NCBI RefSeq assembly: GCF_000022325.1 | Contig: NC_012034.1 | Coordinates: forward strand, 2,772,001 to 2,836,000 | Origin: Caldicellulosiruptor bescii DSM 6725 | Lineage (GTDB): Bacteria > Bacillota > Thermoanaerobacteria > Caldicellulosiruptorales > Caldicellulosiruptoraceae | Direction: 5' to 3' | DNA: 64,000 nucleotides | Shown here: positions 1 through 64,000 of the stretch, in pieces | How the letters are laid out: every line of letters begins with the position of its first letter | How positions within the stretch are numbered: the stretch's first letter is position 1 | Position numbers and translations under genes: made by a program | Notes under the pieces: model-generated | Databases searched by the model: none | Seen by the model: the letters and a program-made list of their open reading frames with translations, nothing else | What the model was told of the DNA's origin: nothing

Positions 1-282
1 AATTATACATTCATTTACATACTTCTGCGCAAGTTCCAAAACTTGTTGGTTAATCTCAATTCTCGTGAATTCTATCTGGGACATATACTCTAATAGCCTG
101 CTTCTTTTTGGTTCCTTGCACTTATTTAATTCAGTTATTACTGCACTTGAAATGTATACATTGTATTTTCCTTGTTTAAGCTCATCCCAAAATTTTTTTG
201 TTATCTGCATATACTCAGGATTATCCTGCTGGTCTAAGTGACTTATAACTGAAGTGTCAAGATATACTCGTAGCCTGGTCAA
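1..282 (-). CDS. PIN-domain protein, C-terminus beyond window
   Basis: The minus strand reads an open frame from a TTG at 282 to the window edge (94 residues, incomplete). It opens with TRLRVYLDTSVISHL, the first PIN motif: beta strand, Asp, then Thr/Ser. PIN domains are Mg-dependent ribonucleases and are often VapC-type toxins. The start is supported by an AAGGGGAG box about 13 nt upstream, which is rather long spacing. No antitoxin gene is visible in the first kilobase upstream, so toxin status is unproven. The remaining acidic residues lie in the missing part. Confidence 0.7.
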   Translation of the reverse strand, partial: MTRLRVYLDTSVISHLDQQDNPEYMQITKKFWDELKQGKYNVYISSAVITELNKCKEPKRSRLLEYMSQIEFTRIEINQQVLELAQKYVNECII

Positions 283-784
283 TGTTTCAAATTTTCTCCC
301 CTTCTTACACTAACATCTCTTCCCTGCCTCTGATTTAATTATACCACAAACCTGCATATTCTGTGTTAAAAAATATGAACGTACAATTGAAACACTAAAA
401 ATTATTAGAATCAATTTTTTTCTCACTTTTCTACTTTGACTTAACTTTGTCCCTGCCATAAAAGGTTTTTGCTTTATATTGGATATCATAAACCAATATT
501 AGATGATTTTGTAATTATCGTCGTTATTTCACCAAATAATTGACTCAACCCTAAAAACTTATGCGTTGTCCTACACCGGATTAATATACTGCACAAAATT
601 AGTTACAGACTTTAGTTTGATCATGAACTTTTATTCAGCTGGTTATAATCTCAAAATTTTTGACTTCAAAACAGAACTTGCACTGCAATATTCTATTTCT
701 TAAATAATTATGCTTGCTTTTTTGTGATTATTAGTTTATTATATAATTAAATGCTTATAAGCTATTGAAAGAGAGGTGTAAAAA

Positions 785-826
785 GCACAACTCTTTCTTT
801 TAAAGCTGAAAAAAGAAAGATTGTGC
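785..826 (+). promoter_or_regulatory. long hairpin in the leader of the arsR operon
   Basis: Arms of 17 and 16 nt (starting GCACAA at 785 and ending TTGTGC at 826) pair with a single bulge. The hairpin lies between a GAGAGGTG Shine-Dalgarno-like box at 772-779 and the ATG at 834. A TATAAT lies at 742-747. It could be an operator palindrome for the ArsR protein or an RNA element that brings the distant ribosome site close to the start codon. The rest of 283-784 shows no coding sequence that I can support. Confidence 0.55.
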
Positions 827-833
827 GAAAAAT

Positions 834-1130
834 ATGTCTACGGAAGAAAGACTTGCAAAGGTGTTCAAAGCGCTTTCTCACCCAATTAGAATAAAGATAG
901 TTCAAAACCTTTTGAGCGGTGAAAAGTGCGTATGTGAACTTTTACAGTTTGTTGAATTTTCTCAACCAAATTTATCTCAACATTTAAAAATCTTAAAAGA
1001 GGCCGGTTTGCTTGAACACCGCAAAGTGGGTGCAAATATGCATTACAGGATTAAAAATGAATATGTCAAGGCTTTGCTGAATATAGCAGAAAAATTCATA
1101 ATTGAGAACCAAAATTTTGAAAGGATGTGA
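834..1130 (+). CDS. ArsR/SmtB-family metal-responsive repressor
   Basis: A 98-residue winged-helix protein, normal length for the family. Residues 1-40 carry the dimerising helix and the CVC pair (Cys32, Cys34), the ligand site used by ArsR/CadC-type sensors for As(III), Sb(III), Cd or Pb. The recognition helix SQPNLSQHLKILKEAG follows at about 43-58. In this family metal binding releases the repressor from its own operator. It is the first gene of a tight operon: 6 nt to the permease and then a thioredoxin-like gene, so it probably senses the ion or oxyanion that the permease handles. The effector cannot be read from the sequence; arsenite is the best guess. Confidence 0.88.
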   Translation: MSTEERLAKVFKALSHPIRIKIVQNLLSGEKCVCELLQFVEFSQPNLSQHLKILKEAGLLEHRKVGANMHYRIKNEYVKALLNIAEKFIIENQNFERM

Positions 1131-1136
1131 TAGAAT

Positions 1137-2108
1137 TTGTTTTTCCCCATTCAAAAATTTGCAGATTTTGTAACTTACAATATTTTTAAAATCCCTCAGA
1201 ATTCAAAGCTCGCAAGTGCTGTGAACTTTTTTATATTTGACACAATCAAGATTTTCATTCTGCTATTTCTGATTGTATTTGTCATAACCTTTATAAGAAG
1301 CTTTTTCTCACCAGAAAAGACAAGAGAAATTCTTTCACACAAAAAACAAAATATCTTCCTTGCCCACATTTTAGCAGCGCTTTTAGGAATTGTGACACCA
1401 TTTTGTTCGTGCTCAGCAGTTCCGCTTTTTATTGGATTTGTTGAAGCAGGCATTCCACTTGGTGTGACATTTTCGTACTTGATTGCTGCCCCAATGGTAA
1501 ATGAGGTGGCGCTTGGACTTTTATATGCAAATTTTGGTCTTAAAATCGCTCTCATTTATGTACTGTCAGGTGAGATAATTGCAATTGCAAGTGGCATCCT
1601 AATTGGAAAGCTTAATCTTGAAAAATATGTTGAGGACTATGTTTTTAAAATCAAAGTTGGAAACGTTCAGATTGCTGAGGACAAAAAAACTTTAAATCAG
1701 CGTCTCAAAGAAACACTGGAATTTACCATTGAGCTTATAAAAAAGGTATGGGTATTTGTTGTTGTTGGAATTGGTATTGGTGCTTTTTTACACGGCTATA
1801 TCCCAACAGGAGCACTGACAAAGATTGCTGGAAAGAACAATCCTTTTGCTGTAATTTTTGCAACAGCACTCGGAATACCTCTTTATTCTAACGCAGCAGG
1901 AATAATTCCACTTGTGAGTGAATTCAGGCGCCTTGGGGTTTCGATGGGAACATCACTCTCTTTCATGATGAGTGTAACAGCCCTCTCTTTGCCTGAGATG
2001 ATACTTCTTCGCAGGGTATTAAAGCCAAAGCTTCTCGGAATATTTGTGGCAATTGTGGGCTGTGGAATAATTATAACAGGGTATCTATTTAACCTTATTC
2101 TTGGATAA
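1137..2108 (+). CDS. ArsP/DUF318-type permease
   Basis: A 323-residue membrane protein starting with TTG, with about eight hydrophobic segments and a soluble loop around residues 160-195. The motif TPFCSCSAVPLF (Cys90, Cys92) is the hallmark of the UPF0718/DUF318 permease family (ArsP, YraQ). ArsP members export organoarsenicals; most others have unknown substrates. It follows the ArsR gene by 6 nt and is followed by a small thioredoxin-like gene, an arrangement common for this family. That suggests a redox or metalloid detoxification operon. The TTG is preceded by AAGGATGTGA, a usable ribosome site overlapping the end of arsR. Confidence 0.85.
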   Translation: MFFPIQKFADFVTYNIFKIPQNSKLASAVNFFIFDTIKIFILLFLIVFVITFIRSFFSPEKTREILSHKKQNIFLAHILAALLGIVTPFCSCSAVPLFIGFVEAGIPLGVTFSYLIAAPMVNEVALGLLYANFGLKIALIYVLSGEIIAIASGILIGKLNLEKYVEDYVFKIKVGNVQIAEDKKTLNQRLKETLEFTIELIKKVWVFVVVGIGIGAFLHGYIPTGALTKIAGKNNPFAVIFATALGIPLYSNAAGIIPLVSEFRRLGVSMGTSLSFMMSVTALSLPEMILLRRVLKPKLLGIFVAIVGCGIIITGYLFNLILG

Positions 2109-2140
2109 AAACTTTTAAGAAGGGAAGGTGTGATTGACAG

Positions 2141-2386
2141 ATGGTTATAAAAGTTCTTGGTGGTGGATGTGCAAACTGTAAAAAGCTAATGGAAAATGCT
2201 AAAAAGGCAGCTGAGGAGCTTGGAATTGAGGCTCATTTTGAAGAGGTAAAAGACATCGAAAAGATAATGTCTTACGGTGTTATGAGAACACCTGCTCTTG
2301 TTGTTGATGAAAAGCTCATATTCTCAGGCAGGGTTGCAGGTGTTGAGGAAATAAAAGAAATTTTGAAAAAAGAGGCAGGAAAGTGA
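2141..2386 (+). CDS. small thioredoxin-fold protein (redox-active disulfide type)
   Basis: An 81-residue single-domain thioredoxin fold. The sequence shows a CANC active site (Cys10, Cys13) right after the first beta strand, and the cis-Pro segment RTPALVV at about 50-56. This matches the family of minimal thioredoxins often found beside DUF318 permeases and ArsR regulators. It probably passes electrons to, or reduces the cargo of, the permease system. The ATG is preceded by AAGGGAAGGTG. A strong terminator closes the operon 14 nt after the stop codon. Confidence 0.85.
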   Translation: MVIKVLGGGCANCKKLMENAKKAAEELGIEAHFEEVKDIEKIMSYGVMRTPALVVDEKLIFSGRVAGVEEIKEILKKEAGK

Positions 2387-2399
2387 ATAGTTATTTAAT

Positions 2400-2426
2400 A
2401 AAAGGCGGGCAGCACACCCGCCTTTT
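2400..2426 (+). terminator. Rho-independent terminator of the arsR operon
   Basis: The arms AAAAGGCGGG and CCCGCCTTTT pair perfectly over 10 bp around a 7-nt loop. The A/T runs on both sides would allow termination in either direction. Confidence 0.9.
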
Positions 2427-2586
2427 AACTTTTCGGTATTAAATTTTCTATCACTCTTTTAGCTACCAAAAATTTATTTGTGAGACCTGCTTTTTGTTCC
2501 AAATTTTCAAAAAAAATTTTTTATTCATCAATTTACATAACATCACTTTGTACACTGTTGCTTGCCCTGTTTAGACTCAGACCTAC

Positions 2587-3501
2587 TCAAACTCCTCCTC
2601 TTTTCCTGAACTCTTGAGCACTCATACCTTTGTGTTTATGAAAAACTCTGGCAAAAGTGGAATATGAATCAAATCCAACCTCAAGCGCGATGTCTGTTAC
2701 AGGCTTGTCGGTTGAAAGAAGCAAACTGCATGCGTGCTGAAGCCTCACTTCATTCAAAAAGTTGTGAAAGTTGCTCCCAACAAGCTTTTTAAAAAGCTGG
2801 CTTATGTAAGAGGGACTTAAGTGAAACTCTTTTGACAAGGTTTTCAGGTCTATGTTCTGGTTATAATTCTTATGTACATAGTACACAAGCTGCCAGTAGT
2901 CGAACGGAACAGGAATGCTCTCTTTTTGAGCTCTGTTTGTGACAGAGTTAGAAGCAGGTCTTTGAAAGCTTTTATCACATGCCAAATTTCTGCACCTGTC
3001 AAAATACGCAACTATTTCTAAAATCTTGGCTTTGAGTATTATCTCTGCCCACACATCCTGCTGGTTATAATATATCCATGCTTCTTTAAAGAGCCTGTCC
3101 ATCACCTCTTTTTCCTTGCCTTCAAAGTAGTAATAGGGAAGTACATTTTCGTCATAACTCAAAAGAAGTTCTCCTATTCTGTAAAAAATGCTTGATGGTG
3201 CTAAAAGCTCCTCAAACGAAATGGCAACAACATAGATTGAAAGAGGAGTTTGCTCTGAATAATCTATTCTGTGAATCTGGTACGGCATGACAATTGAAAA
3301 TGTGCCAGGTTTTAAATTGTAGCTGATTGAATTTATGTGTTCTGTCCCCTCACCTTTTACAACATACATAAACTCAACAAAGTTGTGCCTGTGAAGCTTA
3401 AAATATCTTGGGTCTTCCCAGAAATTCAGGGCAAACTTCTGTGGCCGCTGGCTGACATAATCAAAAATCTCTTCTATGTAAAGAGGCTCTTTTTCTGGCA
3501 T
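2587..3501 (-). CDS. AraC-family transcriptional regulator
   Basis: 304 residues. The N-terminal 150 residues resemble an AraC cupin sensor, with HRHNFVEFMYVVKGEG giving the metal/sugar-pocket strand. Residues of about 205-300 hold two helix-turn-helix motifs: LKTLSKEFHLSPSYISQLFKK, then VTDIALEVGFDSYSTFARVFHKH. This is the normal layout and length. AraC proteins of this type usually activate sugar-use genes near them, but no carbohydrate gene is adjacent here, so the ligand is unknown. It is transcribed convergently with the arsR operon and divergently from queF. Confidence 0.88.
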   Translation of the reverse strand: MPEKEPLYIEEIFDYVSQRPQKFALNFWEDPRYFKLHRHNFVEFMYVVKGEGTEHINSISYNLKPGTFSIVMPYQIHRIDYSEQTPLSIYVVAISFEELLAPSSIFYRIGELLLSYDENVLPYYYFEGKEKEVMDRLFKEAWIYYNQQDVWAEIILKAKILEIVAYFDRCRNLACDKSFQRPASNSVTNRAQKESIPVPFDYWQLVYYVHKNYNQNIDLKTLSKEFHLSPSYISQLFKKLVGSNFHNFLNEVRLQHACSLLLSTDKPVTDIALEVGFDSYSTFARVFHKHKGMSAQEFRKRGGV

Positions 3502-3613
3502 TTATCATTTCCCCTTAACAATTTTAAATTCTCGTGTTAATTTTCATTATACACCAATTTACAATGCAAATTAAAGTGTGCTAAAATCTTTTTGCAGCTT
3601 TTACATAGCGCTG

Positions 3614-3648
3614 CACGGGTCGCAGCAACCCCGGTCAAAAAAACAAGG
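3614..3648 (+). ncRNA. PreQ1-I riboswitch upstream of queF
   Basis: The segment reads CACGGGTCGCAGCAACCCC, then GGTCAAAAAAACAAGG. It matches the Thermoanaerobacter PreQ1-I aptamer closely as I remember it: a GGGT/ACCC stem, an A-rich tail, and a CAAGG 3' end that folds back as an H-type pseudoknot. It sits directly before the AAAGGAG ribosome site (3650-3655) of queF. Ligand-induced pseudoknot formation would therefore hide the site and lower translation. PreQ1 is the product of QueF, which makes this end-product feedback. Confidence 0.9.
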
Positions 3649-3664
3649 TAAAGGAGTGTTTTTA

Positions 3665-4060
3665 ATGTCTGACAAATACCAGCAAAGAAGATTTGACATC
3701 TATGGGTATGAAAAGATTGACACAGAGGTCTTAGAAGCAATCCCCTATGAATACCCTGAAAAGAACACGGTAGTGGAATATATCACAGAAGAATTTTCAT
3801 CAGTCTGTCCGTGGACAGGTCTTCCTGATACGGCAAAGCTTACAATTCGATATATCCCTCACCAAAAACTTGTTGAGCTAAAATCTCTCAAGTATTATCT
3901 AACTTCATACAGAAACGTGGGAATACTGCAGGAACATGCAGTAAATAGAATCCTTGATGACCTTGTAAAACTGCTTGAGCCAAAGTTTATGGAAGTGATT
4001 GGAGAGTTCCATGAACGTGGAGGAATATCAACAAAAGTAGTGGCAAGGTACGAAAAATGA
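3665..4060 (+). CDS. queF: NADPH-dependent 7-cyano-7-deazaguanine reductase QueF
   Basis: 131 residues, the size of the short unimodular QueF. It reduces preQ0 (a nitrile) to preQ1 in queuosine biosynthesis, the only known enzymatic four-electron nitrile-to-amine reduction. [11 protein letters not shown] holds the catalytic Cys48, which forms the thioimide, and Asp55. The substrate-binding segment is [15 protein letters not shown] and the C-terminal HERGGIS completes the family pattern. The frame is open further upstream, but the ATG at 3665 is the right start because it follows the riboswitch and AAAGGAG. The coding end is folded into a terminator. No queC, queD or queE gene lies nearby. Confidence 0.95.
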
Positions 4061-4082
4061 TACCTTGCCACTTTTATTTTTT
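4039..4082 (+). terminator. terminator overlapping the queF stop codon
   Basis: A perfect 12-bp stem (AGTGGCAAGGTA / TACCTTGCCACT) with a 10-nt loop is followed by CTTTTATTTTTTT. The 5' arm lies in the last codons of queF and the TGA is in the loop, so a translating ribosome would cover the hairpin. It may also serve the convergent gene ending at 4082. Confidence 0.88.
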
Positions 4083-4732
4083 TACTCAGCTCCTTCAAAA
4101 ATATTTATCACAAACTGCAAATTGTCAAGCCTAAAGAGGGAAAAGTTATCCCAGAAGATGCAGCTTCCACACACAATTAGCTTTCCACCGCTTTCAAATC
4201 TTTTTTGAGCGATAAGCACAGGCGATTTTTTGCCACTGTCTGTGAGGCTAGTCTTTCTTGCCTCAAGCACAACCTCAGCTCCATTTCCAACCTCAAGTGG
4301 TGCTGAGTACGGAAACACAACCTCTTTAACACCTTTTCGGTAAAGTTTTACTTCATCTGTTGTTATTATAAAAAGGTCATCTTCTAAATGGTGTATCTCA
4401 TCCTTTATACCTTCTGGCAATATGTTTATTCCATATTCTCTTGTGATGCTATTGCAAATCTCAGAGACACCATCTTTGTTTTTGAAATGTGCTGTAAAGA
4501 TGATTTTCTTGCCCTTTTGCTGCAAAGCTTCTCTTATCTTTTCCTTCTCTTCATTGCTGAAAGGATTTTCTGGGTAGTTGAAAACTATGACATCATACTC
4601 AAAAAGCCTGTCAAAATCGTCTACCTCTTCAATTTCAATTTTTCTTTTGCAAAGCTCCTTGTAAAGTCCTGAAAAGTAATAACCATCTGTGAGCAGAAAC
4701 TCTTGATGAGTTGCGCTCCATGCAACTTTCAT
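4082..4732 (-). CDS. hypothetical protein, glutamine-amidotransferase-like fold
   Basis: 216 residues, not recognised at family level. The N-terminal MKVAWSATHQEFLLTDGYYFSGLY and the alternating strand pattern (YDVIVFNYP; GKKIIFTAHF; GGKLIVCGSCIFWD) resemble class I amidotransferase-like or DUF4350-type domains. Those sense or bind ligands without catalysis, and no catalytic Cys-His-Glu triad is evident. There is no signal peptide, so it is probably cytoplasmic. It is a single gene, convergent with queF. The function is unknown. Confidence 0.6.
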   Translation of the reverse strand: MKVAWSATHQEFLLTDGYYFSGLYKELCKRKIEIEEVDDFDRLFEYDVIVFNYPENPFSNEEKEKIREALQQKGKKIIFTAHFKNKDGVSEICNSITREYGINILPEGIKDEIHHLEDDLFIITTDEVKLYRKGVKEVVFPYSAPLEVGNGAEVVLEARKTSLTDSGKKSPVLIAQKRFESGGKLIVCGSCIFWDNFSLFRLDNLQFVINIFEGAE

Positions 4733-4954
4733 CTACTTTCTCACCCTGTGTGCTGTAGTTTTGCAAATATGTGGACAAACAATTTTTCTTAAGTACTTTA
4801 TATAATTTATTTTACCATCCTCAAAATTCTTCTCAAAAGCCTTAAAATATACAAAATTGTCCTTCCCAGGCGTATTTATTTTTTGTCATAAAGTGATATT
4901 ATTATATATGTAATTTTTAAAGATTGATAGTTCATGAAATTTCGAAGGGAGCGA

Positions 4955-6391
4955 TTGACAGGGACTATGCACACTCAAGAAGACAGAAAAATAAATAAAA
5001 ACATACTCATCGCAACAACACTTTCTTCTTTTTTAGTGCCGTTTATGTCAAGCGCAGTCAATATTGCCGCACCAGATATAGCAAAAAGTTTTAAGCTCAA
5101 CGCTGAAGAGCTGAACCTTGTGATAAGCATATTTTTGATATTCTCTGCAGCCTTCATTCTTCCCATGGGAAAGCTCTCTGACACATTTGACAGGACCAAG
5201 ATATTCAAAACAGGGCTTTTGCTGTTTACACTTTCAACCCTGATGTGTGCACTCTCAAACACAGTAGAAATTCTTTTTGTCTTCCGCGCACTTCAGGGAT
5301 TTTTCTCAGCATTCACATTTGTGACATCTATGCCAATCTTGATTGAAGAACACTTACCACAAATAAGGGGAAGGCTTTTAGGGATAAACACAGCAGTTGT
5401 GTACTTGGGGACATCCTTAGGACCTTTTTTGGGTGGTTTGCTTGTAAAACTTTGGGGATACAGAAGCATATTTTTGTTTGGATTTGCCATAGGACTTGTT
5501 GGTTCATTTGTGAGTTTATTTTTACTCCAAAAAGAAGTGAAAAATACAAGGCAGGCAAAACTACTTGACAGCCTTAAATCGCTTGACAAAATGGGCACAA
5601 TCCTGTCGATGACAGGGCTTTTTCTTTTAATGTACGGAGCCTCCACATTTGAACTGGGAAATACCTCTAAAATTTTGTTCTTTGCAGGGTTAATTTTGAT
5701 GGTAATTTTTGTTGTTGCAGAGGCAAAACTTCAAAATCCCATTTTGGACGTAAAACTGTTTGTAAAAATCCCGCAGTTTGGATTTTCAAACTTAGCAGCG
5801 CTCATAAACTACAGCTGCACATTTTCTGCGTCTTACCTTATGTCGCTGTACCTTCAACTTGTAAAAGCTCTGCCATCCCAGCTTGCAGGCTCTATTTTGA
5901 TTGTTCAACCACTGTCGCAGGTTATTACTTCATTAATTTCCGGCAGAGCCTCTGAAAAGATAGAACCAAGAAAGCTTGCAACATCTGGCATGGTTTTGAC
6001 CACAGCTGGTCTTTTTATTTTTTCAACTTTTGCTGCTAAAACAAACCTTGTTATTGTTATCTTAAATCTGTTTATCATGGGGATTGGTTTTGGACTTTTC
6101 TCATCGCCAAACACAAATGTTGTTATGAGCTGTGTACCAAAATCACTCTATGGCACAGCATCATCAACAATATCTGTCATGAGAGTTATAGGACAGGCAT
6201 TCTCAATGGCAATTGTTTCGTTTGTATCAATCATGTTTTTGAAAGGCGTAAAACTTTCGCACGAAAACTATCTTCTTATTCTAAAGAGCATGAAGACAAG
6301 CTTTTTGGTGTTTGCACTTCTCTCTATTCTGGGAATTGTTGCGTCATACAAAAGAGGAAATATTTACTCTGAAGTAAAACAAAGCAAATAA
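4955..6391 (+). CDS. MFS drug:H+ antiporter, 14-TM DHA2 type
   Basis: About 478 residues with some 14 hydrophobic segments. The early motif LSDTFDRTKIFKTGLLLF (motif A, loop 2-3) and LGTSLGPFLGGLL (antiporter motif C) point to the EmrB/QacA branch of the major facilitator superfamily, which exports drugs or metabolites against a proton gradient. The start is uncertain: GAAGGGAG at 4944-4951 suits the TTG at 4955 (short spacing) or the ATG at 4967. An in-frame ATG at 4934 lies upstream of the ribosome site and is unlikely. It is monocistronic, with a terminator right after the stop. The substrate is not predictable. Confidence 0.88.
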   Translation: MTGTMHTQEDRKINKNILIATTLSSFLVPFMSSAVNIAAPDIAKSFKLNAEELNLVISIFLIFSAAFILPMGKLSDTFDRTKIFKTGLLLFTLSTLMCALSNTVEILFVFRALQGFFSAFTFVTSMPILIEEHLPQIRGRLLGINTAVVYLGTSLGPFLGGLLVKLWGYRSIFLFGFAIGLVGSFVSLFLLQKEVKNTRQAKLLDSLKSLDKMGTILSMTGLFLLMYGASTFELGNTSKILFFAGLILMVIFVVAEAKLQNPILDVKLFVKIPQFGFSNLAALINYSCTFSASYLMSLYLQLVKALPSQLAGSILIVQPLSQVITSLISGRASEKIEPRKLATSGMVLTTAGLFIFSTFAAKTNLVIVILNLFIMGIGFGLFSSPNTNVVMSCVPKSLYGTASSTISVMRVIGQAFSMAIVSFVSIMFLKGVKLSHENYLLILKSMKTSFLVFALLSILGIVASYKRGNIYSEVKQSK

Positions 6392-6425
6392 AGGGGCAGC
6401 TCAAACTCTGGCTACCCCTGTTTTT
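6392..6425 (+). terminator. terminator after the MFS gene
   Basis: The arms AGGGGCAGC and GGCTACCCCT pair imperfectly and are followed by GTTTTTCTT. It lies between convergent genes and may act for both. Confidence 0.75.
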
Positions 6426-6435
6426 CTTATATCTT

Positions 6436-7092
6436 TTATTCCAATGCTTTTATATCCTCAACAACTGGATTTGACTTAGGACTTTGAGGATTTGTCTTAA
6501 AAGTTACCTCAACGTCGGTATTTTCATTAAGGTAAGCTAATTTATCGGAAACATTACTAATTTGCAAAACTATGTGTTTTTGGTCAAACACAAACTCTGC
6601 AAAGTTGTTGTCTGCAAGTCCCACAAACTTCCCTTTTAGAGTCACCTTATCAGGCTTTTTTATACTCACAATTCGTGGGTTACCACCATCTTTGGGCTTT
6701 TCAAATTCAACTTCAACAATCTCACCCTCTGAAAGATTAAGCCCCTGAGTGAGATTTTCATCAACTTCAAATTCTTTGAAGTCAAAGTTTGTGTTAATAA
6801 GCGAAAGCTGTATAGTGTGTGCATCAACACCACCGACAAACCTTGCAACAGCTTTATACACTTCAGACAAAACCTCTTGGCTTTGCTGTTGGCTTGGATT
6901 TTCTTGCTCAAGCTGACTCTGTTCTTGCCTTGGCTGATTTGAATTCTCATCTGCTTGATGAGGCTGCTGCACAGCAGGTTTTTGATTGAGATACCCCGCT
7001 ATGTAATAACCTGCCAAACCTCCAAGAACACATACCACTACAATCAAAACTGCAATCCACAACCTTTTTGCAGCACCTTTTTTTATTCTCAT
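6436..7092 (-). CDS. membrane-anchored hypothetical protein with Gln-rich linker
   Basis: About 218 residues. One transmembrane helix near the N-terminus (WIAVLIVVVCVLGGLAGYYIA) follows a Lys/Arg-rich start. Next comes a Q/E/P/S-rich linker (about residues 40-75) and a C-terminal globular region with KVTLKGKFVGL and VEVTF strands. The layout indicates a protein anchored in the membrane with an extracytoplasmic beta domain. No family was recognised. The start at 7092 is chosen because AAGGAG lies 12 nt upstream; the frame stays open to 7131 without a ribosome site. Confidence 0.65.
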   Translation of the reverse strand: MRIKKGAAKRLWIAVLIVVVCVLGGLAGYYIAGYLNQKPAVQQPHQADENSNQPRQEQSQLEQENPSQQQSQEVLSEVYKAVARFVGGVDAHTIQLSLINTNFDFKEFEVDENLTQGLNLSEGEIVEVEFEKPKDGGNPRIVSIKKPDKVTLKGKFVGLADNNFAEFVFDQKHIVLQISNVSDKLAYLNENTDVEVTFKTNPQSPKSNPVVEDIKALE

Positions 7093-7186
7093 AAAAAATC
7101 CTGACTCCTTCTTTGCCAAATGAAAAGTCACATTTTCTTACATACTTATAAGTCTACAGCAAAGCCTAATCAAAATCAATGGAATT

Positions 7187-8242
7187 TTAAGACGCAGCAG
7201 CTCTTTTGTAATGCCTGCTTTGTCCTTTTCCCTGTCCAACTTTTCTACCAAGCGAAACTATAATTGACTCAATACAACCTCTGCACTTTGTCGCATCTTC
7301 ATTTATGCAAATCTTTCCAGGATACAACTCATATTTGAGCTTGTACTCAAGGTCATTTACATTTGGCATCACAATGTTTGCACCGCACATGAGACCTTTT
7401 TGTCTTCCAAGAGGGTCTAAAGTGCCAAGCGCAGTTGTTGCAGGAATATTAGCATCTGGAATCAAAAGCCTCAAAATGGCAATGCTCTTTAAAGTTAAAT
7501 CCACCGAACCTTCCTCTGCATCTTTTAGAGGCGTCTGTGGATGAGGAATAAAAGGTCCTATGCCTATCATATCTGCATCCAGCTCTTTTACAAGAAGTAT
7601 ATCCTGTGCCAAATCATCAATAGTTTGCCCCGGAAGACCTATCAAAAAACCTGTCCCAAGCTCATACCCAAGATTTTTTATCCATTTGAGACATTCTATC
7701 CTGTTTTCAAAGCTCATTCCGGGATGATATTTTCTATATAGCTTTTTGTTTGAAGTTTCAAATCTCATCAAAAACCTGTCTGCTCCGGCATCTTTGAATG
7801 CCTTGTACTCATCATATGACCTTTCACCAATTGAAAGTGTTATAGCAACATCCACGCTACTTTTTATCTTTTTTATAATTGAACACAGCATGTCTTTGGT
7901 GTAATACATATCCTCACCAGACTGCAATACAACCGTGCGGTACCCCATCTGATACGCCCTTTTCGCAACCTCTACAATCTCATCTTCCTGCATTCTGTAA
8001 CGCTGAGCTTGGCTATTGCTTCGTCTCAGACCACAGTAAAAACAGTCGTTTTTGCAGTAGCTTGAAAATTCAATAAGCCCTCTTAAAAAGACCTCATCTC
8101 CAACATGTTCTTTTCTTACACTATCAGCTGTTTTGAAAAGAAGTTCTTTATCATCACCTTCTGCCATCAGCAAAAGTTTTATCTCATCTTTTGTGAGAAT
8201 ATTCTCATAACATGCTTTTTCCAAAATATCTTTTACTTTCAT
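7187..8242 (-). CDS. hydE: [FeFe]-hydrogenase H-cluster maturase HydE (radical SAM)
   Basis: 351 residues. CKNDCFYCGLR (Cys63, Cys67, Cys70) is the CX3CX2C site for the radical-SAM 4Fe-4S cluster. The core carries VVLQSGED, the GFLIGLPGQT segment and GPFIPHPQTPL, all typical of HydE. HydE, with HydF and HydG, builds the diiron subcluster of the hydrogenase H-cluster. A further cysteine set near the C-terminus (KCRGC) may hold the accessory cluster seen in some HydE proteins. The start is placed at the ATG at 8242, with GGAGAG 9 nt upstream. No hydF, hydG or hydrogenase gene is in the window, so the maturation genes are dispersed. Confidence 0.9.
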   Translation of the reverse strand: MKVKDILEKACYENILTKDEIKLLLMAEGDDKELLFKTADSVRKEHVGDEVFLRGLIEFSSYCKNDCFYCGLRRSNSQAQRYRMQEDEIVEVAKRAYQMGYRTVVLQSGEDMYYTKDMLCSIIKKIKSSVDVAITLSIGERSYDEYKAFKDAGADRFLMRFETSNKKLYRKYHPGMSFENRIECLKWIKNLGYELGTGFLIGLPGQTIDDLAQDILLVKELDADMIGIGPFIPHPQTPLKDAEEGSVDLTLKSIAILRLLIPDANIPATTALGTLDPLGRQKGLMCGANIVMPNVNDLEYKLKYELYPGKICINEDATKCRGCIESIIVSLGRKVGQGKGQSRHYKRAAAS

Positions 8243-8424
8243 TTTACTGGTCTCTCCTGTCAAACAGAAAATTTGAGTATTTCTATCTATTTTAATGCTT
8301 TTGATTTTATTATACCATATTATATAATGGTTTAAAAGTCTACCTTAATCCACTTTTTACCAGAATGGTATACATATTTATTTTTGTGGTATAATTGAAT
8401 AAGGAAAGAGGGGAGGAATATTCG

Positions 8425-10869
8425 TTGCAAAGCAAAAATAAAAAAGTAAAAAAACAAACGCCGTTTAGGCTTTTTCTCAAAAGCTTTGTAAGAACTATTT
8501 TAGTACTTTTGATTGCAAGCATGGCAGTTTTAATCGGTGCTGGTTTTGGAATGGTCACAGGATACATAAAGGCAATACCAGCAAATGCTCTTGATATAAT
8601 AACTTCTTCTTCAGATACTCAGACAACTATTGTTTACGACCAGAGCGGAAACGAAATTGCCCGGCTTCATGGCAATGAAAACAGGATAAGAGTGCCATAC
8701 AACAAGATTCCAAAAAATCTCATAAACGCTTTTGTTGCAATTGAGGATGAGAGGTTCTGGCAGCACAACGGGATTGACATCAAAAGAATATTCGGCGCAA
8801 TATTCAAAAACATAAAAACCGGCAGTCTTTCAGAAGGTGCAAGTACAATCACCCAGCAGCTTGTGAGAAACAAACTTTTAACCTTTGAAAAGTCCTTCAA
8901 ACGAAAGATTCAAGAGCAGTACCTTGCCATTCAGCTCGAAAAAAAATGGACAAAAGAACAGATTTTAGAAGAGTATCTCAACACAATTAACCTTGGCAGC
9001 GGAGCATACGGTGTAGGAGCTGCAGCATACACCTATTTTGGAAAGGATGTATCGCAGCTGACTCTGGCAGAGTGCGCCCTAATTGCCGGAATTACTCAAA
9101 ATCCTTCATATTATAATCCTTATGTTTTTCCAGACCATGCAAAGAAAAAGCAGGAAATTGTTCTCAAAAAGATGCTTGAACTTGGATATATAACCGAACA
9201 AGAGTACTTAGAAGCAATAAATCAGCCACTTGTTTATGTAAAAAAAGACATCTCTGCAGAAAGTGCATACAAACATGCGTACTTTGTCGATTCTGTAATA
9301 GATGAAGCAATTGAAATTCTATCTGAAAAGAAAAGAATTTCAAAAGATGAAGCAGAAAACTTAATCTATGGTGGCGGACTTAAAATCTATACAACAATGG
9401 ACGAAAACATACAAAGTACAATGGAAGATGTCTTTTCAGACCTGTCAATTATGCCAAAGATAAAACACTACGATGCATCAGGAATACCACAACCTCAGGC
9501 AGCAGCTGTTTTGATTGACTTTAAAACAGGTGCTGTCAAAGGCATCATGGGCGGAAGAGGAAATTTAAAAGGTGTTAGGCTCTTGAACCGCGCTACAATG
9601 TCTGTTCGCCAGCCTGGGTCAGCTATAAAACCTATTGCGGATTATAGCTTGGCGCTTGAAAATGGTTATACTGCTGCAACTGTGATTGATGATGTGCCAT
9701 TTTCGGTTGGCAGGTACACACCACGAAACTGGTATAAAAGTAACGTTGTTTCTGGCAAAAGAGGGTATAAAGGATTAATGACCTTGAGAGAAGCTTTGCA
9801 GTGGTCGGCAAACGTTCCTGCTGTAAAGGTTGCATATAATCTGGGGATTCAAAATGTTTACAGGAATCTAAAAGGGTTTGGTTTTACAACTCTTGCACCA
9901 CAGGATATGAACAGTCTCTCAATTGCAATTGGTGGATTTACCTATGGAGTAAAACCAATTGAACTTACTGCTGCGTTTGCTGCAGTTGCTAACAGTGGTG
10001 TGTATATAAAACCCTATTTTATAACAAAAATTGAAGACAAAAACGGTATTACAATATTTGAAAGAACGCCCTATAAAAGAAGAGTAATGGATGAAAAGAA
10101 TGCATATATACTTACAAATATGCTCCAGAGCGTTGTCACTGCAAGGATAACAGTAGGAGTTAAATTTTCATATCCTGTTGCAGGAAAAACAGGTACAACC
10201 GATGACAGCAAAGACAGATGGTTTGTAGGATACACTCCAAACTATGCGCTTGGCGTATGGGTTGGCGAAGACAAACCTGTTGCATTAAATTATATAACCG
10301 GAACAAATCCGTCACTGAAAATTTTCAAAGCAATAATGGACAGGGTTGTACGTCAAAAAGGTGTAAGCTCAGAGTTTTTAAGACCTGCTGGAATTGTGGA
10401 AAGGTATGTGTGTAAAGAGTCAGGTAAGCTTGCAACAAGCCTTTGCAAACAAGACCCTCGTGGAAGTCAGGTTATAAAAGAGATTTTTGTTGAAGGCACA
10501 GAACCAACAGAGTACTGCGACAAGCATGTAAAACTTAAAGTTTGCACTCAGTCTAACAAGCTTGCAACACAGTACTGCCCAACAACAATTGAAAAGGTGT
10601 TTATAAAAAGAGATAATCCTATTTGGCCAGGTTCTTCGGTTGTCCCACCTGATGATTATATGTACCAAGCACCAACCAGCTACTGTGATATTCACAAAGC
10701 ACCGCAAGAGGAGATTGTGCCGCAGAAAGGCACTACCTCGCAGCAGGAGCAGTCTTCTTCACAGAGCCAGCAGCCCTCTTCTGCTGAACAAGGCAGCCAG
10801 CAAAGCGTTGAAGAAAACTTGCCTCTTGAAAGCGACACAACACAATCAAGTACTTATTCTTCACAGTAG
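8425..10869 (+). CDS. class A penicillin-binding protein (PBP1A type)
   Basis: About 814 residues. It makes and cross-links peptidoglycan at the outer face of the membrane. One transmembrane helix (around 25-50) is followed by a GT51 glycosyltransferase with the catalytic EDERFWQHNGID motif and the downstream GASTITQQLVRN. The transpeptidase domain has the active Ser in GSAIKP (SxxK), the SAN motif in QWSANVPAVK and KTGTTDD. The C-terminal tail is Cys-containing, then Gln/Ser-rich. The TTG at 8425 is chosen because GGGGAGG sits 8 nt upstream; upstream in-frame codons overlap that site. It is monocistronic. Confidence 0.93.
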   Translation: MQSKNKKVKKQTPFRLFLKSFVRTILVLLIASMAVLIGAGFGMVTGYIKAIPANALDIITSSSDTQTTIVYDQSGNEIARLHGNENRIRVPYNKIPKNLINAFVAIEDERFWQHNGIDIKRIFGAIFKNIKTGSLSEGASTITQQLVRNKLLTFEKSFKRKIQEQYLAIQLEKKWTKEQILEEYLNTINLGSGAYGVGAAAYTYFGKDVSQLTLAECALIAGITQNPSYYNPYVFPDHAKKKQEIVLKKMLELGYITEQEYLEAINQPLVYVKKDISAESAYKHAYFVDSVIDEAIEILSEKKRISKDEAENLIYGGGLKIYTTMDENIQSTMEDVFSDLSIMPKIKHYDASGIPQPQAAAVLIDFKTGAVKGIMGGRGNLKGVRLLNRATMSVRQPGSAIKPIADYSLALENGYTAATVIDDVPFSVGRYTPRNWYKSNVVSGKRGYKGLMTLREALQWSANVPAVKVAYNLGIQNVYRNLKGFGFTTLAPQDMNSLSIAIGGFTYGVKPIELTAAFAAVANSGVYIKPYFITKIEDKNGITIFERTPYKRRVMDEKNAYILTNMLQSVVTARITVGVKFSYPVAGKTGTTDDSKDRWFVGYTPNYALGVWVGEDKPVALNYITGTNPSLKIFKAIMDRVVRQKGVSSEFLRPAGIVERYVCKESGKLATSLCKQDPRGSQVIKEIFVEGTEPTEYCDKHVKLKVCTQSNKLATQYCPTTIEKVFIKRDNPIWPGSSVVPPDDYMYQAPTSYCDIHKAPQEEIVPQKGTTSQQEQSSSQSQQPSSAEQGSQQSVEENLPLESDTTQSSTYSSQ

Positions 10870-10955
10870 AGATAAGGGGCTAATAAATATTTGAAATTTT
10901 CATTGAGCAAAATAAGGCAAAACTCTGCCACACAAAGCAATACTTTATTACATAA

Positions 10956-10997
10956 AGGGGCTATCAACCTTTCTTTTTAGATAGCCTCTTTTTTTAA
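10956..10997 (+). terminator. terminator after the PBP gene
   Basis: AGGGGCTATC and GATAGCCTCT form a 10-bp stem with one G-U pair, followed by a run of eight T. Between 10998 and 11193 I see no gene or other signal. Confidence 0.85.
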
Positions 10998-11193
10998 TTT
11001 CTTCATCTTTGTTCAGTCTATTATTCTGAACATTTTATATGCGCTGTTATACTATTTGAGCACATTTTCTGATATTTAAAACTATATCCAAAAATCAATT
11101 ATAAATTAAATTTTTTGTAATCATTTAATTACCATACCTGTTATAATATTTATTTCCTATTAAAGTCATGTACTTTGTATTCTATTAATTAAA

Positions 11194-11374
11194 ACTTTTG
11201 TATTTACCAATTGCTGTCGACCTGTAATCCCACAAAAATCCCTGGGGGTCGACAGCAAAAGGTCGTTTTTAGCATCCCTCGACTTTCAATTGCTTGTGGA
11301 ATATAATAGAAATAATCTACAGTAGCTTGAAAACTTAACCATTTGTTCCTTGTGAAATTTCTCAAACCATCTAT
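11194..11374 (+). promoter_or_regulatory. relic CRISPR leader (fourth copy, decayed)
   Basis: This 181-bp stretch aligns along its length with the leaders at 16779, 31730 and 56236. It keeps the inverted repeat TTGCTGTCGACC (11211-11222) / GGTCGACAGCAA (11247-11258) exactly, and a TATAAT at 11302-11307. The -35 box has become TCGACT (11279-11284) where the others have TTGACT or TTGATT with the same 17-bp spacer. It is followed by only two damaged repeats. Confidence 0.85.
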
Positions 11375-11435
11375 TGTTGTAGCCTCCCCGTTGGGGATTG
11401 AGAGGAGGGAGAAGCTTCCCCTTTGGGATTGAAAC
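11375..11435 (+). CRISPR. vestigial CRISPR array (two degenerate repeats)
   Basis: A repeat-like unit at 11375-11404 (AGCCTCCCCGTTGGGGATTG core, altered ends) is followed almost directly by a second damaged unit ending GGGATTGAAAC at 11435. No normal-length spacer separates them. With the mutated leader promoter, this is a dead CRISPR locus. Confidence 0.75.
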
Positions 11436-11440
11436 TAAAC

Positions 11441-11465
11441 AAAAAAGCGGGTATGAACACCCGCT
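11441..11465 (-). terminator. minus-strand terminator for the ATPase gene
   Basis: AGCGGGT and ACCCGCT form a 7-bp stem. Read on the minus strand the hairpin is followed by six T. Between here and the ATPase stop at 11724 no convincing gene is present. Confidence 0.75.
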
Positions 11466-11723
11466 AATTGCTGTTTTATCATAAAAATATCATAAAAATT
11501 GATAATCAAATAACCTTAAAAAATATATCCGTAGTTTTTAATTTTTGTTTTTGAGAAAATTTTAGGATTGTTATACCTTTTATGACTCCAAAAATCTCTT
11601 ATACATATCAATATATCCCTTTTTGAAAAATTTAACTTATTTATTAAATGAAAATCGAAAATTTTATACGAAACAAATAAGAAGTTCCAATACAAAATAA
11701 GTTTAATTCGCTTTATTTGCAAG

Positions 11724-13109
11724 TTAATAGTCAAATTTATTAATTAATAGGACATAAGGATTTTGTTTAGCAAAACTTATTACCTCATCTGCAAAACCAC
11801 TTTTTGAGAATAACACATAGAACTTTTTACGATTATTAAAAATCATACTCTTTTCTATTAGGTTATTCAAAACAGACATATCAACTTTCTGGTTTCTCCA
11901 TTTGCATTCACCAAACAGGATGTTATTGTTGTCAAATGCTACTATATCAATTTCCTCTTCACGCTTTTTATAAGGATTATTTCCCCACCATTTACCTATA
12001 TTTTCAAAAATGAAGGGTAATTTTTTTGCCTTATTTAAAATCTTAAGATAATCCATGCAAATCTCCTCATAAACTTCTCCAATAAACTCATTCATAAAAG
12101 GTTTGATTTTGTTCTCGATAACTTCATCAATTAATCCCTGTTCAATCAAAGTCTTGTTGGTAAAAACAAATCGATACCAGAATCTAAAAAAATTATCCTT
12201 GATTTTGTAAATACTTTTTCTGCTTTTTGACTCTAACTTGAGAGGAGTTACCTTTTCAAGAATTTTTAAATCTATGAGTACAGAAATATATTTTGCACAT
12301 TTATCAATGTCAGTTCCCACTTTTGCAGATATCTCACTTAATTTACTGCTGCCTGTTGCTATTGCTTCTATTATCGAATTATACAAAGCAGGTTCTCTTA
12401 CTTCTTGCCTTAAAAGCAGTTTTGGTTCTTCATAAAGATAAGATGACTTGTCCAATATTTTTGTCTTGATGTTTTCGTATATGTCTTTTGTGCTGTCAAA
12501 GATACTCAAGTACTGAGGAATTCCTCCCAAAACTCCATATGCAATAACCTGATCTTCAAAACTATAATTAAGGAAAAATTCTCTACTCTCAAAAAATCTA
12601 AATGGCTCAACTATTAGTTGAGCAGTTCTTCGTCCATATAAAGGACTTTTATAACTTAAAACTTCCTTTTCGATGAAACTTACAGAAGATCCACAGATAA
12701 TCAAAAAAAGTTTGGTATTCTTTAAATGATGATCAATCAAATTTTGCAAAAGTGATGGTATACTTTTGTTTGTATTTGCTATATAAGGAAATTCGTCAAT
12801 TACAACAATCAATCTCTTATCCTTTGCTTGCTGTGCCAAAAATATAAATGCCTTTTCCCATGATTCAAATCTGCCCACTAACCCTTCAAGGTTAAAATAA
12901 GAGAGTACCTTATCTGAAAAAGATTCAAGGTTAATTTTATCATTGTATTCTTCAGCAACAAAGAATATTGAGGGTTTATTTTTGCAAAACTCAGTAAGCA
13001 GAGTAGTTTTTCCAACACGCCTTCTTCCATACACAACAACAAAGTGGAATTTGTCTTCATTATAAAGTCTGTTTAATGTTTCAAGCTCATACTTTCTGCC
13101 AACAAACAT
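11724..13109 (-). CDS. archaeal-type ATPase with DUF234-like C-terminus
   Basis: 461 residues. Walker A is GRRRVGKTT at about 28-36 and Walker B is LIVVIDEFPYI near 100. A winged-helix region (KLSEISAKVGTDIDKCAKYISVL) follows, then a C-terminal PD-(D/E)XK-like module with EIDIVAFD and LFGECKWR that resembles DUF234. The family (MNS clade of STAND/AAA-like ATPases) is common in archaea and thermophiles; its function is unknown, possibly defence- or mobile-element-linked. A paralogue lies at 53158-54549 and a truncated near-copy at 52460-52954. AGGTGA precedes the ATG. Three 15-bp direct repeats lie just upstream. Confidence 0.82.
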   Translation of the reverse strand: MFVGRKYELETLNRLYNEDKFHFVVVYGRRRVGKTTLLTEFCKNKPSIFFVAEEYNDKINLESFSDKVLSYFNLEGLVGRFESWEKAFIFLAQQAKDKRLIVVIDEFPYIANTNKSIPSLLQNLIDHHLKNTKLFLIICGSSVSFIEKEVLSYKSPLYGRRTAQLIVEPFRFFESREFFLNYSFEDQVIAYGVLGGIPQYLSIFDSTKDIYENIKTKILDKSSYLYEEPKLLLRQEVREPALYNSIIEAIATGSSKLSEISAKVGTDIDKCAKYISVLIDLKILEKVTPLKLESKSRKSIYKIKDNFFRFWYRFVFTNKTLIEQGLIDEVIENKIKPFMNEFIGEVYEEICMDYLKILNKAKKLPFIFENIGKWWGNNPYKKREEEIDIVAFDNNNILFGECKWRNQKVDMSVLNNLIEKSMIFNNRKKFYVLFSKSGFADEVISFAKQNPYVLLINKFDY

Positions 13110-13126
13110 AAAATCACCTACTCTAA

Positions 13127-13171
13127 AGTTACTAACTCCAGAGTTACTAACTTTAAAGTTAATAACTTTGA
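13127..13171 (-). repeat. three 15-bp iterons upstream of the ATPase gene
   Basis: Units AGTTACTAACTCCAG, AGTTACTAACTTTAA and AGTTAATAACTTTGA abut without gaps from 13127 to 13171, only 18 bp before the start codon. The same repeat type precedes the pseudogene copy at 52972. Placement suggests an operator array for autoregulation. Confidence 0.75.
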
Positions 13172-13340
13172 AATCAATAAATATTATAACATAGTTTTAG
13201 TTCAATTTCTATTGTGTTTTTGATTTTTTAAAGCTAATCACAACTACTGCTATAATCTATGTTTCCCTTGTAATTGGAATTAACTTTTCAATTATATTAT
13301 CATTATCCATAGATGTATGTGTTTTAAATTAATTAAATAG

Positions 13341-14452
13341 GTTGTTGAATAAAAGAAATTAACATAAAAGATAATAAATAGATATATAAAAAGCCATCCT
13401 CCTTGAGGTAAAATTATAGGAAGAGAAGACAAAAAACACATAACAAAGGAGGATGGCAATGACTAATTTTATTAAAACACAAAATCAAAAATTATTAAAG
13501 ATACTTATGACAGTTGAGAAAGTAATAAAAGCCATGGGATTAAAGATAAAAAGCAGCAGAAGTAAAAGACCAAAGAAGTTTAAGTTAAGCCATATAATAG
13601 CTTGTTTTGTTTACAAAGTCAAAAACAAGATAAACAGCTTCAGGGAATTAGAATACAAAATAAACGAAGATGAAGAATTTAAAAAAGCTATAGGGAGATA
13701 GAGAAGAGCTTTTGACATTTCATATTTTTCGAAATGGGCAAAGGTAATTGAAGAAGAATATATAGAAGAAATAGCAAGAATTTTAGCAAGAAGAATAGAA
13801 CCGCAGACAAAAGTTTGTGCTATAGATTCTACCCCTTTGAGAAGTTTGAGGGGTGACAAAGAAGCAGGAACAGGAGTATGTATTAGTTTAGGTTTTTACA
13901 ATGGATATAAATTACATGTGTTAGCAACAGTTGAAGATGAGGTTATACCAATAGTATGGTGGTTGACACGTGCAAATGTCCATGACAGTAAAGTAGTAGA
14001 ACTTTTGTATTGATCTAAGATATTTGGCTTGATGTGATATTAGCAGATGCAGGTTATGATTGTGTAAAGTGCTTTGAGGTGGCAGATAAACTTGAGATAA
14101 AGTTTGTAGCGGCGGTAAATAAGAGAAATAGTAAGGATTTTAGTAATGTAAAAAATATTTTGAGGATAAAGAATATAGAATTTTTAGGAAGTGAAGAAGG
14201 GCAAAGGTTATATAAGCAAAGGACAAAAATTGAAAGATTATTTGGGAAATTAGAAGGAGAATACAATTTAGAACAAGTAAGGTTAAGAGGTTTTAGAACA
14301 TATAAGAGGCATGTAGAGGTGAATAATGATTACTTATTTGATAGAGGTCTATATTCAAAAAATTGGAAACTGTAAATTTTCTTTTAAATATACGTGGAAT
14401 AATTTATAGTTCTATACAATAACATTAATGGTACAATTATTTATTCAACAAC
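13341..14452 (+). mobile_element. decayed insertion sequence with 13-bp inverted ends
   Basis: GTTGTTGAATAAA at 13341-13353 is the exact reverse complement of the right end at 14440-14452. The 1.1-kb element holds one broken DDE transposase gene. I see no target-site duplication. Confidence 0.78.
13453..14375 (+). pseudogene. DDE transposase, interrupted
   Basis: The reading frame starts MAMTNFIKTQNQKLL after GGAGG but hits a TAG at about 13699. The same protein continues (FSKWAKVIEEEYIEEIARIL, then CAIDSTPLRSLRG with a DDE Asp). It breaks again at a TGA near 14012 and resumes in ADAGYDCVKC and TKIERLFGKLEGEYNLEQVRLRG, which carries the catalytic Glu. The layout matches IS4/IS5-like DDE transposases, exact family unassigned. 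With two in-frame breaks it cannot be active. Confidence 0.8.
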
Positions 14453-14498
14453 TTGTTATTCAAAAGAAAAGCTGGAAAGAAATCTGCAGCTAATAGTC

Positions 14499-15581
14499 TT
14501 ATCTTAATTTTTCAAGATACTCTAAAACTTTTTTCTCAAGCCAATCGTTAGAACCTTCTTTTGAAAAAACTTCTTCCATAGTACAAAAAGACCTTTGCTC
14601 TAATGTTTTTAATTCATTGAATTTTTTCTGAAGAATATTGTCTTTCTCAATCTTCCTTGAACCATCTTTTTCCTTAATTCTTATCTCGTCTTTTTCAAGG
14701 TCAAGATAGCTGCACAGAAGAGGAGATTTTTCATCATACTTTTCCACATTTTTGACAATTGAACTTCTGCTAAAATTTGCATAACAGTAAGTACAAAAGT
14801 GTTTGCAGGTATTGAATATTCCAAGGTCTATGCTCTGAGCACACCCGCACGCCTTTCTCTGATTGTTGTCTTTCTTGTATTCTTTAACTTCATAAAAACC
14901 TTTTTCTTTTCTGAGTTCCCTTATAAGATCGCCATCCACACAGTGCGCTTTTTTCAGCCCCAACTGTTCAATGGACACATCTTCTGCACATGTCTCAACG
15001 CTCAGATTATATCTTTTCCCTATACTGCCTATTGCACCAAAGACATTGTAAAGCTCATCTGCCGAAAAATCCTTTGCATTTATTTTGTTTAGCTCATCCA
15101 CTGCCTTGCTGTAAAAGTCAACATAGCTTATTATGCACTTTTGAGTGTAAGGTGCAAGCTTTTCGCAGAGCTCCTCAAACTTTTCTTTGTGGTAACTAAG
15201 TGGCATTTTGTCGGTAATAATTATAGGGTCATATCTCCATATAACCCTTTTTTTGCCTATTAAGTTTGAAAGCTCTATGAAAGTTTGAACAACCTCATCC
15301 TTTGGAGGGATGTTAGGTTCTATGTCTTTACCGTAAGGCGTGATTGTAAACTGAAAATAGTATATATAATTTTCAAGGTACTTTAGTTTTTCTAAAAAAT
15401 TTTTGGGATTTTTTGTCCAGAAGACTATAGCATCAACATCTTCTGGCAATAATGATACTGCAAAAACCTGAGATGGTCGCATCGGGTTCCGATACATTGC
15501 AAAACCTTCTTTTATTCTGTTTATAAACCAATCACCGAAAAAAGCTGGGATATCTGTTCTTCTGCTTGCACTTATAATCAA
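14499..15581 (-). CDS. DUF1848 family protein with Cys cluster
   Basis: About 360 residues starting at a TTG (15581) with GGAG 9 nt upstream. DUF1848 proteins characteristically open with IISASRRTDIPAFF, as here. FWTKNPKNFLEKL and VIWRYDPIIIT are further family segments. The cysteine motif ACGCAQSIDLG plus CKHFCTYCYANFS resembles a radical-SAM-like or Fe-S site. The reaction is unknown. A methyltransferase-like gene lies 38 nt upstream on the same strand. The pair recurs as a decayed copy at 49494-50017, which suggests the two proteins work together. Confidence 0.82.
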   Translation of the reverse strand: MIISASRRTDIPAFFGDWFINRIKEGFAMYRNPMRPSQVFAVSLLPEDVDAIVFWTKNPKNFLEKLKYLENYIYYFQFTITPYGKDIEPNIPPKDEVVQTFIELSNLIGKKRVIWRYDPIIITDKMPLSYHKEKFEELCEKLAPYTQKCIISYVDFYSKAVDELNKINAKDFSADELYNVFGAIGSIGKRYNLSVETCAEDVSIEQLGLKKAHCVDGDLIRELRKEKGFYEVKEYKKDNNQRKACGCAQSIDLGIFNTCKHFCTYCYANFSRSSIVKNVEKYDEKSPLLCSYLDLEKDEIRIKEKDGSRKIEKDNILQKKFNELKTLEQRSFCTMEEVFSKEGSNDWLEKKVLEYLEKLR

Positions 15582-15618
15582 CTGTATCATCTCCTGATTA
15601 CAAATTTTCTAATACAAT

Positions 15619-16542
15619 TCAATTTTTAATTAGAACAAGCTGAGCACTTCTGTATTCGTCCCACATCTCAAAATAGTTTATTAAGTCTTCAGGTATATTA
15701 GAAAAGTCAACCCTGAAATCAGAATGTGCAGCACCAAATTTAAGACTTGGGTCATCTTTGTATGGAAAGTAATATTTGATTACTGATATGTTGCGGTTTG
15801 TCCAAAATCTTTCAGATAAATGCTCAAGGAATATGCGACCTTTTATTTCATCAGGATTTCTCTTTGCATATTCTTGTGTTACATTCGTGTCATTGAAAAT
15901 TATCATTGTTGACTTTGGAAGTATTTCAAAAGCTTTTTCCACAAATTTCTCTGAAAATCGCTTTACCAGGTCCACTGGATAATATTTTGCAATATCAGAT
16001 AAAACATATTGAAATAAAATAACATTAGGCTGTTCTTCTTTCATAATTCTAACTACCTCCTGAAATTCTCTAATTGCATCTAAATATGATACTTCTATTT
16101 TCGACAGTTTATGCCTCTTTCCGTGCTTAATTATAAAATTGTGAATCTCCTTCCAAAGCACATTTTTTTCAATGCCATGATATTTTATTTTCTCATTTAA
16201 TTTGTTATGTTTAATATATTTTTCAAACGCAAAAAGATCTGTGCAAGGTCCACATCCAATTGAAAAAATTCTGGGATTGTTAGGAATCCTGTGACTAATT
16301 CTTTGAAGAAGCATAAACAATTCCCCTAAATGCTTAAGAGAAAATCTTCCGCAGTAATAGTATATCATATTTTGACAATCATAATCACGGATATTGCCAT
16401 TATTCTTCCTTTTAAAGTGAACTTTTGGAAGGCATTTCTCACAAGTGCTTACTCTCTGATAATTCGAATTGGAAAAGCGAAGACAAACAGGTGAGTGAAA
16501 TTCTTTTGCAATTCTCATAACATCATGCATAAGTAAATGCAC
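15619..16542 (-). CDS. putative SAM-dependent methyltransferase-like protein
   Basis: 307 residues. The segment RIFSIGCGPCTDLFAFEKYI (about residues 90-110) fits methyltransferase motif I (G-x-G-x-x-x-D). It is followed by KYHGIEKN (acidic ribose-binding position) and NVILFQYVLSDI (motif III-like). N-terminal cysteines (CEKCLPK, YDCQN, YYYCGRF) could bind metal. The start is GTG with AAGGAG 11 nt upstream. It is co-oriented with the DUF1848 gene. A C-terminal copy survives at 49854-50017. The substrate is unknown; the call rests on fold motifs only. Confidence 0.6.
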   Translation of the reverse strand: MHLLMHDVMRIAKEFHSPVCLRFSNSNYQRVSTCEKCLPKVHFKRKNNGNIRDYDCQNMIYYYCGRFSLKHLGELFMLLQRISHRIPNNPRIFSIGCGPCTDLFAFEKYIKHNKLNEKIKYHGIEKNVLWKEIHNFIIKHGKRHKLSKIEVSYLDAIREFQEVVRIMKEEQPNVILFQYVLSDIAKYYPVDLVKRFSEKFVEKAFEILPKSTMIIFNDTNVTQEYAKRNPDEIKGRIFLEHLSERFWTNRNISVIKYYFPYKDDPSLKFGAAHSDFRVDFSNIPEDLINYFEMWDEYRSAQLVLIKN

Positions 16543-16778
16543 TTTTTCTCACTCTCCTTAACAGACTGGAAATACAAAAGACATAGTAAATTTTAATATG
16601 AGATTTTGATAACTTTAAGGTCAAAAATTATGCGAATTTCATTTATGAACATGGAAAATTAGAATTTTCATTACATTAGTTAAATGATATTGTTTGTAAT
16701 TCAGTTTATATTTTCTTTTTTGTTATGATGTTATGTTTAATTTTTGTATTTTGTATTTACTTTTTCCTATACTTTTTT

Positions 16779-16962
16779 ACTTTTGTATTTACCAATTGCT
16801 GTCGACCTGCAATTTCCCCAAAAACCCCCGGGGATCGACAGCAAAAGGTAATTTCTGGTATGTGTTGATTTTCAAGAGCTTGTGGGGTATAATAGAAACA
16901 ATCTATAGTTGCTTGAAAACATAACCATTTATTCCTTGCGACGTTTTTCAAAAACCTCCACG
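16779..16962 (+). promoter_or_regulatory. CRISPR leader 2
   Basis: It shares layout and most bases with the other leaders. The inverted repeat is at 16796-16807 and 16833-16844 with one mismatch. The promoter is TTGATT (16865-16870), 17 bp, TATAAT (16888-16893). The first repeat begins at 16963, about 63 nt after the predicted transcription start. Confidence 0.88.
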
Positions 16963-17125
16963 GTTTTTAGCCTCCCCTTTGGGGATTGAAACACGTAAAA
17001 AATAAGGAGTATGTAAGGGGTTTTTTGCAGTTTTTAGCCTCCCCTTTGGGGATTGAAACTAATTTTGATATTTTTCATAGTTAACACTTATCAGAGTTTT
17101 TAGCCTCCCCTTTGGGGATTGAAAC
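16963..17125 (+). CRISPR. three-repeat CRISPR array, variant repeat
   Basis: Repeats of 30 bp lie at 16963, 17030 and 17096, with spacers of 37 and 36 nt. They read GTTTTTAGCC then TCCCCTTTGGGGATTGAAAC, differing from the other arrays at base 5 (T for G). All three repeats share the variant, so it was copied during acquisition at this leader. The array stops abruptly 55 bp before the gene at 17181. Confidence 0.92.
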
Positions 17126-17180
17126 AAATTAATATAAATATGAAAATCAAATAAAAGTAAAAAATGGAGGTGTTGACATT

Positions 17181-19535
17181 ATGAAGATTAAATTAAACAA
17201 AAAGTCAATAATATCATTGGCAGTGGTGGTGACATTTATTATAGTAACTTTATTAAGTCCTGTATTTTATAATTGTAGCCAAAAGTCAAGCGTTAAGCAG
17301 GATATTACCAGCCAGCAACCTACAGATAGTAATACCCAAACAGAAAAATCTACTACTATAACAGATAAATTGTTCAACTGGATGAACATATTTAAAGCAT
17401 ATGCAGATAATACAAACAGTGACAGTGATGGCAATATAGATAATGAGATAGTTAATGATGCACCATATTTAGTTCCAGTATGGCAGCCAGGGGAGATTAA
17501 CCCAGTAATATACCAGAAGAACGGAAAATTGTATAGGTTAAATGATGTTTCTCCAGAAACTTTAGCTAGGTATTGCAGGATATTGTATGAGTTAGAGGTA
17601 AAAGATGTAAAAGAAAAGTATGTTGTTGAGGGTAATGACAGAGTAGGATGGGGATTGCTTTATAAAAGAATAGGACAGCCATTTTATAAAGCAAGTTGTG
17701 ATTCAGGCGAAGATTATTATCCTCAAGTGTCTTTTATGGAGAGAATGGTAGCATCGTGGTATAATTATTATTATAATTGGTTTTCAGCAATTACACCTAT
17801 TAAGCTTAATCGTAACACGTTAAATACAACTTATATGTATGACAATCAATATATAAGCAAAAATAGAAGAGAATTTTATATGAATTGCGATTTGGTTTTG
17901 GAGTTAGAGCCAGATTTAAATGGAGCAAAAGATAGATTCCCTGATTATTTACAGCTATCGGAAATAGGATCACATAGTGGAAGCAATGTTAAGGCTGAAT
18001 TAATAAATTGGGAGTATTTTGACATGATAAGAGCATACACTTATCTTTCTGTAAGATTTCTTAAGGATTTTGATACAAAAGTTTATAATAAATTGGCTTC
18101 TATAATTAAAAAATATAAAATGTCGCTGGGTAAAGATGCATTTGTGTCTGTAAAAATGTCAAGTAAGCCTCTCAAGTATGGAAAATATTATTCTGGACAG
18201 CGATTCACAATAAGTTTAAAGTTTATGTATATTAAACCTACGCTTGATATAAAACCAGTTAAAACAAAAGTACCAAAAATAGGTAAAAATCAGTTAGCAT
18301 ATGTAATCCAGCTTGACCCATATACAATTTCATTTGAAAAAGTATACAATATAACAGAACTATATTCTGAGCAAGATTTGAGACCATTACTAACTGAGTT
18401 AGGTAAAATTTATAAAGCAATAGGAAGCGGCAAGATAAGCGCAAAAGGGTATTTTGAATTTTTAAAGAAAGCAAAGCTAACAAGTGGGAAGTCTAATGAA
18501 TATTTTAAAAATGCATCCAAGTTAGGAGACACCTATTTAAATTTAGGCAAATCAAAGCAGCCATTATATGTAGTTACAACATCAACTTCGACATTCAGGG
18601 CAGCTTGTTTAAACTATAAGAGAAAGTATATTGTAGATATATTCTACGATATTTTAAGCAAGATGGACTATTTAGATGATTTTAAGTCTGCATGGAATTT
18701 AGGAGCTAAATATGCTAGTGCAGTTTATAATACACCAGACCAAAAAACATTGGATCCAGTAAATTTATTTGATTTTGAAACATCACAGGATCTTTATCCA
18801 GTATTTGTAGCAGGAAAAGTGCCTATAGGGAAGGTAGGATTTACAGGATACAATCTTGAGGATCGAGTAGGTAAGCCTATAGGAAAAGATTGTTTCTATG
18901 CACCAGAATACTATACATTAATAGAAGCAATGAATAAAAAGATTGCTAACAAGTCAATATTAAGCAAATATTATAATATAGAATATTTTGCAATACCGAT
19001 TTCTGTTGAAGCAAATTCCACAAAAGATTATAAGAATTTAGTACCAGCAGCAATGCCACATTTATACAATGTAATGGTTATTTCTAGCAGATATCCAGAG
19101 CTTGATAATAACGGTAAGCCGTTTAAGTATAGGAATCAAGTTAGTGGCAGAACATGTTATACATTTCCAATAGTCTTTAGATTTTTCCCAGAGTTTGTAA
19201 ACAAAGACAAAACAACATATCCATATTTTGCAGTAGAGTCTATAATATTTGAAGGAGTAAAATTTAATAATAAACCAACAATACCACTATCAGATGGTAA
19301 GATAGCAAAAGATTGGGCAGAGATACCATTGAGATGGTGGTGGTCTAATCTGGCAGTTAAGTCAGATATAGAGCAAGGTAAGGATTTAGAAACTATTGGT
19401 ATACACTTTGGTCCATCTTATAATTATACAAAAAATGATATAGAAATAGCAAAGAAGTATGCAATCACACAAGATGTAATTTTAAAGAAAGCCAAATATT
19501 TCGGTTCAATTTTAGGCAGTGCATTTGAGAAATAA
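17181..19535 (+). CDS. large exported protein of unknown function
   Basis: 784 residues. A signal peptide is clear: KIKLNKKS, then SLAVVVTFIIVTLLSP and a polar break. The mature part begins with a Ser/Thr/Gln-rich stretch and has no recognised domain. It is rich in Tyr and Lys and holds segments such as VGWGLLYKRIGQPF and IPLRWWWSNLAVKSD. GGAGGTG lies 8 nt before the ATG. Codon use is strongly ATA/TTA/AGA-biased compared with genes before 11 kb, which suggests acquisition. The gene lies between a CRISPR array and a solitary CRISPR repeat, followed by a gene for a second exported protein. Confidence 0.7.
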   Translation: MKIKLNKKSIISLAVVVTFIIVTLLSPVFYNCSQKSSVKQDITSQQPTDSNTQTEKSTTITDKLFNWMNIFKAYADNTNSDSDGNIDNEIVNDAPYLVPVWQPGEINPVIYQKNGKLYRLNDVSPETLARYCRILYELEVKDVKEKYVVEGNDRVGWGLLYKRIGQPFYKASCDSGEDYYPQVSFMERMVASWYNYYYNWFSAITPIKLNRNTLNTTYMYDNQYISKNRREFYMNCDLVLELEPDLNGAKDRFPDYLQLSEIGSHSGSNVKAELINWEYFDMIRAYTYLSVRFLKDFDTKVYNKLASIIKKYKMSLGKDAFVSVKMSSKPLKYGKYYSGQRFTISLKFMYIKPTLDIKPVKTKVPKIGKNQLAYVIQLDPYTISFEKVYNITELYSEQDLRPLLTELGKIYKAIGSGKISAKGYFEFLKKAKLTSGKSNEYFKNASKLGDTYLNLGKSKQPLYVVTTSTSTFRAACLNYKRKYIVDIFYDILSKMDYLDDFKSAWNLGAKYASAVYNTPDQKTLDPVNLFDFETSQDLYPVFVAGKVPIGKVGFTGYNLEDRVGKPIGKDCFYAPEYYTLIEAMNKKIANKSILSKYYNIEYFAIPISVEANSTKDYKNLVPAAMPHLYNVMVISSRYPELDNNGKPFKYRNQVSGRTCYTFPIVFRFFPEFVNKDKTTYPYFAVESIIFEGVKFNNKPTIPLSDGKIAKDWAEIPLRWWWSNLAVKSDIEQGKDLETIGIHFGPSYNYTKNDIEIAKKYAITQDVILKKAKYFGSILGSAFEK

Positions 19536-19539
19536 TATA

Positions 19540-19575
19540 ACACACAGGGTTACTAATATTAGTAACCCTGTGTGT
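19540..19575 (+). terminator. 36-bp perfect palindrome between the two exported-protein genes
   Basis: ACACACAGGGTTACTAAT at 19540-19557 is the exact reverse complement of 19558-19575, with no loop. It starts 5 nt after the stop codon. There is no T-run behind it, so it may be a terminator without U-tract, an mRNA-stabilising end, or a protein-binding palindrome. Confidence 0.6.
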
Positions 19576-19632
19576 CCATGTTTATATACTTAGCATAAGC
19601 AACTAATATTAAATTTGGAGGTGTATAGTTGG

Positions 19633-20651
19633 ATGAGTCAAATTTTAGGGATTAATTTTAGGGAAAAGATAAAAGTTATTGTGAGATTTGTTGTGTTAGT
19701 GATTATGATGATTACTATTTTTAGTTTATTTAAACCTTATGCAGTTAAAGCAGAGGAAAATAACAACAGAGTATCATTTATATACGAGCCATTGATCAAT
19801 ATAGAAGATAAGCTTTATAAGATAAAACATGGTTTGTATAGTTTAAATATAATGGGATTGTTTGATTTGTTAGAAAGAAAAGGTTATACAAGTGATTTGA
19901 TACAACCAGTAATATCGAATGAGTCTAATAGTAATAATTTTATATATTTAATAGCAGAGAAATTTTTTACTAAAGGTATTCCTTTTTTAAATATTTTACA
20001 ACCAAGTGGCAATTTTTTCATTCAATCTAAATTAAACGAAACAAAGGTATATAGTGGTTTAGATTTAACCAGAGAGCAAATTAACACAGGTTTAAAAGAT
20101 GTTGCTGTTAAATTAAAAGATGCTACAGCGATAAAATATCCATTTTTAGAATCGGTAAAAAACGATGTAAAACTTCCTGATGGAATAGTACCAGATGCAA
20201 CAGTAAGTATAGAGAGAATTTTAAAGGAAATAATAGAGGATAAAGGTAATGTAGAGAATGATACTCTGTATGGAAGATTAAACTCTTACGTATTCGACTG
20301 GCCATGGTTTAAAGTAATAGACAGCGATGGCAGATTAGTAAATGCAACAACAGCAAGAGATCATGAAAAGATGTTATTTTATGCACAAGAAGCGTTTAAT
20401 CCAAATTCTAGATACAGAATGTTCATGATTTATAGATTTGATAAGAATGGAAATTTAAATTTACTTGATAGTTACAATGAGGTTGCTTCAAATATTTTAT
20501 TTAACAGCAGTTTTTGGGTTAGAAAAGATAATAATAGAGGAGAAAAAGATAATAATGGAGGGGAAAAAGATAATAAGGAGTTAAAATTCAATTACGTAAC
20601 ACAGGTTGACGTTAATTCCAATATAGGTAAAATAATTATGGAAAAGTATAG
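19633..20651 (+). pseudogene. exported protein gene truncated at a CRISPR repeat
   Basis: The likely start is the ATG at 19633, 9 nt after GGAGGTG. A signal sequence (VIVRFVVLVIMMITIFSLFKPYAVKA) precedes a mature domain without recognised homology. The frame keeps running through the CRISPR repeat at 20652-20681 and ends at 20742 in unrelated sequence. The natural 3' end is therefore lost and about 340 residues remain. A short repeat (RGEKDNNGGEKDN) lies near the break. Context suggests the same transferred segment as the preceding gene. Confidence 0.65.
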
Positions 20652-20681
20652 GTTTGTAGCCTACCCTTTGGGGATTGAAAC
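20652..20681 (+). CRISPR. solitary CRISPR repeat at a gene junction
   Basis: A full 30-bp repeat (GTTTGTAGCC, then TACCCTTTGGGGATTGAAAC) differs from the main-array type by one base. No second repeat or leader is within 3.5 kb. It separates a gene lacking its 3' end from a gene lacking its 5' end. Confidence 0.9.
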
Positions 20682-21154
20682 TATATTCAATATTGTTATT
20701 TGGAGCTGTAGCATTTTATGTAGAGATAGCAAAAGGTGGTAAACCACCTTTTAGTACATTTTTTATAGGATTTAGTGACAAGTTGATATATAAGGTGGTG
20801 TTGCTATATTTATTAACTCAACTGATAAATCCTATAGGTCTGATAGCATTTATTATACCAGGAATTATATTTATATTAGCATTATTTCCAGCAAATTATA
20901 TATTGTATGAAAATAGTGATGTTTCTATAATTGAGATAATAAAAGAGTGCTTTAGGATTACAAAGAAAGCCAAGCTCAAATTATTAATGTTTTACCTTAG
21001 TTTTATCGAATGGTACATTTTAGGTATGCTAACTTTAGGTATATTATTTATATATGTTACACCCTATATATCAGTGACATCGTATTATTTATACAAAAAA
21101 TTATCAGGTAAGGAATATGTAAATAGTGAAATTTCCAGTCAATATATGATTTAA
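20682..21154 (+). pseudogene. DUF975 membrane protein, N-terminus missing
   Basis: About 155 residues remain of a DUF975-type integral membrane protein, which is normally some 220-250 residues. LFPANYILYENSDVSIIEIIKECF and LKLLMFYLSFIEWYILGMLTLG are the family's C-terminal signature. Coding sequence begins directly after the solitary CRISPR repeat; a TTG inside the repeat (20675) opens the frame by chance. The missing N-terminal half points to a recombination joint. Confidence 0.72.
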
Positions 21155-21219
21155 TAATCAGTTTTTTAATAGTCAATTTAGAACAATAAAGCTTAATGTT
21201 GTGAGCGAGGATAAATAAA

Positions 21220-22565
21220 AGAGAAAAAGTAATGGCAGATAGCAAGAAATCAGAGAAAATAGAAATATGGTCATAAGGACAGAATAGTATCAGAGCCCAT
21301 GTAGGATTTTAAGTGGAAAATAGTCTGCTCTACAGCGACACTTTTTTGTAGAGCTCTAAAAACTCTTGAGAATTTCTGCTCAGACCTGGGAAAGAGCGAA
21401 AATCGTCAGGATATATAAACTATTGCCCCCGATTTAGAGGTAGTACAAGGTTGAGGGCAAGAGCAGACACGTTTGCCATCTTTGTATTGTGACATAGGGC
21501 AAGTCCATTTAAGGCGCAAAGAGCGATTTTTACCCTGACATTTGCCTTTGGGTTTAAAAGGTAGATTGAACTTTTTGCAGATAGGGATACCATATCTTCA
21601 GATATAACGATATTAGGATCTGAAGTAGGTATAGTATTTTTAGAGGCTCTTGTATTTAGAGGAATAACTATTTTAGAGAAGTTGAAAGAATTTATTAAAG
21701 TGGAGTAGATGTTATGTGAATCCAAGGCGCTATCAGCGATGAAAGTAGAAAAATTTTTGGGAATATAAGAGAATAAAGTTTCGAGCGAAGGAATTAAAGC
21801 GGCAGAAGTCGGAGATAGCTTTTTCTTGATGTGGGTCAGAAGAAGTAGAATCAGAGTTAAACAGAGGAACTAAAGCTAAAGGGATACCAGAAGCAGTGGT
21901 AATGACAGCAAATTTCAAAGCCCAGCGGAAATGACCATTTGTGAACATAAGGCGGATGTTAGGATTAGCGTTAGCACTTTTAGGCAAAGAAGAATAAACA
22001 GCAGAAGTAGATTTTATCAGAAGACAGCTCAGGATTAGCTTTTGATGTATTTTTCAGCAGTAGATGAATGAACTTAGGGTTATTTTCACGGACCTGAGGG
22101 ACAATACCTGTTGTGTATCAAAGATTAAGATTGAAGAATCTTGAGGGCATTGTTGGAGAGAAATATTGTGTGCGTGGATAGAGATATTTTGAAAGAGTTT
22201 GTGGATTTCACCGTTAAATAGTTTTCTGAAGCGAGAGAAAGTAGAAATAGAGGGGACATTGCCATTTAAGTTACAAAATAAACGGAGTTCATAAGAGTTA
22301 AGAACAACAGCGCGAAGCTGTGTTAGGGTATTTAGTTTGAGTAATTTTTGGACAAGGAAGCACAGAAGCATAGATTCTAAGGAGAAGTATCTATGCTTGC
22401 AAAATGTTTATAGTAAGCATTGTAGAAAGAAGAAGGTATATAATGTGACAAGTCAATGAATTTATTGAACAAGCCCAAGAGGCTTTCAGGCTTGTAGAGA
22501 GCCAAAGCCTTTAGGTGGGAGAATAGGGCTATGAAAGAAAGTTGTTTAGGTTTGGTGTTGAACAT
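21220..22565 (-). pseudogene. transposase gene with multiple frameshifts
   Basis: Read on the minus strand from 22565, fragments in different frames make up one transposase: FIALFSHLKALALYKPESLL; LRAVVLNSYELRLFCNLNGNVPSISTFSRFRK; then KANVRVKIALCALNGLALCHN and a C-terminal stretch with LQKSVAVEQTIFHLKSYMGS. The pattern resembles IS1182-type DDE transposases with an N-terminal SxxTFSRFRK. At least three frame breaks mean it is dead. Exact ends and inverted repeats were not found. Confidence 0.68.
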
Positions 22566-22735
22566 TTTGGAACCCTCCTCATAGTAGAAGATTTGTTTTA
22601 TATAATCATATTTTACTACCTACAATTGAGGAAGGTGACCAGACTTTTTTGATTCTATGTAAAGCTTGATAACGCTCATCTTGAGCGTTTTTGCAAAAGG
22701 CTATACTATTATTTAATTGAAGGAGGATGATGAAG

Positions 22736-23182
22736 ATGAGCGATATAAAAATTATTCAAGAGGATATTAAACACGAAGTTGCCATTGACATAATTGCGGG
22801 ACTTCTTGGCAGTCTAACCAATATAAAATTAAAAATTGTACATTTAGATCTTGATAAAGAAATAAAAGAACAAAAGCTTCAAAAAATAGAAAAAATCAGA
22901 GAAACACTGTGTAAAGAAAGAGATCTCATCTATCGTGGTGATAAGGATGCGATTGAAAGGGCACTAACTACTTATGCTCTCCTCTATAGGTTAATTGACG
23001 AAGAAGAAGTTATAAATGCTGAAGTCTTTTATATCAAGAAGGGGAAAACACAAATGATTAATGAAAATCTTTATAAACTAAATAGCAAAGATCATGATGA
23101 AATCTTGTGTGAAATTAGGGAAAACACTTTTAAAAACAAAAGTCCAGTTGATTATCCTAAAATAGTCATTATTGGCGGATAA
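22736..23182 (+). CDS. hypothetical protein, possibly truncated P-loop protein
   Basis: 148 residues if it starts at the third ATG (22736), 9 nt after AAGGAGG. It is helical and Lys/Glu-rich with no recognised family. It ends PKIVIIGG then TAA; if the TAA is read through, the next residues are PEAGKSKIITLSEKG. That would complete a Walker A-like GGxxAGKS. The gene may thus be the front part of an ATPase cut by a nonsense mutation, and the rest is absent after 23220. It lies directly before the end of the cas operon on the opposite strand. Confidence 0.5.
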   Translation: MSDIKIIQEDIKHEVAIDIIAGLLGSLTNIKLKIVHLDLDKEIKEQKLQKIEKIRETLCKERDLIYRGDKDAIERALTTYALLYRLIDEEEVINAEVFYIKKGKTQMINENLYKLNSKDHDEILCEIRENTFKNKSPVDYPKIVIIGG

Positions 23183-23295
23183 CCCGAGGCAGGAAAAAGT
23201 AAAATAATAACATTATCAGAAAAAGGTAGGTGCTAATAATGGCAAAAAATTTAAGAAGATAGTAAAACTTCACTTTGTAGCTGAAACAACAAAAA

Positions 23296-23324
23296 AGCAC
23301 CTCAGTGCAGATGCTGGGTGCTTT
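23296..23324 (-). terminator. terminator of the cas operon
   Basis: AAGCACC and GGTGCTT pair around a partly paired loop. On the minus strand the stem is followed by six T. It lies 56 nt past the cas2 stop codon. Confidence 0.8.
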
Positions 23325-23379
23325 AATATGTTTTTTGGAGATTGAGAAGATTGTAATTTCAAACATATACATAAATTTT

Positions 23380-23643
23380 TCATGTCATAAAATCCACTGG
23401 ATTTTTTTCAATGCCAATTATTTGCCTTTCTGAGTACCAGGTATTTTGGAATTTGTAGATAATAACTGAATCTTCAGACAAGTCCAGTATTCTTTCAAGT
23501 TCAAGAATAAGTCTTCTCAAGGTTCCTTCTGATATGTTTCCTTCGAATACCGAATTTTGCACCCATGTGAGATACTGCCTGCATTTTTTTAAAGCTTTTG
23601 CCACCCGTTTTTCATTGACATCATAAACAAGAATCACAAACAT
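23380..23643 (-). CDS. cas2: CRISPR-associated endoribonuclease/integrase subunit Cas2
   Basis: 87 residues from the ATG at 23643, giving the standard Cas2 opening MFVILVYDVNEKRVAKAL with the conserved Asp after the first strand. WVQNSVFEGNISEG is the second family signature. Cas2 dimers bridge two Cas1 dimers in the spacer-integration complex. A GTG at 23655 is in frame and overlaps the cas1 stop, but the ATG fits the family N-terminus. It is the last gene of the operon. Confidence 0.95.
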   Translation of the reverse strand: MFVILVYDVNEKRVAKALKKCRQYLTWVQNSVFEGNISEGTLRRLILELERILDLSEDSVIIYKFQNTWYSERQIIGIEKNPVDFMT

Positions 23644-23648
23644 AGCTC

Positions 23649-24641
23649 CTACCACCTTGCAACAAAAGGTTTGTATTCTATATTTTCCAAAAACAATTTT
23701 TGGAGCTTGTATGCTTCCATTCGGATGAGCCTTTTGTAACTTACTTGAGTATTCAGTTTCGGGTGCATTATAGTAGAGTAGAGCTTCTGGTTATACTCAG
23801 AGACAAACAATTTTTTGCCCTGGTCGTTCAATATAATGCCGTTTAGTTCTTTTTCAAAATGTTTTTCGCTCAGCACTTTCTTGTTAACAAGAGAAAAAAT
23901 TACCCTGTCAACAATTATGGGTTTGAAGATTTCGGAAATATCTAAGTTCAATGAAAACTTGCGCTGGTTTGTGGAATGCAGATATCCTATGCGCGGGTCA
24001 AGCTGTGTTTGGTAAATCTCTCCAAGAGTTGTAGCATACAAAAGAGAATTCCCAAAGCTAATCAGAGCATTTATCCTGTCAAGAGGCGGATTTTTGCTCC
24101 TGCGGACAAATGTAAAATTTTCATTATCCAGTATCTTGTTAAAACACCTGTAGTAGATTTCTCTTATATTCCCCTCCAAAGCCATAAGCGTATTTACATC
24201 ATCACAGGAGTTTATGTTATGGCGCATTCTTTCGATTGTCTCTATCTCATCTTTTAGCATATTTCCACGGGAATTGTAGTACCTCAGAACCACAAGCATA
24301 TTTAGAACAGCTCCTTCAACAATTGACCTTGCAATGGTCATTCTTTTGTTGTAGTCGTTGTAAAATTCTACCTGCTTGAGTATCACAATGCCTGAGTTGT
24401 AATGTTCGCGCGGGTAGTATGTGCCAACGTAGTACTCATACCTGTTAAAAAAATGGACACATATATTCTTTTCTGTCATGAACTCCAAAAATCTTTTATT
24501 TATGTCAACCTCTCCAAATATAAAAACTGATTCTATCTCTTCTACCGGAAAATACTTTTTGCCTTCATCTGTTTCAAACATGATGGTGTTATCTTTCCTT
24601 CTTAAAAACCCAGAATTGAAAACATAAAGGTCTTTTTTCAC
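23649..24641 (-). CDS. cas1: CRISPR integrase Cas1 (type I-B)
   Basis: 330 residues. The N-terminal beta domain starts KKDLYVFNSGFLRRKDNTIMF. The helical catalytic domain carries LMALEGNIREIYY (metal-binding Glu), LDPRIGYLHSTNQRKFSLNLDISEIFKP (His and Asp region) and RMEAYKLQKLF near the end. All the expected metal-ligand segments are present, so the enzyme should be active. Cas1-Cas2 cuts and joins new spacers at the leader-repeat boundary; four leaders in this window are possible targets. Confidence 0.97.
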   Translation of the reverse strand: MKKDLYVFNSGFLRRKDNTIMFETDEGKKYFPVEEIESVFIFGEVDINKRFLEFMTEKNICVHFFNRYEYYVGTYYPREHYNSGIVILKQVEFYNDYNKRMTIARSIVEGAVLNMLVVLRYYNSRGNMLKDEIETIERMRHNINSCDDVNTLMALEGNIREIYYRCFNKILDNENFTFVRRSKNPPLDRINALISFGNSLLYATTLGEIYQTQLDPRIGYLHSTNQRKFSLNLDISEIFKPIIVDRVIFSLVNKKVLSEKHFEKELNGIILNDQGKKLFVSEYNQKLYSTIMHPKLNTQVSYKRLIRMEAYKLQKLFLENIEYKPFVARW

Positions 24642-24687
24642 TTAAAATCACCCCGAAAATCTTTTTTGTGGACAAAACCTTTTCTTT

Positions 24688-25185
24688 TCAAGCAAAACAA
24701 TATTCCCTGTAAGCACACTTTGGACAATACCTACAGTAGGCTGAAGGAGGCGGGCTCTCTTTGTCAATTATCGTTTCAATCTCAGCTATCATCTTTTCCA
24801 GTTTTTCTTCTTCCTCAGCTGTCAGAACAACCTCTTCCTTTTTTCTCTCCTCTGGATAAAAAAGCACTCCTTTTGCTGAAATTCCTGCTTCTTTTAGAAG
24901 CTTTATATAAAACAAAAGCTGATACCTTGATGCTTCTTTGAACCTTGAAGATTTTTTTGTTTCACCAATCACTATCTCATCTTTGTCCTGATACAGAATG
25001 TCAAACACTGCATTGCCGAATTTTATCTCCTTCTGATCTTTTTTGTAATAATACTCATGAAGAAATCTGCCAAGCACTATGTTATCGTCGTTCTCATCTG
25101 GCAAGATGTTGTGTGCCATGAGCCACACCTGTCTTTTGCAGATGTTGTAATACCAGATGTAAACACCTGTCATGTAAATATCCAT
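24688..25185 (-). CDS. cas4: CRISPR adaptation nuclease Cas4
   Basis: 165 residues from the ATG at 25185 (MDIYMTGVYIWYYNICKRQVWLM). One Cys near the N-terminus and the C-terminal CRYCPKCAYREYC supply the four ligands of the 4Fe-4S cluster. FDILYQDKDEIVIGETKKSS gives the PD-(D/E)XK catalytic core (Asp, Glu-x-Lys). Cas4 trims prespacers and selects the PAM end. The open frame extends back into cas3 (to 25323), but that extension is not family-like. The gap to cas3 is about 28 nt. Confidence 0.93.
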   Translation of the reverse strand: MDIYMTGVYIWYYNICKRQVWLMAHNILPDENDDNIVLGRFLHEYYYKKDQKEIKFGNAVFDILYQDKDEIVIGETKKSSRFKEASRYQLLFYIKLLKEAGISAKGVLFYPEERKKEEVVLTAEEEEKLEKMIAEIETIIDKESPPPSAYCRYCPKCAYREYCFA

Positions 25186-25213
25186 TTTCAAAACACCATC
25201 CTGTTTTTTAAAA

Positions 25214-27637
25214 TCAAGCAAAAATGACATTGTCGTTTGGGTCATACACAAATCCTGTCTCGGGACTGTAGTATCGCTCACAGGATGTGGGTGGCAAAGA
25301 TAATATTCCTTTCTCTTCATCAAAAATCTGGGCGTATTTTACTGGCACGGAAATTGTGTATTCAAAAAGGATATTTTTGAGCTCAAGATATATTTCTCTT
25401 CTTTTGTAATAATCCTTTATGGAAAAAGAGTTTATATACTTCTCATACGTATCTTCTATTTCTTGGTTGTTTCTTATGATGACGCTGACATACCCACCCC
25501 GCTGCTGGATAAGACTAAACCTTGAGATTGTGAGTTCTTCCTTTTCCAGAATACTGTCAAACTTTAAAAGCCTTATTGCCTTCAAAAATTCTTCAGATTT
25601 TTTAAATGATTTATTTTCTTTTATCATCCTGAAATAATTATCAATCAGCATACCATAGTCTTTTTCTTCCACTTCGGGATGCTTCAAAAGAAGTCCTCTT
25701 GATATTTCAATTGCCGTGTTGCCATAAACTCTTTTTGCAAAGGTTATGCCACTTTCATCTTTCATGTTTACAACCAGCACATTGCCCTGGCTTTTTTCAT
25801 TGTGCCTGTTGCACCTTCCTGCACACTGGATTATTGAATCAATAGGAGCTATGTCTCTTATTACACAATCAAAGTCAATGTCTACCCCTGCCTCAATCAC
25901 CTGAGTTGAAACAACAATGGGTTTTGCTCCGCTTTCTAACATTTTTTCTATTTTCTTTATAATATCTTTTCTATCTTTTGGTACAAGGCTTGCTGAAAGG
26001 TAAATGACCTCTTTATTTTTGAGGTTGTTTTTTATGCCATTGTAGATTTGATGCGACTGGTTTATGGTGTTGGCAACAATCAAAAACGATTTTTCGTCTT
26101 CATATATGTCTTCTGAGAAGAAATCCACAAATTCAGCTACTTTTAAATCGCTGTGGTGATACATAAGCTTTGTTCTGTTAAAAATTGAATAGTCACAAAA
26201 CCCTGCAAGCTCACAAGCATCTTCGAATATAAGCGGTTTTGTGGCTGTCATGAGAATAATCTTGCACCTGAAAAGCTGTGTCAGTTTTCTCAAGACCTCT
26301 TCAACAAGCGGCAGAAGCTCAACATCAATTGCCTGAATCTCATCAAGGAGGAGTACTGAATCGTAAAAAGCATGGAACTTTTTGAGCATCCTGTTTCTGT
26401 TTGAAATTAAAGTTTCAAGCAGCTGAACAAATGTTGTCACTACAAACCCAGATGTCCAGTTTTCTATAAAACACTCTGAAGCAACTTTTTCAAATACAGT
26501 AATTTCATCTGTAATTTCTTTTAGCGCTCCTTCTTTCCCCCTGAACTCAACATCAGTTAAATGATGGTGTTTTAACAAGTACCTGTCTCTGTTTTTTCCA
26601 AAATCTTCTATTGTCTCAAATAGATTTTTGACAACATCATAGTTCTGGTCTATTATAGAGGTGAATGGAAGAGCATATATTATCCTTCCAGACTTTTTCA
26701 AAATTTCTTTCAGTTTTACTGCTGCAAACACTCCTGCCAAAGTCTTCCCTGTGCCTGTTGGAGTTGTGATCGAAAATATGTCTTTTTCCTTATTCTTTTC
26801 AATATTTGAAAGTACAGCCTCAAACACACTTTGTCTTATTCTATGCAGATTTTTATCTTGAGTCGGTTTGATAACTTTGTCTCTTGCCACAATAAGTCTA
26901 TCTAACGAAGCATAGCAGGGCGACAGTACCTTGTAATTTGCAGCCGACATCTTGTCTGCCCATATGAGAAGAGAATACAACTTTTGCTGGACAAAATAAA
27001 GCTCAGTTCCATCTTTGAAAGCCTGCGGTATCAAACCAATAAAGCGAATGCCATATTCAATTTTTTTAAGATATCTTAGGATATCCTCTATAAAACCCCT
27101 TTGCTGTGCTAAAAACTTTTCAAATTTATTGCCAAGTCCAATTTTTTCAAGCAAAGGTTTTATATCCTCAGCATTGCACCTCAAATCCTCAATCTGAACA
27201 TAGGCATCATCTATTTTCTGAACAAGGTTTATATCTGCCTTGAAATCCCCTGCAAATTTTTCTGGCAGGTTCTTGCTAATATCCTTGGCATCTCCGTGAT
27301 GGTGAAGAATGCAAGCGTAAATCAAAAGAGATATGACTTCATCTAAAGAAGCTGGGGAGTTCATCTTTTGTAAACACAGTCCTTTCTTTTGCATCCAGCA
27401 AAATACTCCAAAGATGGCTGATAAAAAACCATGCTGTGAATGCTTGCTTGATACACCGCTAAGATGACTTTGAAAAAATGTTGTAAATTTCCCAAAGTCA
27501 TGACAAAGACATATAATTTGCAGTGCTTCTTTTTCCCAGCTTTTTAGCTCCACATTTGCCTCCATAGCATAGTGATAAACTTCAAGAAGATGATCATAAA
27601 GAAGCTTATCAGGATTTTTGTGAGAATAATACTCCAT
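25214..27637 (-). CDS. cas3: Cas3 HD-nuclease/helicase
   Basis: 807 residues, a fused HD-helicase. The N-terminal HD phosphohydrolase has CLCHDFGKFTTFFQSHL and LHHHGDA. The superfamily 2 helicase core shows TPTGTGKTLAG (Walker A), LLLDEIQAID (motif II as DEIQ), MTATKP (motif III) and QCAGRCNRH (motif VI). Cas3 is recruited by Cascade after target recognition and degrades the non-target strand. All motifs are intact. GGGGGATTTGC precedes the ATG. It lies between cas5 and cas4 as in Csh-type I-B operons. Confidence 0.96.
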   Translation of the reverse strand: MEYYSHKNPDKLLYDHLLEVYHYAMEANVELKSWEKEALQIICLCHDFGKFTTFFQSHLSGVSSKHSQHGFLSAIFGVFCWMQKKGLCLQKMNSPASLDEVISLLIYACILHHHGDAKDISKNLPEKFAGDFKADINLVQKIDDAYVQIEDLRCNAEDIKPLLEKIGLGNKFEKFLAQQRGFIEDILRYLKKIEYGIRFIGLIPQAFKDGTELYFVQQKLYSLLIWADKMSAANYKVLSPCYASLDRLIVARDKVIKPTQDKNLHRIRQSVFEAVLSNIEKNKEKDIFSITTPTGTGKTLAGVFAAVKLKEILKKSGRIIYALPFTSIIDQNYDVVKNLFETIEDFGKNRDRYLLKHHHLTDVEFRGKEGALKEITDEITVFEKVASECFIENWTSGFVVTTFVQLLETLISNRNRMLKKFHAFYDSVLLLDEIQAIDVELLPLVEEVLRKLTQLFRCKIILMTATKPLIFEDACELAGFCDYSIFNRTKLMYHHSDLKVAEFVDFFSEDIYEDEKSFLIVANTINQSHQIYNGIKNNLKNKEVIYLSASLVPKDRKDIIKKIEKMLESGAKPIVVSTQVIEAGVDIDFDCVIRDIAPIDSIIQCAGRCNRHNEKSQGNVLVVNMKDESGITFAKRVYGNTAIEISRGLLLKHPEVEEKDYGMLIDNYFRMIKENKSFKKSEEFLKAIRLLKFDSILEKEELTISRFSLIQQRGGYVSVIIRNNQEIEDTYEKYINSFSIKDYYKRREIYLELKNILFEYTISVPVKYAQIFDEEKGILSLPPTSCERYYSPETGFVYDPNDNVIFA

Positions 27638-27691
27638 GCAAATCCCCCTTTTTCCTGTAAATAAAAACTTTTACACCAAAACAAGAAAAAC

Positions 27692-27718
27692 GCCACTTGG
27701 GACTATCCCCCAAATGGC
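27692..27718 (-). other. intra-operon hairpin between cas5 and cas3
   Basis: On the minus strand GCCATTTGGG and CCCAAGTGGC form a 10-bp stem with one mismatch, followed by GTTTTTC. It could partly terminate transcription or protect the cas8-cas7-cas5 mRNA end, giving more effector than Cas3. Confidence 0.55.
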
Positions 27719-27728
27719 AAAATATTTT

Positions 27729-28481
27729 TTACATCACACAAATGCATTCTTTTCTGTCACCTGAAAATTCTTTTATATAATACACCTTGTCCTGCGCACT
27801 GCTATTCAAATCTACCCAGATAGGATTGAGATTTTCGTCGTGAATATACGTCTTGACCTTTGTGGCAAACCTATCTTTGTCAAAATCGCACGGCATCCTG
27901 TCTTTCATGAGGGCAAGAGAAGAAGAAAATTCTAAGCTTAAGTTCAAAGATTTTATTAAGCCTGTATCAAGCACAGTTAAAATACCTGCCCTGCTGTCTT
28001 CCCACCTGCAGGCTTCAAATTCACCCAAAAACTCAATTTTTGCAGCAAACGGAGCACTGCCAAAGTATATTGGAAATTCTGACTTGCCACTTTCAAGCCT
28101 TGCCCTCAAGAAAGAATATATCTTCTCATCTTTTGGCATAACAAAAACTCTAAAACCTACAAATCCATTGTATCCAGCCAAGATCTCAAGCGGCACCTGT
28201 GTGTGGGTATTTGGATTTTTTAGTTCACTTATAGTTTGGGCTTTTATATAATTTACCGTCTGTACAATCTTGTATGTCTTTTCTAATTTCTGCACTGCAA
28301 CTAAAAGGTTTTCGGCTGAAAACATATCATAATAACTATCCCTCTCAAAACCCAAGATAGCTGCAACCATACCTTCAATCACAGTCCTCGGTGGCACAAG
28401 ATACGAAAGCGATGATGAATTTGTATAAAATTTTCTAAAGTGAGCAAACTTGCCTTTGAGGTCAAACACTAAAAATTTCAT
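27729..28481 (-). CDS. cas5: Cascade subunit Cas5 (Csh/I-B type)
   Basis: 250 residues. The N-terminus FLVFDLKGKFAHFRKFYTNSSSLSY plus the LVPPRTVIEGMVAAILG segment is the Cas5 RAMP signature in I-B systems. Cas5 binds the 5' handle of the crRNA within Cascade. AGGTGAG lies upstream of the ATG, 20 nt after cas7. The last residues (SGDRKECICVM) end just before the intra-operon hairpin. Confidence 0.94.
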   Translation of the reverse strand: MKFLVFDLKGKFAHFRKFYTNSSSLSYLVPPRTVIEGMVAAILGFERDSYYDMFSAENLLVAVQKLEKTYKIVQTVNYIKAQTISELKNPNTHTQVPLEILAGYNGFVGFRVFVMPKDEKIYSFLRARLESGKSEFPIYFGSAPFAAKIEFLGEFEACRWEDSRAGILTVLDTGLIKSLNLSLEFSSSLALMKDRMPCDFDKDRFATKVKTYIHDENLNPIWVDLNSSAQDKVYYIKEFSGDRKECICVM

Positions 28482-28501
28482 TTTCTTCTCACCTTGTTTT
28501 T

Positions 28502-29407
28502 CTAAACTTCTTCAAGCTCAAAAGTACCAAATGTATCTTTAAAGTCCACAACATTGCCACCGCAAACAAGGCAAAGTTCTGGGTGTTTGAAATAGTAAAT
28601 CTTTGAAATTATGTCTTTGTTCTTATGCAAAAACTCAGCCAAATCTGTAATATCAAGCTGAACATCTTCAATTTTTCGCGGTTTTTCGACAACCTCAATG
28701 AGTTTAATGTAATCTCTGAGGTCTCCAAGCAAGGTCTTATCATCTACATACTCTACTCTCATGTAAAGCCTTGGATACTGACCTATCTTGCTTCTGGTTG
28801 CTAAAAGTGGAATTGCTTCTTTCATTGCCCTATCTAAAAACTTTAGGTCATCTTCTGTAAGTTTTGTCTCTTTTGCTCTTCTTGCGCTCACTATTCCAGA
28901 AAAAGCTATGAAAGAGTATTTCACTCTGTAGTCTTTGCCTATAGCACCCTGCTGTTTTTTCTCATCGCTTGCAAAATGGCTTGTGATAGATGCTTCTAAA
29001 AGCTCAACCTTGTTCAAAGAATATCCCCAGTTGAACTGTACTGGTCCAATGTAAGTTTCAGTTCTTCCTTTAATAGGAATTGTGGCACCAAAAAGTCTTA
29101 TGTCAATGAATGTATCAAGCACATCTAACTTATCAACTTCAGTATTTTTTTCTTTTGCTGTAGCATCTAAAACTTTTTCTGGTTTTTCACTCTTGCCTTC
29201 AATCTTTCGAACATAAATCTTTTGTCCTATATCTTCTAAATAATCACGGATATACCTTTTTACACGAACATCTGACACAAGGTTTATCTCTTTTTCCCAA
29301 TCCATCCTTGGTCGATTTTCTTCATCTGGGTCACCGTTTGGATTGCAAAGCTTAGCATCATAGGTAAACAAAATCTCGCTGTTCTTATCAATAATCTTCT
29401 TTTCCAT
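28502..29407 (-). CDS. cas7: Cascade backbone Cas7 (Csh2 type)
   Basis: 301 residues. It opens SEILFTYDAKLCNPNGDPDEENRPRMD, the diagnostic Csh2/Cas7b start. It continues with VSDVRVKRYIRDYL and GPVQFNWGYSLNKVELLEASITSHFA. Cas7 polymerises along the crRNA spacer. The C-terminal CLVCGG pair may bind metal. It sits between cas8 and cas5, with a 20-nt gap on each side. Confidence 0.95.
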   Translation of the reverse strand: MEKKIIDKNSEILFTYDAKLCNPNGDPDEENRPRMDWEKEINLVSDVRVKRYIRDYLEDIGQKIYVRKIEGKSEKPEKVLDATAKEKNTEVDKLDVLDTFIDIRLFGATIPIKGRTETYIGPVQFNWGYSLNKVELLEASITSHFASDEKKQQGAIGKDYRVKYSFIAFSGIVSARRAKETKLTEDDLKFLDRAMKEAIPLLATRSKIGQYPRLYMRVEYVDDKTLLGDLRDYIKLIEVVEKPRKIEDVQLDITDLAEFLHKNKDIISKIYYFKHPELCLVCGGNVVDFKDTFGTFELEEV

Positions 29408-29427
29408 CTTTCATCAAACCTCCTATT

Positions 29428-31488
29428 TTAGTTAGATGTATCCTGAGAGTTCAAAGCATTTAATATAACCTTTTGAGTTTTGTATGCATAGCCAGAGAGG
29501 ATGTAAAATAGAGTTTCGTATTTGTCAAGCTTCCATGAATCTATGTGCTTGTCCAAAAGCCTCTTCATCTCGGCAAAAATCATCTCGGTGTACGGTAAAA
29601 GTTTTTCTTGCCTCAGCTTGTTGTGAACATCATTGCACAGTCTTATAAGCTTTGGCTTATCAATTCCATTGTAATTTATCTTGTTCAAAATTGGTTTGTG
29701 CCCAGCAGAGTCGTCTTGCCTATCTTTGGTAGTAAGATATTGTTTTGCTCCTATCTCGCCAATCAAAACTCCAAGCAAAAATAGAGCGGTCCTTGGCTCA
29801 TCATAATTCATTTGTTGAATATAGCTTTTGAGATCGTCGGACAAATTCAGCTGCGCAATATCCATCCCTCTTTTCACCTCCAAACAATCCAAAATTTCCA
29901 AAAATCTTATGACAAAAACCATTCTGATAACCATTGAAGCAATGTCGTTTTCTATAAACTTTGAAAGGTTATACCCTTCTTTCCCGTAAACAACAACACC
30001 TACTGCCTTTATGAAGTTTTCGATGAGAACATCTCTTGCTATTCTCTTGCCAGAAAAAATAGCATCGTAGATGTTCAAAAGCCTTTGCGCTTCTTTGCTC
30101 TCACTTATGTTTTTGAGCCTTATTGGAACGCTGTAATAAATGCTTTCAAGGGAAATCCTAAAAGAAGGGTCATTCCCAATGAGGTCAGTATATTGAGAAA
30201 AGACTTTTGAAGCTGCATTGTAAATCTTGTCGAAAATTGAAGGATTGATGTCAGCTATAAACCTTATTATCTTTGTACTTGCTTGTGCTTCTCTGTAAAA
30301 AATCAGGTTCAGTAAAAAATAGTGGTTTTGGTCGAAATATGAAAGAAAGTTGTATATATCATCTCGCAGTTTTTCCAAGCTATTATAGTTCCATGCAGTG
30401 TTCATCGAATTCGTGATATTTTGGGAAAGTTCCTCTAAATAGTTTTTTGTTAGCTTTGCACTTGTGTAAACAAAAGTTGGCAGAACATATACATCAAATG
30501 TTCCAAGCTGTGTTTTAAGTTTATTTCTTAAAAATATGTCTCCTGCCACAAGCTTTAAAAGACATTTTTCGCATACAGTTATATTCTTGGCATAGTTCTT
30601 TTGGTCAAGATAAGATGCAAATATATTTTTGTCTGTTGTAAAATATTTAAACCTTGTCTTTTTAAATCCTTCGAATGATAAGTTATCTGTGTCCAAACAT
30701 ATATAACATATATTACCTTCCTGTTTGTTTTTAGCCTTTTTTGAGCCTTTTTTGACCTGGCGTTTGTATGCAATAACAGCGTCAATATACTCTGGATAGC
30801 TTGTCAAAGGCTTTCCATCAACACAAAGTACATATAAGCCTATTTGCTGAGGTTTTATCTCTGTTAATTTTTTTAATCCATTTGTACATTCCTTTGTAAA
30901 AACATCTCTCAATTGCTTAAAAATCTTATCAGTTGATTTTGTATTGTTAATTAGTTCCTTGTAAATCTGTGATAGCTGCTTTTCAGTCAATCTCTTGTTG
31001 TCATTTACCACTATATTGTCAGTATCTAAAAAATAAACGTATTTTTTCTCTATCTTCTGCTGCAAATACCTCTTCTCTTCATCGATAAGTTCAGAAGATC
31101 TGCTCAGATATTCTTTGACTTTGACAAAATACATATCCAATATTTTTTTACATATATCAGATACTACAGGTATTTTACATTCAACAAGGTTTGGAATGGT
31201 TTCTGTTAGAAAATATGCAAAAGATGTCGTAGAAGCAAACCATTGTGACGAATTTGCACCTTCTGCCGAACCAACATAAACATATTTTTTAGCAGTTTCA
31301 TCATCAATTTCTTCAGCACAGTCTATATTAATCTTTTTCTCATTTGTAGAAAAGTCAATTTTTGCAACATATCTCTTTTCATCCCCAGTTGGAACCTCAA
31401 TATCTTCTGTAAGAACAGATAAATAGGCATCATTTCCAGATGCATCACCAATTAAAATATCACCAATCTCAACTATTTCCTCTATCAA
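29428..31488 (-). CDS. cas8b: Cascade large subunit Cas8b (Csh1/TM1802 type)
   Basis: 686 residues, in the Csh1 size range. A zinc-finger-like pair, CYICLDTDNLSFEG and TVCEKCLLKL (around residues 260-320), matches TM1802-type proteins. Cas8 recognises the PAM and contacts Cas3. The start is a TTG (31488) with GAGAGG just before it. It is the first gene of the operon, with a promoter at 31515-31543. No cas6 gene precedes it, unlike most I-B loci. Confidence 0.92.
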   Translation of the reverse strand: MIEEIVEIGDILIGDASGNDAYLSVLTEDIEVPTGDEKRYVAKIDFSTNEKKINIDCAEEIDDETAKKYVYVGSAEGANSSQWFASTTSFAYFLTETIPNLVECKIPVVSDICKKILDMYFVKVKEYLSRSSELIDEEKRYLQQKIEKKYVYFLDTDNIVVNDNKRLTEKQLSQIYKELINNTKSTDKIFKQLRDVFTKECTNGLKKLTEIKPQQIGLYVLCVDGKPLTSYPEYIDAVIAYKRQVKKGSKKAKNKQEGNICYICLDTDNLSFEGFKKTRFKYFTTDKNIFASYLDQKNYAKNITVCEKCLLKLVAGDIFLRNKLKTQLGTFDVYVLPTFVYTSAKLTKNYLEELSQNITNSMNTAWNYNSLEKLRDDIYNFLSYFDQNHYFLLNLIFYREAQASTKIIRFIADINPSIFDKIYNAASKVFSQYTDLIGNDPSFRISLESIYYSVPIRLKNISESKEAQRLLNIYDAIFSGKRIARDVLIENFIKAVGVVVYGKEGYNLSKFIENDIASMVIRMVFVIRFLEILDCLEVKRGMDIAQLNLSDDLKSYIQQMNYDEPRTALFLLGVLIGEIGAKQYLTTKDRQDDSAGHKPILNKINYNGIDKPKLIRLCNDVHNKLRQEKLLPYTEMIFAEMKRLLDKHIDSWKLDKYETLFYILSGYAYKTQKVILNALNSQDTSN

Positions 31489-31514
31489 TAGCCTCTCACC
31501 TCACTTTTATGTTA

Positions 31515-31543
31515 ATTATACCAATTTTATTTTCAAGATACAA
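31515..31543 (-). promoter_or_regulatory. promoter of the cas operon
   Basis: On the minus strand TTGTAT (31543-31538), a 17-bp spacer and TATAAT (31520-31515) precede cas8 by about 27 bp. The promoter is divergent from the array leader at 31730. The 190 bp between them show no gene. Confidence 0.72.
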
Positions 31544-31729
31544 CCGAATTTTGAACTTGCAATCCTCGTTACTTAGTACACTTTTTAATTTTACATACCA
31601 TCATTTAATTTTTAAGGTCAAATTTTATGCGAAGTTAATTAGCTTTATATGTCATTTTTTTCATTTTATATTATTTTTGCTTGTGCAAAAATTGACATTT
31701 TTAATTATGTACTTTGTGATTTGTGGCGT

Positions 31730-31919
31730 ATTATGACTTTTGTATTTACCAATTGCTGTCGACCTGCAGTACCCCCAAAAACCCCCGGGGGTCGACAGCA
31801 AAAGGTAATTTCTGGTATGTGTTGACTTTCAAGAGCTTGTGGTGTATAATAGAAACAACATACTGCAGCTTGAAAACTTAACCATTTGTTCCTTGTTGCA
31901 TTCTGCAAGCTATCCACGG
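31730..31919 (+). promoter_or_regulatory. CRISPR leader 3 (main array)
   Basis: 190 bp, identical to the leader at 56236-56425 as far as I can compare by eye. The inverted repeat TTGCTGTCGACC / GGTCGACAGCAA lies at 31753-31764 and 31790-31801, with a C-rich then G-rich loop. A near-consensus promoter follows: TTGACT (31822-31827), 17 bp, TATAAT (31845-31850). Predicted transcription starts about 63 nt before the first repeat. Confidence 0.93.
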
Positions 31920-34900
31920 GTTTGTAGCCTTCCCTTTGGGGATTGAAACTCAATCTCCAAAACCTTTATATACTTAAAATCATAAAGTTTGTAGCCTTCC
32001 CTTTGGGGATTGAAACTCTTTACCATATGATAAGACTTTCCGCTTCCAGGTTTGTTTGTAGCCTTCCCTTTGGGGATTGAAACTTTATGATTTGTGTTTT
32101 TATTTCGAACTATGAGGAAGTTTGTAGCCTTCCCTTTGGGGATTGAAACATAAAAGCAATTAGTTTGTAACTAAGGTCATCTTTGAGTTTGTAGCCTTCC
32201 CTTTGGGGATTGAAACCAGCTTCAATCTCAAGTTTGTCTTGTTCATAATTGGTTTGTAGCCTTCCCTTTGGGGATTGAAACCTGCTTGGTTGCTTCAAGC
32301 TCTAAAACTTTGAGCTCGTTTGTAGCCTTCCCTTTGGGGATTGAAACTATGCATTATTTATGACAGAAATTTAGATAACGAAGGGTTTGTAGCCTTCCCT
32401 TTGGGGATTGAAACCAATATCTCGTATCTTCTCACTTGCCTTGTCTGTTGGTTTGTAGCCTTCCCTTTGGGGATTGAAACTATCTTGCCTTAGTAACAAT
32501 TGCCTTCTTTTGGTTCGTGTTTGTAGCCTTCCCTTTGGGGATTGAAACACTTTATTATCGTTCACAAGGTAGATAGATTTGCTCGGTTTGTAGCCTTCCC
32601 TTTGGGGATTGAAACGTGTACACATCTTTACCTTTTTTCAGATTATATACTGTTTGTAGCCTTCCCTTTGGGGATTGAAACACTTCTCGATTATTTTTGA
32701 AAATAACTTTTCCTGTATGTTTGTAGCCTTCCCTTTGGGGATTGAAACATGAACCTAGCATTCTTACAACTAAAAAACATAAATGTTTGTAGCCTTCCCT
32801 TTGGGGATTGAAACATTTTTCGACTTTGTTTGCATCGGTAAAGGATACAAGTTTGTAGCCTTCCCTTTGGGGATTGAAACTTCTTTTTAGGTTTTGTTGA
32901 TTGTTTTGAAATTTTAGTTTGTAGCCTTCCCTTTGGGGATTGAAACAAATTAATAGATGTAGAAGGTGAACCTTTCAAATATGAGTTTGTAGCCTTCCCT
33001 TTGGGGATTGAAACTTGTGTCTCATTCATTCTATCACTTCCTTATCCAACCAGTTTGTAGCCTTCCCTTTGGGGATTGAAACACTCTTTCTCTTCTCTTT
33101 CTCTCTCTTGCATCATCACGTTTGTAGCCTTCCCTTTGGGGATTGAAACCACGATAAGAAAAATGACGTAAGCAAATATTGTGCTGGTTTGTAGCCTTCC
33201 CTTTGGGGATTGAAACTAATTTCCTCCTTTCTAAATTTTAATCCCTAAATGGGTTTGTAGCCTTCCCTTTGGGGATTGAAACACAACTTTGAAGAAGCTC
33301 CACAGACCACGCAGAACGGTTTGTAGCCTTCCCTTTGGGGATTGAAACCTTAATGAGTTCGTTTTGCTTACGGATGGTTTCCAGTTTGTAGCCTTCCCTT
33401 TGGGGATTGAAACAGTGTTTGGCTATCAGCTGTGTTAGTTTGGTATGGTGTTTGTAGCCTTCCCTTTGGGGATTGAAACAAATTTATTGCTGATGCATTT
33501 AGTTCTTTAGGAAGTGTTTGTAGCCTTCCCTTTGGGGATTGAAACAAATTTTGAGTGAAATCTTTAGTGAAAGTGATTTGAGTTTGTAGCCTTCCCTTTG
33601 GGGATTGAAACTCATCTGCAACATGTTGTGCGCAGTTTCAATGAAATGTTTGTAGCCTTCCCTTTGGGGATTGAAACTATATATAACTTTGATATTTGTT
33701 ATTTTTAGACTTTTTGGTTTGTAGCCTTCCCTTTGGGGATTGAAACTCTTTTCCAAATCCACCGTCCCATCCTGTGGCACAGTTTGTAGCCTTCCCTTTG
33801 GGGATTGAAACATTGTATCATAGCTACATTTGTGTAAACACCTAAAGGTTTGTAGCCTTCCCTTTGGGGATTGAAACATTGTATCATAGCTACATTTGTG
33901 TAAACACCTAAAGGTTTGTAGCCTTCCCTTTGGGGATTGAAACCCCACTATCTTATCGTAGTAAGTCACAATAGCCGTGTTTGTAGCCTTCCCTTTGGGG
34001 ATTGAAACATGTAACCACTGATTCTAAACGTACTACTTAAAACTGTTTGTAGCCTTCCCTTTGGGGATTGAAACTTTCATAAAACCTCCTATGATTCTTA
34101 ATAATAGTCTTAGTTTGTAGCCTTCCCTTTGGGGATTGAAACTTTTTTCATTTTTCCATATCTCTGTCCAATATTCCCGTTTGTAGCCTTCCCTTTGGGG
34201 ATTGAAACAGATATAAAGATTTACTTTTGCTGTTATAAAATCATTGTTTGTAGCCTTCCCTTTGGGGATTGAAACATATCTCTTATCATAGACTTACAAT
34301 CATCATAATTGTTTGTAGCCTTCCCTTTGGGGATTGAAACCAAACTCTATTACTCTTTGTTCCAATTCTTCAGCCCGTTTGTAGCCTTCCCTTTGGGGAT
34401 TGAAACATAGCTCAGGTTTGTATAATACATCACCTGATTCAGGTTTGTAGCCTTCCCTTTGGGGATTGAAACAGATATACAAGCTTATTCTTGCCGTTAT
34501 AAAATTATTCGTTTGTAGCCTTCCCTTTGGGGATTGAAATATGAGAGTAACGCTATTAGAATGGTAATAAAGTGGGTTTGTAGCCTCCCCTTTGGGGATT
34601 GAAACGGTACAACAGCAAAAAATCCTCTTTATATGGCAAATGTTTGTAGCCTCCCCTTTGGGGATTGAAACAGGCTATCACAAGCCTTATCACCAGCGCC
34701 AATATAAAGTTTGTAGCCTCCCCTTTGGGGATTGAAACTTTGAATTTGACACAAGCAGTAACAGGAAGTGTAAATTGTTTGTAGCCTCCCCTTTGGGGAT
34801 TGAAACAAATTATTAAAGTTCTTCAAACAAAAGAAGAAATTGGTTTGTAGCCTCCCCTTTGGGGATTGAAACATGCCTTTAAATTGTAACCTCTCAATCC

Positions 34901-35402
34901 TTCTACAAGTTTGTAGCCTCCCCTTTGGGGATTGAAACGTAAAAATGGAGATACAATAAATGGAATACTTAATATGTTTGTAGCCTCCCCTTTGGGGATT
35001 GAAACAATTATAGTGGTAGTATACCTAATACTTTTCGTGTGTTTGTAGCCTCCCCTTTGGGGATTGAAACATAGAATATGTCTGCTTGGTGTATCGCAGG
35101 ATTTAGTTTGTAGCCTTCCCTTTGGGGATTGAAACTTTGTTCCAGCATTGTAAACTCCACTAGCTGGTGAATAGTTTGTAGCCTTCCCTTTGGGGATTGA
35201 AACAAGAAAAGCGAGGCTGTGAGGTTTTTAATGCAGAATGTTTGTAGCCTTCCCTTTGGGGATTGAAACTTACATTTTCTCTACCAAACTTCTCTGTTAT
35301 TCTTTATTTGTAGCCTTCCCTTTGGGGATTGAAACCTGGTAACCTGACTGTTGAATACTTGTCAAAAAGATTGTTTGTAGCCTCCCCTTTGGGGATTGAG
35401 GA
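31920..35402 (+). CRISPR. main CRISPR array, 53 repeats and 52 spacers
   Basis: The 30-bp repeat is GTTTGTAGCC + TTCCCTTTGGGGATTGAAAC, with spacers of about 34-39 nt. Repeats 1-40 and 49-52 have CTTCCC; repeats 41-48 and 53 have CTCCCC. Repeat 52 starts with A and the last repeat (35373) ends GATTGAGGA, the usual distal decay. One spacer is tandemly duplicated (33812-33847 and 33878-33913). The final eight bases ATTGAAAC would be the crRNA 5' handle. It is next to the I-B cas operon and transcribed away from it. Confidence 0.98.
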
Positions 35403-35510
35403 TGAAGTGGGCTTGTTTACTGCCTTTTTGGAATTGAAATAATATCTTGAAATTTGTTGATTTTCTTTTAGAACGGGTTTATTTGTAGCTCTCTTCTTGG
35501 GAACGATAAG
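35403..35510 (+). CRISPR. decayed distal repeats after the main array
   Basis: TTGTTTACTGCCTTTTTGGA then ATTGAAAT (about 35414-35441), and TTTATTTGTAGCTCTCTTCT then TGGGAACGATAAG (about 35478-35510), are diverged repeat copies. The array was once longer and its oldest end is mutating away. Confidence 0.6.
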
Positions 35511-35744
35511 TAAAGAATTTTCAAAAATACTAAATTAAGTTACAATTTTGGTAGCTTATATATCCTCCAAAGAAAGATTAAGATGAATTGGGTAAATATG
35601 GGATAAGAAGAATAAAATTATTGTCAACTTAGCCTGTTGAAGCAGGGGGTGCCAATGATTTTAACCATTTTGTAAGATGCATTGAGCCCCCTTAATCAAT
35701 CATTCAAACAGCAGGAAGGACAAGCAGAAAAGGTAAATAATGAA

Positions 35745-36085
35745 AGAACAAAGTAACAGTTGTTGAAGTTGTATCTAAATATAGGGGAAGAATTTTTATA
35801 AAAAAGGTTTATGATAGTGTATCGACTGATTGATGTAACCAAAAAATTTTAAGTCAATTCCAATTTGGTTGATGAAAGCAAGTTTGAGGAGCTAATTCTT
35901 GAGCATTACAGAAAGCTTGCATGACGTGCTGTTTTTGAAACAAACAGTGACGACAAGGAAACATTACAAAAATTTATCGAAACAATATACATACTTCTTT
36001 GCATCCCATCTGACTCGGACACAGCTGCAATCGGAAATTTTAAACTTTTAGAGGATGAACATTACAAAGTAGATATGATTTGTTG
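35745..36085 (+). pseudogene. unidentified gene remnant between array and IS200 element
   Basis: Broken frames read KVTVVEVVSKYRGRIFIKKV and, further on, SDDKETLQKFIETIYILLCI then PSDSDTAAIGNFKLLEDEHY, separated by stops. Codon-like composition and continuous sense stretches suggest the remains of a real gene. I do not recognise the family. Confidence 0.35.
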
Positions 36086-36113
36086 AGGCAGATAAAGAAA
36101 GTTATTCTCTGCA

Positions 36114-36719
36114 TCATAATTTCAAATACATTCCGTGCAGAAGTGAACTGCCATCCACCTGAAGAGGTGGAGGCTTCTTTGGCTCTTTTACATCATTTCT
36201 TGGGTCCTGTACATCTACAAGTATACTTACATAGTACTTGCCTGCTTTTGTTTTCGCAACTGTTGCAGATTTTATTTTCCCTTCAAACTTTCTGTGAAAT
36301 ACTGTTTTTATTCCACCTTTTATCTTTGGCAAGTAAGTAAACCCTTTTTCAAAATCTACTCTAATTGTCTCATTACCATTTTTGGGTTGCTGGTTGTTTG
36401 TTGTGTATGACTGCTTATATTTCTTTTTCTTAAACTTCGGCATTCTAAAATGTTTCGGATTTTTGAAATGGTCTCTGAACGCCTTTTCCTGCTCAAGTTG
36501 AACATTTGCCAGAGCAAGACTGTCTACTTCTCTCACGAAAGGGTATTCTTTTTTATATCTTGCTGGGGTTATTCTTGGAACCTTTCTACCCTGTCTCAGT
36601 GCTTCTAACTTTTCTTCTAACATCTTGTTCCACACAAATCTACAACAGCCAAAAGTCTTTTCAAAAAATTCTTCCTGTGCTTTATCAGGGTATATCCGAT
36701 ACCTATATGCTTTTAGCAT
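36114..36719 (-). pseudogene. tnpB: TnpB N-terminal half (IS200/IS605), truncated
   Basis: 201 residues. The opening LKAYRYRIYPDKAQEEFFEKTFGCCRFVWNK is the TnpB helix-turn-helix/wedge start. The frame then runs into sequence containing a CCACCT/AGGTGG hairpin like an element right end, ending LLHGMYLKL. The RuvC-like catalytic residues and the zinc ribbon of a roughly 370-400-residue TnpB are missing. The gene overlaps the end of tnpA, as usual for IS605-type elements. It cannot be an active RNA-guided nuclease. Confidence 0.82.
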
Positions 36720-37120
36720 TTTCTTTTTTCACCTTGACTCTCGATATATCTTCTAATTACCTCAACTGGAGCACCACCACTTGTCAGCAAACAATAACTT
36801 CTTGACCAAAAATATTCCTGCCATAGTTTTTGCTTAATTTCAGGAAATTCTTTTTTTATGAGTCTTGAAGAGGCACTTTTATAAGCATTTATAAACTTAG
36901 AAAGTGGTGTTGTAAAAGCTGCCTTGAACAAAACATGAATGTGGTCTTTATCATGATTCCACTCAACTATGGTTATGTTGTAATTGGGTTGAATGTACTC
37001 AAAAATTTCTTTTAGTCTTTTTGAAATTTTCTCATCTATCACATCTCTTCTGTATTTTGTCACTAAAATCAAATGGTAGTAAAGAAGAAATACTGAATGT
37101 TTATTTGAGTCAAATTTCAT
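36713..37120 (-). CDS. tnpA: IS200-type Y1 transposase TnpA
   Basis: About 135 residues from the ATG at 37120 (MKFDSNKHSVFLLYYHLILVT). It has the HUH pair in DHIHVLFKA and the catalytic Tyr in VIRRYIESQ. TnpA moves single-stranded DNA at stalled forks or lagging strands. All key residues are present, so it may be functional. A longer frame to 37171 lacks a ribosome site. The element lies directly against the 3' end of the exported-protein gene at 37184. Confidence 0.88.
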   Translation of the reverse strand: MKFDSNKHSVFLLYYHLILVTKYRRDVIDEKISKRLKEIFEYIQPNYNITIVEWNHDKDHIHVLFKAAFTTPLSKFINAYKSASSRLIKKEFPEIKQKLWQEYFWSRSYCLLTSGGAPVEVIRRYIESQGEKRKC

Positions 37121-37183
37121 AATCATCACCAGTTTTATTATATACCGAAACTGAATATTTATCAACCGCAATTCATCTCCGTC

Positions 37184-38281
37184 TTATAGAAGATGAAGAC
37201 TTCTTGCGAAAAGCCTGTTAACAGCCGGGTCATATTTAAGTGTACCATCGCTATTCTTAACAAGGTAACTCTGGGATGTAACTTTATAGCTCATACTGTC
37301 GGTTGTAACCTGAGGTTTTGCTCTTGGTGGGATACCATCATATGTCCTGTAGTGTATCCAGCCATCAGCTTCCTGCAGGACGAGGACTACCTGAGCACCT
37401 GCGTATGGTGTTGCGTTCGAAATCATTGCATAATCTGCAAGCATGGACGCTGAGCTTATCTTTGAACCATATTGTGTTTGTGCTATGTTTATGGCATCTG
37501 CCAGAGTCTGTCCCTTCATATCTTTGAACCTAGAAAGTGCGCTCCAGACCTGCGTGATTGCGTTTGGACTGACATTAGAAGGGTTATATGAATCCGCCAC
37601 TGCACAAATCTGTCTTGCTATTGAGTTCTGCCATGGCTTGTACAAAATCTTTGTACTGGATGTAACAGGTACATAATCTCTGTCAGGTGGGAAATCCTTA
37701 TCAGACTGCACTGCGCCGGTCTGGGAAAATCCCCAGTATCTGAAGTATCCTCTAACTCCATTGCCAGGTGAAGAAAGATGATAGTACCCATCTGCACCGA
37801 GTGTGGCGTAGAAGTATCCATTAGACACCTGCTTGAATCCCGGTTGTGCTTTTGTGAAGTTGTCCGCCACATCTTCTGGAATACCGTATATTGCATAACC
37901 CCTGTCTATCGTCGCTTCTACGTTGAGAGGAATGATGTAGTATGTTTTATTGTCTTCTATTCTTATTCCATAACCGTACACACCGGATTGGCACTTTTGC
38001 TTGGCATATGAAGAAAGGTCGTCGAATGCTGAACTGGTTGACGATATTTTGATTTCCTTAGAAACCCCATAACTTTCTGCGCACTTATCACGTGTTACAC
38101 CTTTGTACTCACTGAAGTTTGAACCACCTTCATAAACCCCATCTCTCTTGTCTGAAAAATTATCAGCCATTGTTTTAACTACTGGTGGAAAAGCGGGAAA
38201 CAAGCTAAGCAAAAGTGAGACAACAACTAAAAAAGAAAGAGCTTTGAATAAGCTCTTTTTACGTCCTTTCAAGTTTCTCAC
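37184..38281 (-). CDS. exported protein of unknown function, 3' end possibly cut by IS200
   Basis: 365 residues with a signal peptide (KALSFLVVVSLLLSLFPAFPP). The mature part has no recognised domain; it is rich in Tyr, Ser and Gly and contains YGYGIRIEDNKTYYIIPLNV and ITQVWSALSRFKDMKG. It lies 8 nt downstream of an SLH-domain gene, so both probably form one operon. The reading frame ends LFARSLHLL about 13 nt before the IS200 gene region. The natural C-terminus may therefore have been replaced. Confidence 0.68.
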   Translation of the reverse strand: MRNLKGRKKSLFKALSFLVVVSLLLSLFPAFPPVVKTMADNFSDKRDGVYEGGSNFSEYKGVTRDKCAESYGVSKEIKISSTSSAFDDLSSYAKQKCQSGVYGYGIRIEDNKTYYIIPLNVEATIDRGYAIYGIPEDVADNFTKAQPGFKQVSNGYFYATLGADGYYHLSSPGNGVRGYFRYWGFSQTGAVQSDKDFPPDRDYVPVTSSTKILYKPWQNSIARQICAVADSYNPSNVSPNAITQVWSALSRFKDMKGQTLADAINIAQTQYGSKISSASMLADYAMISNATPYAGAQVVLVLQEADGWIHYRTYDGIPPRAKPQVTTDSMSYKVTSQSYLVKNSDGTLKYDPAVNRLFARSLHLL

Positions 38282-38289
38282 CTCTCATC

Positions 38290-39972
38290 TCACTTGATAT
38301 TCGGGTCAGGTTTTGCATACAGAACTTTTGCTTTCTCGAAATAACCTTTGTATGTGGGGTTCGTTGTGCACCAGTAACCCACATTGTCTTCTCCATTGAG
38401 GTTGACATACCATATACATATATCACCGTACCACTTTACAATACCATCCGCCGGGAGTTTGGTTTTTGGGTTGGTGTAATACTTTGCGTCAGCTATTGCC
38501 TCTTTCTTGTATGCAAGAGGAACCAGCAGATAGTTAAAATTAGCTCCATGATACCATGGAAAACGGTAAAATGGTTTGTCTTCCCAAGGAAGAATAGAAC
38601 CATAAACCCCGGGTATAAAAAATTCTAGACCCGCAAAGGAATATCTAACAAAGGAATTTCCAATTGAATATTTTGAAGCATAATTGATAGAATCCTTAAT
38701 GAAAGCCAGCAACTTCATTTCGTCCATTCTGAAGGTTAATACTGGTTCACCAAATTCAGGAGTATCGCTACTTCTAAGTTTCCTGTACCTATTATCAATT
38801 ATTATTGGTACAAAAGTTTGTTTATCGCTGTCCCACGAGTATACAATATCTATTACCTGTTTGTAATCATTTGTTATTGGTTCATAAGTTCGTTTATAGC
38901 TGTTCCACAAGTACACAATACCTGTTTTCATATCCACATAACTTCTCAGTTGCCATTTAAACTCGTCATATACTTCTCGTTTTGACTCATCGAACACTCT
39001 TGAAATCATTGCAACTGCTTCTGCTCTTGTGAGCATCTTTGCAGGATTGAATCTTATCTTTGACACGTACAGTGGTGACATTTCAGGAGTTATGATACCA
39101 AGGTCGGCAAGTTTTAACATTGGTTCTCTGTACGCCTGCGGTATTTTTGTGTAATCATCTGCCATCTGTGCAAACCTTGTATGGTCAAGTGCATACTTGC
39201 GTGGATGGTTCTTGATATATTCTTCAAGATACTTGTTTGCACGTGGGTCGTAAGCCGAATTCCATTCTCTGTCACCAGAATCCTTGGTACGAGTTATCCC
39301 TGGGTAAGTTACAAAGTAACGACCTTTTGGTTCAAAAGGTAACTGGTAGTAATACCCCTTGTATTTTTCGTCATACTTTAAGTACTCAGTTTTAGGAGCA
39401 ATTTTCAGCTTATCAGGACATTTCTTTGCAAAGTCCTGCAGGAACTTGGCATAATCATCTCTCATGACATAACCTTTTAGTACGTCCCAGACATACTTTG
39501 TCTTGACCCTCCCATCTGCGTAGTAATAGTCAATTATGAGCAGGTCAGACCAGTACAGCACAAAGTCAAGGTTTGTCATATAGTCATACAGGTAACCTCT
39601 ACCTCTCAGTGTTAAATCCCATGGTGTGAGTATTTCGGTTTTGACAGGTATATTCTTCTTTCTCAGTTCAGGCACAGCATTTATGAGCTTCCACACAATG
39701 TAACTTGCCTGTGCTCTTGTAAGTGGCTTGTCTTGTTTGACCTCACCCGGTATCAAGCCCATAGAAACTGCCTTTCCCCAGTAGTCCAGAGGCTTGTCTG
39801 GTTTTACCTTTGCACCTATTAAGAGCGATGTTACAAACTCGCCTGCTGTGATGTAGTCTATTTTGTTTATTGCTGCCTGTACCTTCTGTGTGATTGTTCC
39901 AGCCTGTGCTACTGGGAAGGCAAAGCTCAAAAGCAGACTCAGGATGACTGCAAAACTCAAAAGTTTTCTCAT
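38290..39972 (-). CDS. S-layer-homology (SLH) domain exported protein
   Basis: 560 residues. The signal peptide is LLSFAVILSLLLSFAFPVAQA. Two SLH-type modules are visible: DYWGKAVSMGLIPGEVKQ with LTRAQASYIVWKL (about 60-95), and LADLGIITPEMSPLYV with LTRAEAVAMISRVFD (about 285-330). SLH modules anchor proteins to pyruvylated cell-wall polymers. An internal tandem repeat (YLWNSYKRTYEPITND / YSWDSDKQTFVPIIID) follows. The C-terminal part is unrecognised and may be the functional head. It is preceded by the long attenuator-like leader at 40066-40220. Confidence 0.78.
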   Translation of the reverse strand: MRKLLSFAVILSLLLSFAFPVAQAGTITQKVQAAINKIDYITAGEFVTSLLIGAKVKPDKPLDYWGKAVSMGLIPGEVKQDKPLTRAQASYIVWKLINAVPELRKKNIPVKTEILTPWDLTLRGRGYLYDYMTNLDFVLYWSDLLIIDYYYADGRVKTKYVWDVLKGYVMRDDYAKFLQDFAKKCPDKLKIAPKTEYLKYDEKYKGYYYQLPFEPKGRYFVTYPGITRTKDSGDREWNSAYDPRANKYLEEYIKNHPRKYALDHTRFAQMADDYTKIPQAYREPMLKLADLGIITPEMSPLYVSKIRFNPAKMLTRAEAVAMISRVFDESKREVYDEFKWQLRSYVDMKTGIVYLWNSYKRTYEPITNDYKQVIDIVYSWDSDKQTFVPIIIDNRYRKLRSSDTPEFGEPVLTFRMDEMKLLAFIKDSINYASKYSIGNSFVRYSFAGLEFFIPGVYGSILPWEDKPFYRFPWYHGANFNYLLVPLAYKKEAIADAKYYTNPKTKLPADGIVKWYGDICIWYVNLNGEDNVGYWCTTNPTYKGYFEKAKVLYAKPDPNIK

Positions 39973-40065
39973 GGCTATATCAACTCCTTTTGCTAAAGTT
40001 TTTTCTCATTATAGTTATACCATGATTTTGAAATTTACTGCACAGAAATTTTGCCTGCTAAAAAA

Positions 40066-40220
40066 CAAAAAACCACGGCAATTTACTTCCTAACTTTTGC
40101 CGTGGCTAACTTCCTTTTGATTTTACTTACCTTCGTTTTACTCATCTAAAATTTTTGACACTCTATATAAACACCTAAAAGATACATTTGTGGCAATTGA
40201 TTCTGTATATATTATACCAC
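40066..40220 (-). promoter_or_regulatory. promoter plus attenuator-like leader of the SLH operon
   Basis: Read on the minus strand: TTGCAA, 16 bp, TATAAT; then the conserved CTTTTAGGTGTTTATATA / GAGTGTC element; a 20-codon ORF (40145-40083); and a terminator hairpin CCACGGCAA / TTGCCGTGG followed by six T (near 40070-40105). The SLH gene starts about 95 nt further on. A near-identical copy precedes the XRE operon at 41980-42150. The rest of 39973-40245 holds nothing else that I can name. Confidence 0.75.
40083..40145 (-). CDS. 20-residue basic leader peptide (copy 1)
   Basis: ATG to TAA encodes MSKTKVSKIKRKLATAKVRK, with nine Lys/Arg of 20. The 3' codons and stop lie inside the terminator hairpin, so ribosome position would decide whether the hairpin forms. 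Copy 2 (42007-42069) differs by one conservative change (Val to Ile). The ribosome site is weak, so translation is uncertain. Confidence 0.5.
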   Translation of the reverse strand: MSKTKVSKIKRKLATAKVRK

Positions 40221-40245
40221 TGTAGTTTGAAATTGCAACAGTTAT

Positions 40246-40800
40246 TTATTCTGTTTCTTTGTACTTTTCAATAAGCTCAAAAAAGCTATAAGTTGAGAGT
40301 TTCCTTTTTCTCAGTTTCATCTCATCTAATATTTGCTGTCCTTCTTGAAAGCTTATGAGTTTTCTCTGATATGCAAGGTATAGAATGGTTTCTGTGGTTA
40401 TCAGCGGTGGTTGGTCTTGTTGAATATGCGGCAATACATCTTTGAGATTGTTACTTGCAAGAGTGCCGTTTAACATTTTTGCTATTACTATAGCAGCAGC
40501 TTCTCCTTTGCCTATGGAATCTGCACTTTTTCGTTCTGTTAACCTTGAAAACTCATCCTTGTAAGGGCTTAATTCAGGAATCTCTTTGATTTCATATTGC
40601 CGCTTCTTTATTCTCTGGTCTATGTTTAGAAAAACAAATCTGTAGAAGCGGTATTTTTGTAATTCCTTTATTTCATCCAGAACGACTCTGGGAATAACGA
40701 TATTGCCAGCAAAAAGTTTGTCTATTATATCAAGCCGATTTATCCATGAAAATGAACAGACACAATCGTTATCAAAGACTATAGGCATCTTCAAGTTCAT
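40246..40800 (-). CDS. PIN-like domain protein of an XRE/ImmA operon
   Basis: About 184 residues from the ATG at 40800, which has AAGGTGA upstream and overlaps the end of the preceding gene. PIVFDNDCVCSFSWINRLDIIDKL has the PIN-type first acidic strand, IPRVVLDEIKEL the second acidic helix, and SIGKGEAAAIVIAK the central GxGE/D pattern. LASNNLKDVL fits the next strand. PIN domains are usually ribonucleases. Placement as third gene after an XRE regulator and an ImmA/IrrE protease suggests a regulated toxin or effector. Confidence 0.7.
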   Translation of the reverse strand: MNLKMPIVFDNDCVCSFSWINRLDIIDKLFAGNIVIPRVVLDEIKELQKYRFYRFVFLNIDQRIKKRQYEIKEIPELSPYKDEFSRLTERKSADSIGKGEAAAIVIAKMLNGTLASNNLKDVLPHIQQDQPPLITTETILYLAYQRKLISFQEGQQILDEMKLRKRKLSTYSFFELIEKYKETE

Positions 40801-41539
40801 TAATTTCACCTTCTGTGTCTTCTTCAGGTTCAAATATCAGATGTGCGTATCCACCTTCTATGAGCAGTTCCTCATATTTGCCATAAGATATCCTACCGGC
40901 GTCTAAAAGTTTTTTGGCAAGTTCTGCGTACGGAGAATAAACCTGTATGTCTTTGTCAGACGTGTCTTTATACAATTGTGTTGAATAACCGTATTCTCTT
41001 GCTTTTTTGATTACATCTTTGCTAAAATCTTTTTCCTGTTTTTCTGTAATCAAATTTAATTCCTTTAATCTGATAAGCATGAACTGATGACTTACTCCAA
41101 AGTATTGTTCCAGAAAAATAATATCACTTATGTCGGGAGTTTTCCCTTCTGTCCTTTTAAAAAACATGTACTTGACACCTTCTTCTGGCAGTAGAAAATT
41201 AATGGCAAAAATATTTGCTTCCCTTTCTTCCGGATTATCTTCGACAAATTTTCTGATAGGACATACTCTGCTCACAGCACCTTTGCTGTATTTGTAATGG
41301 TAATACTCATGAGCTGCTGTAAATCTTTGGTGCCCAAGTGTTTTCTTTGAATTGACAACTATTAAAGCAGCTCTGCCTTTTCTTACAAACAGACCTGACA
41401 TTTTTTCGCTCATTTCCATAAAAGCAAGAGAAACCCCTTCTATCTCATGGAGAACTTTGAAAATGTCAACTGCCTCGTGTGATGCAAGACCAAGAGTTTT
41501 CCTTGCTTCTGTAGCCTTTATCTCAGCCAAATTATTCAT
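40772..41539 (-). CDS. ImmA/IrrE-family metallopeptidase
   Basis: 255 residues. FTAAHEYYHYKYSKG contains HExxH (His77, Glu78, His81), and EREANIFAINFLLPEEGV supplies the third zinc ligand; this is the COG2856/IrrE pattern. Such proteases cleave an XRE-type repressor to switch on genes, as ImmA does in ICEBs1. Here the gene overlaps the XRE gene upstream by 8 nt and the PIN gene downstream, so the three are translationally coupled. Confidence 0.88.
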   Translation of the reverse strand: MNNLAEIKATEARKTLGLASHEAVDIFKVLHEIEGVSLAFMEMSEKMSGLFVRKGRAALIVVNSKKTLGHQRFTAAHEYYHYKYSKGAVSRVCPIRKFVEDNPEEREANIFAINFLLPEEGVKYMFFKRTEGKTPDISDIIFLEQYFGVSHQFMLIRLKELNLITEKQEKDFSKDVIKKAREYGYSTQLYKDTSDKDIQVYSPYAELAKKLLDAGRISYGKYEELLIEGGYAHLIFEPEEDTEGEINELEDAYSL

Positions 41540-41897
41540 TTTTTATCTCCTCCAATTTTTTGTACATCATGTCAAGGTTTGCTACAAACTGATTGGCAAA
41601 GGCAATAACTTCTAAATCTTCGTCGGAAATCTCATCTGCTCTAAAGTTCATCGTAATCTGCTCGTCTGTATTTTGTTCTTCACCCAGTAGATAGTTATAG
41701 TCACAGCCATATAATCTGGCAAGTTGCAGGAGAATATCAACACTAACTTCACGTTTACCATTTTCATAATGTGAAAGTTGTTCCTGAGTAATACCCAGAT
41801 ATTTTGCAACCTGTTCTTGGGTAAAACCTCTCTGTTTTCGCAGCTCTTGCAGACGTTTACCTATTTTCTTGTATACCTCTTCCTTCACGGTCATCAC
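41532..41897 (-). CDS. XRE-family repressor
   Basis: 121 residues. The helix-turn-helix is RKQRGFTQEQVAKYLGITQEQLSHYENGKREVS (about 20-52), followed by a short acidic tail. It is the probable substrate of the ImmA/IrrE protease encoded next, with an 8-nt overlap. It likely represses its own operon. Confidence 0.88.
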   Translation of the reverse strand: MMTVKEEVYKKIGKRLQELRKQRGFTQEQVAKYLGITQEQLSHYENGKREVSVDILLQLARLYGCDYNYLLGEEQNTDEQITMNFRADEISDEDLEVIAFANQFVANLDMMYKKLEEIKNE

Positions 41898-41979
41898 TCC
41901 ATATAACTTTTTGTTATAAATACACTTCTTCCTTACTCAATTATACCACATTTGTTATCATAGTAAACAGTTTTTTCTG

Positions 41980-42150
41980 CTAAGAAAAACAAAAAACCAC
42001 GGCAATTTACTTCCTAATTTTTGCCGTGGCTAACTTCCTTTTGATTTTACTTACCTTCGTTTTACTCATCTAAAATTTTTGACACTCTATATAAACACCT
42101 AAAAGTTGCATTTCTGGCAATTGGTTCTGAATATATTATACCATTGTAGC
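41980..42150 (-). promoter_or_regulatory. promoter plus attenuator-like leader of the XRE operon
   Basis: Near-identical over about 170 bp to the SLH leader at 40066-40220: TTGCAA/TATAAT promoter, conserved element, 20-codon ORF (42069-42007), terminator stem with six T (about 41991-42030). A second promoter plus element lies behind it at 42170-42245. A separate hairpin (CCACAGGC / GCCTGTGG, about 42270-42305) ends the Rpn gene upstream. Confidence 0.75.
42007..42069 (-). CDS. 20-residue basic leader peptide (copy 2)
   Basis: Same length, start and stop as copy 1 at 40083, with Ile for Val at residue 18. The stop codon lies in the loop of the terminator hairpin. Two copies with a conservative change are compatible with, but do not prove, selection on the peptide. 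Confidence 0.5.
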   Translation of the reverse strand: MSKTKVSKIKRKLATAKIRK

Positions 42151-42318
42151 CTGAAATTGCAACAACAAAAAATTTGACACTTTATATAAACACCTAAAAG
42201 CTACACTTCTGGCAGATATTTTTAAGTATATTGTATCTCATTGTTTGTTCTATTTCAATGCTAACCTGCTAAAAAACAAACCCACAGGCTGTTTTTAGCT
42301 GCCTGTGGCTGAGAAATT

Positions 42319-43281
42319 TCAATTTGCAAGCTCTTTCCTCAGTTTTCTTATTTCTTCAATAGCAAGTTCTGTTACTTCTGCTATGTCCTCATCACTTGTT
42401 CCTTTTAATATCAACTTTTTAGCTATCTCAACTTTTGTCCTGTACTCTCCCTGTTGAATTCCCTGTTGAATTCCTTGTTGAATTCCCTCGTTAAACTTCC
42501 TTTCCAGTGACTCATCTAAAACTCTTGCAATGTTTGACACAAACTCACCCATTTTCTCTCCCCCCTGCAAAAGAGTTCTGGTTATCTTCTCAATCTCTAT
42601 CCTTTGTCTTTCGTTTAGCCTCGGTTCTACTATGTTCTTTACAAGAATTGCAAATCTCTCTCTGTTGTATTTGCCCATTTTCTCAAGTACAGATTTTATC
42701 TTGTTTAACCTTATTACAAGTTCTTTTGTGTCGTTCCTTGCCTGTTCAAGATAGAACACTACTGGAACAAGACTATCCTCTTCCTTGTCAAAAAGTCCTT
42801 CTGCATCTATCTTTGATAGGTCTACCAGCTCATATCTGAATATGTTATCCTTGAAGATTTCAAAAGCTTCAATAATATCCTTTGTCACATCCCATTTCTC
42901 TTTCAGACCGTTGTATGTGACTATTGGGATTATTGCTGGAAGTTTCTTTACACCTTCTCTAATCTTCTTTGCCCATAGAAGGATTATGTATCTCAGTAGT
43001 CTTTCTGGCATGTCTTCAGCTACTGTTGACTGGTTCTCAATTATAATGTAAAAATATACTTCCCTTTCTTTTAGTCTTGCCTTTGCTATGATGTCTGCTC
43101 TTCTTTGCTGGAAATTTTCATCTACAAACTCTTTGTCGGCAAGTTCTATTGAGTCTTCTTGAATATCTTTTGCCCAACTGTAGCCTATTACATCCCTGAC
43201 AAGAAAGAGGATATCTTTTGGGTTTTCAAACAAAAGCTTGAAAGTTGAATCGTGTTCCTTTGATGGTAGATTGCTATTCAT
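42319..43281 (-). CDS. Rpn-family nuclease (PD-(D/E)XK, transposase-like)
   Basis: 320 residues. HDSTFKLLFENPKDILFLVRDVI is the Rpn/PDDEXK_2 opening. ENFQQRRADIIAKARLKEREVYFYIIIENQS carries the Asp and Glu-x-x-Gln catalytic pattern, and PAIIPIVTYNG is typical. Rpn proteins are DNases linked to recombination. The C-terminal tail has a GIQQ triplet repeat (GIQQGIQQGIQQGE) before a helical hairpin. GGGGGAG precedes the ATG. A paralogue is at 46522. Confidence 0.85.
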   Translation of the reverse strand: MNSNLPSKEHDSTFKLLFENPKDILFLVRDVIGYSWAKDIQEDSIELADKEFVDENFQQRRADIIAKARLKEREVYFYIIIENQSTVAEDMPERLLRYIILLWAKKIREGVKKLPAIIPIVTYNGLKEKWDVTKDIIEAFEIFKDNIFRYELVDLSKIDAEGLFDKEEDSLVPVVFYLEQARNDTKELVIRLNKIKSVLEKMGKYNRERFAILVKNIVEPRLNERQRIEIEKITRTLLQGGEKMGEFVSNIARVLDESLERKFNEGIQQGIQQGIQQGEYRTKVEIAKKLILKGTSDEDIAEVTELAIEEIRKLRKELAN

Positions 43282-43604
43282 CTGTCTACTCCCCCTTTTT
43301 TAGTTTCTACTCAGACTTTGCGGGGGAGAGGAACTCCTTTCACTTTTATTATACCACACCTTGTTTGAAAATTTGACACTCTGTATAAACACCTAAAAGT
43401 TGTATTTCTGGCAATATATTTTAGTATATTGTATCACATCTGCAGCTTATTTTCAAGAGCTCAATACAGCAAAGCAACAAGAATTCGAATTACAAGCATT
43501 GCAAGCATTAAGAGGAATAGGATAACTTCTGCAGGAGCAGTTTTAGAGTTTGAATTTCTTCCCGAATACAAAGCCTTGATGGTCTTTTTGGCATTTTGAA
43601 CACC

Positions 43605-43925
43605 CCGAAAAAACAAAAACCGCAGAGAATCTGCGGTTTGATTTTTATTTTTTACATTTTTGTAGACGCATTTTGAATATATTGTTCCTGGTTGTTTTTA
43701 TTACATTCCTGTTCACCTATAAACACTATGCCTTCGTGTTTTGTTTTCGGGATGAATTTCTCATCCCTAGGCAGCAGGGCGCCAACACGAAGGAAAAGCC
43801 CCAATGCGCTTCTATATTTTACGTCCCGAAGCTAGGGAGAGGCTCGCTGCCACAGCCCGGTATGCTTTTAAGGTGCATACCACACCTTACTTGCTCTCTT
43901 CGATGAGTATTCTAAAAATCCTCTA
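43605..43925 (-). ncRNA. candidate structured non-coding RNA with own promoter and terminator
   Basis: The minus strand has a TATAAT at 43936-43931 with a weak TTTTCA 17 bp upstream. About 300 nt follow, and then a perfect 10-bp terminator (AAACCGCAGA / TCTGCGGTTT at 43630-43639 and 43617-43626) with T-runs. The middle (43700-43885) is clearly GC-richer than its surroundings. It holds CCTTCGTGTT/AACACGAAGG (43731/43784, 10 bp), GGGATGA/TCATCCC (43749/43761), GGTATGC/GCATACC (43859/43875) and GGCAGC/GCTGCC (43770/43846). The last would make a pseudoknot. No convincing ORF lies in it. I could not assign a known RNA family. Confidence 0.6.
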
Positions 43926-43964
43926 CTTTTATTATACCCTTCTTAGCTTAATTTGAAAACGTAT

Positions 43965-44040
43965 TTTTTATTTTTACATTTTTGTAGACGTATTTTTCAT
44001 ACACTTTCCCTGACAGTTTTTATTATATACTCTAACTTTA
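43965..44040 (-). promoter_or_regulatory. promoter and conserved leader element (second family)
   Basis: On the minus strand TTGCAA, 17 bp, TATAAT is followed by AAAAACTGTCAGG and, further on, GTCTACAAAAATGTAAAAAT. Further copies lie at 43645-43715 and 47640-47725, each followed by a terminator-like hairpin. Confidence 0.6.
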
Positions 44041-44155
44041 AAATTTGCAACACAGTTTGAGATAGTGGATAGTGTCAAGAGTTTGTAGGAAAAAATTTTT
44101 ATCAGAATATACCTGCATTATAGAAGCTACAACTAATCAAAGACTTTAATGCTCT

Positions 44156-44491
44156 TCATAACTGGTTAACTTTACCATTTGCTATAACTGGTATATTATT
44201 CCACTTTTCCGTACCTTTTCGTACTCTTTTCCCGTTCTTTATAATTCCTTTTGCTATTTCTTTAACTTCTTGCCTTTCTGCTTTCTTGGCTTTTATCTTC
44301 TCTAAATATACATTCATAAGTTCAAAACCATTGTATTTTAAACTCAATAACTTTACCATGGTCTCCGCTATATCTTCGCTCCATCCTCTTGGTCTTGAAC
44401 TCATCCTCTCTGCTAATACATGACTTACATGCCCTTCTGCACTACATCCCTTTATATTAACATTCGCTGCTTCTAATACTATATTATCCCA
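44156..44491 (-). pseudogene. ISLre2 (UPF0236) transposase, C-terminal fragment
   Basis: The frame reads VNIKGCSAEGHVSHVLAERM then SSRPRGWSEDIAETMVKLL. The GCSAEGHVSHVL...SSRPxGWS signature is diagnostic of ISLre2-type transposases. The upstream part is cut off by an IS256-like element; the matching N-terminus lies at 45815-45986. Confidence 0.8.
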
Positions 44492-44499
44492 GTGGGGAG

Positions 44500-45815
44500 T
44501 TAAAATAAAATTGTGTCCACTGTATAATTAGTATTGAAATAATCACCAAAGGGGGTTCACGATTATGGAGAAAAATGAAATTTTTGAGACCGCTAAAAAT
44601 ATGGCTATCGAACAAGTGCTAAATATGTATTGCTTCCTGTGATGATCCTACTCGCCCAGCTCTAAAACAGCTAAAAGTAAAACTTGCTCGATTGCTTTAT
44701 GTTATCAGAAAGAACTGTTTACCTTGCTAAAAACGAAAACGACAAAGGCAATGGCTTCTATGAAAGAAAACTTGCAACACCTGCCTTGTGTCTTGAAATC
44801 TCTGTCCCTCGTACACGTTCTGATAACTTTCGACCTTCTATTCTCTTCTTTCCGCTACAAAAGAGTTGATAGTTCATACACTGACCTGCTTATGTCGCAA
44901 GTACATCAATGGTCATTCTTGAGCGTTCCCTTGTCCAGACTTTGAAAGCTTTGAATCTTCCATATTCCGAAAATGAAATACTAAAAATCAAAGAAGACCT
45001 TAAAAATGAGCTTCAGTTATTCAAACAAAGAGAACTACCAACAAGTGCTTTTGCTCTCATCATCGATGGTTATCATTGTGAAGTTAAGGATAATTCTAAG
45101 GTTAAACAAGCTACTTGTAATACCAGCCTCGGTATCGACTCAAGAAAGGTAAAAAAGACATTTTCGGTGTCTACACTTTCTTCGGCAAAGAAAATAAGGC
45201 TGATTGGATGAAAGTTTTTGAAGACTTAATTACAAGAGGGCTAAAAGAGATTCTAATTGTCATAAGTGATGACTTCCCTGGTATTATAGATGCTGTCAAA
45301 CTTGCTTATCCTCTTGCTGACCTTGAGCTTGCTTTTGTCCACCTCCAATGAAATAGCAGAAAACATATGACAAAAGAGGATGCTTCAGCTTTTAACAAGA
45401 GTTTAGACAGACTTAGAATTTCTTCCTCCGATTTTGACGAAGCTGTACTGAAATTTAAAGAACTTTGCGATGGATACCTTTCAAAATATCCTCGATTTTA
45501 TTGCTGCAATATCAGAAAAAGCAGAGTTTTATTCTGTTCATATGAAATACCCTGAGGAATTAAGGAAGCATATCTACACCACAAACGCCGTTGAAAGTGT
45601 AAATAGCATGATTGAAAAGATTAGAGTAAATTCAGGTGGATACTTTCAGTCTGTTGAAGTCTTAGAAATTAATATTTACTTACAGCGGGAGAACTTACGC
45701 CGTACAAAATGGAAAAATGGAGTTCCCAGCATTAGAAAATGCATTAACAACATAACCCAACTCTATAATTTGCGTTATAAATTGGAAACACAAAATTCTT
45801 GACAAGTCTCGATTC
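44500..45815 (+). mobile_element. IS256/mutator-type element inserted in an ISLre2 element
   Basis: Approximate ends: AAAATTGTGTCCA near 44508 and, in reverse complement, AATTTTGTGTTTCCA near 45800, a short imperfect inverted repeat. The element lies between the two halves of the ISLre2 transposase gene. Exact boundaries and target duplication could not be fixed by eye. Confidence 0.65.
44564..45802 (+). pseudogene. mutator-type (IS256) transposase with frameshifts and stops
   Basis: ATG at 44564 starts MEKNEIFETAKNMAIEQVLN, but the frame breaks several times. Recognisable pieces are LQLFKQRELPTSAFALIIDG, ILIVISDDFPGIIDAVKLAY and ELRKHIYTTNAVESVNSMIE, the last being the IS256 hallmark around the catalytic Glu. 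An in-frame stop after FVHLQ and at least two shifts make it inactive. Confidence 0.82.
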
Positions 45816-45986
45816 ATCTATAAGTTCACATGCTTCCTTTATCATCTCCTTGCCTATCAGGTCTAACTGCTTCTTAAGTTCAATTGAATATTCCGCTAAA
45901 TCCTTCTCCCTTTTCACTATCTTCTCTAATCCTTCCTCAAAAGTCTTTAAAAGTTCTTCTATTTTTGATACAATATTTTCAGTCAT
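45815..45986 (-). pseudogene. ISLre2 transposase, N-terminal fragment
   Basis: MTENIVSKIEELLKTFEEGL then EKIVKREKDLAEYSIELKKQ matches the start of ISLre2 transposases. The sense sequence stops at IDES, where the IS256-like element begins. GGAGGGAG precedes the ATG. Confidence 0.75.
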
Positions 45987-46125
45987 TTTGCTCCCTCCTT
46001 TGGTTTGTTTTTCCTTTTTCTTTTTTTATTTTTTCATCATTATATTCTACTTCATTTTTTCTCTTCTACCAAGAGGAGGGAGCTTTTTTCCATCCAATGT
46101 CCTATAAATATTTTACACTAAGCAC

Positions 46126-46402
46126 AGTTTGATGCCAGGATTCTCAAGAGTTTTAGATACTGGCACAAACCTTGTTTGGGCTTTTGAGCCAGCTGTTTTG
46201 TAGCTGACATGTTTTTTCTGTCGCATCTCTATGTAATCGTTTACAATCACCTTCTCCACCCTGTTGCCTGTTCCAACACTCAAAGCCCGGCTCGAAAGCC
46301 CTTCTTGGATTTGGCTACTGTCTGCAACCCCTGAGTATATCTGTGTTTTTGCCGCACTCCTGTGTCCTGTTTGAGCTTTGGACTCAGCTTTTTTGCAGAC
46401 AC
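46126..46402. repeat. long intergenic repeat, copy A
   Basis: About 280 bp aligned by eye with 47725-48010, in direct orientation. Shared blocks include TCAAGAGTTTT, TGTTTGGGCTTTTGAG and AATCGTTTACAATC, and an inverted GGCTCGAAAGCCC. The two copies flank the second Rpn gene. Frames of about 100 codons exist on the minus strand, but the shared blocks fall in different frames, so I do not call a protein. Confidence 0.6.
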
Positions 46403-46521
46403 AATTGAGAGATCCTTCGCAATTGGATTTTATCACTATCTAATAGCGAACACCTGTTAGCTACACTTTCCCCCTGTCCCTGAAAACAAAAGGCAGGGTT
46501 TAACCCCTGCCTCGAAATCTA

Positions 46522-47517
46522 TTATTTCTGTTGCTGATTTCTAAGCTCTTTTACTTTCTCAATATCAAGTCCTGTCACTTTAGCTATAAAACTATCTTCT
46601 GCTCCTTCAAGTATCAGATTCCTTGCTATCTCAAGTTGTGCTTCCATTCTGCCTTCAATCTTTCCTTCAATCTTTCCTTCAATCTTTCCTTCAATCTTAC
46701 CTTCAATCTTACCTTCAATCTTTCCTTCAATTTTGCTTTCCAGTCTTATTTTTTTCTTTTCTTCTGCAAGTCCTTTTTTAATTTTCATCGCAGTACTTTG
46801 AAACATCTCTTCCACCCCCAAAATTTTTGATTTTGCAAACAACTCGTTTATTTCTTCCCGGGGTATCTTATAACTTTTCAGTACTGCATGATAAAGCCAT
46901 TCTGCCAGCTCTTCTCTTTGCTCGTCCGGAATTCTGATGTTTTTGCCCAGTTCCAGAAGTCTTTCTACAACACTGTCCGGGTTTGTTGCAACCTGGTCTA
47001 CATACAGGGCAGCAGCAAGCACGTTGTTGCCGTTTAGCAGTTTATCCTCCGGTATATCTCTTACGTCGATAAAAATATAATTCAATCTCTGGACATACTC
47101 AGGAAAATCTTCTGCATATTCAACGTTATCAGCAAATTGCGTTACAGGTTGCCATTTCTCTACCCCGTTATACAAAACTACTGGCACAACCACAGGAAGT
47201 CTTTTGTCTATCTGATACTTCCTTTGAATAAGAAATACGTACTCATAGATTCTGCAATGCATTTGTTTATTTGGCCTGCTTTGAAACTCCACCAGCAAGT
47301 ATATCCACGATGACGAATAGGGGAGTCTGTACACCATGTCAGAGCGTCGTGCTTTCCACTGAGCGTTTATAGACTCTGTTGCAACAATCTCAATATCCGA
47401 TTGTGTATAGTTTTTGAGTCTTGGTTCCGGTATTATTTCAGTTATAAACCAGCAAACATTTATCTTGTCTGAAAAGAGCTTTTTGAATCCCACATCATAA
47501 CTTCTTGATAACTTCAC
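46522..47517 (-). CDS. Rpn-family nuclease with KIEG tandem repeats
   Basis: About 331 residues starting at GTG 47517 (GGGGG lies 10 nt upstream; a TTG at 47526 is too close). SRSYDVGFKKLFSDKINVCWFITEII opens the Rpn domain. WKARRSDMVYRLPYSSSWIYLLVEFQS gives the PD-(D/E)XK Asp and Glu-x-Gln, and PVVVPVVLYNG follows. Before the C-terminal helical hairpin there are seven KIEG units from a 12-bp DNA repeat, likely a coiled or charged linker of variable length. A promoter with the second leader-element family precedes it. Confidence 0.83.
   Translation of the reverse strand: MKLSRSYDVGFKKLFSDKINVCWFITEIIPEPRLKNYTQSDIEIVATESINAQWKARRSDMVYRLPYSSSWIYLLVEFQSRPNKQMHCRIYEYVFLIQRKYQIDKRLPVVVPVVLYNGVEKWQPVTQFADNVEYAEDFPEYVQRLNYIFIDVRDIPEDKLLNGNNVLAAALYVDQVATNPDSVVERLLELGKNIRIPDEQREELAEWLYHAVLKSYKIPREEINELFAKSKILGVEEMFQSTAMKIKKGLAEEKKKIRLESKIEGKIEGKIEGKIEGKIEGKIEGKIEGRMEAQLEIARNLILEGAEDSFIAKVTGLDIEKVKELRNQQQK
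46651..46734. repeat. 12-bp tandem repeat inside the Rpn gene
   Basis: Seven near-perfect units of CTTCAATCTTTC encode KIEG on the minus strand. The unit length is a multiple of three, so copy-number change would alter only linker length. Confidence 0.85.
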
Positions 47518-47639
47518 AATCTGCAAACCCCCTTTTTACGGCAAACTTCCAGGGGGCATATTGCCTTATATTTAGATTATACCACAAAACCAATCAGTTA
47601 TGCTACTAAAAACAAAAACCACAACTTTTGCTGCGGCAG

Positions 47640-47725
47640 TTTCTATTTTTACATTTTTGTAGACAGGTTTTGAATATGGTTTCCTCAACTGTTTTTATTA
47701 TACATCCGAGTTTCAGTTTTTTCAA
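47640..47725 (-). promoter_or_regulatory. promoter and conserved leader of the second Rpn gene
   Basis: On the minus strand TTGAAA, 17 bp, TATAAT, then AAAAACAGTTGAGGAAACC and GTCTACAAAAATGTAAAAAT. This is followed by a hairpin (CCGCAGC / GTTGTGG with wobble pairs) and TTTTTGTTTTT at about 47605-47630. The layout matches the other attenuator-like leaders but without a basic leader ORF. Confidence 0.6.
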
Positions 47726-48010
47726 CACAATTTGAATGCAGGTTTTTCAAGAGTTTTGACTACTGGCGAAAGTCCTGTTTGGGCTTTTGAGATGGCTGAA
47801 TTTGCAACTGATATGATTTTTTACCCACCTTGTCCTTATGCAATCGTTTACAATCTCTCTTCCCCATTTTATTGCTTGCTCTACCACCCAAACCCCGGCT
47901 CAAAAGCCCTTTTCGGACTTGTCTGCTTCTCGCAAAGCCAGTTGTATTCTTGCTTTGAGTCATGTACCAAAGTCCACTTTGGGCTTTCGAGCTACCCTGC
48001 GCCTGCTGGA
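47725..48010. repeat. long intergenic repeat, copy B
   Basis: Homologous to 46126-46402. The block GGGCTTTTGAG near 47784 can pair with CTCAAAAGCCC near 47900, and copy A keeps the pairing with a G-U change. A short third copy of its first 50 bp lies near 44045. From 48011 to 48206 I see nothing further. Confidence 0.6.
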
Positions 48011-48206
48011 GTTTCAGAAAGTTCAATTGCTTCATTTTCATTTTAGAATAGCGAACATTTGTTGGGGTGAATAAAAGCAAAACTAATTATCAACGGTTTC
48101 AGTTGCTAAGGAAAGTCTTTAACTGGCTTTTTGAATAGGTCTGGCTCCCGGCGAACAGGGGTTGTTTAAGGAAGACTTTTGTGTTTACTACATTTTTTGT
48201 TTTTTC

Positions 48207-48512
48207 TCAGATTGCTATCTTTTTCTCTTCTTCAATAAGTCTATACCTTTCTGCAACGGCCATTTTTATAATCCCTTTTACATCATCATTAGCTTTGATG
48301 AATTTTATTTGGTTTTTAAATACATCTACTGGCAGATCATAGAGTAGTTTCCCAAATGCTTCATCTGCAAAAGAATGATTAATCATTTCAACACCTTCGA
48401 AGTTAATTACAACTGTGTTACCGTTTTTTATTTCTTCTAATATTTTTTCTCTTACTATTTCCCCATTTTTTCTTGAGCAGACAATGCTCCCAAACTCATT
48501 AAGTTTTATCAT
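48207..48512 (-). CDS. DUF4325 STAS-like protein
   Basis: 101 residues from the ATG at 48512, which has AAGGAGG at good spacing. LNEFGSIVCSRKNGEIVREKILEEI and TVVINFEGVEMINHSFADEAFGKLL are the DUF4325 signature: a STAS-like fold with an Asn-His-Ser segment. DUF4325 proteins often pair with a histidine-kinase-like ATPase. No such gene is next to it here; an IS605 remnant begins immediately upstream. Confidence 0.78.
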   Translation of the reverse strand: MIKLNEFGSIVCSRKNGEIVREKILEEIKNGNTVVINFEGVEMINHSFADEAFGKLLYDLPVDVFKNQIKFIKANDDVKGIIKMAVAERYRLIEEEKKIAI

Positions 48513-48609
48513 AATTTTCCACCTCCTTGTCACTGTTTTCTTATAGGTCTTCAAACATGCTTTGACACTCCCAATCCCCTGAAGGGGATGGGATTCTTAG
48601 CAGCTCTTT

Positions 48610-49230
48610 TCAGGCTGCCTTCCATGGAGCATTTGATACTCCATGACCACAGAGGTGTGGTTTAAATCTCACTCCTCTGACGGGTGCCAATCCCGCCACT
48701 ACTTGGGATTCTCTCCCAAGATACCTTTGCCAAATGTTTATCGCTCCCACTCCGTCCCTGTGATATCTAAATCCACAACTCCTGCATTCATAGTTGCGAC
48801 CTATTGGACGATTTTTGCTACCACATACAGGACAGACCTGACTCGTATATTCTTCTGGAACAAGTTCCACTTCAATCCCCAGTAGCTGTGCTTTGTAGGT
48901 TATCATCTCCACCATCTTTCTGAAACACCACTGATGAATTTTTTGATTAGGCATTCTAAAATGTTTCGGGTTTTTGAAATGATCTCTGAACGACTTTTCC
49001 TGCTCAAGTTGAACATTTGCCAGAGCAAGACTGTCTACTTCTCTCACGAAAGGGTATTCTTTTTTATATCTTGCTGGGGTTATTCTTGGAACCTTTCTAC
49101 CCTGTCTCAGTGCTTCTAACTTTTCTTCTAACATCTTGTTCCACACAAATCTACAACAGCCAAAAGTCTTTTCAAAAAATTCTTCCTGACTTTTTTCAGG
49201 ATATATTCGATACTTATATGCTTTCAGCAT
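48610..49230 (-). pseudogene. tnpB: TnpB with internal deletion
   Basis: About 206 residues from MLKAYKYRIYPEKSQEEFFE. The first 95 residues match the TnpB at 36719 nearly exactly. The frame then jumps at FRMP|NQKIHQW to the C-terminal part, with a zinc ribbon (CPVCGSKNR, CRSCGFRYH) and the last RuvC segment DGVGAINIW. The middle, with the first two RuvC acidic residues, is missing in frame. It is not a competent nuclease but keeps the nucleic-acid-binding ends and an intact right end. Confidence 0.8.
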
Positions 49231-49251
49231 TTTCTTTTTTTTCACCTTGAC

Positions 49252-49493
49252 TTTCAATGTATTTTCTAATTACCTCAACTGGAGCACCACCACTTGTCAG
49301 CAAATAATAACTTCTTGCCAAAAATATTCCTGCCATAGTTTTTGCTTAATTTCAGGAAATTCTTTTTTTATGAGTCTTGAAGAGGCACTTTTATAAGCAT
49401 TTATAAACTTAGAAAGTGGTGTTGTAGGAGTTGCCTTGAACAAAACATGAATGTGGTCTTTATCATGATTCCACTCAACTATGGTTATATCGC
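49252..49493 (-). pseudogene. TnpA C-terminal fragment
   Basis: Nucleotide sequence is nearly the same as 36720-36975, covering the HUH region to the catalytic Tyr segment, with a one-base deletion near 49318. The N-terminus is replaced by DUF1848 sequence at 49494. Confidence 0.75.
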
Positions 49494-49837
49494 CAGATAA
49501 CTCTCTTTTTCCCTATCAAATTTGAAAGCTCTATGAAAGTTTGAACAACCTCATCCTTTTGAGGAATGTTATGTTCTATATCTTTGCCATAGGATGTGAT
49601 TGTAAATTGAAAAAAATATATATAATGTTCAAGATATTTTAGCTTGTCCAAAAAGTTTTTGGGATTTTTTGTCCAGAAGACTATAGCATCAACATCCTCA
49701 GGCAATAGCGATACTGCAAAAACCTGAGATGGTCGCATCGGGTTTCAGTACATCGCAAAACCTTCTTTTATTCTGTTTATAAACCAGTCACCAAAAAATG
49801 CTGGGATATCTGTTCTTCTGCTTGCACTTATAATCAA
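49494..49837 (-). pseudogene. DUF1848 gene, 5' fragment with nonsense codon
   Basis: Read from 49837 (LIISASRRTDIPAFFGDWF) it follows the gene at 14499-15581 closely. At about 49746 a TGA replaces the Arg codon of MYRNPMRPSQ. Sequence then continues in frame until it meets the IS605 remnant at 49494. Only the first third of the gene remains. Confidence 0.85.
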
Positions 49838-49853
49838 CTGCGTCATCTCCTAC

Positions 49854-50017
49854 TTAATCATTTTTAAATAAAACAAGTTGAGCACTTTTGTATTCGTCCC
49901 ATATCTCAAAATAGTTTCTCAAGTCAACAGATAAATCAGAAAAGTCAATTCTGAAATCTGAATGTGCAGCACCAAATTTAAGATTTAGGTCATCATTGTA
50001 TTGGAAGTAATATTTTA
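49854..50017 (-). pseudogene. methyltransferase-like gene, 3' fragment
   Basis: IKYYFQYNDDLNLKFGAAHS and FEIWDEYKSAQLVLFKND match the C-terminus of the protein at 15619-16542. Order and spacing to the DUF1848 fragment are the same as in the intact pair. Between 50018 and 50433 I see one unrecognised short frame (50015-50215) and nothing else. Confidence 0.8.
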
Positions 50018-50433
50018 TTGAGGTTTTTGGAAATTCGCAAGAGTTTTTACCACTACGTCATCTCTGTGCCACTGATAGATAATATCCCTGTTAATTTTGA
50101 AAATCTTATACTCTATGTGCCGCACAGCCAGCTCAACGACTTTTATAACCTGATTACGGGTTTTAGAACATAGGGAGAAAGCTACCTGAGTTTTTAACTT
50201 TCTGCTTTCTCCCACCGCTTCTAATTTACAGGGCTTTTAAAGTGTAAGAATAATACAGAAGGTAGAATACTGACACATAAAAGATGGTGTTTGGCATGAG
50301 GTAATATTTGGAAAATTATCATTCATGTTCTTCTTGCACCAATTTTAATTCCTCTTTTGTATACTGCACTGCTTTTAACATACTACATATGACGTTTTAT
50401 TATAGGAATACTAAAAGGAATATTCAGAAATCT

Positions 50434-51759
50434 CTAACCTTTTTTAATCTGGTTTCTTCTTTGCAACATCTTTTCAAATACATTTAACGCAGAGTTAAAT
50501 AGAACTTTGAACGACTCTATATCTTCTAAATAGTTTTGATTACCTTTTGATGATGAACCATGTACTGCGGCATTTCTTACATATTCTAACTCTTTTATTA
50601 TCTCTACTTCGTTTGGGTCTTTTATGAGCTTATTGTTTTCTGGGTAGAAGTTAACATTTTTGCATTCTATTTCTTTTAATATTTTTCTTGCTTCTTCTCG
50701 TCCCTCATAATTCATATTATTTTTGTTGTATACATCTGCACAAAGAACAATCATTGCTTCATAAAGAAGAATCAAAGCCTTGAGGTACTGTTTTCTTTCA
50801 TAGAAAAACTGAGATCTTTTGTACATTCTCTGAAAGAGTTTTTCTTGCCTGTTCATTTCAGAAAATTCTTCGTACATTATCTCAACTATTTCTCTTTCAT
50901 AAACATGCTCAGCTGTATTTAGTTTATCCTCAAGCCCTTTTATTATCTCTTCAATCTCTCTTCGTGGCTGGCGGTTCATCTCCAGCTTGAAATATGTCTT
51001 CTCTCTGTTGCCAAAACCAAGTTGATTCAAAATGGGCACAAAGTAGCCAGAATTTTCAAAGGTAGCCATCGCCTCAATCATTTTGACCAGTTTGTCTATA
51101 AAAGAAATTTCAATTACAGGAGATTGTCCATCCACAAGCCCTGAAAAGTATTCTCTCATCTCATGTGCACCATAGAATATTCTTATCTTGTTTATTTTTC
51201 TCAAATATTTCAAAAGCATTATACCATAGGAAAAAACAATAGGAATGTTCCTAAAGGCATGTGTCATATCAAAGATCACATTGTTATCAACATCTTTCTC
51301 AAGCTCTTCTAAAAGTATGTCAACGCCTTTACCAAGCTCAACTGGCTCTATTTTATAAAACTTAAGGCCTGGTACGTATTTTGTTAAAGTACTTTGCCAC
51401 TCTATAAGCGTTTGCTCTGAAATACCTTCCTTTTCTTCTTCATACACTTTCAAGCACATTTCTGCTATGTCTTCTGAGTTTTGTATATAATGGGGGAGAA
51501 TTTGGTAAAGTTCTGACCATGCAGATTTATCAGTTCCAATTATGATAAACTTGTCAATTTGAATACATTCAACATTCGTAAGATATTCATATAATGCAAT
51601 ACCAAAAAAAGCTGTCTTTGAGGCTGTATATCTATTATTCTTTTCTTTGTCAGGATTAAAAACGTATTCAGTTTGTTCATAACCTACTGTTTGGTCCTTT
51701 TTAAGCCGACCTTTGCCTATTACGGAAATTAGAATATTCGAGGCTTTGTGTACATTCAC
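50434..51759 (-). CDS. CARF-HEPN ribonuclease, Csx1/TM1812 family
   Basis: 441 residues from a GTG. The N-terminal CARF (Rossmann-like) domain includes NILISVIGKG, FIIIGTDKSAWSE and VIFDMTHAFRNIPIVFSYGI, the last a TM1812/TIGR02221 hallmark. The C-terminal helical HEPN domain carries the catalytic RxxxxH as RNAAVH (Arg395-His400). Such enzymes are activated by cyclic oligoadenylate made by Cas10 of type III systems and then cut RNA non-specifically. No cas10, csm or cmr gene is in the window, so its activator must lie elsewhere or be lost. Confidence 0.88.
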   Translation of the reverse strand: MNVHKASNILISVIGKGRLKKDQTVGYEQTEYVFNPDKEKNNRYTASKTAFFGIALYEYLTNVECIQIDKFIIIGTDKSAWSELYQILPHYIQNSEDIAEMCLKVYEEEKEGISEQTLIEWQSTLTKYVPGLKFYKIEPVELGKGVDILLEELEKDVDNNVIFDMTHAFRNIPIVFSYGIMLLKYLRKINKIRIFYGAHEMREYFSGLVDGQSPVIEISFIDKLVKMIEAMATFENSGYFVPILNQLGFGNREKTYFKLEMNRQPRREIEEIIKGLEDKLNTAEHVYEREIVEIMYEEFSEMNRQEKLFQRMYKRSQFFYERKQYLKALILLYEAMIVLCADVYNKNNMNYEGREEARKILKEIECKNVNFYPENNKLIKDPNEVEIIKELEYVRNAAVHGSSSKGNQNYLEDIESFKVLFNSALNVFEKMLQRRNQIKKG

Positions 51760-52043
51760 CTTTAAAAAACCCCCTTGTTTTAGCTATTCATTTAAACAAA
51801 ATTATAAACCAATTTTTCCTTTTTTAAAAGCTTTTGCTTTTCGTTTTGATAATACCTGCAAAAAATTAAATTTTGTTTTTTAATAATATAGTTATAATTG
51901 GTTATTATTGTTAACAATATAACATCCAAATATCTTCTACAGGTGTAATTTAAATAAATTTCTTCCTGCTGAAAAAACAACCTGCGCTTATTTTATGATT
52001 ATTCACATAATACGTTAATTTTACAAATATATCTTCATTTTGA

Positions 52044-52171
52044 CTATAAGTCATATCCGTCGAATTCAGGTTCAAAATTTTTATTGATTGGTTTATATTC
52101 GGTTTCATCCATGCGGGACATAGGTTTTAATGGATTGCTGGCAGCCGCTGGATAGACGGAAAGGGTTGAAA
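52044..52171 (-). pseudogene. C-terminal fragment of an unidentified gene
   Basis: The minus strand reads LSTLSVYPAAASNPLKPMSR then MDETEYKPINKNFEPEFDGY to a TAG at 52044, with no start. It seems to be the tail of a lost gene beside the mini-CRISPR. The family was not recognised. Between 51760 and 52043 no gene is supported. Confidence 0.35.
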
Positions 52172-52285
52172 GGATCCTTCCATTTGATGCACCTTAGTTT
52201 GTGTTGATTTTGAGGGGATGTATTAAAATAAAAACATTAACAGAGGTGCATAAAATTGATATAATAAAATCAAGCTTTTCATCCA

Positions 52286-52380
52286 GTTTGCAGCCTCCCT
52301 TTAGGGATTGAAAGATTGCACCTGCAATCTTAACAGGTGTATTGTATGTTAGTTTGCAGCCTCCCTTTAGGGATTGAAAG
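52286..52380 (+). CRISPR. mini-CRISPR: two variant 29-bp repeats, one spacer
   Basis: GTTTGCAGCC then TCCCTTTAGGGATTGAAAG occurs at 52286-52314 and 52352-52380 around a 37-nt spacer. The repeat differs from the other arrays (one base shorter, C at base 6, TTTAGGG, final G). The two copies are identical. No leader like the other four is present upstream. Confidence 0.88.
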
Positions 52381-52459
52381 GCAAGTTCTAAGACTGGTTG
52401 AACAATTAACTCTTGAACAGGCAAAAGATTTCAAAGAGATATTTCCAATGTAAATAACG

Positions 52460-52954
52460 GGTAGTACGCTGTTCTTCGGCCATACAAAGAACTTTTATAG
52501 CTTAAAACTTCCTTTTCAATGAAACTTTCAGAAGAACCACAAACAATCAAAAAAAGTTTGGTATTCTTTAAATGATGAACAATCAAATTTTGCAAAAGTG
52601 ATGGTATACTTTTGTTTGTATTTACTATATAAGGAAATTCGTCAATTACAACAATCAATCTCTTATCCTTTGCTTGCTGTGCCAAAAACACAAATGCTTT
52701 CTCCCATGATTCAAATCGACTTATCAACTCTCCAAGGTTAAAATAAGAGAGTACATTATCTGAAAAAGATTCAAGGTTAATTTTATCATTGTACTCTTCA
52801 GCAACAAAGAATATTGAGGGTTTGTTTTTACAAAACTCCATAAGCAAAGTAGTTTTTCAACACGTCTTCTTCCATACACAACAACAAAGTGAAATTTGTC
52901 TTCGTTATACAGTCTGTTTAATGTTTCAAGTTCATACTTTCTTCCATCAAACAT
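52460..52954 (-). pseudogene. truncated, frameshifted copy of the DUF234-type ATPase
   Basis: Nearly the same nucleotide sequence as 12625-13109. One base is lost in the Walker A region (near 52858: GRRRVEKLL in place of GRRRVGKTT). The copy ends around residue 165, just after GRRTA. The upstream 15-bp iterons are still present at 52972. Confidence 0.88.
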
Positions 52955-52971
52955 AAAATCAACTACTTTAA

Positions 52972-53031
52972 AGTTACTAACTTCTGAGTTATTTACTTTA
53001 AAGTTAATTACATTGAAGTTGATAAATATTA
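52972..53031 (-). repeat. 15-bp iterons upstream of the ATPase pseudogene
   Basis: AGTTACTAACTTCTG, AGTTATTTACTTTAA, AGTTAATTACATTGA and AGTTGATAAATATTA are contiguous. They correspond to the three units at 13127-13171. Confidence 0.72.
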
Positions 53032-53157
53032 TAGTATATTTTCAGTTAGATTTCTATTGTGTTTTTTGTTTTTTTGAAAGTTTTTCCAACTGCTGACAAA
53101 ATCTATATTATCACTTTGTTTTGGTATTATATTTTATTTTTGATATCCGTGCTATAA

Positions 53158-54549
53158 CTAAGGAAACTTTATCAGTATCAAATTCTTTGTCTCTTTTGCA
53201 AACTCCAAAAGCCTTTCTGAAAATCCCATTCTGCTAAAGAGAATATAAAGCTCTTTTTGATCAGGAAATACCTTTACATTTTCTGCTTTTTTCTTCAAAT
53301 TAAAAAATACATCAATATCAACCACACTTTGCGAATATTTGCATTCACCAAAAACAACATGACCTGTATTTTTACCAATTCCTACTATATCAATCTCTGA
53401 CTTTGAATCCCACCACTTGCCTACTCTGTCTAACTGAATATCAATCTCTTTTGTTTTTATTAAATCCATTAAAATTTGCCTGCAAATTTCTTCATAAACA
53501 AAACTTATGTGATTTGTCACAATTTTTGACTTGATATTTTCAACTACATATTTAGTATTGTCAAGTTCTAATTGTTCTCTGTAGGGATATACAAACTTAA
53601 ACCAGAAATCTATGAAATTATCGTTTATAAAATATAACCCTCTTTTGCTTTTTTCTGGATACTCCTCTGTTATTGGAACTTCTCTTCTTACAATATCAAG
53701 GTCCATCAAAGTATTCAAATACTTTGTAAGTTTTGTTTGCGCTACAGAAAGGCTCTGGGCAATCTGGCTGAGTTTATGGTTTCCAAGCGCAATGCTTTTA
53801 ATTATCGAAAAATAGCTTCCTACCTCATGAACTTCCTTTTCAAGCAAAAATACAGGCTCTTCATATAAGAAGCTCTGTCTGCTTAGAATATTTTCTTCAA
53901 TTGCCTTGTAAATATCGCCTTCAAACTTAAACATCTCTAAATATTTTGGAACACCGCCAACGATGGAATATATCCATATAAATTGGTCGTCTGACACTTC
54001 AGAAAAAAATTCTTTTGCATCTTTGAAAGAAAACTGCTTTAGCTTTATTTGTCCTGTTCTTCTACCGTACAAAGGACTTGAATAAGAAAGAGCATGTTCT
54101 TGCATCATTCCCACCAAAGAACCACTCAAAATAAGCATAAAACTGTGGTTTTTTAGCTTTTCATCCCAGATTCTTTGAACAACCGAAGCAAAAGCTGGGT
54201 TTGTTTTGCACAAATTTTGAAATTCATCAAATACTATCACTACTTTTTTATCAATTTTTGAATTTACTATAACATCAAAAATATCATCCCAACCTACACC
54301 AGATAATCTTTCAATCAAAGGATTTTTTAAAAAATTGCCTACAGCTTTTTTAAAATACTCTATGTTTTGATTCTCCGCCTCTTCAGAAGCCAAAAAATAA
54401 ATAGCAGGCTTGTGTTGAATAAATTTTTTAATAAGTGCAGTCTTGCCAATTCTCCTTCTTCCATAAATAACAACAAGCGATGAATTTTGCTCTCGATACT
54501 GTTTCTCTAAAAAATCAAGTTCTTTGCTGCGGTTTATAAACTTTTTCAT
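53158..54549 (-). CDS. archaeal-type ATPase with DUF234-like C-terminus (paralogue)
   Basis: 463 residues from the ATG at 54549, with GAGGTGA upstream. Walker A is GRRRIGKTA, Walker B VVIVFDEFQNL, then a winged-helix segment (KLSQIAQSLSVAQTKLTKYL). The C-terminal SEIDIVGIGKNTGHVVFGECKYS is PD-(D/E)XK-like. The gene is intact and diverged from the one at 11724. A palindrome TATACTTTAAAGTATA lies at about 54585-54600, near its start. Confidence 0.83.
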   Translation of the reverse strand: MKKFINRSKELDFLEKQYREQNSSLVVIYGRRRIGKTALIKKFIQHKPAIYFLASEEAENQNIEYFKKAVGNFLKNPLIERLSGVGWDDIFDVIVNSKIDKKVVIVFDEFQNLCKTNPAFASVVQRIWDEKLKNHSFMLILSGSLVGMMQEHALSYSSPLYGRRTGQIKLKQFSFKDAKEFFSEVSDDQFIWIYSIVGGVPKYLEMFKFEGDIYKAIEENILSRQSFLYEEPVFLLEKEVHEVGSYFSIIKSIALGNHKLSQIAQSLSVAQTKLTKYLNTLMDLDIVRREVPITEEYPEKSKRGLYFINDNFIDFWFKFVYPYREQLELDNTKYVVENIKSKIVTNHISFVYEEICRQILMDLIKTKEIDIQLDRVGKWWDSKSEIDIVGIGKNTGHVVFGECKYSQSVVDIDVFFNLKKKAENVKVFPDQKELYILFSRMGFSERLLEFAKETKNLILIKFP

Positions 54550-54788
54550 AAAAATCACCTCATGTTTATTATACTCTATTTTATTATACTTTAAAGTATA
54601 TTTTGTGTGTCAGCGTGAAGAATATCTTCAATATCATATCATCTTTATTTTTTTCTTTTTAAACAATTTTGCTCTTTTCTCTTTACTTGTCAAAAATATT
54701 TTTTAGAGATGTTTGATGTAAATGCTGATAGTTTTTGAGTCTGTTTAGAATTGAATAAAATGTATTTTCCTTGCCTTGATTAGTTATA

Positions 54789-55331
54789 TTAAAGAGTTCT
54801 CAGAAATTCAAGCACAGCATCGTTTGCATTTTGGACATAGATAGGTAACAACACAGCTTCTAAGCCAATTGCATCATAGCTTACAAGTAGCCAGCATCCT
54901 TTTTTGAACTTGAATGTCTGCTTGAACATATCTTCACTTATACCAAAAGCATCTGTTATTCTCTCCTGGTCAGATTTTCTCGGGAGCTTGCTGACAAAGT
55001 ATGTATGCGGCTGTGCCATAATATTGGTGTTAAGGTAAGTAATCCTCTGGGTTGCAATACCTATCCCCAAGCCAAATTTTCTTCCTCGCCTTGCCAAGTG
55101 CATTACAACCTCGCTTGAACGCTCGTAAGAATCCTTTGCATCCTGTGGAATGAACTCATCAGCCTCGTCAAATATGAAACTTACAACAGGGTCAATCTTG
55201 CCGCTTCTGCGCCTGTCTTCAAAAATCGCCATGCCAATCTGATATGCAATATTTCGCAGCTCATCAGGATCATGCGATTGAAATATCACAAGCGCTTTTT
55301 CGTCTGGTCTGTTGAGAATGTCAATGAGCAA
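54789..55331 (-). pseudogene. HerA-like ATPase, C-terminal part
   Basis: Read from about 55331: LLIDILNRPDEKALVIFQSH, then FIFDEADEFIP (Walker B), then HLARRGRKFGLGIGIATQR and FVSKLPRKSDQERITDAFGI. These are typical of HerA/DUF87 DNA-pumping ATPases. The Walker A region and the N-terminal HAS barrel are missing. The frame is joined to a different gene fragment on its 5' side in another reading frame. Confidence 0.78.
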
Positions 55332-55800
55332 TTTTGGTCAATAACATTTTCATTTGAAAATCCAAACTCTTTAAGTTCTTCATACCTCATACGATTTGTC
55401 AACTCCTCATCAAGCAAGAACGCCTCTGCACCAACCATGGGAAGATTTGACTCTATCCCTATCGAAATACTTTGGTCGCTGTCGATTATAATCTCAAAAT
55501 TTGTCGGAATTGCAAGGCATCTTATCTTTGTTGCATCGTCCAAAGGTTCTTCTTCTTGCTCTTCCCAGTCGCGGTAAACTGGAATCTGCGCCATCATAGT
55601 TACATCCCGAGCAAAATCCCATCGCTCATATTTGATTTTTTCATCCTCATGCTTCATTATTATTTTTCCTCTTGCTCTATAAGCGCCTGCAAAGAAGGTT
55701 ATAAAGTTGCTGCCTTCATCTTTAATGCATGTTCCGTCTATTGCAACAAAGTTTATCTCTCTTTTCCCAAAAAGCTTTCTATCTTCTGCGTGAGGCTGTG
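55332..55800 (-). pseudogene. NurA-like nuclease, internal fragment
   Basis: The minus strand reads INFVAIDGTCIKDEGSNFIT then FFAGAYRARG, resembling the NurA motif with the metal-binding Asp-Gly. It continues through YERWDFARDV and IIIDSDQSISIGIESNLPMV. NurA nuclease works with HerA in end resection, and the HerA fragment directly downstream supports the call. Both ends of the gene are missing, and the remnant is joined to HerA by a deletion. Confidence 0.55.
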
Positions 55801-55848
55801 ATGAAAAGTTTAGTTTTAAAAATATTTATTCCAGTCAATTATGTATTA

Positions 55849-55977
55849 TTTTAATACTGTATTGCAAAAGTCTTGCAGATACTTTAAACTTTTCTCCAAG
55901 TTCTCATCATATCTTTTCATTGAGGTTTTTATAGAATCTTTCCAGTATCCATATATCTGAGAGAGCTTGGACATGGG
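55849..55977 (-). CDS. short ORF upstream of the NurA-like fragment
   Basis: 42 codons from an ATG: MSKLSQIYGYWKDSIKTSMK and on to DFCNTVLK. It is helical and unrecognised, and may be a remnant. The rest of 55978-56235 is AT-rich without a supported gene. Confidence 0.25.
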
Positions 55978-56235
55978 CAATCATACCTTTCAATTTTGAT
56001 TTATCTTTAAAATAGTTTATACCCCCATTGAGTGTGATAGTTATTTACATAAAATACTTTTATATAATACCTTTCGACATATATTGACATAATCCTCTAT
56101 TTTAATGCAATTTTCAGAAAAATTGATTTTTTATTAGTTTTATCTTTGATTTTTAAATAATAATTGTGATTATTTTGCATTATTGTTATTACATTTTATT
56201 CCTTTTCAGCTTCTGTATTTAGTTTTATGAAATAA

Positions 56236-56425
56236 ATTATGACTTTTGTATTTACCAATTGCTGTCGACCTGCAGTACCCCCAAAAACCCCCGGGGGTCG
56301 ACAGCAAAAGGTAATTTCTGGTATGTGTTGACTTTCAAGAGCTTGTGGTGTATAATAGAAACAACATACTGCAGCTTGAAAACTTAACCATTTGTTCCTT
56401 GTTGCATTCTGCAAGCTATCCACGG
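56236..56425 (+). promoter_or_regulatory. CRISPR leader 4
   Basis: Identical by eye to 31730-31919 over all 190 bp. The inverted repeat is at 56259-56270 and 56296-56307; the promoter is TTGACT (56328-56333), 17 bp, TATAAT (56351-56356). Sequence before 56236 is unrelated to that before 31730, so the identity covers just the leader. Confidence 0.93.
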
Positions 56426-59032
56426 GTTTGTAGCCTCCCCTTTGGGGATTGAAATAGGCTTTCTAAAATTTCTTCAACGTCTTTTTTGCTTGGTTTGTAG
56501 CCTCCCCTTTGGGGATTGAAATAAAAAGCTGAGGAAAGTGATTTTCTATCAGGACGAGTTTGTAGCCTCCCCTTTGGGGATTGAAATTTGCTAAAAATGT
56601 CGCAAAAACCGTTATACCAGCTGGTTTGTAGCCTCCCCTTTGGGGATTGAAATTGCCTTATTGATGAATTATCTATGATAGATTTAAAGTTTGTAGCCTC
56701 CCCTTTGGGGATTGAAATAGGGAATTGTAAAGAAGGAAAATACCAGCTGTGATGGTTTGTAGCCTCCCCTTTGGGGATTGAAATCAATATTTTCATAGCT
56801 TTCATACACATAATTTTCAGTTTGTAGCCTCCCCTTTGGGGATTGAAATATAATTTTCATTTGTACATAAATGGTGTTGAAGCAAGTTTGTAGCCTCCCC
56901 TTTGGGGATTGAAATAATCCTTTTAACCTCATGGGTCGTGTAGGGAGTAGGTTTGTAGCCTCCCCTTTGGGGATTGAAATTCTTAAGACCACTTTTTGTT
57001 TTAACAAGTTTAACAGTTTGTAGCCTCCCCTTTGGGGATTGAAATTTAACCTCTTGTCTCCATCAGGAACTGGAGCAAGAGTTTGTAGCCTCCCCTTTGG
57101 GGATTGAAATCGGGGATGTTTTTACCTGCCCAATTTTCGATGACTAGTTTGTAGCCTCCCCTTTGGGGATTGAAATATTTCACAGATGATGCAGTTAGGC
57201 GTTCTTACAATAGTTTGTAGCCTCCCCTTTGGGGATTGAAATGCTGGCTGGGTTCTGTTAGTTTTTTTCAGTGTCGCCCGTTTGTAGCCTCCCCTTTGGG
57301 GATTGAAATGCAAAAAATCAAGTACTTTTTTTATTTTTTAAAGTTTGTAGCCTCCCCTTTGGGGATTGAAATGCATTAATTCTTTTTCTGTTTCAGCTAA
57401 CATAGCCGGTTTGTAGCCTCCCCTTTGGGGATTGAAATATTTTTTGAATGAGATAATGCAGAAGACGAAAGGAGAGTTTGTAGCCTCCCCTTTGGGGATT
57501 GAAATAAGAAATAGAGAGAAAAAGAAAAGAAGAACAACAAAGTTTGTAGCCTCCCCTTTGGGGATTGAAATTTTGCTTTGCTTATCCCTTTAGCTTTGCT
57601 GCTTACTAGTTTGTAGCCTCCCCTTTGGGGATTGAAATCTATTTCAGTAGTTGCTAATGGTTTGTCAACGTCTTGTTTGTAGCCTCCCCTTTGGGGATTG
57701 AAATTTTTACAATTACTATTATACTCGAAATTTTTATTTTGTTTGTAGCCTCCCCTTTGGGGATTGAAATTAACCGGCTCTCCTGTTACCCTTATAACAC
57801 TTGTTCGTTTGTAGCCTCCCCTTTGGGGATTGAAATGTGCGGTATCTGGAAAAGATTTTGTAATTCAAGATTGTTTGTAGCCTCCCCTTTGGGGATTGAA
57901 ATAACGTTTTAAAAAGGATGGCTGAAGGTGAACGTGTTGTTTGTAGCCTCCCCTTTGGGGATTGAAATTGGAGAAATCAGGTAAACTGTCCATAACGTCC
58001 TCAATGGTTTGTAGCCTCCCCTTTGGGGATTGAAATGCATTAATTCTTTTTCTGTTTCAGCTAACATAGCCGGTTTGTAGCCTCCCCTTTGGGGATTGAA
58101 ATATTTTTTGAATGAGATAATGCAGAAGACGAAAGGAGAGTTTGTAGCCTCCCCTTTGGGGATTGAAACTAATATAGCAGAGCTATACTTTGTAGTGTTT
58201 CTTCAGTTTGTAGCCTCCCCTTTGGGGATTGAAACTTTTCATCTATGATGTCCATCAACTTTTCAACAGTGTTTGTAGCCTCCCCTTTGGGGATTGAAAC
58301 ACAATGTACATTAATCTGTCAGGGAATATTGCTTTTGTTTGTAGCCTCCCCTTTGGGGATTGAAATAAGAAATAGAGAGAAAAAGAAAAGAAGAACAACA
58401 AAGTTTGTAGCCTCCCCTTTGGGGATTGAAATATATTTGACCTTCTTACCACCTCAATCACCCTCTTAGTTTGTAGCCTCCCCTTTGGGGATTGAAATTA
58501 ACCGGCTCTCCTGTTACCCTTATAACACTTGTTCGTTTGTAGCCTCCCCTTTGGGGATTGAAATGTGCGGTATCTGGAAAAGATTTTGTAATTCAAGATT
58601 GTTTGTAGCCTCCCCTTTGGGGATTGAAATTGTGAAATATTCTGTTTTGTTTCTTCTTCAAATATAGTTTGTAGCCTCCCCTTTGGGGATTGAAACCATC
58701 GAGTAATGCGGACTGCAACTTCTCATAATCATGTTTGTAGCCTCCCCTTTGGGGATTGAAACCACACCTCACCTTCTTTTAACTGCTTTTCAATTTCCTG
58801 GTTTGTAGCCTCCCCTTTGGGGATTGAAACACATAAGTAAAAACGGTAAAACTAAGTAGAACAAAAAGGTTTGTAGCCTCCCCTTTGGGGATTGAAATAA
58901 GAGCTTGAAGATTATATAAAACAAAAAAACACAATGTTTGTAGCCTCCCCTTTGGGGATTGAAACTGACAATTAAAGCATATCAAAATGCCTCAGTAGCA
59001 TAGTTTGTAGCCTCCCCGTTGGGGATTAATAA
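56426..59032 (+). CRISPR. second large CRISPR array, 40 repeats and 39 spacers
   Basis: 30-bp repeats GTTTGTAGCC + TCCCCTTTGGGGATTGAAAT or ...GAAAC, with spacers of about 33-38 nt. Repeats 1-26, 30-34 and 38 end in T; 27-29, 35-37 and 39 end in C; repeat 40 (59003) is degenerate. Five spacers occur twice (spacers 15, 16, 17, 21, 22 again as 25, 26, 30, 32, 33), showing a block duplication. No cas genes adjoin; the I-B operon 25 kb away probably serves it. Confidence 0.98.
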
Positions 59033-59170
59033 GGAGTCTGAGTGTTGGAAGTAGAAGAGAAAAGGAGACCTTCTGTTGGGGATTTAAATTGCTACCAACA
59101 GGGTGGTAATATGGTAGTGCAAGTGCATGGTTTGTATGCTTTTACTTTGGAAATTAGGGAAATAAAAGAG
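59033..59170 (+). CRISPR. decayed distal repeats after the second array
   Basis: CCTTCTGTTGGGGATTTAAA (about 59069-59088) and GGTTTGTATGCTTTTACTTT then GGAAATTAGGGAAA (about 59129-59162) are diverged repeat copies, as at the end of the main array. Confidence 0.55.
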
Positions 59171-59245
59171 TTTTTGCTTTAAGAATTGAATAAAAAGAAG
59201 TGTCTTCTTTTAGAAAACTGTGTTAAGGAAAGTTTCTCACCAATT

Positions 59246-59276
59246 TTATAAAAAAAGGGGCTTTTCATAGCCCCTT
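59246..59276 (-). terminator. terminator overlapping the MBL gene end
   Basis: GGGGCT and AGCCCC form a short stem. On the minus strand it is followed by TTTTTTT. The 5' arm lies in the last codons of the MBL gene. Confidence 0.75.
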
Positions 59277-61040
59277 TAATCCTTGTCCGTGAACAAGTAT
59301 AATCTTTTCAGGTTCTAAAATTCTTAATGTGCGTAAAATTTCAAAGTAGTTAGAATGAGCAGAAAGAGGAATATCAAAATAGTGAACCTCAAAATTCTTT
59401 ATTACCTTTATCATCTCATGAATATACTGCTGTTCTTCTATATATCCGCTTTTGATAAACCCAAATGCACTGCCGTTCAAAAGTTGAACATACTTTACTG
59501 CAATGCTGTTTGGCTGAAGCATACCAGAGCTTGCAACCACAACTTCTGCTTTTTTAATATTATTTTCAACATTATTTGAATTACCAAGACTAACATTGTA
59601 GAAGAAATTTTTCTCTCTTTTTTCTAAGTAATAAAGACTTATCTCTTTTGCCAGCCCGTCAACAATCACCTTCGGCCTTGTTCTGCAATAGGCATTTATA
59701 ATTGCTAAAACTTCCTGAGCTCTGCCGATAGAAAACGCAGGTATAAAAACCTTCAGTTTTAATTTTACCAGAAAATCCACCGCATGCGCCAAACACCTTG
59801 CAGCATCCTCATACTTGATAGCAAAATCTTTTATTCCATATGTGTGTTCGCAGACAAGATAGGTTACCTTTCCTTTTTTCAAAATTTCTTGCAATGACAT
59901 GCCTTCCAATATCATCTGACTGTGCAGAGAAAAATCGCCTGTGTATATGAGTCTTCTGTTGCCAAAATAAATGTCAAACCCTGCAGAACCCAAAATATGT
60001 CCGTTTGGAAACGCTGATACTTTGAATTTGCCAATCTCAAACTCTTCTGCATATTGGATAAAGTTAATTTTCTTCCCTCTCAGACATTCCCTGTTCATGA
60101 TGAATATAAGATCAATTGTCTCTTTGGTGGCATAAACTGGTATTTGATGAGGCAGATACTGGACAAAACTGTAATGGTCGTAATGCGCATGAGAAATTAA
60201 AACAGCTTTTATCATATTTGTTGAATAACCTTTTTGTGCTAAAAATCCTTCTATGTCAACAATGCAAAATTCTCTTGGTTGACTTCCGCAGTCGATAACT
60301 AAAATTTCATTTTCAAATCTCAAAAAATGTATGTTATATTCAGGATATGTGAAAAAATGCATGTGCTCATCTTGATAATTAAAATACCACACCTTTTTTG
60401 AAATATCCTCTAAATTCTCAAAATAATAGATGTCATCAGAAGCATCAAGCCCCAATTTTACTTTTTCTTCATGCCTCAAATATTTTTCAGTCAAATGCTT
60501 CCTGCACTCCACAATTCCCAAATTGTAAAGACAATAACCTGCACGTGTTTTGACAAAAGCATCGTCTGTATCTTCTACTATCTTCACAATATCGTTTTTG
60601 CCACTTAAACAGAGTTTAAATGTTCCTAAATTTTCTTTTAGCTTTCTAATTTCATTCCAGATAAAACAGCTTTGCAGATTCCCAGAAACCTTATCTATCC
60701 TTCTTGAAATCTCTTTTGGAACTTTTTCAAATTCCTCAACCAAAAACAGCAAATCTGAAGCAATATTTAAATCTTCCTCATTGCATATCAGTAAATATCT
60801 CTCTATTTTTTCCCTTTCTGACTCAAAAATATGAAATGCTAAATCTGTATAGCCCATTTTAGCAAGTGAAGCAATATAAATAATCTTTTCGCTCTCTTCA
60901 CCCATATCGATTAGTTTTGACGAAAAAAGAAAACAGGGAATGTAATATTCGGATTTATAAAGTTCTCTGCACAGTCTTTTTTGTTCAGCAACATCATTTC
61001 TTGCAAGAGCTTTGAAACTTTCATGTACCTCTGAAGTCAT
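59265..61040 (-). CDS. beta-CASP metallo-beta-lactamase-fold protein with helical N-terminus
   Basis: 591 residues. The first 220 residues are helical and TPR-like. The MBL core starts about 225: LISHAHYDHYS (His284, His286, Asp288, His289) is the HxHxDH zinc site, with FPNGHILGSAGF, YTGDFSLHSQM, CEHTYG and PLSAHSNYFEILR as later motifs of beta-CASP nucleases (CPSF73/RNase J-like). These usually process RNA or DNA. The protein ends at ILVHGQGLKGL. It is the last gene of an operon after a helical protein and an Hsp70-like protein, a setting I do not know for RNases. Confidence 0.78.
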   Translation of the reverse strand: MTSEVHESFKALARNDVAEQKRLCRELYKSEYYIPCFLFSSKLIDMGEESEKIIYIASLAKMGYTDLAFHIFESEREKIERYLLICNEEDLNIASDLLFLVEEFEKVPKEISRRIDKVSGNLQSCFIWNEIRKLKENLGTFKLCLSGKNDIVKIVEDTDDAFVKTRAGYCLYNLGIVECRKHLTEKYLRHEEKVKLGLDASDDIYYFENLEDISKKVWYFNYQDEHMHFFTYPEYNIHFLRFENEILVIDCGSQPREFCIVDIEGFLAQKGYSTNMIKAVLISHAHYDHYSFVQYLPHQIPVYATKETIDLIFIMNRECLRGKKINFIQYAEEFEIGKFKVSAFPNGHILGSAGFDIYFGNRRLIYTGDFSLHSQMILEGMSLQEILKKGKVTYLVCEHTYGIKDFAIKYEDAARCLAHAVDFLVKLKLKVFIPAFSIGRAQEVLAIINAYCRTRPKVIVDGLAKEISLYYLEKREKNFFYNVSLGNSNNVENNIKKAEVVVASSGMLQPNSIAVKYVQLLNGSAFGFIKSGYIEEQQYIHEMIKVIKNFEVHYFDIPLSAHSNYFEILRTLRILEPEKIILVHGQGLKGL

Positions 61041-61064
61041 TTTATCACCTGCTTGCTATTGCTT

Positions 61065-62723
61065 TTATTGAGGCGGTGCAGGTTCAAAGTCATTCAGCAG
61101 TATACGTGTTGCTGCCTGTTTTATATTTGTATCAAAATCGCTTCTTTTTCGGATATAATCCAAATATTTGTATATATCAGATTTGCTAAAGTTGTTCAGC
61201 ACATCTTTTGTTATCTGCAGAACAATTGCCTGCTCTTCGCTTGTAAGTTTTACAGGCTTGTCTGGATAGCCCATTTGTTCATATAAAAACTTTAGAATAT
61301 CCTTGTCAACTATGTTTTTCCAGTATGGCTGTATGTTCAGCAGAGCTATTCTTCTTATATTTTTGTTGTCAGTAAGCAAAATGTTTTTCAACTTTTCTTT
61401 AATAATTTCCCTCAGCTTTGGACTTACTGTTATTACCTCTTTCAAAACGCGATGAATTGACGAAAGAGCTGATAAATCTTTGCATAAAAGCAGTTCATCG
61501 GCCATAAGTGTGCAGTATGTTTCTGAACCCTGTACTATAAAAAACGCATACTCTGCATATTTCAGGTCTTTTTCTTTTTGAGCAAGCTCCTTTACAAAGT
61601 TAAGACTGTCTGCACCTAAAAAGCCAAGCGTTAAAATTGCGTTTTTATAATCTCCCAGTTTTGCATCTTTTCTTTTCAAAACAGCATCTTCCAAATACGG
61701 AGCCAAATCTTTATCTTTTGTATATCTCAAACAATAAACCATAGAAGAAAAAGCTGAATAGTTGCTGTCAAATAGATAATTTAATATCTCTTTTTTAAAA
61801 TCTTCATTCTTTTTCTGCTTAGAATAAGCAATGCAAAGCTGTTTAAAATAAGTAAAGTTTTTTTCTGACCCGTTTTTGATATTTTCAGCATGATTATTCT
61901 GGCTTTCTGCTGACTCTTCCGCTATATAATCTTTTATAACTGCCTGAATAATGCTTTTTGCAAAATTTTTAAGAAAATTGTAGTTTATTTCAAAATAATT
62001 TTTAAGTTCAATTACACCTTCTTTTCCCATGTATACGTCAAATTTTTCTTTAAAAAAGTTTGCAATTGCTCTATCTGTTGTATTATCTCTTTCAAGCGTG
62101 GTAAGCAGAAAAATCATTTGATTAATAAAATTTGTATTTTTTGAATATACAAGCATTTTTAAAAGTTCAAACTTTATATAGTTCAAATGTTTGATATCTG
62201 AAAATCTGCTGTATGCCATTTGAATAAGTTCGCTGTCAGAAATTTTGCCAATTGCTAAAAGCGCAATCTTTATCTGTGGATACCAGCTCCATCTTGATAT
62301 TATGTGCTCCAAAGTTTTTACCGCCACATTTCTATCATACTTGGCAACTTCACAGATGACATCTGAAATGTCTTCATGATCCTCTACGTCATTAGAAATT
62401 ATTCTATTGACAGTTTTCGATGCATACAGCATCGGCTCAATAGGACAAATTCCTTCCCTGAGCAATTTGTTGCATTGAAATATAAGTTTTCTTTTAAATT
62501 CTGAGCGAACATAACCATACTTTGGCTGGCGTAAAAGCCCAAAGATTAGTTCAAACTCCTCAACATCCTCTCTTGAAAACATCCACATAAAAAGTCTGTT
62601 TGAAACATAATTAATCTTATTTGTCCCAATAATGGCACCTTCAAAAATTTTATCATCTGGACGATAAAAAGGTTCAAAAAGATTAATATCAAGTTCTCCA
62701 AAGTCTTTTATCACCTTTTCCAT
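61065..62723 (-). CDS. large helical (HEAT-like) hypothetical protein
   Basis: 552 residues, almost fully alpha-helical. Repeated motifs such as AVKTLEHIISRWSWYPQIKIALLAIGKI, YKNAILTLGFLGADS and NIRRIALLNIQPYW suggest HEAT/ARM-type repeats, which bind protein partners. There is no signal peptide or catalytic motif. It lies 17 nt after the Hsp70-like gene and 24 nt before the MBL gene, so it may bridge them. The family was not recognised. Confidence 0.62.
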   Translation of the reverse strand: MEKVIKDFGELDINLFEPFYRPDDKIFEGAIIGTNKINYVSNRLFMWMFSREDVEEFELIFGLLRQPKYGYVRSEFKRKLIFQCNKLLREGICPIEPMLYASKTVNRIISNDVEDHEDISDVICEVAKYDRNVAVKTLEHIISRWSWYPQIKIALLAIGKISDSELIQMAYSRFSDIKHLNYIKFELLKMLVYSKNTNFINQMIFLLTTLERDNTTDRAIANFFKEKFDVYMGKEGVIELKNYFEINYNFLKNFAKSIIQAVIKDYIAEESAESQNNHAENIKNGSEKNFTYFKQLCIAYSKQKKNEDFKKEILNYLFDSNYSAFSSMVYCLRYTKDKDLAPYLEDAVLKRKDAKLGDYKNAILTLGFLGADSLNFVKELAQKEKDLKYAEYAFFIVQGSETYCTLMADELLLCKDLSALSSIHRVLKEVITVSPKLREIIKEKLKNILLTDNKNIRRIALLNIQPYWKNIVDKDILKFLYEQMGYPDKPVKLTSEEQAIVLQITKDVLNNFSKSDIYKYLDYIRKRSDFDTNIKQAATRILLNDFEPAPPQ

Positions 62724-62740
62724 CTTAAAATCACTCCTCT

Positions 62741-64000
62741 TTATATCTTTTGTTTTGCAGTCTTCACGTCAGAGTCAACATCAAGGTCTATTGGAGGATT
62801 CATACTGTCATTAACAATAACTCTGAGTTTTAAATATTTGTTTTCGTCTATTTCGTATTCTATGTCAATAGGAGTGCCTGGTGTAACAGGGGATCTGAAG
62901 CTGCCTATAAACGACTTTTGAATTCTCATTTTACAGTCATAAGGATCTTCCCCTGCATATATATCAATTTTTATGCCACTTGGGCTTGAAACTCTGAAAG
63001 AATTTTTAATCACACCTTTGTAAGGAACAGGCTGGTTTTTGGTAATTATCTCCCTTGGCAGCCCTTCCTCAACGTCTATCATTATAGCCTCTGCCAAAAC
63101 AGTTCGGGTTACAATTTCCATTTCGGCAGAAGCTTCCTTTCTTACAGCTATGTCTAAAACAGAGGGTTTTTCTGTCTGTCTTTTTATTTCTACCTCATAG
63201 AATGAAAAAATTGACGCACCTCTTGCCACAGCTTCAATTGGATTTGGGGCTCTTATAACCTGACTTTTTGGAAAAAGTTCTTTTAATCTCTGAATTATCC
63301 TGTAATAAAAACTCATTCCTCCTGTTGCAAAAACATAATCTATTGAATTTTTATCAATTTCGTATCTTTCAAGTGTTTCAAAAATAGGATCAATTATGTT
63401 TTTGCACTTTTCAAACTCTTCAATTGTCTTTAATTTTGTTCCTGATGAATAATACAAATCTCTGGTTGCATCATTGTATTCTTTTAGTGTAATGCTAAAA
63501 AGCCAGGATTTGCCACGCCAGAACTCTGGAATGTTAATCTTGAACGATGGATTTGTCTTTTCAATTTCAGGATTTAGCATAACCTGGTTTGAAAAAAACT
63601 CTTTTGCCTTCTCGCAAAATACCATGAGTTTGTTTGCCATTTGTGTTTGCTCTTCAGATTCAATATCACCTTCTTTTATTCTGTTTTCATCAAAAAATTT
63701 GCTAAGCAAATACAGCGCAGCTGCTTTGTCAAAGTCAATTCCGCCAAGTTCGCTATACCTGCCAACAGCCTTTTCTTCAACTTTAAGACAGTTTTCACTC
63801 TGGACAACGTCCATCACAACAATATCGCACGTCCCACCCCCAAGGTCAAAAACAAGCACTCTTTTGGGAGTAGAAATATCAATTTTTCTATCCTCTTCAA
63901 CAAGTTCAAACTGGTCGTTTATAAAGTCAATGAAAGCTGCTGTTGGTTCTGGAATTATTCTTATCTTTTCAGGGTCAAAACCTGCTTTTATGGCTGCATT
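62741..64000 (-). CDS. Hsp70-like ATPase, N-terminus beyond window
   Basis: 420 codons are visible and the frame is open to the window end. IRIIPEPTAAFIDF and LVFDLGGGTCDIVVMDV are the Hsp70/actin-fold phosphate-binding segments, and YVFATGGMSFYYRIIQRLKELF the adenosine motif. After AVARGASIFSF, the C-terminal part is shortened and beta-rich (RVSSPSGIKIDIYAGEDPYD). It probably replaces the usual DnaK substrate domain and lid. This suggests a specialised Hsp70 relative, not DnaK itself, co-transcribed with a helical and an MBL protein. Confidence 0.82.
   Translation of the reverse strand, partial: NAAIKAGFDPEKIRIIPEPTAAFIDFINDQFELVEEDRKIDISTPKRVLVFDLGGGTCDIVVMDVVQSENCLKVEEKAVGRYSELGGIDFDKAAALYLLSKFFDENRIKEGDIESEEQTQMANKLMVFCEKAKEFFSNQVMLNPEIEKTNPSFKINIPEFWRGKSWLFSITLKEYNDATRDLYYSSGTKLKTIEEFEKCKNIIDPIFETLERYEIDKNSIDYVFATGGMSFYYRIIQRLKELFPKSQVIRAPNPIEAVARGASIFSFYEVEIKRQTEKPSVLDIAVRKEASAEMEIVTRTVLAEAIMIDVEEGLPREIITKNQPVPYKGVIKNSFRVSSPSGIKIDIYAGEDPYDCKMRIQKSFIGSFRSPVTPGTPIDIEYEIDENKYLKLRVIVNDSMNPPIDLDVDSDVKTAKQKI

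Follow-up and report, generated by a model that had tools for sequence, protein, structure and literature searches.

Why do two different operons on the minus strand of the Caldicellulosiruptor bescii DSM 6725 genome begin behind almost the same leader? Within the window, the 64,000-nt stretch of DNA analysed here (NC_012034.1, positions 2,772,001 to 2,836,000), segments 40061-40240 and 41985-42164, each of 180 nt, share 95% identity, which bears out the near-identical duplication reported in a preliminary description of the sequence. The parts that it listed are likewise present in both leaders: a TTGCAA-N16-TATAAT promoter, which carries an extended -10, and an ORF with nine Lys/Arg in 20 codons whose stop codon lies in the hairpin loop, the two peptide copies (MSKTKVSKIKRKLATAK(V/I)RK) differing by Val/Ile. 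The downstream SLH-protein and XRE/ImmA/PIN operons are also as it stated, with weak SLH and PIN matches. Beyond this pair, the conserved element behind the promoter recurs twice in the window, once in tandem upstream of the second leader and once before a gene for an Rpn-family nuclease (Table 1).

We assign the SLH-like gene to the Athe_2464 type by its pairing with a gene for an Athe_2463-domain protein; the two form an operon of the Athe_2464/2463 kind, which does not imply identity with that very operon. The Athe_2464/2463 operon of C. bescii encodes extracellular proteins for which strong enrichment on xylan and xylose has been reported, ~16-fold in abundance for Athe_2463 on xylose/xylan (PMC5865380). 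Searching all 2,931,662 bases of the genome (3 contigs) recovers a second locus with the same order of leader, XRE-ImmA-PIN, leader and SLH-like gene at nearly equal spacing, together with partial leader copies. Identity among the leaders of the different loci in this genome is 89-95%, against 71% over the whole aligned XRE-ImmA-PIN stretch, a difference that points to gene conversion of the leaders or to recent copying.

Table 1. Positions of the leader parts, neighbouring genes and associated repeats (window coordinates unless a locus is named; unit 1 precedes the SLH-like operon and unit 2 the XRE operon)
Feature	Position	Strand	Remark
Athe_2463-domain protein gene	37184..38281	-	NF047340, E=3.7e-34
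SLH-like surface protein gene	38290..39972	-	SLH E=0.003, below Pfam cut-off
SLH-like operon's own extended -10 (TGGTATAAC)	40014..40022	-	downstream of terminator
Unit 1 intrinsic terminator, hairpin ~40073-40106 + T-run	40061..40106	-	compensatory changes among 20 variants
Unit 1 20-codon Lys/Arg-rich ORF	40083..40145	-	overlaps micro-ORF stop; not conserved
Unit 1 micro-ORF, GTG TCA AAA ATT TTA GAT GAG TAA (MSKILDE*)	40138..40161	-	starts within E
Unit 1 conserved element E, CTTTTAGGTGTTTATATAGAGTGTCAAA	40154..40181	-	0 mismatches; E alignment
Unit 1 promoter, TTGCAA-N16-TATAAT, extended -10	40211..40238	-	same type in P-E alignment
PIN-like protein	40246..40833	-	weak match
M78 / ImmA-IrrE peptidase	40772..41539	-	
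XRE-family regulator	41532..41897	-	
XRE operon's own promoter, TTTACT-N16-TATAAT with TG	41940..41967	-	downstream of terminator
Unit 2 terminator, hairpin ~41997-42030 + T-run	41985..42030	-	
Unit 2 20-codon ORF	42007..42069	-	Ile copy
Unit 2 micro-ORF (MSKILDE*)	42062..42085	-	
Unit 2 element E	42078..42105	-	0 mismatches
Unit 2 promoter, TTGCAA-N16-TATAAT, extended -10	42135..42162	-	
Tandem E copy, 95 nt upstream of unit 2	42173..42200	-	promoter TTGAAA-N17-TACAAT at 42230-42258
Rpn-family nuclease / putative transposase	42319..43281	-	
E copy before Rpn gene	43372..43399	-	promoter at 43428-43456; no terminator between
IscB-like / long RNA-like repeat sites	L031:12919-14334, 12000-12400; window 46130-46440, 47760-48070	-	
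tRNA-adjoining candidate structured RNA	L076:5660-5900, L080:4995-5234, L085:4875-5115, L086:5623-5860, L088:5125-5365		

What repeats is a promoter (P) together with an element of 28 nt (E, consensus CTTTTAGGTGTTTATANAGARTGTCAAA). At a threshold of E<1e-6, with several orders of magnitude between units and noise, a sequence profile identifies 54 P-E units, which are spread over 10 of the 12 Caldicellulosiruptor genomes and include eight in the genome of the window; by the same profile G005 and G010 have none. E was not found by BLAST in 49 other genomes from the same family, class and phylum, nor in viral contigs, plasmids or phages, and 84,980 species yielded one chance match in a collection that may omit the window's own relatives. 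On the strength of these searches the family appears restricted to the genus. We found no published description of the repeat and no literature on C. bescii small RNAs; 5'-end RNA sequencing of this organism has been published (PMC8579813).

Apart from a few truncated copies, E keeps a constant orientation behind the promoter and does not occur away from the promoter module. Tandem units are common, at a spacing of 95-98 nt, and in the alignment the promoter spacers diverge while the -35, the -10 and E are kept. The majority of units lie upstream of a co-oriented gene, a position that hints at a role in cis. What follows E varies: at least four unrelated hairpins with T-runs (GCCACGG, the type in this window, GCCACGA, GGCAGGT and CACCGG), a long RNA-like repeat, or no terminator, as before the Rpn gene. 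The GGCAGGT hairpin precedes a 34-aa membrane ORF (MLKHPLVVVFLIWYIPLALFKITAILKGEDDSEF) that is conserved in L076, L080, L085 and L086, directly after the P-E unit and hairpin; P-E, hairpin, Shine-Dalgarno sequence and ORF follow one another there with no space for an intervening promoter.

The preliminary description regarded the hairpin as Rho-independent, and both hairpin and T-run are present, the hairpin being conserved with compensatory changes. In the GCCACG hairpin, compared across 20 variants, pairing of the outer stem reaches 99.3% and 7 cells are compensatory; the covariation of this stem is 0.246 against 0.165 in shuffles, 0 of 500 of which reach the observed value. Outside the original pair, the two parts on which that description relied fare differently, the hairpin being kept and the 20-codon ORF not. 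The hairpin also occurs without P-E, before SLH genes in L169 and L170 and before XRE genes in L171 and L181, where it would end whatever lies upstream; at other SLH loci without P-E the terminator is unrelated or missing (L165, L173).

Downstream of the hairpin both operons carry promoter motifs of their own. All 21 SLH loci (11 with P-E, 10 without an intact P-E) have an extended -10, TGGTATAAC(T/A)ATAATGAG, ~50 nt upstream of the start codon of the SLH gene, counting two that miss the regular expression through one indel or end variation and in which the motif was seen by eye. The XRE promoter is kept in L171 and L181, which lack P-E, and another family has TTGCAG-N17-TATATT. All promoters and terminators here are consensus or comparative calls. 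As judged from these motifs, the SLH and XRE genes would not depend on a promoter upstream of the terminator; the 34-aa ORF loci may.

E itself contains (A/G)TG-TCA-AAT-TTT-TTA, the start of a micro-ORF (MSNFL...) that is 7 codons long in 23 copies. The start codon is (A/G)TG in 54 of 55 E copies. Of 55 changes counted in codons 2-5, 39 affect the third position, and 6 of the 12 at first positions are synonymous Leu, counts that exceed the number of independent events, as the copies are related. At the codon level the micro-ORF thus appears conserved, unlike the 20-codon ORF. Its start codon is preceded at 10 nt by AGGTG, which resembles a Shine-Dalgarno sequence; at least four copies have AGCTG instead, and others AGATG. 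Between this site and the start codon TGTTTATA is strictly conserved; because translation alone does not account for it, a site bound by protein, in DNA or in RNA, is possible.

Taken together, each P-E unit is probably a separate short transcription unit that ends at its terminator, and not an obligatory attenuator, since the hairpin occurs without P-E and the SLH promoter lies downstream of the hairpin in every locus. P would be a sigma-A-type promoter that starts the unit, and E a conserved transcribed segment, from ~+10 to +50, with a ribosome-binding-like site and the start of the micro-ORF. A variable 3' part and the intrinsic terminator would follow, giving an RNA of ~85-150 nt. Before the SLH-like and XRE operons this RNA would end ahead of the operon's own promoter, so that the hairpin would mainly separate two transcription units that only read-through would link, and the near identity of the copies would stem from duplication and/or gene conversion. 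Comparison of the sequences delineates the family and its limits, the hairpin, the downstream promoter motifs and the lack of conservation of the 20-codon ORF; that the RNA is made, terminated and translated, and that E is what selection keeps, whether as a small RNA or as a translated leader of short length, we infer. Several observations run against this reading. At the 34-aa membrane-ORF loci P-E looks like a true leader, the E copy at 43399 has no terminator between it and Rpn, and the prevailing position of units ahead of co-oriented genes hints at action in cis. The Shine-Dalgarno-like site is altered in several copies, and the conservation of TGTTTATA exceeds what translation alone would explain.

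E could instead be a DNA operator just 3' of the promoter, bound by some regulator whose regulon the P-E units make up; this is compatible with other readings, and we hold it to be possible though doubtful. E is conserved without indels and without a consensus RNA fold (RNAalifold, 47 sequences), and the Shine-Dalgarno sequence varies more than the core of E, TGTTWATA-N-ARA-RTGTCAAA. E includes the half-sites TGTTTAT and TGTCAAA, 13 bp apart, and the tandem copies, 95-98 bp or about nine helical turns apart, flank a second promoter. However, the distance of E from the -10 varies by ~3 nt, E is confined to the promoter module but for truncated copies, and the third-position bias suggests selection at the RNA level. 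The regulator would not come from the XRE-ImmA operon: XRE was rejected by its distribution, as G003, G004, G009 and G011 have E and no ImmA homologue (E<=1e-8).

It is rather unlikely that the units are leader-peptide attenuators in which ribosome behaviour on the E micro-ORF sets terminator read-through into the gene. The nearly invariant start codon, the third-position bias and the recurrent length of 7 codons would fit, as would the mostly co-oriented downstream genes and the four loci in which hairpin, Shine-Dalgarno sequence and 34-aa ORF follow P-E without a promoter between. The order of promoter, short ORF, intrinsic terminator and gene is also that of Firmicutes uORF or leader-peptide attenuators such as vmlR (PMC9226507; for a survey of premature terminators see PMC2965389). 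P-E differs from these in that one leader is common to unrelated genes, in the presence of several unrelated hairpins, and in the SLH-like and XRE operons having their own promoters 3' of the hairpin. Moreover, we found no anti-terminator or alternative helix with covariation, and a common anti-terminator is impossible given that four or more unrelated hairpins follow E; the Shine-Dalgarno-like site is lost in several copies. Unlikely, too, is a genus-wide regulon in which the shared MSNFL... leader would answer one common signal and control read-through into accessory genes as unrelated as those for tiny membrane proteins, Rpn nucleases, XRE-ImmA-PIN modules and surface proteins that respond to sugars.

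A non-autonomous repeat to which promoter and hairpin are incidental, one that resembles a MITE or has spread through gene conversion, would explain why copy number varies from none in two genomes to more than ten in G008, and why copies are clustered and near-identical within a genome, with scrambled remnants in L171 and L172. Against this stand the compensatory changes in the hairpins and the divergence of spacers around a preserved -35, -10 and E. We consider this reading quite improbable. Neither terminal inverted repeats nor a target-site duplication were seen in the alignment of units.

Least of all does the original proposal survive, translation-coupled attenuation by stalling on the Lys/Arg-rich 20-codon ORF over the overlapping terminator, which is now very improbable: the ORF is intact in near-identical copies only (both in the window, two in L031, and L070, L072, L074 and L083), where its start overlaps the micro-ORF stop (ATGAGTAA) and coupled translation is conceivable, but it has 18 codons in L075, 12 in L071, 7 in L087, L088 and L089 and 5 in L090, is absent in L032, L084 and the GCCACGA family, has no Shine-Dalgarno sequence, and is followed by promoters downstream of the hairpin. 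In divergent copies it is truncated, frameshifted or missing, and the A-richness of the linker accounts for its many Lys/Arg codons.

Short terminated units have parallels elsewhere. Multi-copy trans-acting small RNA genes of bacteria have their own promoter, an unstructured conserved 5' part, a variable 3' part and an intrinsic terminator, with several paralogues per genome. P-E units share the promoter, the 5'/3' layout, the terminator and the paralogues, and at the sequence level have the own promoter and terminator that mark a small-RNA gene. They differ in the start codon and coding-like variation of E and in that no complementary target was found; a 24-nt pattern with <=3 mismatches matched only E copies and scattered 3-mismatch sites. 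Correia elements and BOX elements are promoter-bearing intergenic repeats. Like them, P-E is a repeat confined to one genus that carries regulatory signals, varies in copy number and has clustered and decaying copies, but its functional parts are kept while the spacers diverge, and terminal inverted repeats were not seen in the alignment of units. Terminators in BIMEs have been discussed (PMC2965389). P-E is an undescribed example of short terminated transcription units, or leaders, spread as intergenic repeats. What one pair suggested to be a peptide attenuator is, after comparison, better read as a repeat family of terminated units, one member of which precedes an Athe_2464/2463-type operon; the part worth testing is the codon-conserved micro-ORF in E and not the 20-codon ORF.

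Several pairings and resemblances of E were considered and dropped. The outer stem UUUGCCA/UGUCAAA, taken from single folds, has no covariation and scores like shuffles. A helix between the Shine-Dalgarno region CUUUUAGGU and AUCAAAAGG, which precedes the terminator, varies by wobble alone, and on visual inspection changes of E in other families are not matched in the partner. UUGCC in E can pair with GGCAA of the terminator in some copies but not in L084, L087 or L032, and so short a helix would not compete with the terminator. Likeness of E to dif, CIRCE, NrdR and sigma-H/E sites was judged by eye to be chance resemblance, and Rfam 15 gave no match to the region at gathering score, returning only sub-threshold, mostly eukaryotic families.

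The loci also hold other repeats and mobile elements. The long RNA-like repeat (AACAAATGTTCGCTATT...GGGTAGCTCGAAAGCCC...) occurs at many sites in the genus, several times directly 3' of a P-E unit, and L031 encodes an IscB-like protein (RRXRR + HNH); the repeat may be a guide-RNA-like relic, and for its L031 copy no meaningful Rfam match was obtained. At five loci a P-E unit lies beside tRNA-Trp or tRNA-Arg and is followed by ~200 nt with strong conserved hairpins, a candidate structured RNA. The window further encodes an IS200-like transposase (TnpA; 36114-37171, minus strand), adjoined by a short ORF whose match to an IS605 OrfB/TnpB protein is confined to the N-terminal HTH, and several CRISPR arrays with CRISPR-DR2 repeats at 16963-17125, 20652-20681, 31920-35269 and 58140-58965 (minus strand). 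Another intergenic repeat (AAAATGCGTCTACAAAAATGTAAAAAT), at 43641-43674 and 43963-43996 of the window and also in L169 and L171, adjoins terminators and accessory genes.

Follow-up and report, generated by a model that had tools for sequence, protein, structure and literature searches.

A knotted intergenic RNA of Caldicellulosiruptor bescii as the probable orphan partner of a PBECR4 nuclease

What is the GC-rich island at 43605-43925 of the window, the 64,000 nucleotides of Caldicellulosiruptor bescii DSM 6725 analysed here (NC_012034.1, positions 2,772,001 to 2,836,000 of the forward strand)? A sequence-only reading had proposed a stand-alone structured RNA of about 320 nt that matched no nameable class. 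The island was found to be GC-rich, structured and intergenic as described, and the RNA strand was the minus strand. The TATAAT box and strong terminator said to bracket the RNA on this strand were both confirmed, at 43936-43931 and 43639-43617. The former was the -10 element of a sigma-70-type promoter (43931..43959, minus strand) with a -35 element TTTTCA at 43959-43954 and a spacing of 17 nt; the latter was an intrinsic terminator (43617..43639, minus strand) consisting of a 10-bp stem and a following T run. Two terminator-like sites were observed on the minus strand against 0.3 expected. The positions of promoter and terminator predict a transcript of approximately 317 nt (43608..43924, minus strand). 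The minus-strand RNA (43935-43605) had a minimum free energy of -98.8 kcal/mol and a z of -5.5 against shuffles. A plus-strand RNA was rejected, having a weaker fold (z -3.9) and no convincing promoter. The longest ORFs at the locus encoded 50-77 aa and overlapped the structured core. The proposed size, promoter, terminator and strand thus stood, and the term "stand-alone" was limited to the window copy because the same RNA partners a downstream PBECR4 gene in two related genomes (G002 and G001), and modules of this RNA-terminator-nuclease kind were found to be widespread.

When the whole window was scanned against Rfam, there was no match at the gathering score except to CRISPR repeats. CRISPR-DR2 arrays lay elsewhere in the window, at 16963-17125, 20652-20681, 31920-35269 and 58140-58965, in a region rich in defence genes. 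A lax Rfam scan of the locus gave nothing below an E of 0.1, the best being a terminator-driven chance match, and BLASTN against plasmids gave no match. The RNA is therefore of no nameable class by Rfam, but its 3' module shares the interlocked topology of drum RNA.

The conserved structured core spanned 157 nt (43731..43887, minus strand, as are all features of the core) and contained three pseudoknot units. All helices reported from the sequence alone were present: P3 (10 bp, 43793-43784/43740-43731), hairpin P4 (7 bp, 43767-43761/43755-43749), a helix at 43881-43876/43864-43859 and a pseudoknot at 43851-43846/43775-43770. The third of these was the 6-bp S2 (GGUAUG/CAUACC) of H-type pseudoknot 1 (43859..43887), whose S1 was AGGUG/CACCU at 43887-43883/43875-43871. 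Its two stems and A-rich linker UAAAAG follow the strand order AGGUG-U-GGUAUG-CACCU-UAAAAG-CAUACC. H-type pseudoknot 2 (43808..43838), with S1 UCCC/GGGA, S2 GCUUC/GAAGC and A-rich linker CGUAAAAUAUA, had the order UCCC-UA-GCUUC-GGGA-CGUAAAAUAUA-GAAGC, unchanged in four copies. The pseudoknot predicted earlier was the interlocking one: GGCAGC (43846..43851), inside the loop of a GGCU/AGCC hairpin (43857-43841), pairs over 6 bp with GCUGCC (43770..43775), which stands immediately 5' of UAG, as in drum RNA. In the drum-like 3' module (43731..43801), GGGC/GCCC (43801-43798/43780-43777) lies around the 5' strand of P3 and is followed by GCUGCC, UAG (43769-43767), hairpin P4 (43767-43749), A-rich GAAAACAA and the 3' strand of P3 (43740-43731). 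A further helix at the 5' end, P1 (GAGAG/CUCUC), was dropped; the segment is missing from G001.

Two A-rich H-type pseudoknots together, as found in the core, occurred in 0 of 300 dinucleotide shuffles, and the best H-type pseudoknot score of the core (12) was unreached in 300 dinucleotide shuffles. Nine helices, comprising 51 pairs, emerged from the four-copy alignment and inspection; 99.5% of the cells paired, compared with 35-46% in slid versions. Variable columns were more frequent at unpaired (9 of 56) than at paired positions (4 of 102; p = 0.013). Two of the four paired changes made up a compensatory G-C to C-G exchange in the long-range pseudoknot of the G001 copy (L012). Another, G-C to G-U in the G010 copy (L011), preserves S1 of H-type pseudoknot 1, and the last was a terminal mismatch of P3 in the same, truncated copy. 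The check for compensatory changes thus yielded one double change in four sequences; the observed covariation score was reached by 123 of 500 shuffles, a test that is weak because the four congeneric copies are near-identical.

The homologue search of the core covered 61 related genomes. The core was detected in three other congeneric genomes (G002, G010 and G001) with 94-99% identity, and the TATAAT box 5' of it was kept in all three. In G002 (L010) and G001 (L012), the order was promoter, RNA, intrinsic terminator, ribosome-binding site and a 204-aa gene. The product of this gene was PBECR4 (PF18813), a predicted endoribonuclease, with E values of 9.9e-16 and 1.4e-14, respectively, well over the cut-off. 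In G010 (L011), the RNA was cut just 3' of its last helix and was followed by an AbiD/AbiF-like gene, beside which it apparently came to lie through rearrangement. This gene was rejected as the true partner since a promoter-like sequence and a leader of its own precede it. The stretch in front of it (L048 4900-5010; L011 1780-1870) was short and structured-looking, had no Rfam match and is possibly an unrecognised abiF-type RNA.

The window sequence departed from that of G002 approximately 18 nt past the last helix and ran on into a repeat that carries a different terminator. No PBECR4 was found in the genome of the window at E ≤ 1e-3, and the window copy of the RNA is therefore an orphan. The best explanation is that the window module lost its nuclease gene and terminator, a leader repeat with another terminator standing in their place. 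The RNA had been said to end in the same leader element that precedes an Rpn gene; this element was indeed repetitive, with many copies in each genome, and lay both at the 3' end of the RNA and upstream. One copy of this genus-specific repeat (43640..43710, minus strand) occupies the place of the terminator and PBECR4 gene of G002. The second (43963..44028, minus strand) lies 5' of the RNA promoter, and in the same place in G002 and G010. Further copies were seen at 47608-47700 of the window (minus strand) and in L044, L045, L046 and L049. The repeat has the form TTGCAAAA..GTGTATAATAAAAnCAG..CTGTCTACAAAAATGTAAAAATA, and in many cases a terminator and a second promoter come after it; it stands before many accessory genes, which encode Rpn nucleases and HicA/HicB-like, PIN-like, HTH/IrrE-like, AbiD/F-like and PBECR4 proteins. 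It resembles a junction of cassettes, an insulator or a family of small RNAs.

Transposase-like reading frames stood in several pieces on the plus strand at 44560-45800, apparently a decayed insertion sequence. This broken transposase and the repeats that flank the RNA would fit an origin of the RNA as an insertion sequence end or as part of another mobile element. However, the core adjoins PBECR4 in G001 and G002 with no such transposase in the flanks read, and the repeats on either side are common to many cassette genes. The check for an insertion sequence end showed no terminal repeats, CRISPR matches only elsewhere, and conservation of the RNA without a neighbouring transposase, leaving a mobile-element origin very improbable.

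Two distant PBECR4 genes, one in each of two further genomes (G065 and G253), were likewise preceded by a promoter, a GC-rich region and a terminator. These GC-rich regions were drum RNA (RF02958 of Rfam), with 52.3 and 43.0 bits, respectively. RF02958 was searched in 150 genomes, each from a different genus of the G253 family, and in 398 genomes of the phylum, about 550 in total; 16 matches were obtained in the former and 2 in the latter. Among these 18 drums, 11 were directly followed by an intact PBECR4 gene, 4 by one that had decayed to frameshifts or remnants, and 3 by none. PF18813 was matched by 16 of 16 aligned proteins encoded downstream of such RNAs. When loci were selected by protein alone (81 PBECR4 loci from Lachnospiraceae, other Clostridia and Treponema), 79 had a co-directional drum immediately 5' of the gene at a distance of 8-123 nt (median 57); the query peptide was itself from the drum-linked subfamily, to which this sample is therefore biased. 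In a less biased Pfam sample (150 genomes), approximately 14 of 34 PBECR4 genes had a drum. At one locus (L123), two extra drums (2275-2386 and 2655-2767), each with its own promoter and terminator and without a nuclease, adjoined a full drum-PBECR4 module.

Drum and the window RNA family have in common that they are upstream partners of PBECR4 (in G002 and G001 for the latter) with an intervening terminator. They also share the same interlock: a loop strand pairs just before UAG, and a hairpin, an A-rich GAAA..AAAA and the closing strand of the outer helix follow. The long-range pseudoknot of drum paired in 97% of cells, and 5 of its 5 pairs covaried. A descriptor of the interlock (Z-Y-Z'-X-UAG-hairpin-A-rich-Y', with X' upstream) recovered 45 of 80 drums. 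In the 64-kb window it reached a score of 26 at the RNA locus, whereas 300 window shuffles never exceeded 24; this result is supportive, not independent, because the descriptor was written after both RNAs were known. Formal membership of the drum family was rejected. The window RNA had no RF02958 match at E ≤ 10, a custom covariance model of the 18 drums gave only 2.5 bits (E about 1, at 43774-43740), and the relatives of the window RNA were also unrecognised by the drum model. Further, P1/P2 and the k-turn of drum had no equivalent conserved pairing in the window RNA, whose 5' extension is absent in G001. The window RNA also differed from drum by its two additional H-type pseudoknots and by a P3 of 10 bp rather than 3.

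Most PBECR4 genes without a drum had other structured RNAs upstream by inspection, and a rule-found terminator preceded 16 of 18. A-rich H-type pseudoknots were in excess before these genes (24 compared with 4.8 expected). At L090, L098 and L102, units such as AAGGUCGGAACAGAGACCUUAAACCUGUUCC were built like AAGGUGUGGUAUGCACCUUAAAAGCAUACC, H-type pseudoknot 1 of the window. Tandem H-type pseudoknot RNAs of a type III antitoxin-like kind were seen before PBECR4 at these three loci and at L093 and L094; an Rfam scan of all but L102 gave no match. Strand-exchanging pseudoknot units, in which the 5' loop pairs with the last tail, preceded PBECR4 at L071, L072, L075, L077, L080, L083 and L085, and an Rfam scan of these RNAs gave no match either. 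The pairing showed covarying changes, for example GCUGA/UCAGC, GGUUGA/UCAACC and GACUGG/CCAGUC in the group L071, L072, L075, L077, L083 and L085. In its predicted structure, the window RNA has a unit type common to one of the non-drum groups and a 3' module common to drum. PBECR4 probably forms a widespread, undescribed class of RNA-neutralised toxins whose antitoxins have at least three knotted architectures (drum, three-unit strand-exchanging and tandem H-type), two of them joined in the window RNA; we hold this broader proposal somewhat less firmly than the reading of the window RNA given below.

For PBECR domains, metal-independent RNase activity has been predicted, with an active site made up of a first-helix His and a Ser/Thr in the C-terminal part (PMC5512222). 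The His was invariant in 25 of 25 aligned PBECR4 proteins, and a Ser/Thr was present on the C-terminal strand in most of them by inspection. A comparison of PBECR4 with PDB sequences gave no significant match. For the G002 protein, AF2 gave a mediocre model (pLDDT 74), and the fold search with it returned nothing. The model of a drum-linked PBECR4 (L059) had a pLDDT of 93; its fold search gave no match in the PDB and two unnamed proteins in a viral library (TM about 0.65). Kinship of PBECR4 with ToxN is unsupported and the nuclease fold unconfirmed because neither sequence nor fold matched the PDB. PADLOC and NCBIfam had no match for the PBECR4 protein, and tblastn of the G002 protein against plasmids and phages gave none.

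The modules in G002 and G001 and at the drum loci resemble type III toxin-antitoxin systems (ToxIN, CptIN, TenpIN), which likewise have a pseudoknot RNA, a terminator and a predicted endoribonuclease gene in the same direction; the window copy differs in that the toxin gene is missing. The type III antitoxin CptI forms an H-type pseudoknot and depends on its A-rich loop to neutralise the toxin (PMC4627078), and its A-rich L2 loops resemble those of the window RNA. By contrast, the RNA of ToxIN is made of near-identical tandem repeats, whereas the window RNA is one composite RNA. The type III toxins ToxN, CptN, TenpN and AbiQ are mutually homologous (PMC12373285), and the partner here is PBECR4 by Pfam, not ToxN/AbiQ. 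Because of this, and because the drum covariance model fails, the RNA was classed as working like drum and type III RNAs and not as a member of either. The AbiF system with its abiF RNA motif (RF03085) also has the order of ncRNA, terminator and toxin gene. Antitoxin activity was shown for this ncRNA, which lies before abiF in a promoter-RNA-terminator-toxin layout and neutralises the toxin by direct binding (PMC12373285); the protein family and RNA fold differ from PBECR4 and the window RNA.

The layout, the pseudoknots with A-rich loops, the orphan RNAs, the decayed nuclease genes and the precedents of CptI and abiF argue that the RNA is a PBECR4 antitoxin. We put the probability at roughly 0.7 that the window RNA is the RNA component of a type III-like toxin-antitoxin module with PBECR4 as the toxin, which it would neutralise. 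The analysis shows the RNA structure by prediction and comparison, its place before PBECR4 in relatives, the architecture shared with drum and other RNAs before PBECR4 genes, and the absence of PBECR4 from the genome; that the RNA is transcribed, binds the protein and neutralises it, that PBECR4 acts as an RNase and that the module serves in defence, we infer. In an intact module, one promoter would drive the pseudoknotted RNA. The RNA would be in excess because the intrinsic terminator is proposed to keep most transcripts short, and read-through would yield the PBECR4 mRNA. The RNA, with its chain of H-type pseudoknots, A-rich loops and interlocking helix, would bind PBECR4 and hold the nuclease inactive. 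Loss of the RNA, for example upon transcription shut-off by a phage, would then free the nuclease.

The orphan RNA of the window may still neutralise incoming PBECR4, or it may be a relic. That it is a dead remnant of a broken module, now functionless, is compatible with the antitoxin explanation, and we judge it to be a little short of even odds. The genome has no PBECR4, a leader repeat lies at the breakpoint, and a 57-nt fragment of the RNA was stranded elsewhere in G002 (L024), all consistent with decay. However, the core is intact, and promoter and replacement terminator are present; the near-identity to G002 may reflect no more than recent divergence.

The same layout could serve a cis-acting leader, attenuator- or riboswitch-like, which would govern read-through into PBECR4 without effect on the protein. 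In the modules examined, RNA and gene were separated by a terminator, and the RNA of AbiF has also been described as riboswitch-like in its effect on expression (PMC12373285). However, gene-less RNAs with their own promoter and terminator were found (the window copy, L058, L062, L101 and the two L123 drums), and by inspection the terminator stem did not overlap the pseudoknot helices. We consider a leader of this kind unlikely. It is less likely still that the RNA is a cofactor or guide required for PBECR4 activity, as in RNA-guided nucleases. In favour of such a role, the large conserved RNA structure nearly always adjoins the nuclease gene, but neither drum nor the window RNA had a spacer-like variable region, pseudoknots with A-rich loops are the architecture of type III antitoxins, and several loci keep the RNA while the toxin gene has decayed.

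The antitoxin reading would extend beyond this locus. For drum, an orphan RNA family, a k-turn has been measured, and no function was given for it in the literature found. Its link to PBECR4 at 79 of 81 loci makes its function directly testable; a role as PBECR4 antitoxin, if true, would give this Rfam orphan family its function. The literature search found no mention of PBECR4 and no paper joining PBECR with an RNA antitoxin; an earlier report of the link between drum and PBECR4 is possible, since preprints and the first description of drum lay outside the search. AbiF is a recent example of an RNA-held toxin, and PBECR4 would be a further such family. Orphan antitoxin RNAs could then be taken as marks left by toxin modules that have been lost.

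PBECR4 ranged over several clostridial groups, Treponema, Enterococcus plasmids and a viral contig. The gene on an Enterococcus plasmid (L069 2838-3585) had a drum-like RNA of 43.8 bits and was adjoined by genes for a TIR-domain protein and an AAA ATPase. On the viral contig (IMG/VR, L184), the PBECR4 gene had a drum upstream.
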